Below, in pieces: positions 1 through 59,517 of a DNA stretch of 59,517 bases (within the stretch, counting starts at the first letter, position 1; every line of letters starts with the position of its first letter). Below the pieces are notes generated by a model. The model worked only from the letters and a program-made list of their open reading frames with translations, had not been told where the DNA came from and did no database searches. Where the stretch lies: contig CAMYJF010000007.1 in NCBI GenBank assembly GCA_947258555.1, forward strand, positions 1 to 59,517, in the 5' to 3' direction. The DNA is from an uncultured Eudoraea sp. GTDB lineage: Bacteria; Bacteroidota; Bacteroidia; Flavobacteriales; Flavobacteriaceae. The position numbers were made by a program, and so were the translations under genes.

Positions 1-43
1 CACTCGAGCTTGTCCTCCATAGCCTTGGCGAAGGAGGAGACTT

Positions 44-70
44 TAAAAAAAGCGCCGACAATCAGCGCTT
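44..70 (-). terminator. Rho-independent terminator downstream of tRNA-Gly
   Basis: Read on the minus strand, a perfect 6-bp stem (AAGCGC / GCGCTT) with a 9-base loop is followed directly by a run of seven T. It lies downstream of the minus-strand tRNA-Gly and probably ends that transcript. Confidence 0.7.
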
Positions 71-75
71 GTTTT

Positions 76-137
76 GAGCGAAAAACGGGATTCGAACGTT
101 CACTGCTGACTTGCGTAGCATCGTCAGTGCCGCGACC
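76..137 (-). pseudogene. tRNA-Gly 3' segment interrupted by an inverted repeat
   Basis: Bases 76-97 are identical to the acceptor and T-arm portion of the intact tRNA-Gly at 193-214. In the intact gene the next bases continue as CCGCGACC; here that same octamer reappears only at 130-137, after about 32 extra bases that form an imperfect inverted repeat (CACTGCTGAC and GTCAGTG arms). The simplest reading is a tRNA-Gly copy whose T-arm was split by a small palindromic insert and whose remaining 5' half is missing here. It cannot fold as a working tRNA. Confidence 0.55.
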
Positions 138-194
138 GAGGTCGCAATATAGGTATTACCCTAACCTTAGAATCACACTTTTCAATTAACTGAG

Positions 195-267
195 AGCGAA
201 AAACGGGATTCGAACCCGCGACCTCCACCTTGGCAAGGTGGCGCTCTACCAACTGAGCTATTTTCGC
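195..267 (-). tRNA. tRNA-Gly (anticodon GCC)
   Basis: A full cloverleaf reads on the minus strand: 7-bp acceptor stem (GCGAAAA / TTTTCGC), D-arm with AGCTCAGTTGGTAGAGC, anticodon stem CCACC/GGTGG around the loop TTGCCAA with anticodon GCC, and a T-arm with GGTTCGAATCCC-type loop. The discriminator base is T. The 3' CCA is not encoded, so it must be added after transcription. Confidence 0.95.
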
Positions 268-274
268 ATTGTTT

Positions 275-299
275 TGGATTCGCATTTTGTTCGAATCCC
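275..299. repeat. Inverted repeat next to tRNA-Gly, T-arm-like arms
   Basis: GGATTCG at 276-282 pairs with CGAATCC at 292-298 across a 9-base loop. The arms match the T-arm motif of the adjacent tRNA-Gly in both orientations. The element lies just 5' of the tRNA, between it and the second tRNA-like segment. It could be a remnant of tRNA duplication or a hairpin in the leader of the tRNA precursor. Confidence 0.5.
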
Positions 300-343
300 A
301 TTTTTCTTTTCTATCAATTCGCAACCTTCATCAGCCTTAGGCG

Positions 344-400
344 GATGGCGCTCTAACTCCTGTACTCAGCTCAGCTGTAGTACGGGAAGCTATTTTCGCG
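344..400 (-). pseudogene. tRNA-Gly 5' segment interrupted by an inverted repeat
   Basis: Two blocks of the tRNA-Gly 5' half are present in the same order as in the intact gene: TGGCGCTCTA near 346-355 and AGCTATTTTCGC at 388-399. In the intact tRNA the gap between GCGCTCTA and ATTTTCGC starts is 19 bases; here it is 44. The extra 25 bases contain a palindrome with GTACT/AGTAC outer arms and AGCT inner arms. This looks like the 5' half of a tRNA-Gly broken in the D-arm, complementary in kind to the 3' segment at 76-137. Confidence 0.55.
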
Positions 401-441
401 TTTAATAACTCGCACTTAATTTCTGTGATGGCACAAAGCTT

Positions 442-511
442 GGCGCGAGCCCTGTGGTGAAACGTATTTCTACTTCAGGGTAATGAAACTTGTTTCTACT
501 ACAGGGGAGCG
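442..511 (-). repeat. Two direct repeats inside a long imperfect inverted repeat
   Basis: Bases 456-480 and 482-506 are related 25-mers sharing TGAAAC, TTTCTACT and CAGGG. In addition the outer parts (GCGCGAGCCCTGTGGTGAAAC against GTTTC..ACAGGG..GCGC) are inverted with respect to each other, so the whole stretch can fold into one long stem. It sits between the end of mutS and the tRNA-like segments, so it would lie in the mutS 3' untranslated region. A terminator or processing signal is possible, but no T-run follows. Confidence 0.5.
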
Positions 512-579
512 CAAATTTAAAATAATTCTGTCAATTGTCAGGCACATTCCATGAAAGAAATAGTTGCCTTTAATCGTAT

Positions 580-3198
580 TTACGAAGTAGCCTTATTTCT
601 TTTGGTGAGCATGCGTTTGATCTCGTTGAGCTTCATAAGTGCTTCAACCGGGGTAAGTGTATTTATATCAAGATGCAGGATCTCATCCCTTATCTCTTCC
701 AGCAAGGGATCATCCAATTTAAAAAAGCTGAGTTGCGAATCACTATGAGCCTCTTTTAGATCATCTCCTAACTCTTCGCTGGAGTGCGATTTTTCTAATC
801 TGGCTAAAAGTTTATTGGCCTTTCTGAGTACTTGTTGCGGCATCCCGGCCATTCTGGCCACATGGATACCAAAACTATGCTCACTACCACCAGGTTCCAG
901 TTTGCGCAGGAATAATACCTTGTTCTTTACTTCTTTGATGGCCACATTGAAGTTTTTGATCCGTTCAAAAAGGGAACTCATTTCATTGAGTTCGTGATAA
1001 TGGGTAGCGAATAAGGTTTTGGCACGTGCCGGATGTTCATGAATAAATTCTGAAATTGCCCAGGCAATGGATATACCATCATAGGTACTGGTGCCCCTTC
1101 CAATTTCGTCTAAAAGGATCAAACTTCGTTCTGAAAGGTTGTTCAGGATGGAAGCCGTTTCATTCATTTCAACCATAAATGTGCTTTCTCCAACAGAGAT
1201 ATTGTCACTGGCACCTACACGGGTAAAGATCTTATCTACATATCCTATCCTGGCTGAAGCCGCTGGCACATAACTGCCTATTTGCGCTAACAAGACGATC
1301 AGAGCGGTTTGCCTGAGTATGGCCGATTTCCCACTCATATTCGGACCTGTGATCATCAAGATCTGCTGCTCTTCTGTGTTTAATACGACATCATTAGGGA
1401 TAAAGGGTTCCCCCGGAGGCAGTTGTTTTTCTATGACCGGATGCCGCCCATCCCGGATCTCTATATCCAGACCGGTATGCATTTCAGGGGCTACATAGAC
1501 ATTCTCTTCTGCCAACTGACCAAAGGCACTCAAACAATCCAATTCGGCTAATAGGCGCGCATTCTCCTGTACCGGATGGATAAAATCTCGCATCCATAAG
1601 ATCAATTGTTCAAATAAGTGCCGCTCCAATTCCAGGATGCGTTCTTCAGCTCCCAGGATCTTCGCTTCATATTCTTTTAATTCTTCGGTGATATATCGCT
1701 CTGCGTTTACCAGGGTCTGCTTGCGGATCCATGATTCGGGAACTTTATCCTTATGCGTATTTCGCACTTCCAGGTAATAACCAAATACATTATTTGACGA
1801 TATTTTTAAGGAACTTATCCCTGTATTCCCCATCTCTCTTTCTACCATAGCATCCAGATATTCCTTGCCAGAATAAGCGAGTTTTCGCAATTCGTCTAAT
1901 TCCTCTGAATAGCCTTCGGCAATTACAGGCCCCTTACCTACCTGGGCTACTGCATTGCTATCTAAAACAGTCTTAATGCGATCAATAAGGCCGTCGCAAG
2001 TATCTAAATTACTCGATATAAAACTGAGCGCTTCTGATTCTTTTTGGGCAGACAACTCTTTAATTGGTGCGACGTAAGTCAGGGCCGTACCAAAGTGCAC
2101 AACTTCCCTTGGTGTGGCTTTTCCTGTGGCAATTTTGGAGAGTATCCGCTCCAGATCCCCTATTTTTTTAAGGGAAGTACGAAGGGTATCCCTCAATTCC
2201 TGATTTTCCAGCCAGTAGCCAACTATCTCATGCCGGTTCCTCAGGATGCTGAGGTCTAATAGGGGCAATGCCAGCCAACGCCGCAGCATCCTGCCCCCCA
2301 TTGGTGTACTAGTTCTGTCAATAATATCAAAAAGGGAAACTCCTTGAGGGTGTGTAGACCTGAATAATTCCAAGTTTCGGACCGTAAAATGATCTAGCCA
2401 AACAGCCTCGGAAGATGCGATCCGCTGAATTCTTGATATATGTTTTATTTGGGTGTGCTGGGTTTCAGAAATGTAGTGCATGACGGCCCCTGCAGCAATG
2501 ATACCCAAAGGCAAATGGGCTATGCCAAAACCTTTAAGGGAAGCGGTGCCAAAATGCCTTGCCAAAAGTTCCTGTGAATAATCCTCCTGGAAGATCCACT
2601 CATCCAATACGAAGAGGTGCCCATTGCTGATCCAGGATTCAAGTTCTTTCTTTTGGGATTTGGGCAGTAGAATTTCACTGGGCCGAAAATTTTCCAGCAA
2701 GCGTTCAATCTGGGCCAATGTACCTTCACTAACCAGAAATTCCCCGGTTGAAATATCCAGGAAACTCACGCCATACCCATTCCTTCCGGGATACACAGCA
2801 GCGAGAAAATTATTCTCTTTAGCTTCCAGCAAATCATCACTCAAAGCTACACCGGGAGTTACCAATTCTGTTACGCCCCTTTTTACGAGCGTTTTAGTCT
2901 GTTTGGGATCTTCCAATTGATCACAAATGGCAACTCTGTATCCTGCTTTTACCAGTTTTGGTAAATATGTATGGAGGGCATGGTGCGGAAAACCAGCCAA
3001 TGCTGTTTTATCGCCTCCGTTGTTGCGCTGTGTCAAGACAATTCCCAGGGCCTCTGCGGCTTTTTTGGCATCCTCGCCAAATGTCTCATAGAAATCGCCC
3101 ACCCTGAATAGCAGCAAGGCATCCGGGTGTTTGCTTTTGATGCTGTTAAATTGCCGCATCAAGGGCGTTATTTTTTTAACTTTTTTGGCTTCTTTCAT
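580..3198 (-). CDS. mutS: DNA mismatch repair protein MutS
   Basis: Recognises base mismatches and small loops and, with MutL, starts strand-directed repair in the cytoplasm. The 872-residue length is normal for the family. The N-terminal domain carries the mismatch-wedging Phe-x-Glu motif in GDFYETF (near residue 35). The C-terminal ATPase shows Walker A GPNMSGKS (about 618-625) and Walker B with DEIGRGTSTYDG, followed by the TLFATHYHEL motif. The serine in the Walker A (in place of the more usual Gly or Ala) is common in Bacteroidetes. The ATG at 3198 gives the expected short basic N-terminus. It is divergent from the TrmH-type gene with 110 bases between them. Confidence 0.97.
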   Translation of the reverse strand: MKEAKKVKKITPLMRQFNSIKSKHPDALLLFRVGDFYETFGEDAKKAAEALGIVLTQRNNGGDKTALAGFPHHALHTYLPKLVKAGYRVAICDQLEDPKQTKTLVKRGVTELVTPGVALSDDLLEAKENNFLAAVYPGRNGYGVSFLDISTGEFLVSEGTLAQIERLLENFRPSEILLPKSQKKELESWISNGHLFVLDEWIFQEDYSQELLARHFGTASLKGFGIAHLPLGIIAAGAVMHYISETQHTQIKHISRIQRIASSEAVWLDHFTVRNLELFRSTHPQGVSLFDIIDRTSTPMGGRMLRRWLALPLLDLSILRNRHEIVGYWLENQELRDTLRTSLKKIGDLERILSKIATGKATPREVVHFGTALTYVAPIKELSAQKESEALSFISSNLDTCDGLIDRIKTVLDSNAVAQVGKGPVIAEGYSEELDELRKLAYSGKEYLDAMVEREMGNTGISSLKISSNNVFGYYLEVRNTHKDKVPESWIRKQTLVNAERYITEELKEYEAKILGAEERILELERHLFEQLILWMRDFIHPVQENARLLAELDCLSAFGQLAEENVYVAPEMHTGLDIEIRDGRHPVIEKQLPPGEPFIPNDVVLNTEEQQILMITGPNMSGKSAILRQTALIVLLAQIGSYVPAASARIGYVDKIFTRVGASDNISVGESTFMVEMNETASILNNLSERSLILLDEIGRGTSTYDGISIAWAISEFIHEHPARAKTLFATHYHELNEMSSLFERIKNFNVAIKEVKNKVLFLRKLEPGGSEHSFGIHVARMAGMPQQVLRKANKLLARLEKSHSSEELGDDLKEAHSDSQLSFFKLDDPLLEEIRDEILHLDINTLTPVEALMKLNEIKRMLTKRNKATS

Positions 3199-3308
3199 CT
3201 ACTTTTCCAGCAAAGAATCTAAAGTATTAATTTCGTTAAGGATTCTAAACCAATGTTGATATTTGGGAATAACTTTTCCACTAGAAATATATAGATCTAA
3301 GCAGGTAT

Positions 3309-3842
3309 ATGAAGTTTCGAAAATTAGCCAATGAAGAATTAGACCGACTCGATATTGAGGAATTTAAAGCGTCGGACAAATTTCCTGTTGTACTTGTGCT
3401 TGACAATATTCGGAGCTTGAACAATATCGGGTCTATATTTCGTACTGCCGATGCCTTCCGGGTAGAACGAATCTATCTGTGCGGGATCACTGCGCAACCT
3501 CCCCACCGCGATATTCAGAAAACAGCTTTGGGCGCAACAGAAAGTGTTGACTGGGAATATGCCGAAGATGTGTTAAAGGTCTTAAAAGACTTAAACGCTA
3601 CACATAAACTGGTTGCTGTTGAGCAGACAGAGAATGCTGTTCTATTGACTGATTTTATACCAGAAAAACGAGATAGACTGGCCCTGATATTTGGCAACGA
3701 GGTAAAAGGTATTCAACAAGAAGCGATCGATCTTTGCGATACCGTTGTGGAAATACCTCAAAAGGGCACGAAACATTCCTTTAATATCGCCGTAAGTGTT
3801 GGGATTTCATTGTGGGATATCTTCACGAAAACACGTGGCTAA
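3309..3842 (+). CDS. TrmH/SpoU-family RNA 2'-O-methyltransferase
   Basis: An S-adenosylmethionine-dependent methyltransferase of the SPOUT (knotted) class that methylates a ribose 2'-OH in tRNA or rRNA. All three family motifs are visible: motif 1 NNIGSIFRTADAF (about 38-50), motif 2 LIFGNEVKGI (about 127-136) and motif 3 GTKHSFNIAVSVGI (about 153-166), where Ser and Asn of SxN are kept. At 177 residues it is the catalytic domain alone, without the N-terminal substrate-binding extension of RlmB. The exact substrate cannot be read from the sequence. Confidence 0.9.
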   Translation: MKFRKLANEELDRLDIEEFKASDKFPVVLVLDNIRSLNNIGSIFRTADAFRVERIYLCGITAQPPHRDIQKTALGATESVDWEYAEDVLKVLKDLNATHKLVAVEQTENAVLLTDFIPEKRDRLALIFGNEVKGIQQEAIDLCDTVVEIPQKGTKHSFNIAVSVGISLWDIFTKTRG

Positions 3843-3855
3843 CCCCCTGAAAACG

Positions 3856-3885
3856 AAGACCCCTGACAAGAATGCCAAGGGTCTT
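3856..3885. terminator. Possible bidirectional hairpin between convergent genes
   Basis: AAGACCC at 3856-3862 pairs with GGGTCTT at 3879-3885 over a 16-base loop, placed between the convergent methyltransferase and folK-dNK genes. No clear T-run follows on either strand, so termination is inferred from position only. Confidence 0.35.
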
Positions 3886-4025
3886 ACTATAGTGTTTGAG
3901 TTAGTCAGTTACTGTTTAAGTGCGTGCAATTAAGTGATTCCAACCTAACTACGCAAATTATTTTCATTAAAATTGAAGGGTTATAAATATAATTCATGGC
4001 GTAAATAGAGACCTACATTTATATT

Positions 4026-5162
4026 TTATTGGAGCCAATGCCGCTCTATCTCTTCTAATATTCTTTGGTAATCTGCTTCATGGTCCATAAAATCCATGTT
4101 GCTGATATCCAGGATAGCCGTTTTTTGTTCTTGCTGACTCTTTATAAAATCCAGATATCCCTTATTAATATGTTCAAGGTAATGCGGTTCAATTTCTTGC
4201 TCATAGCTTCTACCTCTTCTGCGGATGTTTTCCAGGAGTCGCTCTGTATTCTGATAGAGATAGACATACAGATCGGGTTTTTTGACATTCGTATACATGG
4301 AATTAAAGATCTTCCTGTATAAATTGAATTCATCTTTTTGAAGGGTCACCTGGGCGAAAATGAGGGATTTATAAATGTCATAATCGCTTACCATAAAATT
4401 CTTAAACAGATCGAATTGTGACGTATCATCCGTGAATTGCTGATACCTGTCTGCCAGAAATGACATTTCCAGGGGAAAGGCATACCTGCTTTGGTCTTTG
4501 TAGAACTTCGGAAGGAAAGGATTATCCGCAAATCGCTCCAGGACGATCTTGGCATTAAAATCTGTAGAGATCCTTCTGGCAAGCGAAGTTTTCCCAGCAC
4601 CTATGTTGCCTTCAATAGCCAAAAAGTTAAGCGCTGAAAAGAAAGAGGCACGATCAGCAGACAGTGGGGAATGCACTTTGGTAATGGCCGACCTGTCCGG
4701 ACATTCCTGCAACAAATTACGCGTGTCCTTTCCCAGCAACGGATGATAAAATTGCGGGGCAATATCTGCCAGGGGTTTAAGAACGAATAACCGGTTTTGA
4801 ATTTCAGGATGGGGAATGGCTACCTTGTCTGTTTGTATTACCTGGTCGCCATAATACAGAATATCGAGGTCGATCACACGTGATTGATAACCCGAATCCG
4901 GATCTCGAATACGCCCCATATTCTCTTCAATATTTATTAGGGCCTCCATCAATTCATCCGGCCTGAGCGAGGTCGTCACGCCTAAACACATATTAAGAAA
5001 ATCTGCCCCGTCAAATCCTAAGGCAGCTGTCTCGTAAACCGATGAAATAGCTTGAATATCACCTACTTGAGAGCCTATTGCATAGATAGCCTTTTGAAAT
5101 GCATAGAGCCTGTGGCCCTTATTGCTCCCAAAAGAAATATATGTAAGTGTAACATCTGACAT
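4026..5162 (-). CDS. folK: HPPK (FolK) - deoxynucleoside kinase fusion protein
   Basis: A two-domain cytoplasmic protein. Residues about 5-150 are 6-hydroxymethyl-7,8-dihydropterin pyrophosphokinase (folate synthesis), with SFGSNKG at the start and the RVIDLDILYYG metal and substrate motif. Residues about 180-378 are a deoxynucleoside kinase with Walker A EGNIGAGKT, an ERF motif, and RGRSYEQEI in the lid region. The fusion links folate supply to deoxynucleotide salvage. I place the start at the ATG at 5162 (MSDVTLTYISFGSN), which fits the FolK family; the frame stays open upstream to 5195, adding eleven hydrophobic residues that do not look conserved. It is divergent from sppA. This fusion is known from Bacteroidetes, so it is probably genuine and not an assembly error. 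Confidence 0.9.
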   Translation of the reverse strand: MSDVTLTYISFGSNKGHRLYAFQKAIYAIGSQVGDIQAISSVYETAALGFDGADFLNMCLGVTTSLRPDELMEALINIEENMGRIRDPDSGYQSRVIDLDILYYGDQVIQTDKVAIPHPEIQNRLFVLKPLADIAPQFYHPLLGKDTRNLLQECPDRSAITKVHSPLSADRASFFSALNFLAIEGNIGAGKTSLARRISTDFNAKIVLERFADNPFLPKFYKDQSRYAFPLEMSFLADRYQQFTDDTSQFDLFKNFMVSDYDIYKSLIFAQVTLQKDEFNLYRKIFNSMYTNVKKPDLYVYLYQNTERLLENIRRRGRSYEQEIEPHYLEHINKGYLDFIKSQQEQKTAILDISNMDFMDHEADYQRILEEIERHWLQ

Positions 5163-5201
5163 GATGAGCGGACAAATTACGTAAAAGAAAGTCACTTTGG
5201 T

Positions 5202-5209
5202 TATCTTTG
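5202..5209 (+). promoter_or_regulatory. Bacteroidetes -7 element (TATCTTTG) for sppA
   Basis: TATCTTTG matches the TAnnTTTG -7 consensus exactly and lies 24 bases before the sppA ATG. No convincing TTG at the -33 position is seen. Confidence 0.4.
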
Positions 5210-5233
5210 ATGACCATTTAAATATTGAATTGT

Positions 5234-6991
5234 ATGAAATTCTTACGGAACCTTCTGGCCGCTGTTTTAGGCTGTTTAATTGCTTTTGGAATTGTCTTTT
5301 TTATGTTCCTCATATTCGCAAGCCTGGCAAGCACTGAAGAAGGCGTATCAGTAAAGGATGATTCTGTTTTGGAGTTAAATATCCCTTATCCGGTTCAGGA
5401 TTATACGGGTAATACTGATGATGATCCCTTCAATTTGTTCTATGAACCTACAATGGGGCTGGATGAGATCATTCATGCAATAAATATCGCCGCAGAGGAT
5501 GATGATATTAAGGGAATTAGTTTGAATAAAAATTTCCTGATGGCGGGGATCTCACAAACCCAGGCAATACGCAAAGCCCTAGAAGATTTTAAATCTACTG
5601 GCAAATTCATCTATGCCTATGGGGATTTCTATATGCAAAAGGACTATTACCTGGCAACCGTTGCAGATAGTATTTATTTAAATCCGCTTGGAGGATTGGA
5701 TTTCAAAGGTTTAGCTGCCGAAGTTTTGTTTTTTAAAGATATCCAGGATAAAACCGGTATTAAAATGGAAGTGGTTCGCCACGGTAAATATAAAAGCGCG
5801 GTTGAACCTTTTCTGGACGATGAAATGAGTCCTGAGAACAGGGAACAGATCGCTGCCTTATTAGAATCTGTCTGGGCGTCTATGGTCACTGAGATTTCAG
5901 AAGGAAGGGATTTATCGGCCGAAACCCTTAATAATATAGCTGATACCCTTGGGGCTCGTCTTCCGGAATATGCACATGCATCCGGTCTGGTTGATGGTGT
6001 TCTTTATGAGGATGAGTATGAAAATCGACTCAAATTTGCTACAGGTACTGATTTTGAGGATAAACAGCCGGTCATCAGTGTTCAGGATTATATGAAACGC
6101 TCTTCCAAGCGAAAGATCTATAGTGGTAAGGACAAAGTGGCCGTTATTTACGCACAGGGAGATATAATGTATGGTGAAGGGGGTCCTAATATAATTGGCC
6201 AGGGTTTGATGACTAAAGCCCTGCGGAAGGCAAGGGAGAACAGTCAGGTAAAAGCTGTGGTTCTACGAGTAAACTCTCCGGGCGGATCGGCCATAACATC
6301 TGATATTATATGGCGCGAAGTAGAGCTGACAAAAGAAAAATTACCCGTGGTGGTTTCCATGGGAAATGTAGCAGCATCAGGAGGTTATTACATTGCAGTT
6401 GGCGCAGATAAGATCTTTGCAGAACCTACTACAATAACGGGTTCAATTGGCGTATTTGGTACAATACCTAACATCAGTGAATTTGCTGAGAAAATTGGCA
6501 TTAATGCAGAGCAGGTAGGAACAAACACAAATTCAGTAGACTACTCCTTATTTGAGCCTATGAGCCCTCAATTCAGAGGCTATGTAAAAGAAGGAATTGA
6601 AGAAGTGTATTCTACTTTCCTTCGCCGTGTATCGGAAGGAAGAAATATTAGTTTGGCGAGAGCAGATAGCCTTGCCCAAGGTCGGGTTTGGAGTGGGGTA
6701 GAGGCTCAAGAATTAGGCTTGGTCGATGAGCTTGGCGGCTTGGACGATGCCATCCTCGCAGCAGCCGAACTGGCGGAGATCGAAGAGTTTGGAATTCGCA
6801 AATACCCCCGTTATAAATCAGGATTTGAACGCTTTATGGAGGAAATGGCCAGCGCGAAATCTGATGGAGTGCAAGCTCAATTACAGGCAGAAATGGGCCA
6901 GGAATTGTTCAGCGTATTTTCCGAATTAAAAACCCTGGTTCAGCAAAGGGGAATACAGGCCAGACTCCCTTACACTATTCGCATCCGTTAG
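5234..6991 (+). CDS. sppA: Signal peptide peptidase SppA, 67 kDa type
   Basis: A membrane-bound serine protease that degrades released signal peptides. One N-terminal membrane segment (about residues 6-31) is followed by two tandem ClpP-like domains, as in the long E. coli-type enzyme. The catalytic lysine is expected at K187 in GKYKSAVEPF and the nucleophile at S382 in MGNVAASGGYY; RVNSPGGS precedes it and TGSIGVFG follows. The length of 585 residues is normal. I chose the ATG at 5234; a TTG three codons upstream is also open but less likely. The VUT-family transporter follows after 6 bases, so the two are probably co-transcribed. Confidence 0.95.
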   Translation: MKFLRNLLAAVLGCLIAFGIVFFMFLIFASLASTEEGVSVKDDSVLELNIPYPVQDYTGNTDDDPFNLFYEPTMGLDEIIHAINIAAEDDDIKGISLNKNFLMAGISQTQAIRKALEDFKSTGKFIYAYGDFYMQKDYYLATVADSIYLNPLGGLDFKGLAAEVLFFKDIQDKTGIKMEVVRHGKYKSAVEPFLDDEMSPENREQIAALLESVWASMVTEISEGRDLSAETLNNIADTLGARLPEYAHASGLVDGVLYEDEYENRLKFATGTDFEDKQPVISVQDYMKRSSKRKIYSGKDKVAVIYAQGDIMYGEGGPNIIGQGLMTKALRKARENSQVKAVVLRVNSPGGSAITSDIIWREVELTKEKLPVVVSMGNVAASGGYYIAVGADKIFAEPTTITGSIGVFGTIPNISEFAEKIGINAEQVGTNTNSVDYSLFEPMSPQFRGYVKEGIEEVYSTFLRRVSEGRNISLARADSLAQGRVWSGVEAQELGLVDELGGLDDAILAAAELAEIEEFGIRKYPRYKSGFERFMEEMASAKSDGVQAQLQAEMGQELFSVFSELKTLVQQRGIQARLPYTIRIR

Positions 6992-6997
6992 TATATT

Positions 6998-7708
6998 ATG
7001 AAACCTGCTGATAAGAAACTAGCTTATAAGATCTACTTGTATCTGGGGGCTTTGTTCATTACGTCCCTGGTAGTATCCAACCTGATCTTTCAGAAATTTT
7101 TTTCGTGGTATCCCTTTGGAGACGTTGAGATTTTCGGAGCGCCACTTTTTGAGATATCAGTTGGGGTTTTACCCTATCCCATTACCTTTCTAATAACAGA
7201 TTTGATCTCCGAGATCTTTGGTAAGAAGAAGGCAAACCAGGTGGTGACTGCTGGTATTTTCGCTTCCTTCTTCTCAATGGGAATTGTCCTGTTAGCCGAT
7301 ATGGCTCCGGCAATCCCGGAGTCGCCTGTAGGAAATGAGGTATTCAGTAGTGTATTTGCCTTATCGCCTCTGGCTGTTTTGGCGTCTATGATCGCTTATT
7401 TATGCGCGCAGTATGTAGATATAGCTATATACCACTTTTGGAAAAGACTAACCAAGGGTCGCATGCTGTGGTTGCGCAATAATTTCTCTACTTTTTCATC
7501 GCAGATTATTGACACCTTTACCGTTGTAGGCTTGTTATGTGTCTTTGGGGTGATCCCCTGGAGCTTATTCTCTGGTTTAGTGATCAGCGGGGTTGTCTTC
7601 AAGATTTTTATCGCCTTTCTGGACACCCCACTTCTCTATCTTTTCGTATATATTTTGAGAAAGCGTTTTGGTCTTGCGATCGGGGATGAAATTAAGCTGG
7701 ATTCGTAA
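6998..7708 (+). CDS. Queuosine precursor transporter, VUT/YhhQ family
   Basis: A 236-residue inner-membrane protein with about six hydrophobic segments. The family signature is clear in the first half: VGVLPYPITFLITDLISEI followed by FGKKKAN. YhhQ of E. coli imports the queuosine precursors preQ0 and preQ1, and this is the expected role. It lies 6 bases after sppA. Flavobacterial homologues are commonly annotated the same way; direct substrate evidence is absent here. Confidence 0.85.
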   Translation: MKPADKKLAYKIYLYLGALFITSLVVSNLIFQKFFSWYPFGDVEIFGAPLFEISVGVLPYPITFLITDLISEIFGKKKANQVVTAGIFASFFSMGIVLLADMAPAIPESPVGNEVFSSVFALSPLAVLASMIAYLCAQYVDIAIYHFWKRLTKGRMLWLRNNFSTFSSQIIDTFTVVGLLCVFGVIPWSLFSGLVISGVVFKIFIAFLDTPLLYLFVYILRKRFGLAIGDEIKLDS

Positions 7709-7754
7709 AATAATTCCTACGTTTTTGAGTTCTTTACCCATAGTCTGACACGGT

Positions 7755-10454
7755 ATGAAAAAGAAATGGTTAAAAATAGCGGGAGCCACCCTTGGATTCC
7801 TTATAGTGCTATTGCTACTAATTCCGATTTTATTCCAATCAAAATTGGAATCCCTTCTTGTCCGGAAAACAAATGAAGCCATTCACGGGACATTATCAAT
7901 TGAAAGTGCTCAGTTAAGCCTGTTTCGTAATTTCCCCAAAGCAACGGTAACTATCAATGACCTTTTACTTATTAATGCGGCTCCTTTTGAAGGGGATACA
8001 CTGGTTATGGCAAAGAAAATTTCCCTAACAATGCCTGTTACAGAATTATTTGGAGACGATGCCGTAACGATCCATTCTTTTGGCATTGAAGGAGCGAACT
8101 TACATTTAAAAGAGAACACTGAAGATCAAACGAATTACGACATCTCAAAGTCGGCAGAAGATACTGTTACATCAGATTCAAACGAAGCTGCTCAATTTGC
8201 GATAAGCAGCTATGAAATTTCGGATTCAAAATTGAACTATGAAGATCTGGACACAGGACTCAGTTTTTCGCTGAGTAATATTGAGCATGAGGGAGAAGGC
8301 ACTTTCTCTCTTGAAGAAGCCCTTTTAAATACACAAACGCAAACGAATATCAGCCTTCGAACCGAGGAGGTGACCTGGTTAGACGAGATCCCGGTTAATT
8401 TAAAGGCAATCATTGGAATTGATCTCGAAAGTAACACCTACACCTTCAAGGATAATTCCGGGTTTTTGAGAGACTTGCCAGTTGAACTCTCTGGCGCTGT
8501 TCAAATTTTGAAAGAGTCCCAGAAATGGGCAGTCAACCTTAAAACACTGAATTCAGATTTTGAAAATTTCTTGTCCCTGCTACCGGAGGCATATAAAGGT
8601 TATACGGATGGAATAACAAGCCGTGGAACTTTTGAACTGGAAGGTGTACTCGAGGGTAATTGGGATGATACACATATCCCCAGGCTGGATTTTCATATAG
8701 TAGCAAAAAATGGATACCTAAAATACCCTGACCTGGGCAAAGCCCTGGAGAATATTCAATTTGAAATTGGGGTAAAGAATACAACCGGACTCCCAAAAGA
8801 TACTTTTATAGCCATCAACAATGCCGTATTTTCCATAGGTTCCGATAAGGTTCATCTCAGTTCTGTACTCTCAGAATTAACTGGGAATATGCACGTTAAC
8901 GGTACTTTAAAAGCCAATGTGGACCTCAAGAATCTGAAAGAAGCCTATCCGCTGGAGAGTCTTAAAACAGTTGAAGGCAAACTACAGGCAGATGTGACTT
9001 CAAGTTTTTCAATGAGCGATATTGAAACGGGTTCTTATGAGAAAACCAGGTCCAGTGGTGATATTAAACTGGATGGAATTAGATATAGACAGGAAGATGC
9101 TCCGGACACCTTTATAGAAGATGCGGCATTTACGTTCACTCCTGAAGCTGTGATTGTAGAGCAAATGTCAGGGACTACAGGAAATACGGATTTTTCATTG
9201 AAAGGTAAAATAACCAATATGCTTGGCTATACCTTGCGGGATGAACCCTTGAAAGGGAATTTCATCCTTCGCTCCAGGCGACTGGATCTGAACGATTTTA
9301 TGGGCGATGATGTAGATTCACAGGATGAAAAAACTAAACCCGAGGTGGAGTATTGGCAGATTCCAGATTTCTTAGATGCAGAATTTGCTGCTGATATTTC
9401 TGAGGTGATCTACGATGATATCGTATTGAGTGATATTTCAGGGGCCTTGAGAATACAGGATGGTGGCGCCAATTTTTCAGATGTCTCCTCCAAATTTTTG
9501 GGAGGAAATCTTTTGGCCGATGGAAAACTTGTCGCCAACGGCAAGCCCACTTTTGACATTCAGCTTGCACTGCAAAACAACAGTATATCGGAGTTGTTAA
9601 ATGCGACAACTTTCTTCGAAAAACTAGCTCCTATTGCGAAAGGGCTTCAGGGCACAATGGATTCTAAGTTTAGAATGCAAGGGAGCTTTGCCAATGGGTT
9701 TGAGCTGGACTTTAATAGTCTTTCCGGCCAGGCACAAACAGAATTAAAAGCCCTGGACAAAGTTTTAGGCGAGCAATCCATCATTCGTGGACTAAGGCAA
9801 AAGCTCAATTTTTTAAATGGGGAATCCCTCGATTTAAAAGGCCTGAAAACGGTGCTGAAATTCCAGGATGGTAATATTACCGTAAGTCCGTTTACCTTCA
9901 ACTATGAGGATATCCAAATAGGGGTAAATGGCAGTCATACGTTCACCGGGGATATGAAATATGAGATGCAATTGGAGGTTCCAGCCTATTATCTGGGAAG
10001 TGAAGTAAATACACTGATAGATTCATTGGAGGATCCGGAATTAAAGGAGATACCTGTTCCTGTTAATGTATCGATCTCTGGCACCTATGCTTCGCCAACC
10101 ATTAGTACAGACCTTAAATCTAGCGTAAGTACATTGACAGGCAAACTTGTGGAGATACAAAAAGCCAGATTGAAAGAGAAGGGCACTGAAAAAGTTAAGG
10201 ATCTGCTCAGCGGTATTTTCTCTTCAGGGCAAAAAGATAGTACGAACAGGGATACGGTTTCAGAACCATCTGTGAAAGGCGTTTTGGGGGATATCCTGAG
10301 CAAAGGCTCAAAGCCGGCAGATTCGACAATAACAACTACGGATTCTTCCGCTCAGAAACCGCCTTCTATAGAAAAGACTGCCACGGATATCATAGGGGGA
10401 ATATTTAAGAAGAAAAAACAAGATACCACTCCAAAGGATTCGGTTAACCAATAG
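7755..10454 (+). CDS. AsmA-family protein (TamB/AsmA-like)
   Basis: An 899-residue protein with one N-terminal membrane anchor (about residues 5-25) and a long periplasmic beta-rich region, ending in a low-complexity Ser/Thr/Asp/Lys tail. The start of the mature part, with TNEAIHGTLSIESAQLSLFRNFP, is typical of AsmA-like proteins. Relatives in Gram-negative bacteria affect outer-membrane lipid transport and envelope integrity. The last 11 bases overlap the end of the convergent DUF2797 gene. The precise function is not known. Confidence 0.85.
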   Translation: MKKKWLKIAGATLGFLIVLLLLIPILFQSKLESLLVRKTNEAIHGTLSIESAQLSLFRNFPKATVTINDLLLINAAPFEGDTLVMAKKISLTMPVTELFGDDAVTIHSFGIEGANLHLKENTEDQTNYDISKSAEDTVTSDSNEAAQFAISSYEISDSKLNYEDLDTGLSFSLSNIEHEGEGTFSLEEALLNTQTQTNISLRTEEVTWLDEIPVNLKAIIGIDLESNTYTFKDNSGFLRDLPVELSGAVQILKESQKWAVNLKTLNSDFENFLSLLPEAYKGYTDGITSRGTFELEGVLEGNWDDTHIPRLDFHIVAKNGYLKYPDLGKALENIQFEIGVKNTTGLPKDTFIAINNAVFSIGSDKVHLSSVLSELTGNMHVNGTLKANVDLKNLKEAYPLESLKTVEGKLQADVTSSFSMSDIETGSYEKTRSSGDIKLDGIRYRQEDAPDTFIEDAAFTFTPEAVIVEQMSGTTGNTDFSLKGKITNMLGYTLRDEPLKGNFILRSRRLDLNDFMGDDVDSQDEKTKPEVEYWQIPDFLDAEFAADISEVIYDDIVLSDISGALRIQDGGANFSDVSSKFLGGNLLADGKLVANGKPTFDIQLALQNNSISELLNATTFFEKLAPIAKGLQGTMDSKFRMQGSFANGFELDFNSLSGQAQTELKALDKVLGEQSIIRGLRQKLNFLNGESLDLKGLKTVLKFQDGNITVSPFTFNYEDIQIGVNGSHTFTGDMKYEMQLEVPAYYLGSEVNTLIDSLEDPELKEIPVPVNVSISGTYASPTISTDLKSSVSTLTGKLVEIQKARLKEKGTEKVKDLLSGIFSSGQKDSTNRDTVSEPSVKGVLGDILSKGSKPADSTITTTDSSAQKPPSIEKTATDIIGGIFKKKKQDTTPKDSVNQ

Positions 10455-11238
10455 TTAGCTCAACTACAGTACCTTCATTTCCGCGAATATTGAAGACTGT
10501 ACTATCTTCAAATATGAAATACTGGCCTTTTATTCCTTTAAGGATGCCTTTATACGAAGGTGTCTTACTCAGGTTTAAACTTTTTACTTTCTCGGGGTAT
10601 TGCAAGACCGGAAAATCCATATGGAATTCATCACTATCAGCTACGTAATATGATATAGCTTCTTCAGGAATGTTACTTCTTAGTTTTTTACGCCATTCTT
10701 TCAGATCTTCATCCTTGACCTGATTAGTCAGCATTTTCCGCCAATTGGTTTTATCGCTAAGATGGTCTTTTAAGGCTACCTCCGTGATCCCTGCTAAATA
10801 TCTATTGGGAGTTTCAACGATAGTGATCGCCTCATGGGCGCCCTGGTCTATCCATCTTGTGGGCACTTGTGTTTTGCGAGTGACGCCTACTTTGATGTTG
10901 CTGGAATTGGCCAGATATACGATATGAGGCTGAAGTTGCACTTTCTTTTCATAAGCGAGGTCACGATCCTCCTGATCCAAATGCGCTTTACTTAATTCCG
11001 GACGCATGATCCAATCTCCTGCTGCTGGAATGTCAAAAAAGCACTGACGGCAAAAACCTTGTCTGTAAATAGGCCTCTCTTCTCCACAATTCAAGCACTG
11101 ATACGATAAGAACTTTATCGCCAGTGGCTTGTCCAGTATTTGATTGACATTGAGAAAATCGGCTTCAAATACCAGGTAATACTGTATGGGAGATCCATGT
11201 TCTGTAGACATTTTGCGGAGTACACCTCGAAAATTCAT
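10444..11238 (-). CDS. DUF2797 family protein with zinc-ribbon-like cysteines
   Basis: A 264-residue cytoplasmic protein of the DUF2797 family. It carries a four-cysteine site, CLNCGEE then FCRQC (about residues 49-69), likely to bind zinc. A central part, IVYLANSSNIKVGVT followed by RWIDQGA, resembles the GIY-YIG-type core of nucleases, with YLA in place of GIY and KVGVT in place of YIG; that similarity is my inference. It is divergent from the GH3-type gene. Function is not established. Confidence 0.8.
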   Translation of the reverse strand: MNFRGVLRKMSTEHGSPIQYYLVFEADFLNVNQILDKPLAIKFLSYQCLNCGEERPIYRQGFCRQCFFDIPAAGDWIMRPELSKAHLDQEDRDLAYEKKVQLQPHIVYLANSSNIKVGVTRKTQVPTRWIDQGAHEAITIVETPNRYLAGITEVALKDHLSDKTNWRKMLTNQVKDEDLKEWRKKLRSNIPEEAISYYVADSDEFHMDFPVLQYPEKVKSLNLSKTPSYKGILKGIKGQYFIFEDSTVFNIRGNEGTVVELTIG

Positions 11239-11262
11239 GCCGTGTATTTCATCGTTATTTGT

Positions 11263-11292
11263 TTGTAAATACCCTGTTTAAAGTTAAATTTA
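11263..11292 (+). promoter_or_regulatory. Promoter of the GH3-family gene
   Basis: TTG at 11263-11265, a spacer of 19 bases, and TAAATTTA at 11285-11292, which differs from TAnnTTTG in the last base. A transcript would start near 11299 and thus after the TTG codon at 11259, supporting the ATG at 11316 as the true start. Confidence 0.5.
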
Positions 11293-11315
11293 GAGTCGCT
11301 ATAAAGATATCCAAA

Positions 11316-12830
11316 ATGCCAATACCATTATTTAATTCTATTGCATCCTGGCTTTTAAAGAAGCGATTTCACCAGATAGAGCTTTTTCTAAAATATCCCG
11401 GTGAAGTGCAACAGGAGGTATTGCAGCAATTATTAGAATTAGCAGGTGATACAGAAATTGGCAAGCAGTATGAATTTGACAGCCTTAATTCATATAACGC
11501 ATTTGCAGAACGCATACCCATTGTATCCTATGAAGAGTTCGAACCCATGATAGAACGAACACGCAGGGGTGAACAAAATATATTTTGGCCCACAGCGATA
11601 AAGTGGTTTGCTAAAAGTAGCGGTACGACTAATTCGAAGAGTAAATTTATACCGGTTAGCACGGAGGCGCTGGAAGATTGCCATTATAAATCCGGCAAGG
11701 ATATGCTGTGTTTATATCTGAATAATAATGAGAATTCCCAACTATTCACAGGTAAAGGTCTTCGACTGGGAGGCAGTAAAGAATTATACGAGGATAATGG
11801 CTCCTTTTTTGGCGACCTGTCTGCGATCTTGATAGACAATATGCCTTTTTGGGCCGAAATGAGCAGTACACCAAGCAATAAGGTCTCATTGATGGGTGAG
11901 TGGGAAACTAAGTTATCTGCGATCATAAATGAAAGCATTCAGCAAAATGTTACCAGTTTAGTTGGTGTACCCAGCTGGATGTTGGTGTTGCTGCACAAGG
12001 CACTTGAAGATACGGGCAAAAATCACCTCTTTGAGATTTGGAATAATTTAGAAGTCTATTTTCACGGTGGGGTAAGTTTTAATCCTTACAGGGATCAGTT
12101 TCAGGCAATCTTACCCCGGAAAAATTTCAACTATTACGAGATCTATAATGCATCAGAAGGCTTCTTTGCCATACAGGATAGGAATCATGCGGATGATTTG
12201 CTCTTGATGCTTGATTACGGGATCTTTTATGAATTCATCCCTATGGATGCTTATGGCACTGAGAGTCCTAAAGCCATTCCCTTATGGGAAGTTGAAACAG
12301 GTGTGAACTATGCGTTGGTTATTACGACGAACGCTGGATTATGGCGTTATAAAATAGGTGACACTTTACGATTTACTTCAACAGATCCTTATCGGATTAA
12401 GATCACGGGCAGGACCAAACACCATATTAATGTTTTTGGGGAAGAATTGATCATAGAGAACGCAGAACGCGCAATCGAAAAATCTTGTCAACTTACAGGG
12501 GCAGCCGTAAAGGATTTTACAGTTGCACCCGTTTACATGTCAGGCAAGGAAAAAGGCGCACATGAATGGGTGATCGAATTCAAGAAGGCACCCAATAGAT
12601 TAGACGATTTTACCCAATTGCTGGATACTAATTTAAAATCCCTGAATTCTGACTACGAGGCCAAGCGATATAAGAACATGACATTGAATATCCCCATTGT
12701 CCATGTCGCTCAGGAGAATTTATTCTACAACTGGTTAAAATCCAAAAACAAGCTGGGAGGCCAGCATAAGATCCCCAGATTGTCCAATACAAGGGATTAT
12801 ATTGACGAACTTCTTCAAATGAATAAATAA
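11316..12830 (+). CDS. GH3-family acyl-adenylating enzyme
   Basis: A 504-residue member of the GH3 auxin-responsive-promoter family, which belongs to the acyl-adenylate/firefly luciferase superfamily and joins carboxylic acids to amino acids in plants. Visible motifs are the ATP-phosphate loop AKSSGTTNSKSKFIPVS (about residues 93-109), the motif GVSFNPYRDQF, YYEIYNASEGFFA, and the hinge region ITGRTKHHINVFGEELI. Bacterial members are frequent in Bacteroidetes but their substrates are unknown. The start is set at the ATG at 11316 because a promoter-like sequence lies inside the longer open frame. Confidence 0.88.
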   Translation: MPIPLFNSIASWLLKKRFHQIELFLKYPGEVQQEVLQQLLELAGDTEIGKQYEFDSLNSYNAFAERIPIVSYEEFEPMIERTRRGEQNIFWPTAIKWFAKSSGTTNSKSKFIPVSTEALEDCHYKSGKDMLCLYLNNNENSQLFTGKGLRLGGSKELYEDNGSFFGDLSAILIDNMPFWAEMSSTPSNKVSLMGEWETKLSAIINESIQQNVTSLVGVPSWMLVLLHKALEDTGKNHLFEIWNNLEVYFHGGVSFNPYRDQFQAILPRKNFNYYEIYNASEGFFAIQDRNHADDLLLMLDYGIFYEFIPMDAYGTESPKAIPLWEVETGVNYALVITTNAGLWRYKIGDTLRFTSTDPYRIKITGRTKHHINVFGEELIIENAERAIEKSCQLTGAAVKDFTVAPVYMSGKEKGAHEWVIEFKKAPNRLDDFTQLLDTNLKSLNSDYEAKRYKNMTLNIPIVHVAQENLFYNWLKSKNKLGGQHKIPRLSNTRDYIDELLQMNK

Positions 12831-13087
12831 GGAGAATACCTGTCCATTCCTCTATTCACACAGTTTTCTTGCCCATAAGTACATTGATTTACTTGATTCA
12901 GGCTATTCTTTTTGATCTTGTCAGAGGTTTGAATAGTATCGCTTTCTGAGACAAGTAGAATGGAATAACCGAAGTTTGAAATATCTGATATCATCGAGTA
13001 TATAGCCCAAATCAACCAAAAAATAAGGTTTTGCCTCACTAATTGCTCATATTAGAGCTTTATACGCACCAATCTTAAAATTTACCT

Positions 13088-13633
13088 ATGGCTGAACGAC
13101 TAGTAATCTTATCTGATATGTGGGGGGCTAAAAAAGGCCTTTGGATAATGTCTTACCTGGCATATCTGCAACCTTATTTTGATATTGAATTCCATGATTG
13201 CCGACAATTGGCAAATATTGATGTACCTGTAAACACCCAGGAAAACGTTTACAAGGCATTTAAAAATGGAGGTATGGACCTTGCTGTACGCCATTTGCTA
13301 ATAAAAGAAAAATCACCAGCCCATTTCCTCACCTTTTGTGCTGGGGGTACAATTGCCTGGGAGGCTGGTCTTAAGGGAATGCCCATGAAATCTTTGTATG
13401 CGGTTTCCCCAATTGATCTGATGGATTATTCCGAGAAACCAGATTGCCCGGTAACGCTAATTTTCGGGAAAGATGATGAAGATGTTCCCGATTTCCTATG
13501 GGCAGATAAATTGGGATTGAAAATGGAGCATATTTCCAGGTATGGGCACGAGCTTTACTCCGATGAAAAGATCATCAGTAAGATATGTCAGGATATTCTG
13601 GAAAATTTCCTAAAAGAGCTACACCAGGCTTAG
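13088..13633 (+). CDS. Small alpha/beta hydrolase with a cysteine nucleophile
   Basis: A 181-residue cytoplasmic protein with an apparent alpha/beta-hydrolase core. The nucleophile elbow reads TFCAGGT, so C84 takes the place of the usual serine, as in dienelactone hydrolases (GFCMGG). D129 or D130 in [10 protein letters not shown] and H154 in RYGHELYS complete a plausible triad. The cap is absent and the protein is shorter than most dienelactone hydrolases (about 230-250). It meets clpX convergently with a 4-base overlap. The substrate is unknown. Confidence 0.75.
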
Positions 13634-14865
13634 GATACTGCCTTCAACTTTTTAACTGTCTCGTAGGATAGTTTAGCTTCGGCATAAGGTTTTGTTACCT
13701 TAAAATCCTTTTCTCCTGTGGAAGGCATTTCAAACATGGCATCTGTAAAGACAGCTTCACAGAGGGATCTCAAACCCCTGGCACCTAATTTATACTCAAT
13801 TGCCTGTTCAACGATGTAATCAAGAGCCTGTTCAGTAATCTTAAATTGAATACCGTCCATAGCAAAAAGTTTTTCATACTGCTTGATTATGGCATTCTTA
13901 GGTTCGGTCAAAATGGCTCTCAGCGTTTTCTTGTCCAAAGGATTCATATGGGTTAATACAGGTAAACGCCCTATGATCTCAGGTATAAGTCCGAAATCTT
14001 TTAGATCTTTTGGAATAATGTATTGCAGCACGTTAGCTTCACTGATACTTTCTTCCTTCTTAGACGCACTGTATCCAATGGCCTGCATATTCAGGCGTTT
14101 GGAAATGATCCGTTCTATACCGTCAAAAGCACCTCCTGCAATGAAGAGGATATTTTCAGTATTAACTTCTATGAATTTTTGATCCGGGTGCTTGCGACCT
14201 CCTTTAGGGGGTACATTTACAACCGTTCCCTCGAGTAATTTTAATAATCCCTGTTGTACACCTTCACCAGATACATCACGGGTAATGGAAGGATTATCAC
14301 TTTTACGTGCAATTTTGTCTATTTCATCTATAAAAACAATTCCCCGCTCTGCTTTTTCCAGGTTGTAATCGGCAGCTTGCAACAAGCGAGTGAGGATACT
14401 TTCAACATCTTCTCCGACATAACCGGCTTCTGTAAGGACAGTTGCATCTACAATGGCTAAAGGCACGTTTAACATTCGTGCAATAGTCTTAGCCATAAGT
14501 GTTTTCCCTGTACCGGTTTGCCCTACCATGACTATGTTGCTCTTTTGGATCTCAACATCGTCTTCCTTGGAAGTGGGCTGCAACAGCCTTTTATAGTGAT
14601 TATATACAGCAACGGACATTACTTTCTTTGTCCGTTCCTGGCCAATAACGAAGGTATCAAGGAAATCTTTGATCTCTACGGGCTTTTTAAGTACAAGCTC
14701 AGAGGCGAGGTCATTGGTTTTGGACTGCTTGGATTCTTCTGCAACAATACCGTAGGCCTGATCAATACAACGATCACATATATGGGCATCCAGCCCTGCG
14801 ATGAGCAGATTGGTTTCAGGCTTTTTCCGGCCGCAAAATGAACATTCAAGATTTTCCTTCGCCAT
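13630..14865 (-). CDS. clpX: ATP-dependent Clp protease ATP-binding subunit ClpX
   Basis: AAA+ unfoldase that feeds substrates to ClpP. The N-terminal zinc-binding domain has C8, C11, C30 and C33. Walker A is GQTGTGKT (115-122) and Walker B is IVFIDEID (about 176-183); the pore loop GYVGED is present at about 148-153, and the C-terminal sensor-2 GARGLRS follows later. The length of 411 residues is normal. It lies 83 bases after clpP on the same strand and is probably co-transcribed with it. Confidence 0.98.
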
Positions 14866-14948
14866 GACTAAAGTTCCTTACTTATTGTATAACGACCAAT
14901 TCTGGGTTTTGGTTTACCATTTCGATAAACGGATCATACCGGTCGATC

Positions 14949-15629
14949 TTAATCCTTGTCTCTTTCAAGTATTTCATCAATCATGCCATATTCCATGGCT
15001 TCTTCGGCTTTCATCCAGTAGTCGCGATCACTATCTTCAAAGACCTTGTCGAATTTCTGACCTGAATGATTCGAAATAATATGGTAGAGTTCGTCTTTTA
15101 TCTTCAATATTTCCTTGGCCGCTATCTCTATATCACTGGCCTGACCTTGTGTCCCCGACATAGGCTGGTGGATCATAACCCGTGAATGTTTTAAGCCACT
15201 TCTCTTTCCTTTTTCTCCGGCGCATAATAGAACGGCAGCCATAGAGGCAGCCATGCCCGTACAAATTGTGGCTACATCGGGTTTTATGAATTGCATTGTA
15301 TCATAAATACCCAGACCAGCATAAACGCTGCCACCTGGAGAATTAATATAGATCTGTATGTCTTTTGAAGAATCTGCGCTTGCCAGGAATAATAACTGCG
15401 CTTGTATAATGTTCGCAACCTGGTCATTTATGCCCGTACCCATGAAAATGATCCGATCCATCATCAAACGCGAGAAGACATCCATAGCGATGGCATTCAG
15501 TTGTCTTTCCTCAATAATATTAGGAGTCATCCCTACCGGGTACATACTGTGAAGGATCTTATCGTAATAAAGGCTGTTAATACCCTGATCCTTTATGGCA
15601 AAATCTTTAAACTCTTTAGTATAGTCCAT
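14949..15629 (-). CDS. clpP: ATP-dependent Clp protease proteolytic subunit ClpP
   Basis: Serine protease subunit forming the tetradecameric chamber that works with ClpX. The nucleophile is S129 in TGMAASMAA and the histidine is H154 in VMIHQPMSGTQGQA. INSPGGSVYAGLGIYD marks the ClpP fold. The family length is about 195-225, so 226 residues with an N-terminal extension is acceptable for Bacteroidetes. It is separated from upstream tig by a strong terminator, so it probably has its own promoter in the short gap before 15629. Confidence 0.97.
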   Translation of the reverse strand: MDYTKEFKDFAIKDQGINSLYYDKILHSMYPVGMTPNIIEERQLNAIAMDVFSRLMMDRIIFMGTGINDQVANIIQAQLLFLASADSSKDIQIYINSPGGSVYAGLGIYDTMQFIKPDVATICTGMAASMAAVLLCAGEKGKRSGLKHSRVMIHQPMSGTQGQASDIEIAAKEILKIKDELYHIISNHSGQKFDKVFEDSDRDYWMKAEEAMEYGMIDEILERDKD

Positions 15630-15651
15630 GCATTTCGGAACGTATGTTCAA

Positions 15652-15687
15652 CAAAAAAAAGGTGCCGAAAGCAAGAATTCCGGCACC
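15652..15687 (-). terminator. Rho-independent terminator of tig
   Basis: On the minus strand GGTGCCGG and a paired CGGCACC enclose the loop and are followed by eight T. The stem (15661-15687) lies 29 bases after the tig stop codon and ahead of clpP, so tig and clpP are probably separate transcripts. Confidence 0.85.
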
Positions 15688-15715
15688 GTAAATATACATA
15701 TTATATTGTCAAAAC

Positions 15716-17038
15716 TTAGCTGTAAACCTCTTTCACAAAATTTTCATAGCTAACCTCTTTTACTTTGAGATTAACCTTCTCTTTGTACAGGTTTAATAAC
15801 TTCTGACTCATCAATTGCTCGGAAAGCCGCTTTACTTCATCCTGATTACTCAAGACCCGACCTGCTATATTTTCCAGGTCTTCTTCCTTGGGATCAAGTT
15901 GGCCATATTGGGCCATTTGGGATTTAATAAAACCTTTGGCAAATTCCTTTAATTCATCGTATTGAAGTTCAATACCGTGATCTTTTATGAGTTTGCCTTC
16001 TATAAGTTGATATCGTAGTCCTTTTTCAGTGCGTTCAAATTCTTCCTGTGCCTCTGCATCGCTCAATGGTTTTTCCCCGGTGGTTTTGATCCATTTGGTC
16101 AAAAACTCTTTTGGGAGTTCAAAGGAGACGTTTTCTATCAAGCGTTCTGTGACATCATTCAATAGCTTTTGATCTGACTGCTGAACGAATTGCTCTTCCC
16201 CTTCGGCTTTAATGCGATCTCTTAATTCTTTTTTTGAGGTCACCCCGTCTTTGCCGTAAAGCTTGTCAAATAGCTCCTGGTTTAACTCAGCGGGCTGGCG
16301 CTCATTTATTTCTTCGATCGTAAAGCTTACATCGATATTCAGTCCTTCTGCCTTTTCCTTGTTTATGCCTAGAGAGCCGGCTAAAATATATTCTTCTTTA
16401 AAAAGGCCTTTTGTTTTTAAGGTTACTACATCATTCACAGATTTTCCGAGAAGAAGCCCAAGCATTTTTTTGCTTTTGACCTTATCCATCTCTACAATGG
16501 CCTTATTATCGATCTCTTCTTCTTCATTGCTGAACGTACCGCTCACTTCACTGCTCTTTTCCACTTTGGACTGAGAGATCAGCTTGCCATATTGCTTCTG
16601 GATCCGATCTATCTGCTCATCCAACATCTTTTTATCTGCAGTGATCTTATAATGTGTAATCGTCTTTTTTAATTTGAGAGGGACCTCAAACGAAGGTGCT
16701 AAACCCAGATCGAATTCAAAGGCGAAATCATCGTCATCCCAATTGAAGTTATCTTGTTGCCTGGGTAACGGATTGCCCAGGACATCGAGTTTCTCCTCGT
16801 TGAGGTATTTGCCCAGGTTATCTTGAATAAGTTTGTTGACTTCATCGACCAATACGGCTTTCCCGTATTGCTTCTCGATCAGGCCCATTGGGACCTGACC
16901 TTTACGAAAGCCAGGGATATTTGCCTGTCTTCTGTAATCTTTTAGGATCTTTTCTACTTGGTCCTTGTAATCGTCTTTTGAAATTGCCACCGTAATAACG
17001 GCATTCAGTTCATCGATTTGTTCTTTGGTGATGTTCAT
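15716..17038 (-). CDS. tig: Trigger factor
   Basis: Ribosome-bound chaperone that meets nascent chains at the exit tunnel. The N-terminal ribosome-binding domain has the signature GFRKGQVPMGLI (about 43-54). The middle region (about 155-250), where the FKBP-type prolyl isomerase sits in E. coli, is recognisable by VSGTFSNE and MLGLLLGKSVNDVVTLK but has lost most active-site residues. The C-terminal helical chaperone domain follows. The 440-residue length is normal. It precedes clpP and clpX in the widely conserved order. Confidence 0.93.
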   Translation of the reverse strand: MNITKEQIDELNAVITVAISKDDYKDQVEKILKDYRRQANIPGFRKGQVPMGLIEKQYGKAVLVDEVNKLIQDNLGKYLNEEKLDVLGNPLPRQQDNFNWDDDDFAFEFDLGLAPSFEVPLKLKKTITHYKITADKKMLDEQIDRIQKQYGKLISQSKVEKSSEVSGTFSNEEEEIDNKAIVEMDKVKSKKMLGLLLGKSVNDVVTLKTKGLFKEEYILAGSLGINKEKAEGLNIDVSFTIEEINERQPAELNQELFDKLYGKDGVTSKKELRDRIKAEGEEQFVQQSDQKLLNDVTERLIENVSFELPKEFLTKWIKTTGEKPLSDAEAQEEFERTEKGLRYQLIEGKLIKDHGIELQYDELKEFAKGFIKSQMAQYGQLDPKEEDLENIAGRVLSNQDEVKRLSEQLMSQKLLNLYKEKVNLKVKEVSYENFVKEVYS

Positions 17039-17073
17039 TATTTCACAACATTAAGGGGACTAAAAATGGGTAG

Positions 17074-17104
17074 CAAAAGTAGTGGATTTTGCCTGTTCAT
17101 CCAA
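17074..17104 (-). promoter_or_regulatory. Consensus Bacteroidetes promoter of tig
   Basis: On the minus strand TTG (17102-17104) is followed after exactly 20 bases by TACTTTTG (17074-17081), a perfect TAnnTTTG. The element ends 36 bases before the tig ATG. Confidence 0.7.
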
Positions 17105-17120
17105 GTTTATTCGACTATAG

Positions 17121-17483
17121 TTATGCAGTCTTCTTTTTCTTGCGATCTTCTTTTAAAATTGAATAGAAAATGGATTGAAGAAGGGAAAGAAGTAAGCTAA
17201 AAAGAAGGGCCCACCAGAAATTGCTGACATCGAAGCCGCCGATCAAGGAATCTGCTAATAAAATGATAAGGGCATTTATGACCAGTAAGAAGAGTCCGAA
17301 TGTGATCAGTGTCACAGGAAGAGTAAGCAAGATTAGGACCGGTTTCACCAGCAGATTTAAAATACTTAAAACCACGGCAACGATCAGGGCTGTAACATAG
17401 TTATCTACCGAGACCCCTGGTAATACTTTAGCAAGTATGACAACGGCCAAAGCACTTAATAACATTCGAAAGATCATTTTCAT
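17121..17483 (-). CDS. Four-helix membrane protein, phage-holin superfamily IV type
   Basis: A 120-residue protein with four hydrophobic segments and a lysine-rich C-terminus (EDRKKKKTA). It matches the pattern of the family labelled mycobacterial 4-TMS phage holin: PGVSVDNYVTALIVAV, then NLLVKPVLILLTLP, then ITFGLFLLVINA. Despite the name, members are ordinary chromosomal genes across bacteria and there is no prophage here. Function unknown. It stands alone between tig and the SGNH gene. Confidence 0.8.
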   Translation of the reverse strand: MKMIFRMLLSALAVVILAKVLPGVSVDNYVTALIVAVVLSILNLLVKPVLILLTLPVTLITFGLFLLVINALIILLADSLIGGFDVSNFWWALLFSLLLSLLQSIFYSILKEDRKKKKTA

Positions 17484-17493
17484 AGTGGTGGGA

Positions 17494-17522
17494 AATAAAA
17501 CCCTGTAGCACGAGCTACAGGG
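17494..17522 (-). terminator. Rho-independent terminator of the SGNH gene
   Basis: A perfect 9-bp stem (CCCTGTAGC / GCTACAGGG) with a 4-base loop at 17501-17522, followed on the minus strand by TTTTATTT. It lies 15 bases after the stop of the SGNH lipoprotein gene. Confidence 0.85.
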
Positions 17523-17537
17523 CTATGCTAAAGGCCC

Positions 17538-19040
17538 TTAATTAACATATAAGCCTGTAAAATCCAGCGGATTCACACCTGGCAGGTTAGATCCGTATTT
17601 GGCATTAATTGCTTCGACAAACAAATTAGCGATTAGGGCATAGCCTCTTGGGGAAGGATGAACTCCGTCCAGTGAGAAACCACCTCCGGTTCCAAAATCA
17701 CCTGTCACAGTACTTCCATCAGCCAATGGAACGCCTGTGGCAATTACTGAAGCTAGAAAACCATTCGCATCAACCAGGGCCAGATCGTATTGGGCAGCCA
17801 GGGCTTCAATAGTCGGATTATAGGCAGCAATGGCATTATTTACGAGTTCTTGTTCCTGGGGTGTTAGTACCCAATTATCTGCCAAGGGAACTGAGACACC
17901 ATTAAGCAGAGTAGGATCACCACCAACCACTGTACCAATGAAAGATAACGCAGGAAGAACTATAAGATCTGCTGCAGTAGCTTGTCGCATATTTAGCAAT
18001 GCCGGATTAAATGAAGTAAGATCTGTTAGATCTTCATCCAGGATCAAAACGGCATTTTCCGCGCCCGCAGCAAAGGAAACCGTGCGTTGTGCCAATTCTT
18101 CAGCACTGATTAATCCAAGTCCTTGTAATTGTGCCAATCCGCCATTATAGGCAGCGAATGCGCCATTTAAAAGGGCTGCAGTTCCCGCGTCCAGTGGCAC
18201 TGGATTATGGGGAACAGTTGTGAAATAGGGTATTGTAATTATATCAGGAATATTGGCAATTGCGCCATCGGCACCACCGGCAGTCAATGTAGCCAGAATT
18301 CCGTCGATAGAACCTGCCACCACGTTAGGATCACTAATATCAGATCCTCCATAGGTGCTTGGATCAAAATTACCTGCCTGGTCTACACCAGAACCGCCCG
18401 AAACGGCATATGCCAGAACATCATTGTGACCGATCCACAAGGTGAAAAAACTTGGGTTTTGCGATGCTGCATCCTGCAAAACAGAAGCAGTAGGAGAGCT
18501 GGCAAAGCGCACGTAAAATGGATTCGCAAGACCTAATTGGACTCCGGCCAGATTACCGTAGCCAGGGGCCAGCAAATGATAGCTTTTCGCACTGGGAACT
18601 CCCATATTATTAAAAGGACCGCTTAGTATATTACTGATCTCAGTGCTAGCTTGCCCTTCAACTGGGACTGGGAGCGGTGAGCCAGTGGAAAAATCAAGGA
18701 TAAGTCGGTTCGGTGTTAACGGCATGCCGCCCAATGTAGTTCCACCAAGGTTGTCGGCCATTAATGGAATGCTAAAATTTCCTCCGCCGGCAAGGGCAAA
18801 ATTGGAAGCCAGCATATTTGGAAAAGAGGCAGTTTGCCCATCTATAAATAAAGCCTGGTCAGAAACTCCGGCAGTCAAGGAATTTCCGACTGCTACATAG
18901 TTTGAGAAATCAGCGGATCCACTGGTATAATTGATCGGATCCGGATCGGGGGTAGTGTCCGGCATAACAGCCGTATCGTCATCAAAACAAGAAACGAATA
19001 ATAGCCCTGATAGAAAGAGCAATGCATATAACTTCTTCAT
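17538..19040 (-). CDS. SGNH/GDSL-type lipoprotein hydrolase
   Basis: A 500-residue lipoprotein: the signal peptide ends in a lipobox LLFVSC (Cys18), followed by an acidic spacer. Block I reads YVAVGNSLTAG (about 48-58), with GNSL in place of GDSL; block III is WIGHNDVLAYA (GxND), and block V is SLDGVHPSPRGYALIA (DxxH), so Ser-Asp-His catalysis is likely. It probably acts as an esterase or lipase anchored in the outer membrane. The protein is longer than simple GDSL esterases because of inserts rich in Ala, Gly and Thr. A good promoter and terminator frame it as a single-gene unit. Confidence 0.85.
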   Translation of the reverse strand: MKKLYALLFLSGLLFVSCFDDDTAVMPDTTPDPDPINYTSGSADFSNYVAVGNSLTAGVSDQALFIDGQTASFPNMLASNFALAGGGNFSIPLMADNLGGTTLGGMPLTPNRLILDFSTGSPLPVPVEGQASTEISNILSGPFNNMGVPSAKSYHLLAPGYGNLAGVQLGLANPFYVRFASSPTASVLQDAASQNPSFFTLWIGHNDVLAYAVSGGSGVDQAGNFDPSTYGGSDISDPNVVAGSIDGILATLTAGGADGAIANIPDIITIPYFTTVPHNPVPLDAGTAALLNGAFAAYNGGLAQLQGLGLISAEELAQRTVSFAAGAENAVLILDEDLTDLTSFNPALLNMRQATAADLIVLPALSFIGTVVGGDPTLLNGVSVPLADNWVLTPQEQELVNNAIAAYNPTIEALAAQYDLALVDANGFLASVIATGVPLADGSTVTGDFGTGGGFSLDGVHPSPRGYALIANLFVEAINAKYGSNLPGVNPLDFTGLYVN

Positions 19041-19089
19041 ATTCTAAAATTTGAGTTAGTTAAGGCAGGCGCTAATAGTGCCTAGCTCC

Positions 19090-19119
19090 CAAATTTAGCC
19101 AAAATAATGAAACACCCAA
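19090..19119 (-). promoter_or_regulatory. Promoter of the SGNH lipoprotein gene
   Basis: On the minus strand TTG (19117-19119), a 19-base spacer and TAAATTTG (19090-19097), an exact TAnnTTTG match, 50 bases ahead of the ATG at 19040. Confidence 0.6.
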
Positions 19120-19159
19120 TGGAAGGCTCAAATAATCATGCATGCATAATATTGAGGAT

Positions 19160-19933
19160 TTACCCCTGATTTAAAAAGGCAAGTAACTCATTTTGAAAGC
19201 CTTCAGGGTTTTCGGCATGAAGCCAATGTCCGGTGCCAGAAACGGTCTTTATCTGTGCCATGGGAAAATGGGTATGAATACCGGCATGATCAGATTGGGT
19301 AACATATTCGGAATATTCCCCTCTTAGAAATAGGGTAGGTCCGTTATACTGCTCAGTTCCTGCCAAGGGTTCACCGATCATATCCAGGGACATGCTCAGC
19401 GCTTTCAAATTGAAACGAAATGCCAGTTCTTCAGGGGTCTTTCGATATAAATTCTTTAAGAGGAAGGCGCGTAGACCCACTTCCTCGAATTGGCTTGCTA
19501 ATGCCTGGTCTGCTTCGCTTCGGGATCTAAGATCTGCAGGAGTTAATGCTTGAAGTCCGTCGATGATATGTTGGTGATGAGGGGGATAATACCTGGGGGC
19601 AATATCGGCGACGATCATTTTATGACAACGTTCCGGGTAGGCACAGGCAAAATGCATGACTGTCTTACCCCCCATAGAATGACCCAGAAATATCGCCTGT
19701 TTGATCTTGTGATGATCCATATAATTGATCAGGTCTTCGGTCAGGAGCTCATAGGTAAATTCATCATCCCAGAAACTTCGGCCGTGATTTCGCTGATCGA
19801 CCAGGTGTACACGATATCCTGTTTGCACTAATTTTTTTCCATGGCTTTTCCAGTTATCACCCATGCCGAGGAAACCGTGCAGTATTAGTAGATCAGGACC
19901 ATCGCCTTGTATTTGGGAGTGTAAAATTCTCAT
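19160..19933 (-). CDS. Alpha/beta fold hydrolase, YbfF-like esterase
   Basis: A 257-residue cytoplasmic hydrolase. The oxyanion region reads LHGFLGMGDNWKSHGK (19-34), the DQRNHGRS motif follows, the nucleophile elbow is LGHSMGGK (about 93-100) and the final histidine is in SGTGHWLHAE. This pattern is that of YbfF and similar acyl-esterases. Its start overlaps the stop of pdxJ by four bases (ATGA), so translation is coupled, though a pathway link is not evident. Confidence 0.88.
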   Translation of the reverse strand: MRILHSQIQGDGPDLLILHGFLGMGDNWKSHGKKLVQTGYRVHLVDQRNHGRSFWDDEFTYELLTEDLINYMDHHKIKQAIFLGHSMGGKTVMHFACAYPERCHKMIVADIAPRYYPPHHQHIIDGLQALTPADLRSRSEADQALASQFEEVGLRAFLLKNLYRKTPEELAFRFNLKALSMSLDMIGEPLAGTEQYNGPTLFLRGEYSEYVTQSDHAGIHTHFPMAQIKTVSGTGHWLHAENPEGFQNELLAFLNQG

Positions 19934-20649
19934 AAACCCAGCCTGTGCTTATACATCCTCACAACATTTTCCAATCCCAGGTAAATCGATTCACAAATAA
20001 GGGCATGACCTATAGAGACTTCCAGCAAATGGGGAATGTTTTCTTTAAAGAATCGGATATTGTCCAGGCTCAGATCATGTCCGGCATTGATTCCCAGCCC
20101 ACATTGATGTGCTACCAGCGCGGCTTCTATAAAAGGATCGATACCCTGTTTATTATTTCCCTGTGCATAGGCGTGAGCATAGCTTTCTGTATAGAGTTCA
20201 ATCCTATCCGTTCCCGTAGCCTTAGCCCCTTCTACCATGCGCGGATCCGGATCCACGAATATTGACGTCCGGATACCGGCTTCCTGAAAATTGCTGATAA
20301 CATCTTTTAGGAAATCTTTATGTGTATGCGTATCCCAACCTGCATTGGAAGTGATCGCATCTTCGGCATCTGGCACAAGGGTAACCTGTGTTGGCTTTAT
20401 TTCCAGGACCAGCTCTGTAAATGCGGGAATGGGATTCCCTTCTATATTGTATTCCGTAGTAACAATAGCTACCAAATCTCTGGCATCTTGGTATGTTATA
20501 TGCCGCTCATCCGGCCTGGGATGCACGGTGATCCCATCGGCCCCAAATGATTCAATATCCCTGGCAGCTTGAAGAATATTGGGAATAATTCCACCTCTGG
20601 CATTGCGCAAAGTTGCCAATTTATTAATGTTAACACTTAGTTTCGTCAT
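19930..20649 (-). CDS. pdxJ: Pyridoxine 5'-phosphate synthase
   Basis: Condenses 3-amino-2-oxopropyl phosphate with deoxyxylulose 5-phosphate in vitamin B6 synthesis. The TIM-barrel enzyme is recognised from TKLSVNINKLATLRNARGG at the start, VHPRPDERHI (about 39-48) and GLGINAGHDLSLDNI near the C-terminus. The length, 239 residues, is typical. I use the ATG at 20649 (MTKLSVN); another ATG two codons upstream at 20655 is possible. It shares an 88-base divergent promoter region with the CBS gene. Confidence 0.96.
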   Translation of the reverse strand: MTKLSVNINKLATLRNARGGIIPNILQAARDIESFGADGITVHPRPDERHITYQDARDLVAIVTTEYNIEGNPIPAFTELVLEIKPTQVTLVPDAEDAITSNAGWDTHTHKDFLKDVISNFQEAGIRTSIFVDPDPRMVEGAKATGTDRIELYTESYAHAYAQGNNKQGIDPFIEAALVAHQCGLGINAGHDLSLDNIRFFKENIPHLLEVSIGHALICESIYLGLENVVRMYKHRLGL

Positions 20650-20674
20650 GTGCATAGGGTCTATGAAGCGGGCA

Positions 20675-20682
20675 CAAAATTA
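20675..20682 (-). promoter_or_regulatory. Bacteroidetes -7 element for pdxJ
   Basis: TAATTTTG on the minus strand matches TAnnTTTG exactly, 25 bases before the pdxJ start. No TTG is found at the -33 position. Confidence 0.4.
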
Positions 20683-20737
20683 CAAATTAGGCACACCTTT
20701 TGATATTTAAAATTAGTATTTTGCGTTTTGTTATAAT

Positions 20738-21394
20738 ATGAGAATTCAATCCTACATAGTAAACACACTGCCGGTTTTTGAAATTAAGGAAACCTTAGAA
20801 GGGGTTATCCAGTTTTTCAAATACACTACCTATTCGCATGTAGCCATTGCCGAACATGGAAAATTTGTCGGTGTTCTGGCTGAGCGCGATATGGAAACTT
20901 TTGAAGCAGATAAGAAGATTGAAGACTCCCGTCATGCTATGGAAGTGATATCCAGTCCGTTCGATTCTACCTGGATGGATGTACTGGAACTATTTGCCCG
21001 TAATGAGGCCAATATACTGCCCGTATTAGATGAAGAAGGCAGTGTAATTGGCTATTATGATCTGACAGATATAGTGGCAATGTTTATTGAGATACCGTTT
21101 TTTACGGAGCAAGGGGCCATCCTTGTTGTTGCCAAGAAGGCAAGCGATTACAGTTTCAGTGAGATCGCCCAGATCGTTGAAAGCAATAACACCAAGCTGA
21201 TAGGTGCCTTTATTACGGACGCCAGGGAAGAGGTGGTCCAGATAACTGTTAAGCTGGGTACCGGGAATTTGAACGAGGTTGTTCAGACATTCCGCAGATA
21301 TGATTACAGCATTCTCTTTGGAAGCAAAGACGATCAGTTCCTCAAAGACTTAAAACAGCGTTCGGATTATCTGAACAAATACCTTAACGTTTAG
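20738..21394 (+). CDS. CBS-domain-pair protein with ACT-like C-terminus
   Basis: A 218-residue cytoplasmic protein. Residues about 1-130 contain two CBS motifs (HVAIAEHGKFVGVLAERDME and ILPVLDEEGSVIGYYDLTDI), which usually bind adenosine nucleotides. Residues about 135-205 (AILVVAKKASDYSFSEIAQI, then KLIGAFI) resemble an ACT-type ligand domain, giving an AcuB-like layout. It begins the envelope cluster and is 6 bases from nadK, which suggests energy or nucleotide sensing linked to NADP supply; this is inference from position. Confidence 0.8.
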   Translation: MRIQSYIVNTLPVFEIKETLEGVIQFFKYTTYSHVAIAEHGKFVGVLAERDMETFEADKKIEDSRHAMEVISSPFDSTWMDVLELFARNEANILPVLDEEGSVIGYYDLTDIVAMFIEIPFFTEQGAILVVAKKASDYSFSEIAQIVESNNTKLIGAFITDAREEVVQITVKLGTGNLNEVVQTFRRYDYSILFGSKDDQFLKDLKQRSDYLNKYLNV

Positions 21395-21400
21395 TACGCG

Positions 21401-22282
21401 ATGAAAGTAGCCATCTATGGCCAGCAATACCCCCAGGAAGCGGGGTCTAACATAATGGAACTGCTTCATGAACTGGAAAAGAACCAGGTCCAGATCGCAG
21501 TAGAACGCTCTTTCTTAGAAACCCTTAAAAATCAGGAGAATTGTAAAGAGTTTGCAATATTTACGCATAAAGAAGGATTGGATCCCAGTTTTGACCTTTT
21601 CATCAGTATAGGGGGCGACGGAACCATTCTTAGAGCCGTTACTTATATAGGAAATTTAGGTATACCGGTAGTTGGTGTTAACACTGGAAGACTAGGTTTT
21701 CTTTCGATCATAAAAAAGAATGAAGTCAAGGACCTTGTCCAGGATTTTATTTCCGGGAATTATTCTATTGTGGAAAGAAGCCTGGTTCAGTTACGAACAG
21801 AAGGTGAAATCCCTGAATTCGATGGAAGGTATTACGCCTTGAATGAAGTTACTGTTAGCCGGAAAGATACTACGTCCATGATCACCGTGGAAACCCATCT
21901 CAATGGGGAGTATCTAACTTCGTATTGGTCGGACGGACTCATAGTAGCCACACCGACCGGTTCAACAGGATATAGCCTGAGTTGTGGGGGTCCGGTCTTG
22001 ATGCCTACAGTAAAATCTTTGGTGATCACACCCATTGCACCCCATAATCTTAATGCGAGGCCCCTGGTTATCTCCGATGATACTGAGATCCGCCTCAAAG
22101 TCTCAGGAAGGGAAGACTTTCACCTGGTATCGCTCGACTCCAGAGTAGCTACCCTCAAGCATGGCCAGGAAATCATAATTACGAAGGCTGATTTTGTTAT
22201 TAAAATGGTGGCCTTTCCAAAAGGAAGCTTCTTTAAAACGATACGCAAAAAATTACTGTGGGGGCAGGACCGCAGGAATTAG
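21401..22282 (+). CDS. nadK: NAD kinase
   Basis: Phosphorylates NAD to NADP in the cytoplasm. The nucleotide-binding GGDGT motif is at 71-75, NTGRLGFLS follows at about 94-102, and the second conserved block is TPTGSTGYSLSCGGP. The length of 293 residues fits the bacterial family. It follows the CBS gene by 6 bases, an arrangement seen in many Flavobacteriia. Confidence 0.96.
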   Translation: MKVAIYGQQYPQEAGSNIMELLHELEKNQVQIAVERSFLETLKNQENCKEFAIFTHKEGLDPSFDLFISIGGDGTILRAVTYIGNLGIPVVGVNTGRLGFLSIIKKNEVKDLVQDFISGNYSIVERSLVQLRTEGEIPEFDGRYYALNEVTVSRKDTTSMITVETHLNGEYLTSYWSDGLIVATPTGSTGYSLSCGGPVLMPTVKSLVITPIAPHNLNARPLVISDDTEIRLKVSGREDFHLVSLDSRVATLKHGQEIIITKADFVIKMVAFPKGSFFKTIRKKLLWGQDRRN

Positions 22283-22365
22283 CATTTCACGCAATAAATA
22301 GGGTCAAAAGTTGTTAAACTATGGAGAACTCAGAGAGTTCATTCCATTAGATAGAGATTTGAGGT

Positions 22366-23082
22366 ATGGGTAAGCCTTCAAAATATAGCATTATAACATA
22401 TACGGCCATTCTGGTTTTAACGCTGGGCATGGTGAGTAGTGCACGCGGACAAATGTTCGAAATAGGCTTGTTTGGAGGGGGTACCAATGCCATAGGAGAT
22501 GTGGGCAAGATGAATTACATAATGCCTACGGGCTTAGCGGGTGGGGCCATTTTTAAATGGAATAAGAGTAAACGCTATGCCTGGAGAGCTTCAATGATCT
22601 ATGGACAGTTCACCCTGGATGATGCCAATTCGGATATACGAGGCAGAAGGCAACGTGGATTTACCATGGATAATACAATTCTGGAAACTTCTGCCGGCCT
22701 GGAGTTAAATTTTACCGACTACAATCTGCACAAGTTGGGTCCTGCTTTTACCCCTTATTTATATACAGGTCTTACTTATTTTAGATTCGACTACAACTAC
22801 TTCGATGCCGGGTCTGTACGGTTCACCGGACAAAGAGATGGTGCATTTGCCATACCAATGACGGTGGGCATGAAACTTCGTTTAAATCAATTTCTTATTT
22901 TTGGCGCCGAAATAGGTGCCCGCTACACCTTTACGGATAATCTGGATGCGAGTAATCCGGAGGGATCCAACTTCGAACAATTTCAGTTCGGGAATGTTTT
23001 TAGCGATGACTGGTACGTCTTCTCCGGTTTTACCTTAACTTATACGTTTGGTAGAAAACCGTGTGATGATTGCTTTGAATAA
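22366..23082 (+). CDS. DUF6089-family outer-membrane beta-barrel protein
   Basis: A 238-residue exported protein: a signal peptide with cleavage after SSARGQ near residue 30, then alternating hydrophobic strands ending with a terminal aromatic-rich strand (FSGFTLTYTFGRK). The position between nadK and uppS is the usual one for the DUF6089 family in Flavobacteriia. Role unknown, probably an outer-membrane barrel. uppS starts 9 bases after its stop, so they form one transcript. Confidence 0.82.
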   Translation: MGKPSKYSIITYTAILVLTLGMVSSARGQMFEIGLFGGGTNAIGDVGKMNYIMPTGLAGGAIFKWNKSKRYAWRASMIYGQFTLDDANSDIRGRRQRGFTMDNTILETSAGLELNFTDYNLHKLGPAFTPYLYTGLTYFRFDYNYFDAGSVRFTGQRDGAFAIPMTVGMKLRLNQFLIFGAEIGARYTFTDNLDASNPEGSNFEQFQFGNVFSDDWYVFSGFTLTYTFGRKPCDDCFE

Positions 23083-23090
23083 GTAGCGAT

Positions 23091-23831
23091 ATGCATACTC
23101 TTGAAGATATTAAGGACGGGAGATTACCCAACCATTTAGCTGTTATCATGGATGGCAACGGCCGTTGGGCCCGTAAAAGGAACAAATTACGCGTCTTTGG
23201 ACATGAAAATGCCATCGAAGCGGTCAGGGATACTGTAGAATCCTGTGCAAAACTAGGTATCCCATACCTTACCTTGTATGCCTTTTCCACAGAAAATTGG
23301 AACCGCCCAAAACTTGAGGTAGATAGTTTGATGAAGTTATTAGTTGCCGTTTTAAAGAAGGAATTGGGAACTATGCAAAAAAACGATATCCGCCTTAATG
23401 CCATTGGTCGCATAGACACCTTACCAAAAAAGGCACACGCAGAATTGATGGAGGTGATGGATGCCACCAAAAATAATAGGCGAATTACCTTAACATTAGC
23501 ACTTTCCTACGGTTCAAGAGAAGAACTTAAGCAAGCTATAAAGAGTATTGCAGCCAAAGTTAAAAATAACATAATTTCACCCGATGATATTGATGATACC
23601 GTTATAAATAGTCATCTTTACACGCAAAATTTGCCCGATGTGGACTTGCTGATCCGAACCAGTGGTGAACACAGGATCAGCAATTTTTTACTTTGGCAAA
23701 TAGCATATGCCGAATTATATTTTACCGATGTACTTTGGCCGGATTTTAGAGCGCATCATTTGGTAGAGGCCTTAATAAATTACCAAAACAGAGAACGTAG
23801 ATTTGGAAAAACTAGTGAACAACTCAACTAG
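23091..23831 (+). CDS. uppS: Isoprenyl transferase (undecaprenyl diphosphate synthase)
   Basis: Cis-prenyltransferase making the undecaprenyl carrier for peptidoglycan and other surface glycans. The catalytic aspartate is D21 in VIMDGNGRWARKR; the C-terminal block DLLIRTSGEHRISNFLLWQ and AYAELYFTDVLWPDF are those of the family. The length of 246 residues is usual. The last 29 bases overlap the start of bamA, implying translational coupling of carrier-lipid synthesis and outer-membrane assembly. Confidence 0.97.
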   Translation: MHTLEDIKDGRLPNHLAVIMDGNGRWARKRNKLRVFGHENAIEAVRDTVESCAKLGIPYLTLYAFSTENWNRPKLEVDSLMKLLVAVLKKELGTMQKNDIRLNAIGRIDTLPKKAHAELMEVMDATKNNRRITLTLALSYGSREELKQAIKSIAAKVKNNIISPDDIDDTVINSHLYTQNLPDVDLLIRTSGEHRISNFLLWQIAYAELYFTDVLWPDFRAHHLVEALINYQNRERRFGKTSEQLN

Positions 23832-26457
23832 GGGCATAAAAAAGTACCCTACTTTATACGTCTTCCTACTCCTCAGCTTATTCCTACTAAGTTCCCCGGG
23901 CTTTGCACAGGATGTGTCTTATCAGAACGGTAAGAAATATATCTTGGCAGGAATTGAAGTTTCCGGGCTTCAGAGTTACAATGAGCAAACGGTAAAAACA
24001 TATACTGGCCTAAGGGTAGGGCAACCGGTAACGATTCCCGGGGATGAGATAAGTGAGATCTTAAAAAAACTGTGGGGCCTCGAACTTTTTAGCGATATCG
24101 CCTTTTATATTACTCGGATAGAAGGGGAGGAGATCTACCTGGAATTAGCCATTATTGAGCGCGCCTCCTTATCTGTGGTAACTATTAATGGTGTGAAGAA
24201 ACGCAAGGTTCAGGATATTGTCAATGATACAGACCTGAAAAAAGGGAAAAAGATCACCGAAAGCTTAATTGCCAATACAAAGAACTTCCTCCAGAATAAA
24301 TACAAGAAGCAAGGCTATCTGAATACAAAAGTGGCCATTGCGACCTCAAAAGACACTGTGGGTACCAATACCGAAAGGATGGTGATCAATGTAGATAAGG
24401 GGGATAAGGTTAAGATCAAGAATATCTTATTTGATGGGAATGAGCAAATAGCAGATGGTAAGCTCAGAAAAGCGCTCAAAAACACCAAGGTCAAAAGACC
24501 GGGAAGGTTTTGGAAAAAATCTAAATACATCAAGGAAGATTTTGAAGAAGATCTTGACAAACTGATCGATAAATATACAGAACGCGGTTATCGGGATGCC
24601 AGGGTATTGTCCGATACGATAGAACGAATTGACGATAACAGGGTCAATGTTCGAATTGCCGTAGAGGAAGGCCGGAAATATTATTTTGGAGATATTAATT
24701 TTGTCGGGAATTCTGTGTATACAGACAGGCAATTACAACAAAAACTAGGGATCAGAAATGGGTCCACCTATAATGGTGTATTACTGCGTGAGCGTATCGC
24801 CGACAACTCTAAGCCGGATGCAGATGATCTCACCAACTTATATCAAAATAATGGCTATTTATTCTCGCAGATAAACCCTGTTGAGGTTTCTGCAGTTAAC
24901 GATACCATCAATTTTGAGATTAGGATCATTGAAGGCAAGGAAACTTTCCTGGATCATGTAGAAGTTGTTGGTAATGATAAGACCAACGACCATGTGATCT
25001 TCCGGGAATTGCGCACCAGGCCTGGTCAGCGATACAGTAAAGAAAATATTGTGAGGAGTGTGAGGGAATTAGGCCAATTGGGCTTTTTCGATGCCGAACA
25101 GATCAAGCCGGATATTTTAAATCCGGACCCAAATGCGGGAACTGTGGATCTTCAATACAGCCTGGTTGAATCGGGTTCGAGCCAGATAGAACTTCAGGGG
25201 GGCTATGGCGGTGGCGGATTTATTGGAACGTTAGGGCTGTCTTTTAGCAACTTTTCCATTCAAAACCTTTTTAATGGCGAAGCGTACAAACCGGTTCCCA
25301 TGGGCGATGGTCAAGTATTTTCGCTACGTTTACAGGCAAGTAGGACGTTCAGGGTGTATAGTCTGAATTTTTCAGAACCCTGGCTAGGGGGGAAGAAACC
25401 TGTCCGCTTTAATCTCTCATTATCACGAACACAACAATTCCTGGCCTCTTTTGATACCAGTGGTCGGGTTCAGGTAAATAAGAATCAGCAATTTGCCATC
25501 AGTGGGATCTCTGCAGGATTAGCAAAACGGGTTCAATGGCCCGATGATTTCTTTACGATCTCACATGCGGTTAGTTATCAGCTATATGATTTTCAGAATT
25601 ACCGAACGGGTCTATTTAACTTTGGAAACGGCCAATCTAATTCCCTGGCATATACGATCGGACTCTCAAGAAGTTCAGCCGGTCCGGGTAGAATATTCCC
25701 ATTAACGGGATCTATATTTGAAGTTTCCGGAAAGTTTACGCCACCTTACTCTATCTTCAATGACATTGACCATGCTGGATTAAAAGAGGAAAGTGAAGAA
25801 TTAAACCAGTTACGTGCAGACCGGGCATTGATTGGGCAATCCCTGACAGAAGCAGAGCAAATGCGACTTGAAGAAGTGGATCAGGAGCGTTTTCGCTGGT
25901 TAGAATACTATAAGATTAAATTCAAAGGCGATTGGTATACACGCCTGGTAGACAAACTAGTCTTGCGTACCAACCTGGAATTTGGTTTCCTGGGTAGTTA
26001 TAACCAGGATGTGGGTAAAGTACCATTTGAACGCTTTTTCCTAGGTGGTGACGGTCTCGGAAGGAATTTCACCCTGGACGGCAGGGAAACGATTCAATTA
26101 CGCGGATATGAAAATAATTCATTAACCCCGGTAGATCCAATTACAGGACAACAAGAAGGCGGGGTCGTATATAATAAATATTCCATGGAGCTTCGATATC
26201 CATTGACTTTGAAGCCTTCAGCCTCTATTTATGCACTTGTATTTGCAGAGGCAGGGAATTCGTTCAACAATTTTCAGGAGTTTAATCCGTTTCAAATAAA
26301 AAGATCAGCCGGAGTGGGGCTTCGCATATTTATGCCTGCGTTTGGTCTTTTGGGAATAGATTTCGGTTATGGGTTTGATGAAGATCTAAGACCGCAGTCG
26401 GCCGGCAATGGCCCAAGCGGATGGCAAACACATTTTATCATCGGACAACAGTTCTAA
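23803..26457 (+). CDS. bamA: Outer-membrane protein assembly factor BamA
   Basis: Central component of the BAM machine that inserts beta-barrels. A signal peptide with LLLSLFLLSSPGFAQ ends near residue 36, five POTRA repeats follow to about residue 440 (for example VTINGVKKRKVQDIV and INFVGNSVYTD), and the 16-strand barrel occupies the rest, ending in phenylalanine (IIGQQF). The 884-residue length is normal for Bacteroidetes. No ATG lies in the plausible start region: the frame begins with TTG at 23803, and GTG at 23815 is the alternative. Both lie inside uppS. Confidence 0.94.
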   Translation: MEKLVNNSTRGIKKYPTLYVFLLLSLFLLSSPGFAQDVSYQNGKKYILAGIEVSGLQSYNEQTVKTYTGLRVGQPVTIPGDEISEILKKLWGLELFSDIAFYITRIEGEEIYLELAIIERASLSVVTINGVKKRKVQDIVNDTDLKKGKKITESLIANTKNFLQNKYKKQGYLNTKVAIATSKDTVGTNTERMVINVDKGDKVKIKNILFDGNEQIADGKLRKALKNTKVKRPGRFWKKSKYIKEDFEEDLDKLIDKYTERGYRDARVLSDTIERIDDNRVNVRIAVEEGRKYYFGDINFVGNSVYTDRQLQQKLGIRNGSTYNGVLLRERIADNSKPDADDLTNLYQNNGYLFSQINPVEVSAVNDTINFEIRIIEGKETFLDHVEVVGNDKTNDHVIFRELRTRPGQRYSKENIVRSVRELGQLGFFDAEQIKPDILNPDPNAGTVDLQYSLVESGSSQIELQGGYGGGGFIGTLGLSFSNFSIQNLFNGEAYKPVPMGDGQVFSLRLQASRTFRVYSLNFSEPWLGGKKPVRFNLSLSRTQQFLASFDTSGRVQVNKNQQFAISGISAGLAKRVQWPDDFFTISHAVSYQLYDFQNYRTGLFNFGNGQSNSLAYTIGLSRSSAGPGRIFPLTGSIFEVSGKFTPPYSIFNDIDHAGLKEESEELNQLRADRALIGQSLTEAEQMRLEEVDQERFRWLEYYKIKFKGDWYTRLVDKLVLRTNLEFGFLGSYNQDVGKVPFERFFLGGDGLGRNFTLDGRETIQLRGYENNSLTPVDPITGQQEGGVVYNKYSMELRYPLTLKPSASIYALVFAEAGNSFNNFQEFNPFQIKRSAGVGLRIFMPAFGLLGIDFGYGFDEDLRPQSAGNGPSGWQTHFIIGQQF

Positions 26458-26515
26458 TCGCACACGTACTTTCCTGAAACGCCAATTGGTAAACCGCTCA
26501 TTTTAAAAGTTTTAG

Positions 26516-26523
26516 TAATTTTG
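26516..26523 (+). promoter_or_regulatory. Bacteroidetes -7 element ahead of the first ompH gene
   Basis: TAATTTTG, an exact TAnnTTTG match, 14 bases before the ATG at 26538 and 58 bases after the bamA stop. No TTG at the -33 position. Confidence 0.35.
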
Positions 26524-26537
26524 GCACGATATTTTCT

Positions 26538-27383
26538 ATGAAACAAACAGATTTTAAAATGAAGACCAACGTTCTTTTACTTATATTGACGATCTGCCTT
26601 AGCACAACGGTCTTAGGCCAGCGAGGCGTTCGGATTGCATATGTTGACATGGAATATATCCTCGAGAATGTAGAGGAGTACCGGGTAGCCAGTGAGCAAC
26701 TGGATAGCAAGGTGCAAAAATGGAAGATTGAGGTAGAACAGAAAAAAAGCGCTGTTGATCAAATGCGCGACGACCTCCTTGCAGAGAAAGTATTGTTAAC
26801 AGATGAGTTGATCGAAGAACGCGAAGAGGAGATCGATATCCTGGAAAAGGAAATGCTGCAATATCAACAAGATAGATTTGGGCCTCAGGGAGACCTGGTG
26901 CTTCAAAAACGACAGTTGATCCAGCCTATTCAAGACCAGGTGTTCAACGAAGTGCAGAAGATTGGTGCGAACCGCAAGTATGATTTCATTTTTGATAAAT
27001 CTGCGGATGTCGTAATGTTGTACTCCGAAAAAAGACACGATATCAGTGAACTGGTGCTACGGGAGATCGGAAGAACCCGAAAGATCAGCAAGCCGAAAAA
27101 GAAGGAAATCCAACGAAGTAAGCTAGAGGAGTTCGAAGGAGAAACAGTTGAGCCCATTAGCGATGCATTGCAGGAGCGACAAGACAGAGCAGCAGAAGCT
27201 GCAGATGCGAGAGCAAAATCGGTAGATGAGAAAAGAGCAGAACAGTTAAAACTGAGAGAAGATAGAAAGAAGGCTTATGAAGAGCGAAGAAAGAAACTCC
27301 TGGAAGAAAGGGAAGCCCGCAAAAAAGCCAAAGAAGAAGATCGTAAGGAGATAATGGAGAAAGAAAAAGATACCATAAACTAA
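26538..27383 (+). CDS. OmpH/Skp-family periplasmic chaperone, long form
   Basis: A 281-residue exported protein. After a signal peptide (LLLILTICLSTTVLGQ) the mature part begins RIAYVDMEYILENV, the Skp/OmpH start, and continues as a long coiled coil. The C-terminal 70 residues are very rich in Lys, Glu and Arg (KEEDRKEIMEKEKD), more than in standard Skp. Skp family trimers hold unfolded outer-membrane proteins for BamA. The ATG at 26538 is used; an in-frame ATG at 26559 (MKTNVLLL) would give a more compact signal peptide. Confidence 0.88.
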   Translation: MKQTDFKMKTNVLLLILTICLSTTVLGQRGVRIAYVDMEYILENVEEYRVASEQLDSKVQKWKIEVEQKKSAVDQMRDDLLAEKVLLTDELIEEREEEIDILEKEMLQYQQDRFGPQGDLVLQKRQLIQPIQDQVFNEVQKIGANRKYDFIFDKSADVVMLYSEKRHDISELVLREIGRTRKISKPKKKEIQRSKLEEFEGETVEPISDALQERQDRAAEAADARAKSVDEKRAEQLKLREDRKKAYEERRKKLLEEREARKKAKEEDRKEIMEKEKDTIN

Positions 27384-27424
27384 ATAGTAATTGATAACCT
27401 TATCACTCAAATAATTATTACATC

Positions 27425-27934
27425 ATGAAACAAGTGAAAAAAGTTGCCATTGCCCTAGTGTTTGTCTTTGCACTGACACAGTTTACACAGGCACAAAGTA
27501 AAATGGCACACATTAATGTGACCGAGTTGTTGGCGGAAATGCCGGATATGAAGTCCGCCCAGGCAGAATTGAAGAAATTGCAGGAGACCTATCGGGCCGA
27601 CATTGAAAGTTCTATGACGGAGCTTAAAAATAAGTACCAGCAATATTCCAATGAAGCTGAATCCAAATCTGAAGAAGAGAACCAAAAACGTGCTCAGGAA
27701 TTACAAGGATTTGAGAAAAATATTTCAGATGCCCAACAGGCAGCTCAACAAGAACTTTCTAAAAAACAGGCCGAATTATTCGAGCCCATTTCAATAAAGG
27801 CAAAAGCAGCGATCGAAAAAGTCGCAGCCGCACAAGGATTTGACTATGTGGTTGACGCCAGCCCGGGATTAGGGGTTATAGTTGCAAAAGGAAAGGACTT
27901 GCTTCCTGAAGTGAAGCAAGAACTTGGATTCTAA
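27425..27934 (+). CDS. OmpH/Skp-family periplasmic chaperone, short form
   Basis: A 169-residue exported protein of normal Skp length: signal peptide ending TQFTQAQ near residue 23, then KMAHINVTELLAEMP, a central coiled coil, and the closing part AAQGFDYVVDASPGLGVIV that returns to the trimer core. It is a paralogue of the gene just upstream, 41 bases away. A strong terminator follows, marking the end of the envelope transcript. Confidence 0.92.
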   Translation: MKQVKKVAIALVFVFALTQFTQAQSKMAHINVTELLAEMPDMKSAQAELKKLQETYRADIESSMTELKNKYQQYSNEAESKSEEENQKRAQELQGFEKNISDAQQAAQQELSKKQAELFEPISIKAKAAIEKVAAAQGFDYVVDASPGLGVIVAKGKDLLPEVKQELGF

Positions 27935-27955
27935 ACACAATAACAATACGTTTAG

Positions 27956-27995
27956 ACCGCCCTGACATATATTGTCAGGGCGGTTTTTTATTTTT
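27956..27995 (+). terminator. Strong rho-independent terminator after the ompH pair
   Basis: ACCGCCCTGACA pairs with TGTCAGGGCGGT around a 5-base loop at 27956-27984, followed by TTTTTTATTTTT-type sequence up to 27995. It separates the bamA-ompH transcript from murI. Confidence 0.93.
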
Positions 27996-28017
27996 GTATT
28001 ATAAGATCATACACACT

Positions 28018-28812
28018 TTGACATCTTCATCGAACCCCATTGGATTATTTGACTCCGGTTTAGGCGGCATTAGTATTTGGCAGGCAATCCACGCCATGCT
28101 TCCTCGTGAAAGTACACTGTATCTGGCAGACAGTAAACATGCACCCTATGGAGAAAAGACAAAAAGTGAGATCATAAGCCTGGCAGAGAAAAACACGGAA
28201 TACCTTCTTGCTAAAAACTGTAAACTGATCATTGTGGCCTGTAATACAGCTACTACACAGGCTATTTCACACTTGCGAAATACCTACAGTGTCCCCTTTA
28301 TTGGCATCGAACCTGCGATCAAACCGGCGGCCCTCAACACAAAAACGAAGAAAGTCGGGGTATTAGCAACCAAAGGAACTTTGGCCAGTTCTTTATTTCA
28401 CAGTACAACCAACCTGCATGCGGCAGGGGTGGAGATCTTCGAGCGGGAAGGAACAGGCCTTGTAGAGCGGGTAGAGTCCGGAGAAGTGGAAGGCCCGGAT
28501 ATGGAGGCCCATTTGAAGGAATTGGTGCAATCTATGGTAGACCAAGGAATTGATCAATTGGTCCTGGGTTGTACGCATTATCCTTTCCTGATCCCTTGCC
28601 TGGAAAGAATTCTGCCCAAGACAGTGCATATAGTAGATTGCAGCCCGGCTGTAGCCCGACAAACGGCGGCTATCTTACTTCAAAACGGACTTGAGAATAC
28701 ATCAGATAACCAGCCTCAACACCAGTTCTACACTAATGGAGATATAGACCTCTTAGCTAAATTCTTACCTCACAGGAGGCCTAATTTCGATCTTGCTTAT
28801 CTGGATTTTTAA
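28018..28812 (+). CDS. murI: Glutamate racemase
   Basis: Makes D-glutamate for peptidoglycan. The two catalytic cysteines are in VACNTATT (C75) and LGCTHYPF (C185) and the start of the fold is IGLFDSGLGG. I place the start at the TTG at 28018 (MTSSSNPIGLFD), giving 264 residues. The frame is open to a TTG at 27994, but that lies in the T-run of the preceding terminator. No ATG is available near the N-terminus. It ends with a 4-base convergent overlap with folA. Confidence 0.93.
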   Translation: MTSSSNPIGLFDSGLGGISIWQAIHAMLPRESTLYLADSKHAPYGEKTKSEIISLAEKNTEYLLAKNCKLIIVACNTATTQAISHLRNTYSVPFIGIEPAIKPAALNTKTKKVGVLATKGTLASSLFHSTTNLHAAGVEIFEREGTGLVERVESGEVEGPDMEAHLKELVQSMVDQGIDQLVLGCTHYPFLIPCLERILPKTVHIVDCSPAVARQTAAILLQNGLENTSDNQPQHQFYTNGDIDLLAKFLPHRRPNFDLAYLDF

Positions 28813-29309
28813 GAGTGGATTTTCCTAAAGGTGAGATAGGTAAATGGGAAATCGTGTTTTTCATCATAAGAATGGTATTCCTCTGCTATTAGTTCCCATT
28901 CACTGGATGCGAGTTCAGGGAAAAATGTATCGGCATCAAATTGGGCATGCACCCGGGTTAGTTCTACCTTGTCACAAAAAGGGAGTGCCTGTTTGTATAT
29001 CTGTCCGCCTCCAATTACAAAGACGGTCTCTTCTTCATGGACAAAACCAAAAGCCTCCTCCAGCGAGGTGACAACGACACAGTCTGCATGATCTATTGTA
29101 AATTCCGGATTTCGACTTATCACTATGTGTTTACGGTCTACCAGGGGTTTTGGAAAACTTTCAAACGTCTTTCTCCCCATGATGATCTTGTGGCCTGTTG
29201 TAAGCTTCTTAAATCGCTTAAAATCGTCCGGGAGGTGCCATAGTAGAGAATTGTCTTTTCCCAGCTCATTCTTTTCGCCTGCTGCTGCGATCATGATCAA
29301 TTCTCCCAT
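28809..29309 (-). CDS. folA: Dihydrofolate reductase
   Basis: Reduces dihydrofolate with NADPH. Recognised from LIMIAAAGEKNELGKDNSLL, WHLPDDFKRFK (acidic Asp about 27), IIMGRKTFESFP and FVIGGGQIY. The length of 166 residues is normal. It overlaps the upstream 2TM gene by 13 bases, so the two are translated as a pair. Confidence 0.96.
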   Translation of the reverse strand: MGELIMIAAAGEKNELGKDNSLLWHLPDDFKRFKKLTTGHKIIMGRKTFESFPKPLVDRKHIVISRNPEFTIDHADCVVVTSLEEAFGFVHEEETVFVIGGGQIYKQALPFCDKVELTRVHAQFDADTFFPELASSEWELIAEEYHSYDEKHDFPFTYLTFRKIHS

Positions 29310-29689
29310 GCGCTTTTTTTTTTAATGGCGCCATCCAATGCTTCTTTCTGCTGAACTTCTTTGGATATTTCAGCGATCCTATCTTGTTGTTTTTGCACGA
29401 GTTTATCGCGTTGGCTGCGTTCCCAATCACGGCCCATAAACTTGTAGGTTACAAAGACATTGAATATGTGTATTGCGAACAGGAAAGCCCAGAACAGAAT
29501 GGCCCATTTAAACCAATTGTAATCGGCCCCATACTTGAATACCTTATTCAGTAAAATAAGGAAGACACTACCAATTAAGAAGAGGACAAAATGGTAGTAC
29601 AATTTTTTCTTCTGATTGATACGTTTTTGGGCATACTCCATTTGCTCGTGTTGCGCTTCATTTAAGGGAGCAGACTTCTTTGTGGACAT
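29297..29689 (-). CDS. 2TM-domain membrane protein
   Basis: A 130-residue protein with two closely spaced membrane helices (VLFLIGSVFLILLNKVF and WAILFWAFLFAIHIFNVF) followed by FVTYKFMGRDWER and a charged coiled-coil tail. This is the 2TM domain found widely in Flavobacteriia, sometimes next to LytTR regulators. The ATG at 29689 (MSTKKSAPL) is preferred over one eleven codons upstream. Function unknown. Confidence 0.8.
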   Translation of the reverse strand: MSTKKSAPLNEAQHEQMEYAQKRINQKKKLYYHFVLFLIGSVFLILLNKVFKYGADYNWFKWAILFWAFLFAIHIFNVFVTYKFMGRDWERSQRDKLVQKQQDRIAEISKEVQQKEALDGAIKKKSAWEN

Positions 29690-29853
29690 CTTCAGGCGAT
29701 CTTTTGCACAAAGATAACGCAAATGTACATGTGCTGATGTGGGAAAATCAAGGGGACTGCAATGTAAAAATGGTATTTTTTATGCCTGAGAATTCACAAG
29801 CTGATAAAAGGAGTAACTACATTTTACCAAATCGATAAAAATGCGTTAACTCA

Positions 29854-29884
29854 TTGTCTAATAGGGACTTTTGACGGAATTTTG
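29854..29884 (+). promoter_or_regulatory. Probable promoter of the CBM48 gene
   Basis: TTG at 29854-29856, a 20-base spacer and GAATTTTG at 29877-29884, one mismatch from TAnnTTTG. An inverted repeat TTGAC/GTCAA overlaps the -7 element and could be an operator. Confidence 0.35.
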
Positions 29885-29907
29885 TCAAGAATTTAAAATA
29901 ACCTATA

Positions 29908-30204
29908 ATGGCTATTAAGAAACAATACCTCAAAAGCAAGCCGGTCTGCAAGGTGACTTTCAGTCTACCGGCCGAAGAAGCAAACAAAGTTGCTGTCGTT
30001 GGCGATTTCAATAATTGGAACCCTAAAAAAGGTTCATTGAAAAAGCTTAAGAACGGAACATTTAAAGGAACTCTGGATCTACCTACTGAGAATACATTCG
30101 AATTCCGGTATTTGGTAGATGACTACTACTTGAATGATACTGAAGCCGACAGGTTTCAGTGGAACGATTATGCGGGTACGGAAAACGCCGTATTGGAAGT
30201 GTAA
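29908..30204 (+). CDS. Stand-alone isoamylase early-set (CBM48) glycan-binding protein
   Basis: A 98-residue protein that is only one domain: the AMPK/isoamylase N-terminal fold. AVVGDFNNWNP (about 29-39) and FEFRYLVDDYYLND are the hallmark strands. Relatives bind glycogen-type alpha-glucans. No catalytic domain, signal peptide or glycogen gene accompanies it. It has its own promoter-like sequence and terminator, so it is a single-gene unit. A role in binding stored glucan is inference. Confidence 0.88.
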   Translation: MAIKKQYLKSKPVCKVTFSLPAEEANKVAVVGDFNNWNPKKGSLKKLKNGTFKGTLDLPTENTFEFRYLVDDYYLNDTEADRFQWNDYAGTENAVLEV

Positions 30205-30230
30205 TCTGGCACAGTAGAAAACAAAGCAGG

Positions 30231-30265
30231 CCCCGGTTCAATATGATACCGGGGTTTTTTTATTT
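30231..30265 (+). terminator. Rho-independent terminator of the CBM48 gene
   Basis: CCCCGG and CCGGGG form a 6-bp GC stem at 30231-30254 with a 12-base loop, followed by seven T, an A and five T. It lies 27 bases after the stop. Confidence 0.88.
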
Positions 30266-30300
30266 TTGTTATCGTTCTAATTTTACTGTAATGTGTACAG

Positions 30301-30681
30301 TTAGGGCAACTTCCTACCCAGGTAAACTTCAAATAATCCGATTACAAAAAACACTACCTGAAGGAAATGGGTTAGTTCCAGGTAGTAGATCTGGGCGAGG
30401 AGCCAAAAAATAAGGATCATGCCTACGGCCATTCCAAAATGACCAGCAACTGTGCTTTTGCGGAAGGTCAGCCATGCGCCTGTTAGTTGTAAGATCCCGT
30501 TAAAGAATAGCAGGAAAATACCCGGTATAAGGAAGGACTCAAAAGGAGAGCTTTCAAGCCAGGCCAGGTCCAGACCGATGCCTGAACCGTCAGGACTTAT
30601 TATCATTGATATGCCTGTTGGTATGGCGCCTAGCGCGACAATCATTTCAAGGACTCCAAGTATAATTCGATTCTTTAGCAT
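30301..30681 (-). CDS. Small four-helix membrane protein, unknown function
   Basis: A 126-residue hydrophobic protein with about four membrane segments: residues 7-28, 48-68, 80-98 and 103-120. LDLAWLESSPFESFLIPGIF is a recognisable extracytoplasmic loop region. I do not recognise a family with certainty. It lies 32 bases after the VIT1/CCC1 gene on the same strand. Confidence 0.75.
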   Translation of the reverse strand: MLKNRIILGVLEMIVALGAIPTGISMIISPDGSGIGLDLAWLESSPFESFLIPGIFLLFFNGILQLTGAWLTFRKSTVAGHFGMAVGMILIFWLLAQIYYLELTHFLQVVFFVIGLFEVYLGRKLP

Positions 30682-30713
30682 TACACTAAATATAGGGCAG
30701 AATTCTAACTTTT

Positions 30714-31430
30714 TTATACAATAATAGATTCAAGAAAATCTCCAATAAAATAAGCTACAATCGCGGCAATTGCCCCCAGGGCCAACGTTTCTATTATTCC
30801 CTTGGGGATGCGGGTATTGTTGACATAGGCCTTTAGCCATCCGATGATCAAAAATCCAAGACCAGTTAAGACAGAGGCAATAATAAAGAGGTTTCCTTTT
30901 ATCGGAAATATAAAATCAATTACATAGATTAATAATGGGATGATCCCAATTAGAATAAAAGAGAAATAGGTAACGCCACCAATTTTGAGGGGCGACTTAT
31001 TCTCAGGTATTATTTTCATCTCTTCTTTCAGAACTATATCGATCCATCGATCGGAGTCTTTAGTGACCTGGTCAACAACTACGTTGAGGGCCTGTTCTTT
31101 ATAACCAAGGGATTTAAAGACCTGGCTGATTCGCACTTTCTTGTAATTCGGATCCTGCTTGTCCGATTCAAGTTCCCGGTTTTTGTATTTGCGGTAGTTG
31201 TCTTTTTCGGTTTTAGTGGACAGGTAGGCTCCAACAGACATGGCAAATCCATCTGCCAGGAGATTGGCAAAACCAAGTATGATGATCACGGCACTGTCCA
31301 GGCCCGCTCCTACAGATCCGGCTACAACAGCAAAAGTGGTTACACAACCATCAATACCGCCATAGACAAATTCGCCCAGGTAGGGTTCCCATTTGCCAAA
31401 GAGATGTTTCTTAAAACTCTTGCTGTTCAT
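30714..31430 (-). CDS. VIT1/CCC1-family metal transporter
   Basis: A 238-residue inner-membrane protein of the VIT1/CCC1 family, which moves iron or manganese ions. The signature regions are [18 protein letters not shown] (about 21-38) and [17 protein letters not shown] (about 55-71), with a charged cytosolic helix pair (about 70-135, TEKDNYRKY through EEMKIIPE) that binds metal in the plant protein. Three further membrane helices follow. In this context detoxification or storage of iron is likely, but the metal is not determined. Confidence 0.88.
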
Positions 31431-31478
31431 AGACAGCTAAAGATACTAATGAATTTAAATGCGAAATTGTCTCGCTGA

Positions 31479-32000
31479 TCAGAACAAATTATACTGCGGC
31501 GGTTTTACACCATTGAGCCTTAGGTATACTGCAGTTTGCCCCCGATGGTGGTTGAGGTGTTCCTTAGCTTTATTTACCCAGCCTAACCGGGTCACCTTAA
31601 AAGGCCCGCGTTCTACAACTTCGTCAAAAGTGGCAGGGTCCATTTCCTTTACACTACTGATCACAAAATCAAAGGCTTCTGTGGTGATCTCTGTGATGCG
31701 TGCTTTGGTATGATTCGCTGTATCCTCCGCCAGGTTTGTCTGTCCAAAAGGGGATTCGGCACCCGTACCGTTTGCACTGAGTCCGACCGTACCCTGGGCC
31801 ATATGCAGCATCTGAGTTGCAAAGGACTGGGCTTCATCATCCGGACTAAAATCAAATTTATCTTCCGGCATCGCCTCAATATAGGCCAGGGAAAGTGTTT
31901 TACCTCGTTCAAAATCAACTACAAGGGCATCGATAATGCTGTTTTGGGCCGTTCCGCTAAAAAGCAGAAATCCAAAAAGCAATGTAAAAAGTGTTCTCAT
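31479..32000 (-). CDS. Exported DinB-family protein
   Basis: A 173-residue protein with a signal peptide (LFTLLFGFLLFSGTAQ) and a DinB four-helix bundle. Candidate metal-binding histidines are in TQMLHMAQ and HLNHHRGQT, the usual spacing for DinB/YfiT proteins that bind divalent metal. Many such proteins in Bacteroidetes are exported. The reaction is unknown; thiol-dependent transferase activity is a possibility from the family. Confidence 0.85.
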   Translation of the reverse strand: MRTLFTLLFGFLLFSGTAQNSIIDALVVDFERGKTLSLAYIEAMPEDKFDFSPDDEAQSFATQMLHMAQGTVGLSANGTGAESPFGQTNLAEDTANHTKARITEITTEAFDFVISSVKEMDPATFDEVVERGPFKVTRLGWVNKAKEHLNHHRGQTAVYLRLNGVKPPQYNLF

Positions 32001-32059
32001 GATAGTATATGTTAGATGTTGTTTAAAAAGTAGCTTTTAAGATAAGGAATTTAGATGAA

Positions 32060-32157
32060 GGTTGATGGTTCTTAGTTCTTAGTTCCTAGTTCCTAGTTCC
32101 TAGTTCCTAGTTCCTAGTTCATGGTTCATAGTTGCTAGTTCCTAGTTCTTGGTTCAT
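32060..32157. repeat. Tandem array of 14 heptamers, consensus RGTTCNT
   Basis: Fourteen consecutive 7-bp units with no gaps, mostly AGTTCCT, with variants AGTTCTT, AGTTCAT, GGTTCAT, GGTTCTT, AGTTGCT and GGTTGAT. It fills the non-coding gap between the DinB gene and the 129-residue gene. The outer units are more diverged than the middle ones, as expected for slipped-strand expansion. It does not resemble CRISPR since there are no spacers. Confidence 0.95.
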
Positions 32158-32220
32158 AGGTAGTCGGCTAAGAATGTAATTCATGTCAGGTTTATTCGAT
32201 GTATCCTGATATTCGAAGGT

Positions 32221-32610
32221 TTAATTTTCAGGGTCCTCTACATTGAACCAATCCCGGGCGGCTTCAACAGTATCATACACCCGAAACTCCCAATTAGAAT
32301 TCAGCGCCCACGATACCATAAGGTATTTCATAATCTGCTCCTTTATAATTGGATTGTTGACCACCAAGGCCATTTTTAAATTCTGATGTTTTCGGCTGAA
32401 GGAAGCATCGTCTATTGAGACATCTACAATTTCAAGATCATTAATTTCAAATACTTCAACGTCCAAAAGATCAATTAGCTGATACGAATGATCATATTCT
32501 TCCAAAGCTTCCATAGCAGCTTTATTGGTTGAGTGGATTTCAGCGGTGGTCACAAGACCGCTACATTTCCAATGCTGACCACTTGGTTCTATGATAAGAG
32601 AAATTGGCAT
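32221..32610 (-). CDS. Conserved protein of unknown family, paralogue B of tandem pair
   Basis: A 129-residue soluble acidic protein without signal peptide or membrane segment. It aligns over most of its length with the gene just upstream: YQLIDLLDVEVFEIND, VDVSIDDASFSRKHQNLK, VSWALNSNWEFRVYDT and VEAARDWF all have partners there. The alternation of strands and helices and the order fit a STAS/SpoIIAA-like fold, but I cannot assign the family with certainty. The 14-base gap between the two indicates co-transcription. Confidence 0.75.
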   Translation of the reverse strand: MPISLIIEPSGQHWKCSGLVTTAEIHSTNKAAMEALEEYDHSYQLIDLLDVEVFEINDLEIVDVSIDDASFSRKHQNLKMALVVNNPIIKEQIMKYLMVSWALNSNWEFRVYDTVEAARDWFNVEDPEN

Positions 32611-32624
32611 TAGACGGGGATATT

Positions 32625-33068
32625 TTAGGGTAGTGATAATTTAGTTCCTGAGTCGCCTTTTGTTGAATCGGGACCCTCATCACTTTTGGGATATGGCAGG
32701 TTGATCCATTGCCTGGCAGCTTCCAGGGTTTTGAACATGCGAATTTCAGCATTCGTATTCAAAGACCAGGAGATCTTGAGATGATCCATAAAAGTAGCTT
32801 CCACATGTTCAATAGCGGTAACAAAAGCAATTTTGAGATCTGGAAATTTTCTACCTAAGGTTACATCATCTGCCGATACATTGAATATTTCCATTTGATC
32901 AAAATCAAATTTTTCCATATTACGGGCATCGATAATTTGGTATTGTGGTCTTATACCTTCAGGAGGGGAAAGGGCTAACTTTTGAGCTTTGCTAACTTCA
33001 TCAGCGGTTACCACACCTAATGTGGTATAATATATTCCGTGATTTTCCCAACGTGCTTTTACAGGCAT
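32625..33068 (-). CDS. Conserved protein of unknown family, paralogue A of tandem pair
   Basis: A 147-residue soluble protein, first gene of the tandem pair. Shared with the downstream copy are YQIIDARNMEKFDFDQ, FNVSADDVTLGRKFPDLK, ISWSLNTNAEIRMFKT and LEAARQWI. The C-terminal 20 residues (Asp, Ser, Lys rich) are extra. The IDAR..EKFDF and EAARQWI patterns recall STAS-like proteins used in protein-protein switches in Bacteroidetes; this is inference. No kinase or sigma factor is adjacent. Confidence 0.75.
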   Translation of the reverse strand: MPVKARWENHGIYYTTLGVVTADEVSKAQKLALSPPEGIRPQYQIIDARNMEKFDFDQMEIFNVSADDVTLGRKFPDLKIAFVTAIEHVEATFMDHLKISWSLNTNAEIRMFKTLEAARQWINLPYPKSDEGPDSTKGDSGTKLSLP

Positions 33069-33167
33069 GAATATGGATCAATTTTTAAAAAGGCAAGAAA
33101 GGGAAATGTAATATAATAAATTCCCTACATAGTCCATAGAATTTGTGTACGCACCTTGGAATCTAAA

Positions 33168-33197
33168 CAAAAAAAACCGGGAAAGATCCCGGTTTTA
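33168..33197 (-). terminator. Rho-independent terminator of lipoprotein gene 33214-33789
   Basis: AACCGGG and CCCGGTT form a stem with a 6-base loop at 33176-33195; on the minus strand it is followed by a run of eight T. The other strand also has TTTT after the stem, so it may work in both directions. Confidence 0.85.
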
Positions 33198-33213
33198 ATT
33201 CGTGTGTTTTAAT

Positions 33214-33789
33214 TTATTCTTTTGTCATGGCCTGATCCATGAGGCCTCCAACGTCAAAATAATCAGAAGCGGAAACAATTTTTCCATCTTCATTTACTCC
33301 AACAAGACTAAAGAATTTCAATCCTATTTCATTACCTGTCTCTGTATATTTCGCATGCCATGTCCCATATACCCGAATAACATCAGCTACATTGCTGGCA
33401 TCTGATTCGGGAAAAACAGAACCTGACCAATACCCAGTTACCATTTCATCTCCGTCAACAATCCCGGACGTATATTTAATATCCTCAAAGCCGTCTTGAT
33501 AAGCCTTTAAGGCGGCAACAAGATCTTCCTTCCCTAGCATTTCATTGCCATTATACCCTGGCGGACTCCATTGCATGGTGTCCGAAAGCATTTCGGTCAC
33601 GGCCCCGAGATCTTCGTTAGAATGTGCTTCGTAAAAGGCAGCGATCACTGCTACTTTACGGTCAAAATCAGCATTATCAGGTCCTTCCGCTTCTTCCACC
33701 GCCACTTCAGATTCTGCTTCTGCTGTTTCTTTACACCCAAAGAGGGTTGCCACAGCCAATAAGGCCAGGCCTAATAATTTTACTTTCAT
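33214..33789 (-). CDS. SnoaL/NTF2-like lipoprotein, paralogue 1
   Basis: A 191-residue lipoprotein: lipobox LFGC (Cys19) followed by an acidic spacer. The body (about 45-185) fits the NTF2/SnoaL fold, with IAAFYEAHSNEDLGAVTEML, SDTMQWSPPGYNG and the closing strand region GKIVSASDYFDVGGL. It is paralogous to the next upstream gene. Probable location is the outer membrane, facing the periplasm or outside. Small-molecule binding is the usual role for the fold, but no catalytic residues can be named with confidence. Confidence 0.82.
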   Translation of the reverse strand: MKVKLLGLALLAVATLFGCKETAEAESEVAVEEAEGPDNADFDRKVAVIAAFYEAHSNEDLGAVTEMLSDTMQWSPPGYNGNEMLGKEDLVAALKAYQDGFEDIKYTSGIVDGDEMVTGYWSGSVFPESDASNVADVIRVYGTWHAKYTETGNEIGLKFFSLVGVNEDGKIVSASDYFDVGGLMDQAMTKE

Positions 33790-33825
33790 TATTAAATGTT
33801 TTAAGGTTATTACTGAGAGGGAATT

Positions 33826-33845
33826 ATGTTAAGATACAAAATTTA
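33826..33845 (-). promoter_or_regulatory. Conserved upstream element of lipoprotein paralogue 1
   Basis: ATGTTAAGATACAAAATTTA (plus-strand reading) recurs almost unchanged at 34576-34596 in front of the second lipoprotein gene. On the minus strand it reads TAAATTTTG then TATCTTAACAT. The TAAATTTTG is one base longer than a standard -7 element. A shared promoter or operator is likely. Confidence 0.5.
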
Positions 33846-33919
33846 GCATATGTATGGTCTTTTTAATACAATAGAAGCATTCCTAAATGACGCTTGAAAG
33901 GCCATGAATTAGGCGAAGC

Positions 33920-33950
33920 AAAATGGCCCGTCTAGACGGGCCATTTTATT
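33920..33950. terminator. Bidirectional terminator after lipoprotein paralogue 2
   Basis: A perfect 12-bp stem (AAAATGGCCCGT / ACGGGCCATTTT) with loop CTAG at 33920-33947. It lies 18 bases after the stop of the 34540-33968 gene on the minus strand; the A/T ends serve as the T-run on both strands. Confidence 0.85.
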
Positions 33951-33967
33951 TCGTTCAAATGTAAAGT

Positions 33968-34540
33968 TTATTCTTCTCCGGTCTGCCCTCCGGAATCAAG
34001 GGCGTCAAAGTATCCTGATATGAGTGCAATTTTGCCATCATCATTTACAACAAACAAACCATACCATTTCACACTGCCAGAATCCCCAGTCGCTGCATTC
34101 GTGGAACTCCAAGAACCATATGCACGGATAATCCCTACGTTTGTTGGTTCCGTTTGTTGTATCGGATGATTTCTTCCCGCAAAATAGGCTCCTGCTGTGG
34201 TATCTGGCAGCACAATTCCAGGTGTGAATTTCAGATTTTCAGCATTTTCATGTGTTGCCTTTATCCCCTCCAGAAATTCTGCTTTTCCAAGCCACTGATT
34301 ATCATTCCAACGCGGTGGACTGTAGACTAATGAATCTGAAAGAAGCGCGTCCATTTTGACAAGATCTTCCTCTTCGTGCGCCTTGAATAGCGCCTGAACT
34401 ACGGCAACTTTGGTATTGAAATCATCATCGTTAACAGCCATGGCTTCATCCGCCACCGCTACTGCAGATTCACCAGTTTCTTTACACCCGAATAGGATGG
34501 CCACGGCCAATAAGGCGAAGCCTAATAATTTTAATTTCAT
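33968..34540 (-). CDS. SnoaL/NTF2-like lipoprotein, paralogue 2
   Basis: A 190-residue lipoprotein with lipobox LFGC (Cys19) in MKLKLLGFALLAVAILFGC, nearly the same signal peptide as its paralogue at 33214-33789. The matching parts are VVQALFKAHEEEDLVKMDALL, SDSLVYSPPRWND, and GKIALISGYFDALDSGG. The ATG at 34540 is chosen; an open extension of eleven codons upstream would ruin the signal peptide. The two copies are on the same strand but separated by a terminator, so each has its own promoter. Confidence 0.82.
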   Translation of the reverse strand: MKLKLLGFALLAVAILFGCKETGESAVAVADEAMAVNDDDFNTKVAVVQALFKAHEEEDLVKMDALLSDSLVYSPPRWNDNQWLGKAEFLEGIKATHENAENLKFTPGIVLPDTTAGAYFAGRNHPIQQTEPTNVGIIRAYGSWSSTNAATGDSGSVKWYGLFVVNDDGKIALISGYFDALDSGGQTGEE

Positions 34541-34575
34541 TTTGAATAATTTAAAGTTAGTATTGCGGGGCAAGA

Positions 34576-34596
34576 ATGTTAAGATACAAAAATTTA
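34576..34596 (-). promoter_or_regulatory. Conserved upstream element of lipoprotein paralogue 2
   Basis: ATGTTAAGATACAAAAATTTA, differing from the element at 33826-33845 by one extra A. It lies 35 bases before the ATG, the same distance as in paralogue 1 to within about two bases. Confidence 0.5.
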
Positions 34597-34649
34597 AGAT
34601 GCATTACCTGTTCAATAGGTAAATTCGTTCTGAATTGCTGAAAGGAGTA

Positions 34650-35420
34650 TCAGGCCATACGCACCAAAATTTCCTTCATCATTTTTGCGGCCAGGAAGGC
34701 AGTCATGTCGTGATGGTCTTTGATTGGATTATACTCTACTATATCGGCGCCTACAATATTCCCCTTCAATTGCTGAATGATCTGAAGCACTTGTCTTGCC
34801 GTGAATCCTCCGGGTTCATAATGCGAAACCCCAGGGGCAAAGGCAGGGTCAAATGCATCCATATCCAGGGAGACATACAAGGGGTTTTCAAAAGTCGATA
34901 ATCTGGATATGTCCCAATCCCGTAGTTCGTGCGTCTCAACGCCGAATCTTTCAGCCTGTTCCCGTTGATGGTTGCTTAAGGTTCTTATCCCTACCTGAAC
35001 GAGGTTTTTGGCCAGGCCTTCTTCCATAATGCGTGCAAACGGACATGCATGAGAATATTTGTCTCCTTCGAATTCATCATACAGATCGGCATGGGCATCT
35101 ATGTGCAGAATGTCTATCTGTGGATAGTACACACTAATGGCTCTTATTACCGGATAGGTAATGGAATGGTCTCCGCCAAGCGTGAAAATGCGGGTCTTAC
35201 CCTCCATATTATCTTTTGTAATCGTCTCTATGTCAAAATAATCCGGAATTGAGAAGTCGCCCTTGTCCACCATATCCAGTGAGGAAAGTGACACGCCGTT
35301 TTCTGCAAACAAATTGGACGATTCGCTGTAAAGTGCTTTTCTGATCAGAAGGGGTGCGAGCTTAGCCCCTTTTTGATAGGAAGATTTATCATCGTAGGCT
35401 ATACCCTGTATGTAGATCAT
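34650..35420 (-). CDS. Ureohydrolase (agmatinase/arginase family)
   Basis: A 256-residue binuclear manganese hydrolase of the arginase family. Metal-binding motifs are all present: GGDHSITYP (His about 85), HIDAHADLYD (about 105-114) and SLDMDAFDPAFAPG (about 187-200). The length and the DAFDPAFAPGVSHYEPGG sequence fit agmatinase best, which releases urea from agmatine to give putrescine; formimidoylglutamase is less likely. There are no other polyamine or histidine-degradation genes next to it. Confidence 0.87.
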   Translation of the reverse strand: MIYIQGIAYDDKSSYQKGAKLAPLLIRKALYSESSNLFAENGVSLSSLDMVDKGDFSIPDYFDIETITKDNMEGKTRIFTLGGDHSITYPVIRAISVYYPQIDILHIDAHADLYDEFEGDKYSHACPFARIMEEGLAKNLVQVGIRTLSNHQREQAERFGVETHELRDWDISRLSTFENPLYVSLDMDAFDPAFAPGVSHYEPGGFTARQVLQIIQQLKGNIVGADIVEYNPIKDHHDMTAFLAAKMMKEILVRMA

Positions 35421-35444
35421 GGCAAAGAGGGAATGTGGTAAGTA

Positions 35445-36227
35445 CTAGAATTCCGCATCATATAATTGATCGAAATTTTCCAGAGATCTTTCCAGGATCT
35501 TTTCGGCCTCGGTCTTGGCCATTTCTTTCTCCTCATCAGTTAATTGCTCCGCCACTTCTTTCATTTCCTTGATCACATGTTGTTGCCGGAAAAAGGAGAG
35601 GTCACGTTTGGATTCATTGTAGATCAGGAACCATACATAGCTGGAATAGAGATCCTGTCCGATAAGATCTCCATCCCTATACATATATGCCAGATTTAGT
35701 CGGGTATTGGTGACAAAGCCGCTTTCTTTAAAATCGGCCGTGTCTTCCTGCTTGGCTAGTTCAATAGACCATTCCAGCATTTTTTGTACATCCCTGGTCG
35801 TTGCCCAACCTTCTTTATAGCATCCCACTAAATGATTCATACATGTGATATTACCATCTTCAGCGCATTGCAAGGCATAGGTAAAAGCACGATCTTTATT
35901 CTTTTCCACACCCAAGCCATTCCCATATGCCAACATCATTTTATAGACAGCATCTGGCCATCCCTGTTCTGCAGAGAGTGTATACCACTCAATACTACTG
36001 GATTGACTTTTTCGAATAAAGTCGCCGGTTTCATAGGCATTTCCCAGATTGTACTGGGCTTCCGGATGCCCTAACGTAGCTGCCTGTTTTAGAATGGGCC
36101 AGGCCTTTTCATATTTTTCTTTAGCCAACAAATCCTTGGAGCGGGTGTTGAGATCTTCAATAGGTTGGCCAAAAATGGCGGCAACGCTAATCAAAGAAAT
36201 ACTTATAAATAGAATACAGGCACGCAT
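35445..36227 (-). CDS. Exported Sel1-repeat protein
   Basis: A 260-residue protein with a signal peptide (ILFISISLISVAAIFGQ) and several Sel1-like (TPR-type) repeats, such as HPEAQYNLGNAYETGD, WPDAVYKMMLAYGNGLGV and YNLAYMYRDGDLIGQ-like parts further on. Such solenoids bind proteins. A charged helical tail rich in Glu and Lys ends the protein. It lies 24 bases from the ureohydrolase on the same strand; a functional link is not evident. Confidence 0.83.
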   Translation of the reverse strand: MRACILFISISLISVAAIFGQPIEDLNTRSKDLLAKEKYEKAWPILKQAATLGHPEAQYNLGNAYETGDFIRKSQSSSIEWYTLSAEQGWPDAVYKMMLAYGNGLGVEKNKDRAFTYALQCAEDGNITCMNHLVGCYKEGWATTRDVQKMLEWSIELAKQEDTADFKESGFVTNTRLNLAYMYRDGDLIGQDLYSSYVWFLIYNESKRDLSFFRQQHVIKEMKEVAEQLTDEEKEMAKTEAEKILERSLENFDQLYDAEF

Positions 36228-36290
36228 GAAAGGTTGTTTTTAGATAGTTTAAGGTACAACTTTAGGTATCTACAAACAAAAAGATTAAGA

Positions 36291-37412
36291 TTAGAATAGC
36301 ATTAATACGGCTCCCAGAATCGCCCCGCCTAAAACAATATAGGCACTATTTAACTTTCTAAAAACGAAGACGACCACCAAGCTCAGCATTCCGATTACAA
36401 TTGTCCGCCAGTCAGTAAGTGTATCTCTCCCCATCGTAAAGCAAACTGCGACGATCAATGCTACGGCAGCAATATTGACAGCATCCAAAAATGCTCTGAT
36501 ATAGGGTGATTTTCGCATTTTTGGGATCAAGGGATTCAGGATCAGCACAAAGATAAAGGAGGGTAGAAAGATCCCAATAGTAGCGGCAATGGCCCCTTCC
36601 AGTCCGTTCAACTGCCAGCCGATAAAGGTTGATGTAGATAAGACGGGTCCCGGGGTGATCTGACCTACGGCCACGGCTTCTACCAATGCCTCCCGACTAA
36701 GCCATCCTCTGGAAACCAATTCGGCGTCCAGAAATGCAAAAAGCACATATCCACTGCCATATAGAATAGCGCCAACTTTGAGAAAGACCAGGAAGATCTT
36801 AGTGCCTCCGATTTTTATTGGATCTATCAGCTGCAGTAAAAAGAGCGGAGCCATACTTTTAAGCGTTGTTCTTGAAGATCGCAAAATGTAAAGCAAGAGT
36901 CCGGCCAACCCGCAGGCTGCCAGGGCAATGATCTCATGGACACCGAGCAAGCATGCTAAAAGTGTAAGAAGCCCGAGAATTGCCAGTGTTGCGTTTTTTA
37001 GTGCTTTTTTTCCAAGTCGGTACGCCGCCATAAGGATAATGGCGATCACGGCAGGTTTGATCCCATAAATAAAAGGCTCTACCTCCGGAAGCTGACCATA
37101 TTTTTCATAAAGCCATGCCAGGAAACCGGTCAATACGACGGCGGGAAATATAAAACTGGCCCCTGCGACTACAAGACCACGCCATCCAGCGCGTTCATGT
37201 CCGCAGTGCATGACCATTTCTGTAGAATTAGGCCCGGGAATAAGGTTTGTTGCGCCGATGAGGTCAAGAAAATGTTCCCTGCTCATCCATTTGCGTTTAG
37301 TGACCACTTCATCTTCCATCATAGCAATATGGGCTGCGGGTCCTCCGAAGGCGATAAGCCCCAATTTAAAAAACAGGGTTGCGATCTCTTTTAGCCTAAA
37401 GGATTGTGACAT
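36291..37412 (-). CDS. chrA: Chromate transporter, long (two-domain) CHR family
   Basis: A 373-residue membrane protein with two homologous halves, each starting with a glycine-rich helix: GLIAFGGPAAHIAMMEDEVV with NLIPGPNSTEMV in the first half, and GAILYGSGYVLFAFLDAELV with VGQITPGPVLSTSTFIGW in the second. This is the ChrA organisation, which exports chromate in Pseudomonas. Many environmental members have no proven chromate role. It stands alone on the minus strand. Confidence 0.9.
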   Translation of the reverse strand: MSQSFRLKEIATLFFKLGLIAFGGPAAHIAMMEDEVVTKRKWMSREHFLDLIGATNLIPGPNSTEMVMHCGHERAGWRGLVVAGASFIFPAVVLTGFLAWLYEKYGQLPEVEPFIYGIKPAVIAIILMAAYRLGKKALKNATLAILGLLTLLACLLGVHEIIALAACGLAGLLLYILRSSRTTLKSMAPLFLLQLIDPIKIGGTKIFLVFLKVGAILYGSGYVLFAFLDAELVSRGWLSREALVEAVAVGQITPGPVLSTSTFIGWQLNGLEGAIAATIGIFLPSFIFVLILNPLIPKMRKSPYIRAFLDAVNIAAVALIVAVCFTMGRDTLTDWRTIVIGMLSLVVVFVFRKLNSAYIVLGGAILGAVLMLF

Positions 37413-37484
37413 GATCGAAAGGGCAATTAGTTACAACCAATTTCGGAATTATTCCTGGCAAGTTCAAGGGCGACAAAAAGGTAT

Positions 37485-38054
37485 TTACTTCTTATTGTCT
37501 ATCAAGTTTTGGATCTTAGAACGCACCCATTCAAGTACGACACTACCTACTATAGCTATTGCAGCGGCCAAAAAATCGAAAGCGATGTCAATTAGGTCGA
37601 AAACCCGATCTGGAACAAAAAATTGAACTACTTCGTCCAAAATTCCAATGGCGGTTGTGAGGCCCAGGGCAGCCAAGGCTGCATATTTTGGTTTCCCTAT
37701 ATGCTTTCTTCGTTCTCTAAGTGTCTCAAGTATAAATAAGGCCAGAACACTATATTCGATCAGGTGTGAGCGTTCTTCAGGGGCGTATATGCGCAAGGCG
37801 ACCATTAGATATATGGCAGCCAGACCGACCCATATGACCACCTCCATGCCTGAAGGCCTTGTTTTTATCCCGTATATTATTATTGAGAGCATTACCAACA
37901 TCATAGCGATCCAAAAAGCAGTGGTGAGCCATCCGCGATCTCTTAGAAATTCAGCTAAACTACCGGATAACCATATACCTGAAAATATGGCCACGCTGGC
38001 TGCTATTGTCCAATACCAAAGTCTTCTTTCTCGCTTTGAAACAAAGAGGCTCAT
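37485..38054 (-). CDS. VanZ-family membrane protein
   Basis: A 189-residue protein with about five membrane segments. ERSHLIEYSVLALF (about 94-107) and GILDEVVQFFVPDRVFDLID with AFDFLAAAIA (about 137-165) are the conserved VanZ-like block, including acidic residues in the helices. The reaction is unknown; VanZ itself gives low-level teicoplanin resistance. Its start overlaps the stop of the GNAT gene by four bases, so both are translated together. Confidence 0.85.
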   Translation of the reverse strand: MSLFVSKRERRLWYWTIAASVAIFSGIWLSGSLAEFLRDRGWLTTAFWIAMMLVMLSIIIYGIKTRPSGMEVVIWVGLAAIYLMVALRIYAPEERSHLIEYSVLALFILETLRERRKHIGKPKYAALAALGLTTAIGILDEVVQFFVPDRVFDLIDIAFDFLAAAIAIVGSVVLEWVRSKIQNLIDNKK

Positions 38055-38509
38055 GGATCAATTTTTTTATAAAAATGTACAAGGATATCTTCTTCTTTAA
38101 AACCAAGTTTCTGGTGAAATGCCTGAGCATCTTTGTTCCAATGCCAGGTATCCGATCCCATTTCTGAGCAACCCTTTTCCTTACACCAGGCCTGGCCTTG
38201 AAGGAACAGTGCTCGCGCAACCCCGTGGTTTCGGTACTCGGGTTGGACATAAATGGCTTCCAGGTAACCCACGGGTGAACTTTTAGCACCTTCAACATGA
38301 TCTGTACGCAGCGTTACAGTTGCAAATCCAATTGCACTGCCATCCTTCCTGGCTATAAAAATTTGGTATTTATGCAACTTCGAGATCCGGCGAAGATCGT
38401 CTTCCATTTCCTTTTGTGAAGATTCAGGAAACAACGCCAAGGAGAAGTTGACCCAAGTCTCAAAATCAGCGGGTTTAATCGGGGAAATATGCAAGCCATT
38501 TGGTTTCAT
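38051..38509 (-). CDS. GNAT acetyltransferase similar to aminoglycoside 6'-N-acetyltransferase
   Basis: A 152-residue GNAT protein. The acetyl-CoA loop is VQPEYRNHGVARAL (about 93-106). The order TLRTDHVEGAKSSPVGYLEA, then KGCSEMGSDTWHWNKDAQAF, then HQKLGFKEEDILVHFYK follows closely the pattern of chromosomal AAC(6')-I enzymes of Acinetobacter, which acetylate the 6'-amine of aminoglycosides. Whether this protein acts on aminoglycosides is not known. It is coupled to the VanZ-type gene. Confidence 0.82.
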   Translation of the reverse strand: MKPNGLHISPIKPADFETWVNFSLALFPESSQKEMEDDLRRISKLHKYQIFIARKDGSAIGFATVTLRTDHVEGAKSSPVGYLEAIYVQPEYRNHGVARALFLQGQAWCKEKGCSEMGSDTWHWNKDAQAFHQKLGFKEEDILVHFYKKIDP

Positions 38510-38527
38510 GGCTTATGTATTTGGCAT

Positions 38528-38713
38528 CTATTTTAAGCAGTTTCTCGCTTTTTCTTTGCGACTCTCACCGTAAATAAGTGCATTCATTAGTCCTGCGCCT
38601 ATAACCAATGCACCGAATAGATATTGATAATTTTCGTCTCCTTTAAACAACCATGCTGAGAGCAGGATAATAAAGGCCCAAATTATCGCGTTGATCAGTA
38701 TTAGCTTTTTCAT
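38528..38713 (-). CDS. Small two-helix membrane protein
   Basis: A 61-residue protein: residues about 3-22 (LILINAIIWAFIILLSAWLF) and 29-47 (YLFGALVIGAGLMNALIYG) form two membrane helices, followed by a basic tail. The ATG at 38713 (MKKLILIN) is preferred to one 14 codons upstream. Similar small proteins are common in Flavobacteriia. Function unknown. Confidence 0.65.
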   Translation of the reverse strand: MKKLILINAIIWAFIILLSAWLFKGDENYQYLFGALVIGAGLMNALIYGESRKEKARNCLK

Positions 38714-38813
38714 ACCTATTTGTAGTTCTAAACACGGGAAAGTTACAAAATTCAATTTCAGGCTAATCCAACTATACTATAAATGATCGGATATTGTCAA
38801 GTGTTGTAAAAGG

Positions 38814-39977
38814 TCAGAATCGAATATTCAAGTCCAGCCGGATCCGGTCGCCGGTTTCTTTTTCAATGCCAAGAGGAATGATCTGTTTCACACTGTACAC
38901 CTTGAGTATGAGATCCATATGCTCATTTAAGGCATAGCCGGCCACCAGTTCGATCCCTTTCATGTTCGTCAATCGTCCATCCGGGGAACCTTGAGAACTA
39001 TAATCCCACCTCGCCCAGTCATTTTGAGCTAGAAAGTCAACGGCGGCAAAGCGCTCAAAATAGGCATAGGTCAGTTGTCCTTTCCAATTTCCTTTGTGTG
39101 TTAGTTCGCCTATGCTAAGCTGGGCAGTGAATCCTGTCTTTTGGTCTCTCAGTGGCTCTGGGACGGAACCATTATCCCCCAGACCCTGTGTATTTTTATA
39201 GTAATCCACACCGAAGAGGAGCAGGGGGCTTTGCATCAATCTGGTTTGAGCTCCCAAATGGAGTATGGTATAGTCTAAAGTATATGTTTCATTTCCATCA
39301 GGTATATCAGGAACATTATTGAAAATATATAGAGATGGATAGATCAAAAGGGCTTTATCACTCACATTTGTCACGATTTGTAAGCCCTGGAAATAACTAT
39401 CCGCACTAAAAGTGCTTTGTTCCGACCGGATGATAAAATGTCCGGCATGAATATCTATACCATCCAGGAACCCATTCTCAAATGTAATGAAATGGGATGC
39501 TGATATTCCCTCGGGGAAGACATTATCACTCCAGAACAATTCATTCTGCTTTTTAAATGGGAAGGAATTTTTGCCCACCCAGGCTGTAAACGAATCGAAT
39601 TCAAATTGGGCAAAAAGCAATTCCAGTCCGATCGGAAGTGTATTAAATTCGGCAAAGTTATCTCCCAAAGTCAACTGCGGGTCCTGTTGTTTTTTGGGAT
39701 TACCTGTTCGCAGGCGCGCACCAAACAGAACATTGTCAATGCCCGTATAATTCAATCCAACCCGCCCCCTATAACGCAAACGGGACCGATCTTCCCTAAA
39801 AGAGCCGTCAGACTGCAAGGAATTCCAATCATGCTCTATACGAAAGCGAAAATCCCCATAAAATTCAATTTGATCCACTTGATCGTCCTGAGCTTGTAAG
39901 GTTTGGACCAATGGTAAACCTAATAACATAAAACTAATAAGGAAGCCGGATTGTAATATCTTGCACATTGGATGCAT
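38814..39977 (-). CDS. Putative outer-membrane porin
   Basis: A 387-residue exported protein. A signal peptide ends LVQTLQAQ near residue 29; the mature part starts QIEFYGDFRFRIEHDWNS and contains many amphipathic strands with aromatic girdle residues, ending in phenylalanine (LDLNIRF) as required for BAM recognition. SRLRYRGRVGLNY is typical of alginate-export-like and putative porin families. The substrate is unknown. No TonB-dependent partner lies next to it. Confidence 0.82.
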   Translation of the reverse strand: MHPMCKILQSGFLISFMLLGLPLVQTLQAQDDQVDQIEFYGDFRFRIEHDWNSLQSDGSFREDRSRLRYRGRVGLNYTGIDNVLFGARLRTGNPKKQQDPQLTLGDNFAEFNTLPIGLELLFAQFEFDSFTAWVGKNSFPFKKQNELFWSDNVFPEGISASHFITFENGFLDGIDIHAGHFIIRSEQSTFSADSYFQGLQIVTNVSDKALLIYPSLYIFNNVPDIPDGNETYTLDYTILHLGAQTRLMQSPLLLFGVDYYKNTQGLGDNGSVPEPLRDQKTGFTAQLSIGELTHKGNWKGQLTYAYFERFAAVDFLAQNDWARWDYSSQGSPDGRLTNMKGIELVAGYALNEHMDLILKVYSVKQIIPLGIEKETGDRIRLDLNIRF

Positions 39978-40002
39978 CTTTTGAATACAGGTAAGGATCT
40001 GC

Positions 40003-40713
40003 TTAATAAACTTCGATCTGCCTATCGATCATTGTCAGGATTGTGTCGATCTCTGATATGGCCTGCTGATATTGCGAGCTTTTATACCCGGTGAGATATA
40101 ACGTTTCTACTAAAAAATTTTGAATTTCAACTTCGTAGAGGCGATCGGGTTGAACCGGTTTAAATGTATCATAATTGATCACGCCTCTCAGTAACGGTGA
40201 CAGTTCATTTATAATAATATCCCAATGAATATCTTCCAAATTATTGACAAACGTATACGTCATTTCAAGGCGCTGGAGTCTTCTAATTAAGTCTGAATTT
40301 TTGATCAATTTTAAATCTCCGCTAGTGACCAGGGTTTCGTATAAATTTCCACTTTTATGAAAATCAGAATATTGCGATAGCGTCATGGCTATCATAGCAA
40401 GCGTATCGGCCTTCTTTCTGTTGTTGGATCTAATGATGTTATTGGCATAGGCGTATGTTTTTGAAAGATAAACGTTGACCTGTTGCTCCTTGTTTAATTC
40501 AGACCTGTCTTCCTGGATCTGCTGCTTTATGTTATGATATATAGTTTGTGCTTCTTTGTTTTCTAATCGCTTATTATTCCAATTATTTATTTGTAGTGCG
40601 ATCAAAATCCCCACTACCACTAAGAATATCTCTCCGATAGCATATTTGCTATATTTCCAAATTTGATTGGTATCCATAAGTCCTTTTCGGGTCTTCCTGA
40701 AAAATCGGATCAT
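40003..40713 (-). CDS. DUF6090 family membrane-anchored protein
   Basis: A 236-residue protein with the diagnostic N-terminus MIRFFRKTRKGL, then KYSKYAIGEIFLVVVGILIA leading into LQINNWN. One membrane helix (about 30-42) is followed by an extracytoplasmic helical region. The family is expanded in Flavobacteriia, often in multiple copies, and has no known function. A 65-residue or shorter membrane gene lies 6 bases upstream. Confidence 0.87.
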   Translation of the reverse strand: MIRFFRKTRKGLMDTNQIWKYSKYAIGEIFLVVVGILIALQINNWNNKRLENKEAQTIYHNIKQQIQEDRSELNKEQQVNVYLSKTYAYANNIIRSNNRKKADTLAMIAMTLSQYSDFHKSGNLYETLVTSGDLKLIKNSDLIRRLQRLEMTYTFVNNLEDIHWDIIINELSPLLRGVINYDTFKPVQPDRLYEVEIQNFLVETLYLTGYKSSQYQQAISEIDTILTMIDRQIEVY

Positions 40714-40719
40714 TTTCTA

Positions 40720-40896
40720 TTACCCTTTTGATTTATCAATTAGAGCCGCCATTACTAATCCAAGTCCTATTCCGATCAGTATACAAGCGACAAAAATGAA
40801 TACTGAAGTTTGCAAAAAGATGAAGCCTGTACCAATACCAACTAGTGTCATACCGCCTATGGCCCAGCTTCCTTTATTTGATGGTTGGGTAATCAT
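40720..40896 (-). CDS. Small two-helix membrane protein
   Basis: A 58-residue protein from the ATG at 40896 (MITQPSNKGSW); an ATG at 40917 would add seven residues. Two glycine-rich membrane helices (AIGGMTLVGIGTGFIFL and FIFVACILIGIGLGLVMAA) are followed by a short basic tail. It is upstream of the DUF6090 gene on the same strand with 6 bases between, so co-transcribed. Function unknown. Confidence 0.6.
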   Translation of the reverse strand: MITQPSNKGSWAIGGMTLVGIGTGFIFLQTSVFIFVACILIGIGLGLVMAALIDKSKG

Positions 40897-41082
40897 TTTT
40901 AGATATTTATAATTCACAACGAAGTTATTGGTAGGTAAAGAAGCTTACTATGATAATTATCATCCTGCCTGAAGTTGATAACCAAAGAGTAGATGGCTTA
41001 TCAAAGGCAATTTCTTAGGTTTTGAGGTATACTATGTCATCCTAATTCCTTTAGTCTAACATTCATTTGACTGGGTAGTAAT

Positions 41083-41523
41083 CTATGAAGCTTCAGCTAA
41101 TTTTTTAAGTTGTTTGAGGGCGAAATGCCATGATTCTTCAGCTTCTTCATAGCGCTTTAGACCGTCTTTCACTTTGGCAAAATCACCTTGTACAATAATA
41201 AGGGTCGTAACGCCATTCGCATGCGATAGATGATATTCGCCAGTTAAATAATTTTCTTTGATATCTTCATGGCCCATATGCGGATTGAAAGTTGTTGTGG
41301 CTAGCAAGGATTCGGGTTCAAAACGGACTACTTCTCCTATGACATAATCCACCCCATCTGCCAATCCACGCCAAAACAGGGGGCTTCCTACCTTCCAGTC
41401 AGTGACCGGAACACAACCAAACATATATTGTTTTGTGATTTCCGGGTTGATAAGGGCATCCCAGACTTTAGCTTGGGGAGCTTTTATTTCGATAGACGTT
41501 TTAAAGATCAAATTGCCTTTCAT
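41083..41523 (-). CDS. SRPBCC (AHSA1-type) domain protein
   Basis: A 146-residue single-domain cytoplasmic protein. IEIKAPQAKVWDALINPEIT (about 11-30) is the typical start of an AHSA1/START-like domain, and the long C-terminal helix (RYEEAEESWHFALKQLKKLAE) closes the ligand cavity. The ATG at 41523 (MKGNLIFKTS) is chosen, dropping ten residues that do not match the family. It lies 38 bases after the TRIC gene. Ligand unknown. Confidence 0.83.
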   Translation of the reverse strand: MKGNLIFKTSIEIKAPQAKVWDALINPEITKQYMFGCVPVTDWKVGSPLFWRGLADGVDYVIGEVVRFEPESLLATTTFNPHMGHEDIKENYLTGEYHLSHANGVTTLIIVQGDFAKVKDGLKRYEEAEESWHFALKQLKKLAEAS

Positions 41524-41561
41524 AAATGAAAAATAAGTTAACCAGCAACACAAAATGTAAG

Positions 41562-42200
41562 CTATTTGGCTTTTGAATCCAAATTTTGAATGTTAGGGAG
41601 ATGGATATGAAATCTTACAGCCAGGGCACGAATGGCTATTACCGAAACCGCCGCTACCGGGAAGGCCCAGGCATCAACTACCCCCAATTCTAAACACACA
41701 AAATATACAATCCCCCCGGCAATACTGGCCAGGGCATAAATATCCTTCCGGAAAAGCAATGGTATCTCATTTATCAGGGTATCCCGAATTACCCCTCCCA
41801 GCGCTCCGGTAATAGCTCCCATGATAATACAGGTCCAGAAAGGTAAACCCGCATCCAGGCTTTTTTCCAACCCTACCATGGTGAAGAGGCCCAGTCCTAT
41901 AGTGTCAAAAAGAAAGAGTGTTTTACCAAATGAGAACAATTGATGTTTGAATAGCAAGGAAGCCAGCAACGCTATTCCGGTAAGGACTAAGTAAGCCGGA
42001 TCTATCATCCAAAAAGGAGTCACATCCAGCAAGAGATCGCGGACAGTACCTCCACCTATGGCGGTTACAAAACCTATTACATAGGCCCCGAACCAGTCGA
42101 ATTGCTTGGCAGAAGCCAAGCGGATCCCGCTCAGTGCGAAAGCAAAGGTCCCGAGAAAATCAAAGACTCGATTGATATTAAGTTCTAATAGATAATCCAT
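41562..42200 (-). CDS. TRIC-family cation channel (UPF0126)
   Basis: A 212-residue inner-membrane protein made of two three-helix repeats, each with a glycine-rich kink: TAIGGGTVRDLLLDVTPFW in the first half and GALGGVIRDTLINEIP in the second. Prokaryotic relatives form trimeric potassium-selective channels. The length is normal. It diverges from the sugar transporter with 67 bases between. Confidence 0.9.
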   Translation of the reverse strand: MDYLLELNINRVFDFLGTFAFALSGIRLASAKQFDWFGAYVIGFVTAIGGGTVRDLLLDVTPFWMIDPAYLVLTGIALLASLLFKHQLFSFGKTLFLFDTIGLGLFTMVGLEKSLDAGLPFWTCIIMGAITGALGGVIRDTLINEIPLLFRKDIYALASIAGGIVYFVCLELGVVDAWAFPVAAVSVIAIRALAVRFHIHLPNIQNLDSKAK

Positions 42201-42267
42201 GTCTACTAATATGATGCAAGTTCTACATTTTTAATATTTATTACATTGTAGGCTAAGAACCAAGCCA

Positions 42268-43494
42268 ATGAAAAACTCAGGAATTAAGCTTTCCCTGTAT
42301 ATCAATTATTTTGTCTTTGCCATCCTGCTCAACAGTGTGGGTATTGTCATTCTAAAGTCGATCAACAACTATGGCGTCGATGAGGTACAGGCGAGTACCT
42401 TGGAATTATTTAAAGATCTGCCCATTGTTTTCGTTTCATTTCTGATCGCCTCCTTTCTACCCAGGATCGGCTATAAGAAATCCATGCTGGCGGGGCTGGC
42501 TATCGTGACCGTAGCTTGCATTTATATGTATTTTGGAAATTCCTTCTCTTCTGCCCAGATCCTATTCATGTGCGTTGGAGTTTCCTTTGCCCTGATAAAA
42601 GTATCGGTTTATTCTGTTATCGGATTGGTCACGGAGGGTGAAAAGGCCCATAATAAGATGATGAGTAGTATAGAGGGGGTCTTTATGTTTGGAATAGCCC
42701 TGGCCTATTTCCTTTTTCCCGCATTTAATACGGAAGGTTCTTCAGACGCATGGCTTAGGGTATATTGGCTGCTGGCGGCACTATCTGCCATTTCCTTCCT
42801 CTTCCTGTATTTTACCAAGTTTGATGAAGGCCATGAAATACCGGGAACTGACCTTGCCGATGATATGCGCCAAATGTTGAAACTTCTGACTCGTATCCTG
42901 GTGTTGGTATTTGTTATCAGCGCCTTTCTTTTTGTAATGATAGAACAGGGGATCATGACCTGGCTACCTACTTTTAACGAGCGCGTACTGGAATTACCAG
43001 AGAATATCAGCATCATGATGGCCAGTATCCTGGCGGTATCATTGGGAGTTGGCCGACTCATAGCGGGCTGGCTTGCTCAAAAATTTGATTGGGTATGGAT
43101 CCTTGCCATTTGTCTAATCGGGGCGATGGCCTTGGTCACCTTCGTGCTGCCCAAAACGGTTGAGGCCGAAGTTGGAATAATCAATACCTTTTCAGATATC
43201 CCGCTAATAGGTTATGCCTTCCCTATTGTGGGCCTGTTCATAGCACCCATTTATCCCTTATTAAATTCGGCAGTATTAAGTGCCCTGCCGAGGAAATTAC
43301 ACAGCCCAATGACGGGCTTGATCGTGATCTTCTCTGCATTAGGCGGTACATTGGGCTCACGTATCATTGGATGGTTATTTAAGAACGTTGGGGCAGGTTC
43401 TGCCTTTTTCTATACCTTGATCCCGATGGTACTTTTATTGATCGCACTCTTTGCATTGAAAAGATTGACAAAAAAAGCAAAACAAGATGGCTAA
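42268..43494 (+). CDS. Major facilitator superfamily sugar transporter
   Basis: A 408-residue protein with twelve predicted membrane segments. The N-terminal part (KLSLYINYFVFAILLNSVGI) and loop ASFLPRIGYKKSMLAG fit fucose/glucose-type MFS permeases. Its last 8 bases overlap the trehalase start, so translation is coupled; uptake of trehalose or glucose is the likely job, inferred from that partner. Confidence 0.85.
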   Translation: MKNSGIKLSLYINYFVFAILLNSVGIVILKSINNYGVDEVQASTLELFKDLPIVFVSFLIASFLPRIGYKKSMLAGLAIVTVACIYMYFGNSFSSAQILFMCVGVSFALIKVSVYSVIGLVTEGEKAHNKMMSSIEGVFMFGIALAYFLFPAFNTEGSSDAWLRVYWLLAALSAISFLFLYFTKFDEGHEIPGTDLADDMRQMLKLLTRILVLVFVISAFLFVMIEQGIMTWLPTFNERVLELPENISIMMASILAVSLGVGRLIAGWLAQKFDWVWILAICLIGAMALVTFVLPKTVEAEVGIINTFSDIPLIGYAFPIVGLFIAPIYPLLNSAVLSALPRKLHSPMTGLIVIFSALGGTLGSRIIGWLFKNVGAGSAFFYTLIPMVLLLIALFALKRLTKKAKQDG

Positions 43495-45004
43495 ACTGAA
43501 TACTCCAGAGGATATCTATGGCGATCTCTTTCGGGATATGCACCGGAGCGGCTTGTGGGAAGATGGCAAACAGATCGCTGATCTGATCCCAAAGAAGAAA
43601 CCTAAAAAGATCCTCAAGGCATATAAAGAAGAAAAAGATGCTGCCGATTTTGACCTTAGATCTTTTGTAGAATCAAATTTTGACTATACAACAGCTCGAA
43701 ATTCGGATTTCAAAAGCGATACAAGTAAAAGTGTGGAAGCGCATATTGAATCACTATGGCCCTACTTACTGCGCGAGGCCGACAAACCGGTAAAAGGTTC
43801 ATCTCTGATCCCTTTGCCGCATTCGTATATTGTGCCCGGTGGCCGTTTCCAGGAGATCTATTATTGGGATAGTTATTTTACGATGCTGGGTCTGGTAGCT
43901 AGTGAACGACTCGATATTGTTGAATCCATGGTAAAGAATTTTGCCCATTTGATCCAATCGATCGGGCATATACCCAATGGGAATAGGACTTATTATTCCG
44001 GCCGTTCACAACCGCCTTTTTTTGCCTGTATGGTCCAATTACTTGCGGAACACAAAGGGAAAAAAGTTTTCAAAAAATACCTGCCAGCGCTTATATTGGA
44101 ATACAAGTTTTGGATGAAGGGCAAAAATAAGTTGGGTAAAAAGAAATTGGCATCCAAACATGTCGTCAGTGTTAAGCAGGGAATTCTCAATAGGTACTGG
44201 GACGATTTTCGTGATCCACGGGCAGAGATGTACGGTGATGATGTGGAATTACAGGAACAGTCGGGGAGAAAAGCCAGAAAACTTTATGGTGATATTAGGT
44301 CAGCCTGCGAATCCGGCTGGGATTTCAGCAGTCGCTGGTTTGCCGATCCTTTAAAACTGGAAACAATACAAACTACTCAAATACTTCCAGTTGATCTGAA
44401 TTGCCTGATGTATCATTTGGAGCGTATGATAGCCAGGGGACTCAAGATTGATGGACAAAAGAAAAAAGCAAAGAAATTCAGGTCGAAAGCCAAAGCAAGG
44501 AAGCAACTTATCCAGGAATATTTTTGGGATGAAACGCTGGGGGTATATACGGATTTTAATTTCGTAGAAAATAAATCAACAGGAACAATTACCGCTGCCT
44601 GTGCCTTCCCATTATACTTTTCATTGGCAAACAGAGACCAGGCAGCACAAATAGCGAATATCATTAAGAAAGAGTTAGTAAAAGAAGGGGGCCTCGTTAC
44701 AACAAATGTGAATAGCGGACAGCAATGGGACGCGCCCAATGGGTGGGCACCTTTACAGTGGATCGCTATTCAAGGATTGCGGAATTACGGTTATGGGGAA
44801 TTGGCCAATACCCTGAAAGAGCGCTGGATCGCTTTGAATACGAAGGTTTACAAACAGACTGGGAAATTGCTGGAAAAATACGATGTTATGGACCTTACAA
44901 AACTCTCTGGCGGAGGGGAATACCCTGTACAAGATGGGTTTGGCTGGACAAATGGAGTATTATTGGCATTGTTGAAAGAAGATGAAAGAGTCACCCGGCT
45001 TTGA
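43487..45004 (+). CDS. Cytoplasmic trehalase (GH37)
   Basis: Hydrolyses trehalose to two glucose. Both GH37 signatures are present: PGGRFQEIYYWDSYFTMLGL (about 122-141) and QWDAPNGWAPLQWIAIQG (about 412-429), followed by the glycine-rich GGGEYPVQDGFGWTNGV. The protein has no signal peptide, so it acts in the cytoplasm like TreF. The length of 505 residues is normal. It overlaps the upstream MFS gene by 8 bases. Confidence 0.93.
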   Translation: MAKLNTPEDIYGDLFRDMHRSGLWEDGKQIADLIPKKKPKKILKAYKEEKDAADFDLRSFVESNFDYTTARNSDFKSDTSKSVEAHIESLWPYLLREADKPVKGSSLIPLPHSYIVPGGRFQEIYYWDSYFTMLGLVASERLDIVESMVKNFAHLIQSIGHIPNGNRTYYSGRSQPPFFACMVQLLAEHKGKKVFKKYLPALILEYKFWMKGKNKLGKKKLASKHVVSVKQGILNRYWDDFRDPRAEMYGDDVELQEQSGRKARKLYGDIRSACESGWDFSSRWFADPLKLETIQTTQILPVDLNCLMYHLERMIARGLKIDGQKKKAKKFRSKAKARKQLIQEYFWDETLGVYTDFNFVENKSTGTITAACAFPLYFSLANRDQAAQIANIIKKELVKEGGLVTTNVNSGQQWDAPNGWAPLQWIAIQGLRNYGYGELANTLKERWIALNTKVYKQTGKLLEKYDVMDLTKLSGGGEYPVQDGFGWTNGVLLALLKEDERVTRL

Positions 45005-45067
45005 GTCTTACAATCCAAGACCGGTTTATATTGAGAAAATAAAAAGTTATGTTTTTTTGTCAATGGT

Positions 45068-46207
45068 TTAATCCGCTTTGATCCGATTATATTTTTTCAT
45101 GACCTGTATGACCTCTTCGATTGGCAAGGCTTTTACCTCATGCCCATCCCTGCCTTTCATTGTTTCTGCGGCAAAAAGAGAATTCAAAATGGCTTCTTCA
45201 GTGGCCTCTATTGTTGCCAAAAATAAAGGAGTCATGGCTTCATTACGCAGGATCTCCTGTCTATTTGTTTTATTATCACTTGAATAAGGTATTCGGTTTT
45301 CTTCTGATGTGGAAAAAGCGATCACATAGTCGCCACTTCCGTTCGAAGCGATCCCGCCGGTTTTTGCCAAGCCCATTATTGCGCGTTTGGCGAGTCGCTC
45401 CAAATTGCGTGACAAAACAGGTGCATCTGTAGCCACAATGATCATACATGAGCCGTCTACATCATAGGTGAATTGCCTGGGATAATTGTCCATTTCTTTA
45501 GCAATGGGTACGCCATTGAGTTCAAAGACCCCGCCAAAATTGGTCTGAACCAGGACACCAACTGTATAACCACCATGATCTTTTGGAATGACACGAGATG
45601 CCGTCCCAATTCCACCTTTGTATTGAAAGCAGATGGTGCCGGTACCGGCGCCTACACTCCCTTCTTCCACAGGTCCTTCTTTGGCATTTTCGATCGCTTT
45701 TAGTACGTGCGATTCAGTGACATGCCTCCCTCTTATATCATTCAGATAGCCATCATTAGTTTCTCCCACAACGGCATTAACGGATCGAACATTTTGATTT
45801 CCCGTTTGCTCCAACGTATAACTAATAAGCGCATTGGAAGCTACGGGAACGCCTAAAGTGTTGGTCAAAATTATGGGTGTTTCAAGATTCCCAAGTTCTT
45901 TCACCTGGCTGTATCCGGCTAGTTTCCCGAAGCCATTGCCCAGGTAAATGGCCGCAGGGACTTTTTCCTGGAAAATATTCCCGGAATGGGGTAGTATAGC
46001 GGTTACCCCGGTGCGAATGTGATCCCCATTGATCAAGGTGGCATGTCCGACTAAGACACCTTCTACATCTGTTATAGCATTTAAAGTTCCGGGTTTTAGG
46101 ACGCCGATCTCAATCCCATGATCCCTGACGCGTTTTTGTTGGGCGTTCGAATTTGCGGATACAAATAGGAAAACTGTTACTACAAACGATATGAGATTTT
46201 TGATCAT
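45068..46207 (-). CDS. Exported P1-family (DmpA, S58) peptidase
   Basis: A 379-residue protein with a signal peptide (LISFVVTVFLFVSANSNAQ). The mature part starts RVRDHGIEIGVLKPGTLNAI, and GVLVGHATLINGDHIRTGVT is typical of DmpA. The autocatalytic cleavage and nucleophile site reads IASNGSGDYVIAFST, with serine after glycine. Relatives cleave N-terminal D- or beta-amino acids from peptides. Its start overlaps the end of the phosphoesterase gene by four bases, so the two exported enzymes are probably made together. Confidence 0.9.
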   Translation of the reverse strand: MIKNLISFVVTVFLFVSANSNAQQKRVRDHGIEIGVLKPGTLNAITDVEGVLVGHATLINGDHIRTGVTAILPHSGNIFQEKVPAAIYLGNGFGKLAGYSQVKELGNLETPIILTNTLGVPVASNALISYTLEQTGNQNVRSVNAVVGETNDGYLNDIRGRHVTESHVLKAIENAKEGPVEEGSVGAGTGTICFQYKGGIGTASRVIPKDHGGYTVGVLVQTNFGGVFELNGVPIAKEMDNYPRQFTYDVDGSCMIIVATDAPVLSRNLERLAKRAIMGLAKTGGIASNGSGDYVIAFSTSEENRIPYSSDNKTNRQEILRNEAMTPLFLATIEATEEAILNSLFAAETMKGRDGHEVKALPIEEVIQVMKKYNRIKAD

Positions 46208-47172
46208 TTTTTATTGAGTTCTTTGTTTAGAATACCATCCATTTTCAAATGGGTTATCTCCGGTTCTTTTAGCATCCTGATCAGCGTAACATGATCCAGG
46301 GACATGGAATCTTGCGCTTGCTGGCTCCCTCCGGTCGTTCCCAGGATCAGATAATCCCGCCCAAGTCTCTTTCGATGCGAGAGCGTATGCAAATGCCCAT
46401 TGATCACCGTATAAGGTCTGTCTGCCAGTAATGTTTCCATTGGCCCGAGTCCTTTCTCATCTTCACGCATCCAGAGCGGCTTATGCATGAGCACGAAAGT
46501 CCATTTTACCTCTGGATATTCTTCCAATACACCTCTGAAATATTCGAGTTGATCAGCGCCCATCGCACCTACCCTTCGTTCAGGCATGTGGTAGTATTCA
46601 GATTCTTCATAGTCACCTACTATTTCCCCGCGTATGATCCTCAGTGCTGAATCACGGGCCTGAAAGATCTCCATCATTCGCGCCTCTTCAAAATCTTCGG
46701 AATCCATCATTAAGAAAAGGACATCTCTGTAGCGGAAGTGGTAATACCTGGGCCCATATCTATTCTTCCAAAAGTCCCGCATCACCGGATGGGTGAGGTC
46801 ATGGTTGCCGCCCAAATAGAAAAAGGGCATATTGAGTTTGGACGTACGTTCATCAAAACTGTTCCATTCCTTGGCCAGTTGCATAGTATCAGAAGTTCCC
46901 CCATCAATCAGATCGCCAACACTCAAAACAAATGTCGGATCCAGCCTGTTTAGTTGCCTAACAGCCCGACTATAAACGCCTTCACGTTCACCACCATTCA
47001 AGTCGGATATCAGGGCAAAAGTGAAATCTGCTTCTGTTTCCTCAAATACATCTTGTGTCCATGGAGTTGGTCCGTTTTCGATATCATGAACAAAGATCGC
47101 CGCAGGTTTTGGTTCTTTTTTGCAACTTAAAATGAGGAGACAGATGAAAGGTATGAAGTGAATCGATTTCAT
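46204..47172 (-). CDS. Lipoprotein metallophosphoesterase
   Basis: A 322-residue calcineurin-like phosphoesterase with a lipobox-like LILSC (Cys16). Motifs are FALISDLNGGE (motif 1, with Asn in place of the usual His of DxH), SVGDLIDGG (GDxxD), LGGNHDLTHP (GNHD), LMHKPLW and INGHLHTL (GHxH). The ATG at 47172 (MKSIHFIP) is selected; the frame is open 13 codons further up without a signal peptide. The substrate is unknown. It is coupled to the P1 peptidase gene. Confidence 0.85.
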   Translation of the reverse strand: MKSIHFIPFICLLILSCKKEPKPAAIFVHDIENGPTPWTQDVFEETEADFTFALISDLNGGEREGVYSRAVRQLNRLDPTFVLSVGDLIDGGTSDTMQLAKEWNSFDERTSKLNMPFFYLGGNHDLTHPVMRDFWKNRYGPRYYHFRYRDVLFLMMDSEDFEEARMMEIFQARDSALRIIRGEIVGDYEESEYYHMPERRVGAMGADQLEYFRGVLEEYPEVKWTFVLMHKPLWMREDEKGLGPMETLLADRPYTVINGHLHTLSHRKRLGRDYLILGTTGGSQQAQDSMSLDHVTLIRMLKEPEITHLKMDGILNKELNKK

Positions 47173-47295
47173 GGATTGGTTACTAATAGGAATGCAATCA
47201 TTTACACCCATTCCTGTTATTGGTAAGTTAAATATACAGGAAAAAAAGGGATGTAATCCATGGCAAATTTCAGGCCTGAGGCTGCCTCCAACGTC

Positions 47296-47928
47296 TTAAT
47301 ATGTAAGCTCTACCACTTTTCGGACATAGATATTCTTATCCATTTCGTTTAGAATAAAGTGGGCAACATCTGCTCTGGAGATCATTTTGGTCAGGATGTA
47401 GCTGCCAAGCCCTTTTCCATGTTTATAATGACCTCTTTTACGGCCATTGGTCAATTGTCCGGGGCGTACGATCGTCCAGTCCAGATCGCTCTGTTGTATA
47501 ATTCGTTCCTGCTTTTCTTTATCCAGAAAATAAAAGAGGATAATAAAGGGAATTACGAATAGAGTATAGTAGAGGCCTAGTTTAAACCGACTGTCATTTA
47601 TTCCCAACGAAGTAATACAAATGAATCTACGGATTTGATTTTTCTGCATTGCCCGGATGATTTGCTGAGTGCCTCTTGACAATATTGATGTTTTAATAAA
47701 GAACTTCTTATGTCCGAGTGCGGAGATCACGATGTCATGTCCGGAAAAAGCTTGTTCTAAAGTTTCCGGCACCAATACGTCGCCCTTAACGACTGCCAAT
47801 TTTGGGTCTGCGATCTTGATCTTCTTAGGATTCCGAACCAGGACAGTTACGTCATGACCACTTTCTAAGGCTTGTTTGATGATCTGTTTGCCTGTCTTAC
47901 CCGTGCCGCCTATAAGTATGATCTTCAT
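47296..47928 (-). CDS. NAD(P)-binding atypical SDR-family protein
   Basis: A 210-residue cytoplasmic protein with the Rossmann motif GGTGKTGKQII (about 7-17), ALGHKKFFIKTS, and ITSLGINDS in place of the YxxxK active site. It belongs to the NAD(P)H-binding/NmrA-like branch of atypical short-chain dehydrogenases, which often act as redox sensors or oxidoreductases of unclear substrate. It stands alone, with 118 bases to the next gene. Confidence 0.85.
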   Translation of the reverse strand: MKIILIGGTGKTGKQIIKQALESGHDVTVLVRNPKKIKIADPKLAVVKGDVLVPETLEQAFSGHDIVISALGHKKFFIKTSILSRGTQQIIRAMQKNQIRRFICITSLGINDSRFKLGLYYTLFVIPFIILFYFLDKEKQERIIQQSDLDWTIVRPGQLTNGRKRGHYKHGKGLGSYILTKMISRADVAHFILNEMDKNIYVRKVVELTY

Positions 47929-48046
47929 GTCCTTTGTCTTAAGTTTCGAGTCAAACTTGGGTTAATTCGAGATAAATACAAAATAGCATGTACTCAATGT
48001 GTGATTCATGCAGATGAACTGTATTTAACACCTCCTCAAATGTAGA

Positions 48047-48697
48047 TCAAACCGAACAGTCGTCACAGTCGATGCCTCTTGACTTTTGGAAAGCTTCTCT
48101 CCCTTCTTTAATGGAAAAATATACAATCCCTGCCGTACCCACAATATCTATATAAGGGATCTCCCAAAGTTCCCATAAACCACTTGCAACTAATAAAATG
48201 ACGGACATATAGAGGCATACCTGATTGCATTTCGCATCAGCGATAATAGGTGCGGAGTTCAATTTTGTACCGACGGATATTTTAGCCCTAATAAGGAGCC
48301 ACATGGTGAGAATAGAGATCAACCCAATTATGACGCCTGCTGTTGTAGAAGTGGGCTGGTGCCCTTTTATGACATTGTAGATTGCAGATGCCGATAAAAT
48401 TACTACCAGGACATAAAAACACCATCCGGTAATTTGCAGGGCCCGGATCTCGAAAGGGCCCTTGTTCGAACCTGGGTTATTTTTGATGCGCAAAAACATT
48501 TGGGTAACTCCAAGAGCTGAAACGGTTTCCACAAAGCTATCCAGACCAAAGCCAAAAAGGGTTAGTGTCTCGTCCTGGATCCCGAAATAAGTGGCCACCA
48601 AACCTTCTGCAATGTTGTAAACCACTGTTATGATGGCCAGGCCTAGTGCCCAATTATAAAGCCTGTCTAGTTGTTTCCTTACTTCCTTCTTCTCCAT
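48047..48697 (-). CDS. CDF-like cation transporter lacking the C-terminal domain
   Basis: A 216-residue inner-membrane protein with six predicted helices. The layout follows the cation diffusion facilitator family, but the metal site is changed. In helix 2 the usual HxxxD or DxxxD is DxxxE (D53, E57 in GLDSFVETV). In helix 5 the usual HxxxD is CxxxC (C157, C161 in ADAKCNQVC). The cytoplasmic C-terminal domain (about 80 residues) is missing; the chain ends in GIDCDDCSV with two more cysteines. The ATG at 48697 (MEKKEVRKQ) is preferred over one 21 codons upstream, which would overlap the ankyrin gene. Confidence 0.82.
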   Translation of the reverse strand: MEKKEVRKQLDRLYNWALGLAIITVVYNIAEGLVATYFGIQDETLTLFGFGLDSFVETVSALGVTQMFLRIKNNPGSNKGPFEIRALQITGWCFYVLVVILSASAIYNVIKGHQPTSTTAGVIIGLISILTMWLLIRAKISVGTKLNSAPIIADAKCNQVCLYMSVILLVASGLWELWEIPYIDIVGTAGIVYFSIKEGREAFQKSRGIDCDDCSV

Positions 48698-48723
48698 TAT
48701 TTTTACTAAAAAGTGACGAGTAT

Positions 48724-49167
48724 TTAATTGGAGGTATAATTTCTTAGCCAACTGTAGCAATCATAATGCTTGAATTTCCTCGCATAATACAAGGCCGAAT
48801 AACCCCTGATCTTTATTGATGGATCAGCTCCTTTATCCAGAAGATATTTGATCATTTCCAATTGACCATATTTTGCAGCGAACATCAAAGGTGTTTTTAC
48901 TTCACAAACGGATTCAATATCGGCACCTCGCTCCACAAAATACTCCAGGGCTTTTAAAGATTTAAGTTTTATGCTTATGACCAAGTAGTTGTATGTTTTA
49001 CGACTTCCTACTTCCAGGCAGGCATTGACATTTTCAGTAGGGATCCACTCATCTAAGTATTCGGTATGTCCATATTTGATGGCCCAGGCGACTTCTTTTG
49101 ACAACTCCTGACTATAGGTAAAATACCCTATGGTAAAGAACAGAAAGAAGATGACAGGGCGTAACAT
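48724..49167 (-). CDS. Exported ankyrin-repeat protein
   Basis: A 147-residue protein with a signal peptide (VIFFLFFTIGYFTYSQ) and about three ankyrin repeats, the clearest being TPLMFAAKYGQLEMIKYLLD followed by KGADPSIKIRGYSALYYARK. Ankyrin repeats bind proteins. It is 27 bases upstream of the CDF-like transporter on the same strand, so they are probably co-transcribed, but no functional link is known. Confidence 0.83.
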   Translation of the reverse strand: MLRPVIFFLFFTIGYFTYSQELSKEVAWAIKYGHTEYLDEWIPTENVNACLEVGSRKTYNYLVISIKLKSLKALEYFVERGADIESVCEVKTPLMFAAKYGQLEMIKYLLDKGADPSIKIRGYSALYYARKFKHYDCYSWLRNYTSN

Positions 49168-49180
49168 TTTCTATGGTAGA

Positions 49181-49507
49181 TTAATCTGTATTATAAAAAT
49201 TGGGTTTCAATCCGCCAAACCATTTGGCTATCATATTAAACAAAACGGCCTCTATAATTCCGGCAGTAAAGCCAACAGCAGCAAAGATCAAAGGCATTCC
49301 TATCAATGCGCCAAAGGCAAGGAGAGTACCATAGCTCAAGCCCGGGGTATCCCAGAATTCTCCGGAAAGCCAACCAAGGCTTACTCCTGCATCGACGAGA
49401 AATCCGCCAAAAGAATAGAGTATTCCGCACACCACACCGATAAGGCCGGTAAGCGTGCCCTGAAATAGGGCAAAGGGGAAGATCTGAAGTTTCCTTATTC
49501 TCTTCAT
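49181..49507 (-). CDS. Membrane protein with DUF3566-like pattern
   Basis: A 108-residue protein with two long glycine-rich membrane segments (about 15-42 and 65-92). The end, FTAGIIEAVLFNMIAKWFGG, resembles DUF3566-type membrane proteins, in which NLxARLFGG is usual; this assignment is tentative. It precedes the ankyrin gene on the same strand with 13 bases between. Function unknown. Confidence 0.7.
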   Translation of the reverse strand: MKRIRKLQIFPFALFQGTLTGLIGVVCGILYSFGGFLVDAGVSLGWLSGEFWDTPGLSYGTLLAFGALIGMPLIFAAVGFTAGIIEAVLFNMIAKWFGGLKPNFYNTD

Positions 49508-49541
49508 CCTCGAAATAGTTTTACGCGAATTTTGCTTTCGT

Positions 49542-49916
49542 TTACTTTTTTAGGCCATAGATCAGGAAAACTCCAAATGCCAGGGCGAAAATGCCCACCC
49601 ATCCACCGGTGTTTTCGAAGTAAGGTACTAGTGTAGACATGACGCTTATAAATCGGTCGTGTCCGATAATCAAAAAGATAAAGGCCGCTGCCAGGGCTAT
49701 ATATCCTATGATCTTGAAGACTAAAGGAAAGCGGGATATCGAAGCTGTTCTTATCAAAGCTGTTCCCATAACTAGTCGCATCACAACGGCAAAGAAATAG
49801 AGCCAGGAAGATTCTTGATTCGATGTGATATAGCCCAGCACGATATTTTCATCTATAAATAATATCACGCCAGCTACTATAAGGAACACTCCAAAAAGAT
49901 AGACGATATATTTCAT
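49542..49916 (-). CDS. Small four-helix membrane protein, unknown function
   Basis: A 124-residue protein with four predicted membrane segments (about 3-22, 38-58, 66-85 and 103-122). I recognise no family signature. It is upstream of the 108-residue membrane gene by 34 bases on the same strand. Probably a conserved small inner-membrane protein. Confidence 0.7.
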   Translation of the reverse strand: MKYIVYLFGVFLIVAGVILFIDENIVLGYITSNQESSWLYFFAVVMRLVMGTALIRTASISRFPLVFKIIGYIALAAAFIFLIIGHDRFISVMSTLVPYFENTGGWVGIFALAFGVFLIYGLKK

Positions 49917-49947
49917 GTTTTGCGCTTTTGAAACTATATAAAGTTAC

Positions 49948-50298
49948 TCAATTAAACCACACCGCATACCGCTTTCGACGTAATTCTAAGGCCAGTAGCC
50001 TTTCCATTTTTAAGGCTTCTGCCCGGGTAGTCAGTGGTCTTATGTGGTTGTATAAGCTTGGCCGTAAATATGTGCCATATTTCTTAACATAATAGGAAGA
50101 GAGATCATAGCCTTTTTTACTTTTTGCCCCGGTTTTATGTTGTTGGAAGCGTTCCTTTGGAGATTTGCTTGTCATACCCACATAAAGGCATTCCAATACG
50201 CCATTGAATTGTGGGTTGGCCGAACGAAATCGCCAATTGTCCGTATATACTCTTTTATTGAGTTCTACCACATAGATGTGGTATTCCCTTTTGGCCAT
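49948..50298 (-). CDS. GIY-YIG nuclease-like protein
   Basis: A 116-residue soluble protein matching the GIY-YIG core: the first strand is YHIYVVEL in place of GIY, the second LECLYVGMT in place of YIG, then the conserved arginine in PKERFQQHKTG and a glutamate in RAEALKMERLLALEL. Members cut DNA in repair or mobile elements, though many small ones have unproven activity. It follows tspO by 2 bases, so they are translated from one mRNA. Confidence 0.75.
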   Translation of the reverse strand: MAKREYHIYVVELNKRVYTDNWRFRSANPQFNGVLECLYVGMTSKSPKERFQQHKTGAKSKKGYDLSSYYVKKYGTYLRPSLYNHIRPLTTRAEALKMERLLALELRRKRYAVWFN

Positions 50299-50300
50299 TA

Positions 50301-50765
50301 TTAATTAGTCAACCAGATAAAGGCATTCAGGGAGGTGGCGATCAAAAGCCAGATAAAATAAGGAAAGAGAAAGGCAGACTTCCATTTGAGTTTAGGCCAA
50401 TACCTGTACAAAAAGTAACCAACCAACAGCGTAAGAGCTGTAATAATGAAAAGGGCAGAAACTACATCGCGGTACTCGAAAAATGTAGGGTTCCAGGACA
50501 CATTCAGTATCCATTGTAGGGTAAATAAACCGATCAGCATCAGCCTGTTCCCGGCTTTGGGCCAGAGGATAGCCATATAAACAGAGAAACAGACCATGAT
50601 CGTTGTCCATGCTGCACCGAATACCCATCCCGCAGGCGTCCAGGGGGCTTTGGATAATTCGGAGTACCATTCAGAGGCTACACCCGTATTGGTAAATAAA
50701 CTCCCTATGGCAAGAGCACCGAAGTTGATAAAGAGAAAAATAATAAGTCGACCTAATAGTTTCAT
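50301..50765 (-). CDS. tspO: TspO/MBR family tryptophan-rich sensory protein
   Basis: A 154-residue membrane protein with five helices. The signature WYSELSKAPWTPAGWVFGAAW (first loop and helix 2 start) and LQWILNVSWNPTFF, with many tryptophans, are those of TspO/MBR proteins that bind porphyrins and cholesterol-type ligands. Function in this group is a sensor or porphyrin handler. The start is preceded by 3 bases after the upstream DUF4440-type lipoprotein gene. Confidence 0.93.
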   Translation of the reverse strand: MKLLGRLIIFLFINFGALAIGSLFTNTGVASEWYSELSKAPWTPAGWVFGAAWTTIMVCFSVYMAILWPKAGNRLMLIGLFTLQWILNVSWNPTFFEYRDVVSALFIITALTLLVGYFLYRYWPKLKWKSAFLFPYFIWLLIATSLNAFIWLTN

Positions 50766-50768
50766 ATA

Positions 50769-51662
50769 CTACCGCGTTACATTAACAAAAGTAAAATCGA
50801 TTTCTGTATTCCCGTCTGAAATGTTGGCAAATAGGGTATCCCTCTCTTTTAAATAGCGTATCGTTTTCGGAAATTCATTTATTGGGTTGAAGCACTCAAA
50901 TCCATTTTCCCACACTTTAGTAACTTTAAAAGGAGTGGCAATTGTATCACCTTGCCCCAATACTTCATAATGCCAATGGTTTTCGGAACGGCGAAGTTTT
51001 ATGTCCTCTTTCCAGACTGTATCTAATTCTTTCAAGGTATATCCCAAGCCTACATACAGCTCTTCGTTGATCTTTTTCCAATGTTCGAAAGTCTCTTTCC
51101 CGGCTTTTTCATTCGTCCGTTTCCAGGAACCCAGCAGGTATGAAAAGTCGCCTTCCGAAGGCAATTTAACGTTACCATGCTCGTGCATGGCCTCTAATTG
51201 AATAATGCCGGAAACATGGGAAAGTACAGCCTTCCAGTTTCCTTCTCGTTTGATAAGGATGTTACTGGATTCATAATTCGTTTCTACAGAATTATTGATA
51301 ATATGACCGGTACCTGCTATAATGGCTGTCCCGTTTTCAAGGACCTCTAATCTTTTGATCTCATAGCTGAAGTGATCATGGTCCATAGGCGAAGTTTTGA
51401 TCCGTTCCATTTGCAAAGCCTTGTTTGACCATTCCCCATCAGCAGTTATCATTTGGAAATCGTCACCTAATATTCGATCGAGCAACAATGTATCTTGCTC
51501 CTTATACGCTTGTGGCCACTCCACTTCCTTTAGATATCGCAATGTTTCCAGATCTGAAGACTGATGCATAGTAGTGTCCGGATCGGTAGTTTTTCTATCT
51601 TTAGGTTGGCAGCAGCTCAGGGCCAGAAGTATTGTAAGTATTAAGTTCTTATGTAACCCCAT
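50769..51662 (-). CDS. Lipoprotein with DUF4440 (NTF2-like) and DUF6265-like domains
   Basis: A 297-residue protein with a lipobox near LLALSC (Cys17 or Cys18). The first domain (about 35-145, EVEWPQAYKEQDTLLLDRIL and DDFQMITADGEW) is an NTF2-like DUF4440 fold. The second (about 165-297, FSYLLGSWKR, then FEHWKKINEELYVGLGY) matches the DUF6265-type beta-rich region. Both are of unknown activity. It is the first gene of a possible unit with tspO and the GIY-YIG gene (gaps of 3 and 2 bases). Confidence 0.8.
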   Translation of the reverse strand: MGLHKNLILTILLALSCCQPKDRKTTDPDTTMHQSSDLETLRYLKEVEWPQAYKEQDTLLLDRILGDDFQMITADGEWSNKALQMERIKTSPMDHDHFSYEIKRLEVLENGTAIIAGTGHIINNSVETNYESSNILIKREGNWKAVLSHVSGIIQLEAMHEHGNVKLPSEGDFSYLLGSWKRTNEKAGKETFEHWKKINEELYVGLGYTLKELDTVWKEDIKLRRSENHWHYEVLGQGDTIATPFKVTKVWENGFECFNPINEFPKTIRYLKERDTLFANISDGNTEIDFTFVNVTR

Positions 51663-51681
51663 TGTATTGTAAAATATTTAT

Positions 51682-52017
51682 TTAAGCAGATGCCAACATT
51701 AAATAAACAGCAAGGATCAACAATATTACTAGAATAAGACCACTCCAATGCCAGACTGGTCTTTTAATTGCCGACTTCTCATTGGCAAAGACCTCCTTTA
51801 GTTTTGGAGTAAATTCTTTTTTGCTGATGGTGTGTTTGCAATGGGTGCATTCTGCAAATGTCTTTCTGCCAATGGGAAACATCGGGATCCAGAATATATG
51901 GAAGTATTTTCCAAATTGGGTAATATTCTCTGTGCCCTCATTTTGACAATAGGTACAGCTGGAACCGTTCACTAAAACAGAACCAATATTGCTGGCTCTT
52001 GCTCCAAAAATGATCAT
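51682..52017 (-). CDS. Zinc-ribbon membrane protein
   Basis: A 111-residue protein that starts MIIFGARAS, as usual for small zinc-ribbon proteins of this type. Cysteines in CTYCQNEG (C21, C24) and CTHCKHT (C57, C60) form a four-cysteine zinc site, and a single membrane helix at the C-terminus (LILVILLILAVYLML) anchors it to the membrane. Function unknown. Direct repeats lie just upstream. Confidence 0.82.
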   Translation of the reverse strand: MIIFGARASNIGSVLVNGSSCTYCQNEGTENITQFGKYFHIFWIPMFPIGRKTFAECTHCKHTISKKEFTPKLKEVFANEKSAIKRPVWHWSGLILVILLILAVYLMLASA

Positions 52018-52044
52018 AATGTATTGAATTTTTGTTTTCTAAAT

Positions 52045-52081
52045 ATCGGAATAATCAACGAAAATGAATCGGAATAATCAA
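52045..52081. repeat. 14-bp direct repeat upstream of the zinc-ribbon gene
   Basis: ATCGGAATAATCAA occurs at 52045-52058 and again at 52068-52081, 23 bases apart start to start (about two helical turns). It lies 28 to 64 bases before the start of the minus-strand zinc-ribbon gene, where an operator would be expected. Confidence 0.6.
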
Positions 52082-52113
52082 AATTGTATATAGTGATAAA
52101 TAGGGTCAGGCCT

Positions 52114-52551
52114 TCAATGGTTCATTGCCAAATAAGCAACTAAGCGATCTTTTAAAAAGTGTTCCCAGGAACTTGAGCAAAAGTCAAAACAGAGGAAATC
52201 GGGTGTAAGACCTTGGTGTTTAAACAGCAGTAAGGTAGCATTAGATGAGATTTCAGTCAGATTCCAAAGGATTTTAGTGCCAACCCATTCTTTTTCCACT
52301 CCGGTCAAGCCAGGTATTAATTGATTCGCATCGATGCATTCCCAGATCATGAGTTCATTTTCCTTGTATTCAGTAACTTTAAATTGATACCAGGGCTCTC
52401 CCCATGAAACTTTAAAGACAGTATCTTTCTTCTCGATAAGTCGGTCTTGTTCTCCCCACCATTTGCCTAGTTCTCCGGAAATAGCCATGAAAATTGCATG
52501 TCTTGAGTTTGGTATTTCAAGCTTGGTGGTATAATCCGTCATACTTGTCAA
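52114..52551 (-). CDS. SRPBCC-domain protein
   Basis: A 145-residue cytoplasmic protein of the START/AHSA1-like type: DYTTKLEIPNSRHAIFMAIS at the start, then LGKWWGEQD, FKVSWGEPWYQFKVTEYKEN, and the closing helix SSSWEHFLKDRLVAYL. Ligand unknown. An ATG three codons in (MTDYTTKLEI) is an alternative start. It is not adjacent to the other SRPBCC gene, and the two share little sequence. Confidence 0.8.
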   Translation of the reverse strand: MTSMTDYTTKLEIPNSRHAIFMAISGELGKWWGEQDRLIEKKDTVFKVSWGEPWYQFKVTEYKENELMIWECIDANQLIPGLTGVEKEWVGTKILWNLTEISSNATLLLFKHQGLTPDFLCFDFCSSSWEHFLKDRLVAYLAMNH

Positions 52552-52588
52552 TATTATGTTCCAATAGCCTGTACCAAGATGTATTAAA

Positions 52589-53026
52589 TTATTGCTTGAT
52601 TTTTGAAGCTTCTTCTAATTCCTCAGGTAGCGTATCATCATATTTTAAATTCTGAACTTGCCAGCGATCCTTGGGTTTGTAAAAGATGAATGTGAGTCGG
52701 ATAGGTTGCCGGTCATACCTTAAAATAAAACTGTTGACCTTCAAATGGTCGCCCATACTTTTTTCTATTATCAGATCATACCCATAATACGATCCGATCA
52801 GTGGAAGAAGATTATTATATTGATTCTTGAGGTTCTCCACTGCATCCTGGTTCCGCTCCATCCATTTATTGGTTGAAAAAGCATAGTCAAACGCTTTCAT
52901 GGGATCGAGGACATATTGCCTGAAGAATTCTTCGGTTATCTTTTCATCTTCGGATTGGGCCTGAAGAGTATCCGTTAAACACAGAAAAAAGAATAATAAA
53001 GTACCCAGAATTAGTTTGCGATTCAT
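52589..53026 (-). CDS. Exported protein of unknown function
   Basis: A 145-residue protein with a signal peptide (LILGTLLFFFLCLTDTLQAQ, cleavage near residue 24). The mature part is mixed helix and strand with KAFDYAFSTNKWMERNQDAV and LTFIFYKPKDRWQVQNLKYD, reminiscent of NTF2-like proteins, but no family is certain. It is 37 bases upstream of the SRPBCC gene on the same strand and divergent from katG, with 276 non-coding bases between in which I see no clear consensus promoter. Confidence 0.7.
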   Translation of the reverse strand: MNRKLILGTLLFFFLCLTDTLQAQSEDEKITEEFFRQYVLDPMKAFDYAFSTNKWMERNQDAVENLKNQYNNLLPLIGSYYGYDLIIEKSMGDHLKVNSFILRYDRQPIRLTFIFYKPKDRWQVQNLKYDDTLPEELEEASKIKQ

Positions 53027-53296
53027 GATAGATGACTAATTTAGCAGCGTTGTCAAATTTTAAAGTTCTTCCAAAGAAAAGGCAACGCCTGATTTCTTAA
53101 AAGTAGCAATTTTGGTGAGTTATAGAAAGTAATCAGTCAATTCCCTACTACGAATTAACAAGCATATTTGTTTCATCCAATAGGTATATTTTACACGCTT
53201 AAATTTTGACTATTCAACCATAATTATTTCTTATTGATATTCCCTAATCATAAATTGAATTTATAGTACATTTATTCTATTCAACGATCAAAATAA

Positions 53297-55540
<2,244 letters not shown>

Positions 55541-55578
55541 TCTTAATCTATAGAAGAATAGGAGTTAATTAATCGACT

Positions 55579-56619
55579 TCAAAACGTATCAATTACTAGC
55601 ACCCCTGAATTGTGATTCTTGTTCATATTGGGCAGGGCAGTAGCGGCCTCTTCCAGGGAAATGGTTTTGTGGATGAACCTTTTAAGTTTGAGATCCCTTG
55701 ACCGGATCAGTTCAAATACTTCGGGATACTTAAATGCTTGTATACCGTGACTTCCCAGGATCTCAAGTTCGTTGGCAACAACCTGGTCCATTGGTATCTT
55801 CGGATGGCTATGATCTCCGGTCATGAGCCCTACCTGTACATGTTTGCCTCGTTTTCTAAGTCCGGCGATCGAGTTATAAGAGGTTTGCTGACTCCCTAGG
55901 GCATCGAGGGAAACATGTGCGCCACCCTCTGTGATCGATCTGATCTCATCAACGACATTAGAACTAAGTGAGGCATTTACGAGTGAGGACGCCCCAAGAT
56001 CCTTGGCCAATTCCAGTGCTTTGTCATTAATATCAACGGCAATGACCTGTGCTCCTAAGGCCTGCGCGATCATGATCGCTGATAAGCCCACACCCCCACA
56101 ACCGTACACTACTACAAATTGACCTTCTTTTACTTTTCCCTGGTCTTTAATAGCGCGGTATGAGGTTGTAAACCTACATCCCAATAGGGCAGCAGTCACA
56201 GAATCGATCTCTTCCGGGAGTTTGACCAGGTTGACATCTGCATGATCCAAAGCCACATATTCTGCAAAGGATCCCCAATGTGCAAAGCCTGGCTGGGTTT
56301 GATTGTCACACACCTGCTGATTTCCGGAATCGCATTGTTCACAAGATCCACAGGCACAAACAAAAGGCACGGTTACCCGATCTCCAACAGCAAATTTTTT
56401 GACATCTTTCCCGATCGCTTCCACAATACCTGCCAGCTCATGTCCTGGTACATGAGGTAGTACAATATCATGATCATGTCCCATCCACCCATGCCAGTCA
56501 GACCGACATAGTCCTGTAGCTGTAACTTTGACTACAACTCCATGTGGCTTAGGGCTGGGATCAGATACCTGGGTCACCATTAATGGTCCCTGGAAATGTT
56601 CGTAAAAGAGGGCTTTCAT
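55579..56619 (-). CDS. Zinc-dependent alcohol dehydrogenase
   Basis: A 346-residue medium-chain dehydrogenase. Catalytic zinc ligands are expected at C38, H60 and E61 (GHELAG); the structural zinc is bound by C90, C93, C96 and C104. The Rossmann motif is VYGCGGVGLSAIMIA (about 170-184). The substrate alcohol or aldehyde is not clear. It lies 12 bases after the serine hydrolase gene on the same strand, so it may be the last member of the LytTR-cupin-hydrolase unit. Confidence 0.92.
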   Translation of the reverse strand: MKALFYEHFQGPLMVTQVSDPSPKPHGVVVKVTATGLCRSDWHGWMGHDHDIVLPHVPGHELAGIVEAIGKDVKKFAVGDRVTVPFVCACGSCEQCDSGNQQVCDNQTQPGFAHWGSFAEYVALDHADVNLVKLPEEIDSVTAALLGCRFTTSYRAIKDQGKVKEGQFVVVYGCGGVGLSAIMIAQALGAQVIAVDINDKALELAKDLGASSLVNASLSSNVVDEIRSITEGGAHVSLDALGSQQTSYNSIAGLRKRGKHVQVGLMTGDHSHPKIPMDQVVANELEILGSHGIQAFKYPEVFELIRSRDLKLKRFIHKTISLEEAATALPNMNKNHNSGVLVIDTF

Positions 56620-56631
56620 AGCTGTATTTCC

Positions 56632-57987
56632 TTATTCCTTTAATCCTTCGAACTGACCGCCATCATTGTTGATCCAGATCATTTTGGTACTCTGATCCGA
56701 ATCACTTCGTTTAAAACGAATAGTGGCATACAGTGTCCGGCTAAAATAGCTACCATCTTGAAGCAGTACCATTTCCGATGAACCCCCTTCATTAGCACGG
56801 GCCATATATCTGCCGTCTTGTAGCGTTATATAAACCTTAAAGTTGGGGCCAAAGGCATAGGTACCTGAAATATCAGCCATCTTACGTTTGCTATCGGTTT
56901 CGGGCTTGCCGGATTTCGCACGGCTCGTATAGTTCTTTTCAAAGACAATAGCGGCCAGGTCACGCCTTAGAAAATCAGCTACACCGGTTTGGATATTTCC
57001 CGTAATAATGATGGATATATCCGGTTCCTGATAATGCAGGTAGTCCGCTATAAATCCATTAATGCGACCATCATGCCCAAAGACAGAATGATCAAAAGAC
57101 TGGTAGACGGAAATTCCCAGACCATAATTATTCCCATAATCTTTCATGAATTTAGCATATGAATATTTCGAAAGTAACGAACGTGTTTTTATCGATACGA
57201 TCCATTTTAGAAGGTCGCTTGTCGTACTGTACAGAGAACCCGAACCTTTTAACAATTCCAGATCCAAAAAGTCAGTCACTTTTAGGTCCTCATAATCAAG
57301 GGGTTCATATCCAGTGGCCAAGTCATTGGCTTCCCCATGACCTGTATCCTTCATTTCCAGGGTATCGAAAAGTTCTTGTTTCAAAAATGCACCATAGTCC
57401 ATTCCACTTACTTTTTCGATGATGACGGCAAGAAGTGCATAACCCCCATTCGAATATTGATAGCGGCTTCCGGGTGTAAAGGCCAACGGCAAATCTAAAA
57501 CCCGTGAAGTCAGTTCGGAAATAGAAAGATCCTTATCTGATAAGGTATTAAAACCTGGGATTGAATAGATATCCTGAACGCCTGAAGTGTGAGTCAGCAA
57601 ATGTTCCAGGGTAATATCATTGGCTATCTTATTTTCTGGAAAATATTTGGACAAGGTATCGCCGGTAGTCAGTTTGCCCATTTCCTCTAATCTTAGAATT
57701 GCTGCTGCAGTGAACTGTTTTGAGATCGATCCAATCTTGAATTTCGTATTGGGAGAATTCAACCTTCCTTTTTCCAGATCGGCATAGCCAAAACAGGAAT
57801 CGTAAAGTGTACTGTCCTTCGCAGTGATGAGAATGCAACCGCTAAAATCGTTGGTCTTGCCATACGATTGGATATAGGTTTCAATTTTTGTTTCAAAATC
57901 CTGCGCTGCAGCTACTTGACTGAATAGTAGTCCTACTAAGAGGAGATAGTAAGCGGAAAAAGAAAATGATCTGATCATGTCAAGCAT
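56632..57987 (-). CDS. Exported serine hydrolase, class C beta-lactamase fold
   Basis: A 451-residue protein with a signal peptide (LLLVGLLFSQVAAAQ, cleavage near residue 29). The catalytic motifs are SISK (S87-K90), YSN in RYQYSNGGYALL, and GHDGRINGF in place of KTG. An extra C-terminal domain of about 100 residues (DISGTYAFGPNFKVYI) is seen in the beta-lactamase-related esterases. It might be a D-aminopeptidase, esterase or penicillin-binding protein. ATGs at 57987 and 57978 are both possible starts. Confidence 0.9.
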   Translation of the reverse strand: MLDMIRSFSFSAYYLLLVGLLFSQVAAAQDFETKIETYIQSYGKTNDFSGCILITAKDSTLYDSCFGYADLEKGRLNSPNTKFKIGSISKQFTAAAILRLEEMGKLTTGDTLSKYFPENKIANDITLEHLLTHTSGVQDIYSIPGFNTLSDKDLSISELTSRVLDLPLAFTPGSRYQYSNGGYALLAVIIEKVSGMDYGAFLKQELFDTLEMKDTGHGEANDLATGYEPLDYEDLKVTDFLDLELLKGSGSLYSTTSDLLKWIVSIKTRSLLSKYSYAKFMKDYGNNYGLGISVYQSFDHSVFGHDGRINGFIADYLHYQEPDISIIITGNIQTGVADFLRRDLAAIVFEKNYTSRAKSGKPETDSKRKMADISGTYAFGPNFKVYITLQDGRYMARANEGGSSEMVLLQDGSYFSRTLYATIRFKRSDSDQSTKMIWINNDGGQFEGLKE

Positions 57988-57995
57988 TTAAAGTA

Positions 57996-58030
57996 TAATC
58001 CTGCCAGGGGAGCATACCCTTGCAGGATTA
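57996..58030. repeat. Inverted repeat between the cupin and serine hydrolase genes
   Basis: TAATCCTGC at 57996-58004 pairs with GCAGGATTA at 58022-58030 and the inner CAGGG/CCCTTG partly continues the stem. It lies just before the serine hydrolase start and after the cupin stop. No T-run follows on the minus strand, so it may be a leader hairpin or processing site more than a terminator. Confidence 0.6.
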
Positions 58031-58067
58031 GTCAAATTACCAAAAAAGATCCAATTACAGGGGTGGC

Positions 58068-58865
58068 CTAGGCACCTTCCCCGAACATGATGAGAATTGC
58101 TTCTGTAGCGGAGTCGGTTTCATTCCACCATTTATGCATTACGTTTGATGGAATAAAAATGGTATTTCCTGCGGACAAAGACACCCGTTCCCCATCTACT
58201 TCTCCTTCTGTAGTTCCCTTGATGGCGACGACCATCATGGGGAAGGGCATGGCTTGTTCACGGGCGTCGTCCCGTACGCGCTCTTCCGGCAATACCCGGT
58301 ACCAGGCGGTTCGCAACCCTGGCTCATAATAGAACACTGTGAAATTGGATCCATGGGCTCTTCTCGTCATACCTTCGCCGAAGGGAATGATCTCCGGGAA
58401 GCCCCTGGTCCAGAAGTGAAAAGAAAAGGGATTGATCTTCCCATATTCTTCCATTGAAGGCTTAAACCCCTCCATCATCGCCACACTCATCGGGGTGTAA
58501 TCTCCTGCAAAGGCCTTCCCCTGGGCCGTTAAGGCGTTGATCTTCCCTTCATGTATCGCCCGTAGCGTCTCGGCCTCGATGGAGTAATAAAAGGTTGGAG
58601 TGGAGGGTAGTCCCTCAGAATAGTTTACTTCCCATCCCTCCTCGGTTTGCGTTCCCGTAATCTGAACATTCCAGGTCCCCGATCCGGGTACTTCGATCCC
58701 AAATGTCATCGGCGTTGCTGCAAAGCGGTCTTGTTTATAATCCGTGATATAGGACTCAATAATTGCAGGGATATCCAGCGCTGATTCAGAGGCATCATTT
58801 TGAGCATGCCCAAAAGACATGCATATGATGCTCAGCATAATCCATAGAATACTGTTCGTTTTCAT
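58068..58865 (-). CDS. Exported SCP2-like plus cupin protein
   Basis: A 265-residue protein with a signal peptide (ILWIMLSIICMSFGHAQ, cleavage near residue 21). Residues about 30-130 look like an SCP2 (sterol-carrier-like) domain: TPMTFGIEVPGSGTWNVQIT, then INALTAQGKAFAGDYTP. Residues about 170-260 form a cupin: GTTEGEVDGERVSLSAGNTI, then FIPSNVMHKWWNETD, with H in the second metal motif. Such a fusion would bind a hydrophobic ligand and a small molecule or metal in the periplasm. The function is not known. Confidence 0.78.
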   Translation of the reverse strand: MKTNSILWIMLSIICMSFGHAQNDASESALDIPAIIESYITDYKQDRFAATPMTFGIEVPGSGTWNVQITGTQTEEGWEVNYSEGLPSTPTFYYSIEAETLRAIHEGKINALTAQGKAFAGDYTPMSVAMMEGFKPSMEEYGKINPFSFHFWTRGFPEIIPFGEGMTRRAHGSNFTVFYYEPGLRTAWYRVLPEERVRDDAREQAMPFPMMVVAIKGTTEGEVDGERVSLSAGNTIFIPSNVMHKWWNETDSATEAILIMFGEGA

Positions 58866-58998
58866 CTGTTCTAAATTTTAATGAATATATTTTTACGTTT
58901 CATGTCAGATCACAAACTGTCGATCGACGAAACCAAAGGAATATATTTTGTACGGAAAGCTCTGTTATTTAAAGGAGTTTGTGGAGAATACGCCCAAT

Positions 58999-59517
58999 TT
59001 AGGGGCGAATCTGCAAGCGGGCTTTGACGACTGTGGTGTATTGGCCGGAAACAGGGACGGAATCGCCATGGGTGTTCAGCTTCACAGTCATGCTTCGATT
59101 GCTTGGATTATCAATTACGAAATGCTCAGTGTTGATCAGAAAGCGGCGATGGCATCGCAAGATCGGCGACAAGGGATTAACGATCTGCTTTTCAACATTC
59201 TTCATACTGGATCGAAAGACCAGTTTTTTTCGTTCTCCATCGACCTCATAGTGAATGTCCACATAATTGTCATCACTGCTGATGTAAAGGATATCCTTTA
59301 GGTTGAGTGAAAGGGTTTTACCGGTTTGTGAGGTGACGGTATAGGTCTCAGCCGAAGTGATAAGGGAAAGTCGCCTGCGATTCAAGTATTGCCAGATCCC
59401 TGTAACGAAGAATGACACGGTGATCCCAATTCCGAGAGTTCGGGCCAAAACCCCTAAAAAATCAGTCCATGTAAACTCCCGAAAACTGCTCCAATAACTC
59501 TTGTATAGAAATTGCAT
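58999..59517 (-). CDS. Membrane-anchored LytTR transcription regulator (probably cut by the window edge)
   Basis: The visible 172 residues begin with a membrane segment (about 19-43, FLGVLARTLGIGITVSFFVTG) and contain a LytTR DNA-binding domain at about 65-170: LNLKDILYISSDDNYVDIHY, VFRSSMKNVEKQIV, and RCHRRFLINTEHFV. There is no response-regulator receiver domain. The open frame touches the end of the window at 59517, so the real start may lie outside and more membrane helices may precede it. It is 133 bases upstream of the cupin gene on the same strand and might control it. Confidence 0.85.
   Translation of the reverse strand: MQFLYKSYWSSFREFTWTDFLGVLARTLGIGITVSFFVTGIWQYLNRRRLSLITSAETYTVTSQTGKTLSLNLKDILYISSDDNYVDIHYEVDGERKKLVFRSSMKNVEKQIVNPLSPILRCHRRFLINTEHFVIDNPSNRSMTVKLNTHGDSVPVSGQYTTVVKARLQIRP

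What the first reader, a model, noticed from the sequence alone, without database searches (positions are those of the whole stretch)
48047..48697. CDF-type transporter with DxxxE and CxxxC in the metal site and no C-terminal domain
Both metal-binding positions of the standard CDF site are altered: helix 2 has D53-E57 and helix 5 C157-C161 (HxxxD in classical zinc transporters). The regulatory C-terminal domain is absent, and two more cysteines end the protein. Cys ligands point to a softer metal (copper(I), cadmium, mercury) or a redox function. It is co-directional with an exported ankyrin protein.
Basis: partly seen in the sequence, partly recalled or inferred. Interest (0 to 1): 0.55.

Follow-up and report, generated by a model that had tools for sequence, protein, structure and literature searches.

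The report
Short metal exporter with cysteine site
This gene encodes a small membrane protein built like the core of bacterial zinc exporters, but with two cysteines in the predicted metal-holding pocket and no regulatory tail domain; it belongs to a widespread branch, for which I found no functional study, whose relatives often sit beside metal-resistance genes.

Summary
Window 48047-48697 (minus strand) encodes a 216-residue, six-helix protein of the Cation_efflux superfamily. CxxxC (C157/C161) aligns without gaps over YiiP's H153/D157, and D53/E57 over D45/D49, so the transport site reads DE-CC. The CTD is absent. In 84 family members examined, D53, E57 and C161 are invariant; position 157 is C (58), D (13), Q (7) or E (6). 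The window's clade (53 rows, several phyla) is all CxxxC, and 52 of 53 have a Cys-rich tail. No CDF site signature named in the text of the published 18-clade survey contains Cys. The window gene has no metal-related gene among 7 neighbours scanned. In sister branches, three QxxxC members follow a CmtR (Cd/Pb sensor), one CxxxC member lies beside a SmtB/NmtR-like regulator and a cadmium-type P-ATPase, and 8 of 8 DxxxC chromosomal loci lie near CzcA/B or P-ATPase genes. In the window's own clade the few metal neighbours are mixed: a copper-type P-ATPase, an ars operon, a zinc-type CDF. I prefer efflux of divalent Zn/Cd/Pb through a Cys2-acid site, with copper a serious rival. CTD-less CDFs are known; the cysteine site is the new part. 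The metal is not shown.

The parts
48047..48697 (-). Gene for the short CDF-type transporter, 216 aa (ATG at 48697)
   Evidence: PF01545 39.1 bits against cut-off 26.6; AF2 model with six helices, pLDDT 82.4; YiiP best fold match
48539..48541 (-). Codon of D53, helix 2, A-site position of YiiP D45
   Evidence: invariant in 84 of 84; profile alignment to YiiP
48527..48529 (-). Codon of E57, helix 2, A-site position of YiiP D49
   Evidence: invariant in 84 of 84
48227..48229 (-). Codon of C157, helix 5, position of YiiP H153; the variable site position (C/D/Q/E) in the family
   Evidence: C 58, D 13, Q 7, E 6 of 84
48215..48217 (-). Codon of C161, helix 5, position of YiiP D157; family signature
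   Evidence: Cys in 84 of 84
48050..48079 (-). C-terminal tail (residues 207-216) with C211 and C214, after helix 6, low model confidence
   Evidence: pLDDT under 50 at residues 209-216; 52 of 53 clade members have two or more Cys in the tail
48724..49167 (-). Small ankyrin-repeat protein, 26 bp upstream and co-directional; possible co-transcription
   Evidence: Ank_2 7.9e-15; among the loci clustered, next to the transporter only in the window, L001 and L002 (L089 is the same contig as L002)

Best explanation
It is a CTD-less CDF-fold exporter that moves a divalent borderline-to-soft metal ion (Zn2+, Cd2+ and/or Pb2+) out of the cytoplasm, probably in exchange for protons, through a site made of D53 and E57 (helix 2) and C157 and C161 (helix 5). 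Shown by sequence and model: the fold, the position and conservation of the four residues, the missing CTD, the conserved Cys-rich tail. Inferred: the metal, the direction, the proton coupling, dimer formation, and that the cytoplasmic Cys tail captures metal in place of the missing CTD. The two-thiolate-plus-acid site would work like the membrane site of ZntA-type P-ATPases (two Cys and an Asp; recalled, not tested here).
For: Pfam Cation_efflux over its cut-off in P0001 and matched at E 0.01 or better by 25 of 25 sequences of A1. The profile hits YiiP/FieF (3h90 E 0.0087, 2qfi E 0.015) with C157/C161 over H153/D157 and D53/E57 over D45/D49, no gap inside either motif. Fold: YiiP 8f6k, TM-score 0.78, prob 1.00; Z 21.0, 200 residues aligned to YiiP 5-210, its membrane part. 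84 of 84 keep E31, D53, E57 and C161. Metal context of sister branches: CmtR Cd/Pb-sensor equivalog over cut-off in 3 of 10 ArsR neighbours scanned (L127, L129, L130), L033 at 140.4 of 150; L124 (CxxxC) next to a regulator whose best solved matches are NmtR and SmtB and to a P-ATPase over the cut-off of the cadmium family TIGR01512 and below that of the copper family; 8 of 8 chromosomal DxxxC loci with CzcA/CzcB or P-ATPase genes in the flanks held. In the window's clade, L116 precedes a CDF with ZT_dimer.
Against: Most of the Cd/Zn/Pb context comes from sister branches at about 30% identity. In the window's own clade 5 of 52 loci examined had a labelled metal gene in the flanks held, and these are mixed: L114 has a P-ATPase over the copper-type cut-off (595.9 against 397; it also passes the cadmium-family cut-off, 384.6 against 313.5) and an RND of the CusA/CzcA family; L102 a P-ATPase fragment that fits the copper model best, below cut-off; L088 a multicopper oxidase; L018 an ars operon (ACR3, ArsA, ArsD, ArsR); L116 a CDF. 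The window has no metal gene among the 7 neighbours scanned. Some plasmid relatives lie near copper genes. The published survey finds poor correlation between A-site make-up and metal (PMC5703985, section 10). YiiP profile E-values are modest (0.009-0.015), and no model coordinates were available to measure site geometry. I lowered this confidence from 0.6 to 0.5.
Confidence: 0.5

Rival explanations
1. It exports a strictly thiophilic metal, above all Cu(I) (or Ag(I), Hg(II)), through the Cys pair.
For: Two Cys in the pocket and two in the tail. In the window's clade L114 has a copper-type P-ATPase over its cut-off two genes upstream, L102 a neighbouring fragment that fits the copper model best, L088 a multicopper oxidase. 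Some plasmid relatives lie near multicopper oxidase, CopC, PCu(A)C or CueR genes.
Against: The pocket keeps two invariant carboxylates. The regulators directly upstream of relatives that could be typed are CmtR (Cd/Pb) or SmtB/NmtR-like; 6 of the 10 scanned pass only the general model. CDF proteins move divalent ions (established knowledge). MerC was only a chance-level Pfam hit, E 0.78.
Confidence: 0.2
2. It is an ordinary zinc (or zinc/cobalt) exporter; the Cys change is neutral tuning.
For: DxxxC relatives sit in Czc-type clusters with a Fur-family regulator; L116's neighbour is a ZitB/CzcD-like CDF; L124's regulator resembles NmtR, SmtB and CzrA; Zn binds Cys well in the PDB survey (PMC5703985, passages).
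Against: The genome already has a CDF with HxxxD sites and a CTD, and C161 is fixed in 84 of 84, so the change is unlikely to be neutral.
Confidence: 0.17
3. It handles arsenic(III)/antimony(III) or another metalloid.
For: L018 lies in an ars operon: ACR3 and ArsA over their cut-offs, then ArsD, the transporter and an ArsR-type regulator. The Alicyclobacillus regulators carry an ELCVC stretch (its meaning in As/Cd sensors is recalled).
Against: Only 1 of 52 window-clade loci had ars genes recognised (its label set held ArsR but no ArsA, ArsD or ACR3). The pocket is acidic, poor for As(OH)3 (inference).
Confidence: 0.06
4. It is a redox or sensing membrane protein that no longer transports.
For: Cys pairs in helix 5 and in the tail.
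Against: D53, E57 and C161 are kept together in 84 of 84, and C157 is replaced by D, E or Q in 26 of 84, which suits a metal ligand and not a disulfide; i, i+4 on one predicted helix.
Confidence: 0.03

Closest known systems
YiiP/FieF (3h90, 2qfi, 8f6k, 5vrf), CDF with DD-HD site
   Same: Six-helix fold, four A-site positions in helices 2 and 5
   Different: Site DE-CC and not DD-HD; no CTD; 11-16% identity in the YiiP rows
CTD-lacking CDFs, e.g. MmCDF3 of Maricaulis maris (Zn/Cd binding, recalled; existence of the class seen in a passage of PMC6465983)
   Same: Membrane domain only
   Different: MmCDF3's sequence could not be compared here; whether it carries the xxxC signature is not known to me
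Human TMEM163 (SLC30A11), short-tailed CDF-like zinc transporter
   Same: Short CTD, CDF-like membrane domain, acidic TM2 pair (PMC7926707, passages)
   Different: TM2 is DxxxD, not DxxxE; TM5 not compared
ZntA/CadA P-type ATPases (Zn/Cd/Pb)
   Same: Membrane site of two Cys plus an acid (recalled): works like, by chemistry
   Different: Unrelated fold, ATP-driven
Proteins annotated 'cation transporter' next to ArsR/SmtB on plasmids (e.g. WP_219945822.1, WP_057909690.1)
   Same: Same family, DE-xC site, CTD-less length
   Different: About 30% identical; position 157 often Q, E or D; regulator directly upstream in 10 of the 20 fetched

Membership tests
Cation_efflux superfamily (PF01545) | Pfam score over the curated cut-off | tested here: met
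   39.1 against 26.6 bits; 25 of 25 sequences of A1 match at E 0.01 or better
CDF fold (YiiP/ZnT type) | Six-helix membrane domain superposable on YiiP | tested here: met
   Six helices; TM 0.78; Z 21.0 over 200 residues, the highest unrelated row being Z 10.4
Canonical two-domain CDF (YiiP, CzcD, ZnT) | C-terminal cytoplasmic ZT_dimer domain | tested here: not met
   No PF16916 in P0001 or the 25 sequences of A1; present in own paralogue L025
Published CDF A-site signature clades (18 clades) | Quartet ND-DD, DD-DD, DD-HD, EN-HD, HH-DH, HD-HD or HD-ED | tested here: not met
   Window is DE-CC; list from PMC5703985 sections 8 and 9; its supplementary table was not read
NCBIfam TIGR01297 (CDF superfamily model) | Score over curated cut-off | tested here: not met
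   30.5 against 82.35 bits; the model has 285 positions, more than the whole protein
CDF | Proton-coupled transport of a divalent metal | not testable with these tools
   Needs a transport assay
CTD-lacking CDFs of the MmCDF3 kind | Orthology to MmCDF3 | not tested
   No MmCDF3 sequence at hand; one paper in the library names it
TMEM163 | DxxxD in TM2 | tested here: not met
   Window has D53xxxE57, E57 in 84 of 84; TMEM163 motif from PMC7926707, passages

The most novel reading that the evidence does not exclude
A separate, CTD-less branch of the CDF superfamily has replaced the last acid (or His) of the transport site by Cys and uses the first TM5 position (C, D, E or Q at 157) as the tuning residue for soft and borderline metals, while in the CxxxC clade a Cys-rich cytoplasmic tail has taken over the metal-capturing or gating role of the lost CTD.
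Probability: 0.35. Interest if true: 0.62.

Novelty: new variant of a known kind. Interest (0 to 1): 0.42.

Why it matters
Which residues set metal choice in CDF transporters is an open question; the published survey found little correlation between site make-up and metal. A natural series with a fixed D, E and C and one variable ligand (C/D/E/Q), in different gene neighbourhoods, gives a direct test by swapping one residue. It also asks how a CDF works without its CTD.

Tried and rejected
Operon with the ankyrin gene as a functional link: rejected; among the loci clustered it was beside the transporter only in the window, L001 and L002. Phage or viral carriage: one IMG/VR scan with A1 matched 7 stretches, none encoding a relative; no match in the phage collection at E 1e-5. 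A conserved partner gene in the window's clade: I scanned 75 of the 96 immediate neighbours listed (21 left out: near-copies of neighbours kept, those of L001 and L002, and short or overlapping frames); no Pfam family occurred in more than 2 of the 75. Profile-profile comparison of A1 with five canonical CDFs (A3) gave no usable alignment (probability 1.2%); I rely on the YiiP profile alignment, where the shared AD fixes the register. MAFFT likewise left gaps at TM5 in the six canonical CDFs, so they served only as outgroup. The association of tail Cys with C157 is not independent of descent: only 2 independent pairs, no significance. MerC, PAP2 and MARVEL Pfam hits were far below cut-off. Copper as a mere bystander in the window's clade: tested and not borne out, so copper is kept as a rival and the odds were changed (best reading 0.6 to 0.5, copper 0.12 to 0.2, ordinary zinc 0.2 to 0.17, arsenic 0.05 to 0.06).

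Papers: searches (6 listed; 14; one found, 20 listed; 1; 5; 6; 3; 4; 4), 86 (4). None of the titles or opening abstract lines listed describes a CDF with Cys at the A-site; the library holds open-licence papers only. Kolaj-Robin 2015 and Russell & Soulimane 2012 are recalled or seen as citations, not read. I read passages of PMC5703985, PMC7926707, PMC4995437, PMC6465983 and PMC4531530, and sections 8, 9 and 10 of PMC5703985. A passage of PMC4531530 reports CmtR-like regulators in a possible operon with CzcD in Frankia, so a CmtR-CDF link in itself is not new.

Full report
What is there. The minus strand of 48047-48697 encodes P0001, 216 aa. An in-frame TTG would lengthen it to 237 aa; L001 and L002 have an ATG at the place taken here, but the start is not proven. 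Pfam Cation_efflux covers residues 23-206. The AlphaFold model from 25 sequences has six helices (2-41, 45-73, 81-111, 119-146, 149-178, 183-206), mean pLDDT 82.4, pTM 0.77, with residues 209-216 under 50. Its best matches are YiiP membrane domains (8f6k, E 3.8e-5, TM 0.78; Z 21.0 over 200 residues, YiiP 5-210), with ZnT10, ZnT1, ZnT3, ZnT7, ZnT4 and ZnT8 also listed; the highest clearly unrelated row scores Z 10.4.

Is CxxxC at the HxxxD position? A profile of the 25 sequences finds two YiiP/FieF chains in the PDB (3h90 E 0.0087; 2qfi E 0.015). In both alignments the stretch ADAKCxxxC lies on ADMLHxxxD without a gap, and D53xxxE57 on D45xxxD49 (YiiP numbering as in PMC5703985). A comparison with five CzcD-like CDFs gave no usable alignment, and MAFFT left gaps at TM5 in that outgroup; this is a weakness, offset by the shared AD in YiiP.

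How conserved is it? I aligned 84 relatives: the window, 24 loci from the GTDB scan, 39 from unnamed Bacteroidota genomes (40 regions fetched in 44 and 45, one a duplicate left out), and 20 from plasmids (of 68 records, chosen by me). One search used search peptides that include CNQVCLYM, so its 24 loci are biased towards the Cys pair; the other 59 were found by whole-protein similarity to P0001. Of the hits I took only this part. E31, D53, E57 and C161 are invariant in 84 of 84; position 157 is C 58, D 13, Q 7, E 6. On the tree (quick search, SH-aLRT only, column 157 left out, long branches flagged) the window's clade has 53 rows, all CxxxC, support 94; a second cluster of five CxxxC rows from Bacillota plasmids lies elsewhere, so the tree needs at least two changes of this label. 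The clade also has D42 (52 of 53) and E43 (50 of 53) between helices 1 and 2, found in none of the 31 other rows. Two or more tail Cys occur in 52 of 53 clade rows, against 0 of 13 DxxxC, 4 of 7 QxxxC, 3 of 6 ExxxC and 3 of 5 other CxxxC rows. These are related sequences; only two independent pairs exist, so the tail link is descriptive. dN/dS against L001 is 0.07; against L002, 0.03 with dS 2.8, near saturation.

Spread. 14 of 149 genomes of the window's own family and 82 of 395 of its phylum, the window's genome counted in both, carry a match at E 1e-8 or better. Of the 14, six have an intact match at least 43% identical; a seventh (G030) has a 49% fragment in a stretch with four stops; the others are near 30%. 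Record titles name Bacteroidetes, Neomarinimicrobiota, Chloroflexi, Aminicenantes, Nitrospirae, Desulfuromonadales and Geobacter. The genome's other CDF (L025, 303 aa) has HxxxD in helix 2, an apparent HxxxD in helix 5 and a ZT_dimer domain, so an ordinary CDF is already present.

Surroundings. In the window the 7 neighbours scanned are a NAD(P)-binding protein, a metallophosphoesterase, an ankyrin protein, two unnamed proteins, a GIY-YIG-like protein just under its cut-off and TspO: no metal-resistance gene. The ankyrin and NAD-binding neighbours recur only in L001 and L002 among the loci clustered. In the clade, 5 of 52 loci had a labelled metal gene in the flanks held, which are up to 6 kb and shorter at contig ends: L018, L088, L102, L114, L116. 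L017 was not counted because my gene caller missed the target there. These five are mixed. L018 lies in an ars operon, with ACR3 and ArsA over their cut-offs, ArsD upstream and an ArsR-type gene downstream. L114 has a His-rich P-ATPase two genes upstream over the copper-type cut-off (595.9 of 397) and over the cadmium-family one (384.6 of 313.5), and RND genes, one over the CusA/CzcA cut-off. L102 has a 253-aa P-ATPase fragment that fits the copper model best, below cut-off. L088 has a multicopper oxidase. L116 precedes a CDF with ZT_dimer, over the CDF cut-off and closest to ZitB among the named equivalogs, below its cut-off.

Sister branch in Flavobacteriaceae. All 8 chromosomal DxxxC loci had such genes (Fisher p 5e-7 against 5 of 52, but loci are related, and five labels came from L102, L104 and L105 themselves). 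In seven of the eight, CzcA, CzcB, the transporter, a Fur-family gene and a P-ATPase lie in one direction within four genes; L110 has P-ATPase, Fur-family gene and CDF but no CzcA hit. The Fur-family neighbour of L104 passes the Pfam FUR cut-off and no named NCBIfam subtype, and its RND gene passes the CusA/CzcA cut-off.

Plasmid relatives. Of 20 fetched, 10 have an ArsR/SmtB gene directly upstream on the same strand (L028, L029, L032, L033, L034, L124, L126, L127, L129, L130). Of these ten regulators, three (L127, L129, L130, all QxxxC) pass the NCBIfam cut-off for CmtR, the Cd(II)/Pb(II) sensor; L033 (QxxxC) misses it narrowly (140.4 of 150); the other six pass only the general metalloregulator model. 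The regulator of L124 (CxxxC) matches NmtR and SmtB best among solved structures, and next to the transporter is a P-ATPase over the cadmium-family cut-off and below the copper-family one. That of L034 (ExxxC) matches Rv1994c best, which is CmtR (recalled). Three alphaproteobacterial DxxxC loci (L036-L038) lie near ArsR, lspA and a longer cation transporter; lspA beside metal exporters is known from lead operons (recalled). L027 has an ArsR gene about 3 kb away and L125 a regulator two genes upstream. L030, L031, L035, L128 and L131 have no gene annotated as ArsR in the stretch shown; L031 follows a CzcA-type RND gene. Copper genes also occur in several of these plasmid stretches. I ran no background rate for ArsR on plasmids.

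How it most likely works. CDF exporters hold a divalent ion between helices 2 and 5 and release it outside in exchange for protons (established knowledge). Here two carboxylates and two thiolates would hold it. Such a mixed site suits Cd2+, Pb2+ and Zn2+, as in ZntA-type pumps (recalled), better than Cu+, and the typed regulators of sister branches point the same way; the few neighbours in the window's own clade do not decide it and leave copper open. The cytoplasmic Cys tail may gather metal in place of the CTD. The conserved D42/E43 pair between helices 1 and 2 may help release. All of this paragraph after the first sentence is inference, apart from the neighbour results cited above.

Against what is known. 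CTD-lacking CDFs are recorded as numerous and of unclear function (PMC6465983, passage). The 18-clade survey lists ND-DD, DD-DD, DD-HD, EN-HD, HH-DH, HD-HD and HD-ED and sets Cys-containing quartets aside, saying cysteine is less found in CDF quartets. DE-CC and its DE-xC relatives are outside that list as far as the text shows. A CmtR-like regulator in a possible operon with CzcD has been noted in Frankia (PMC4531530, passage). I call it a new variant of a known kind, moderately interesting because one variable ligand in a fixed frame makes metal choice testable.

Noticed in passing
window 4026-5195 (-): One 389-aa ORF that reads like HPPK (FolK) fused to a deoxynucleoside kinase (by eye); such fusions in marine Bacteroidota are recalled, not checked.
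   Followed up: no
window 48724-49167 (-): Small ankyrin protein with a likely signal peptide (by eye), beside the transporter only in the nearest relatives.
   Followed up: partly
L088 (G007:C14): A second copy of the transporter in a genome that also has one with a Cys tail (L087); it keeps DE-CC but has no tail Cys.
   Followed up: no
L018:2150-6998: CxxxC member inside an ars operon (ACR3, ArsA, ArsD, transporter, ArsR-type gene) of an uncultured Desulfuromonadales.
   Followed up: partly
L114:1-10584: CxxxC member between a copper-type P-ATPase and RND efflux genes, with a YHS-domain protein directly upstream.
   Followed up: partly
L020:6676-7428; L033:6696-7331: An isoprenylcysteine-methyltransferase-like (ICMT) membrane protein follows the transporter in both a Chloroflexi and a Streptomyces locus; meaning unknown.
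   Followed up: no
L105:6046-6843: In several DxxxC loci a neighbour of about 265 aa joins an N-terminal extension to a CDF membrane domain; not analysed.
   Followed up: no
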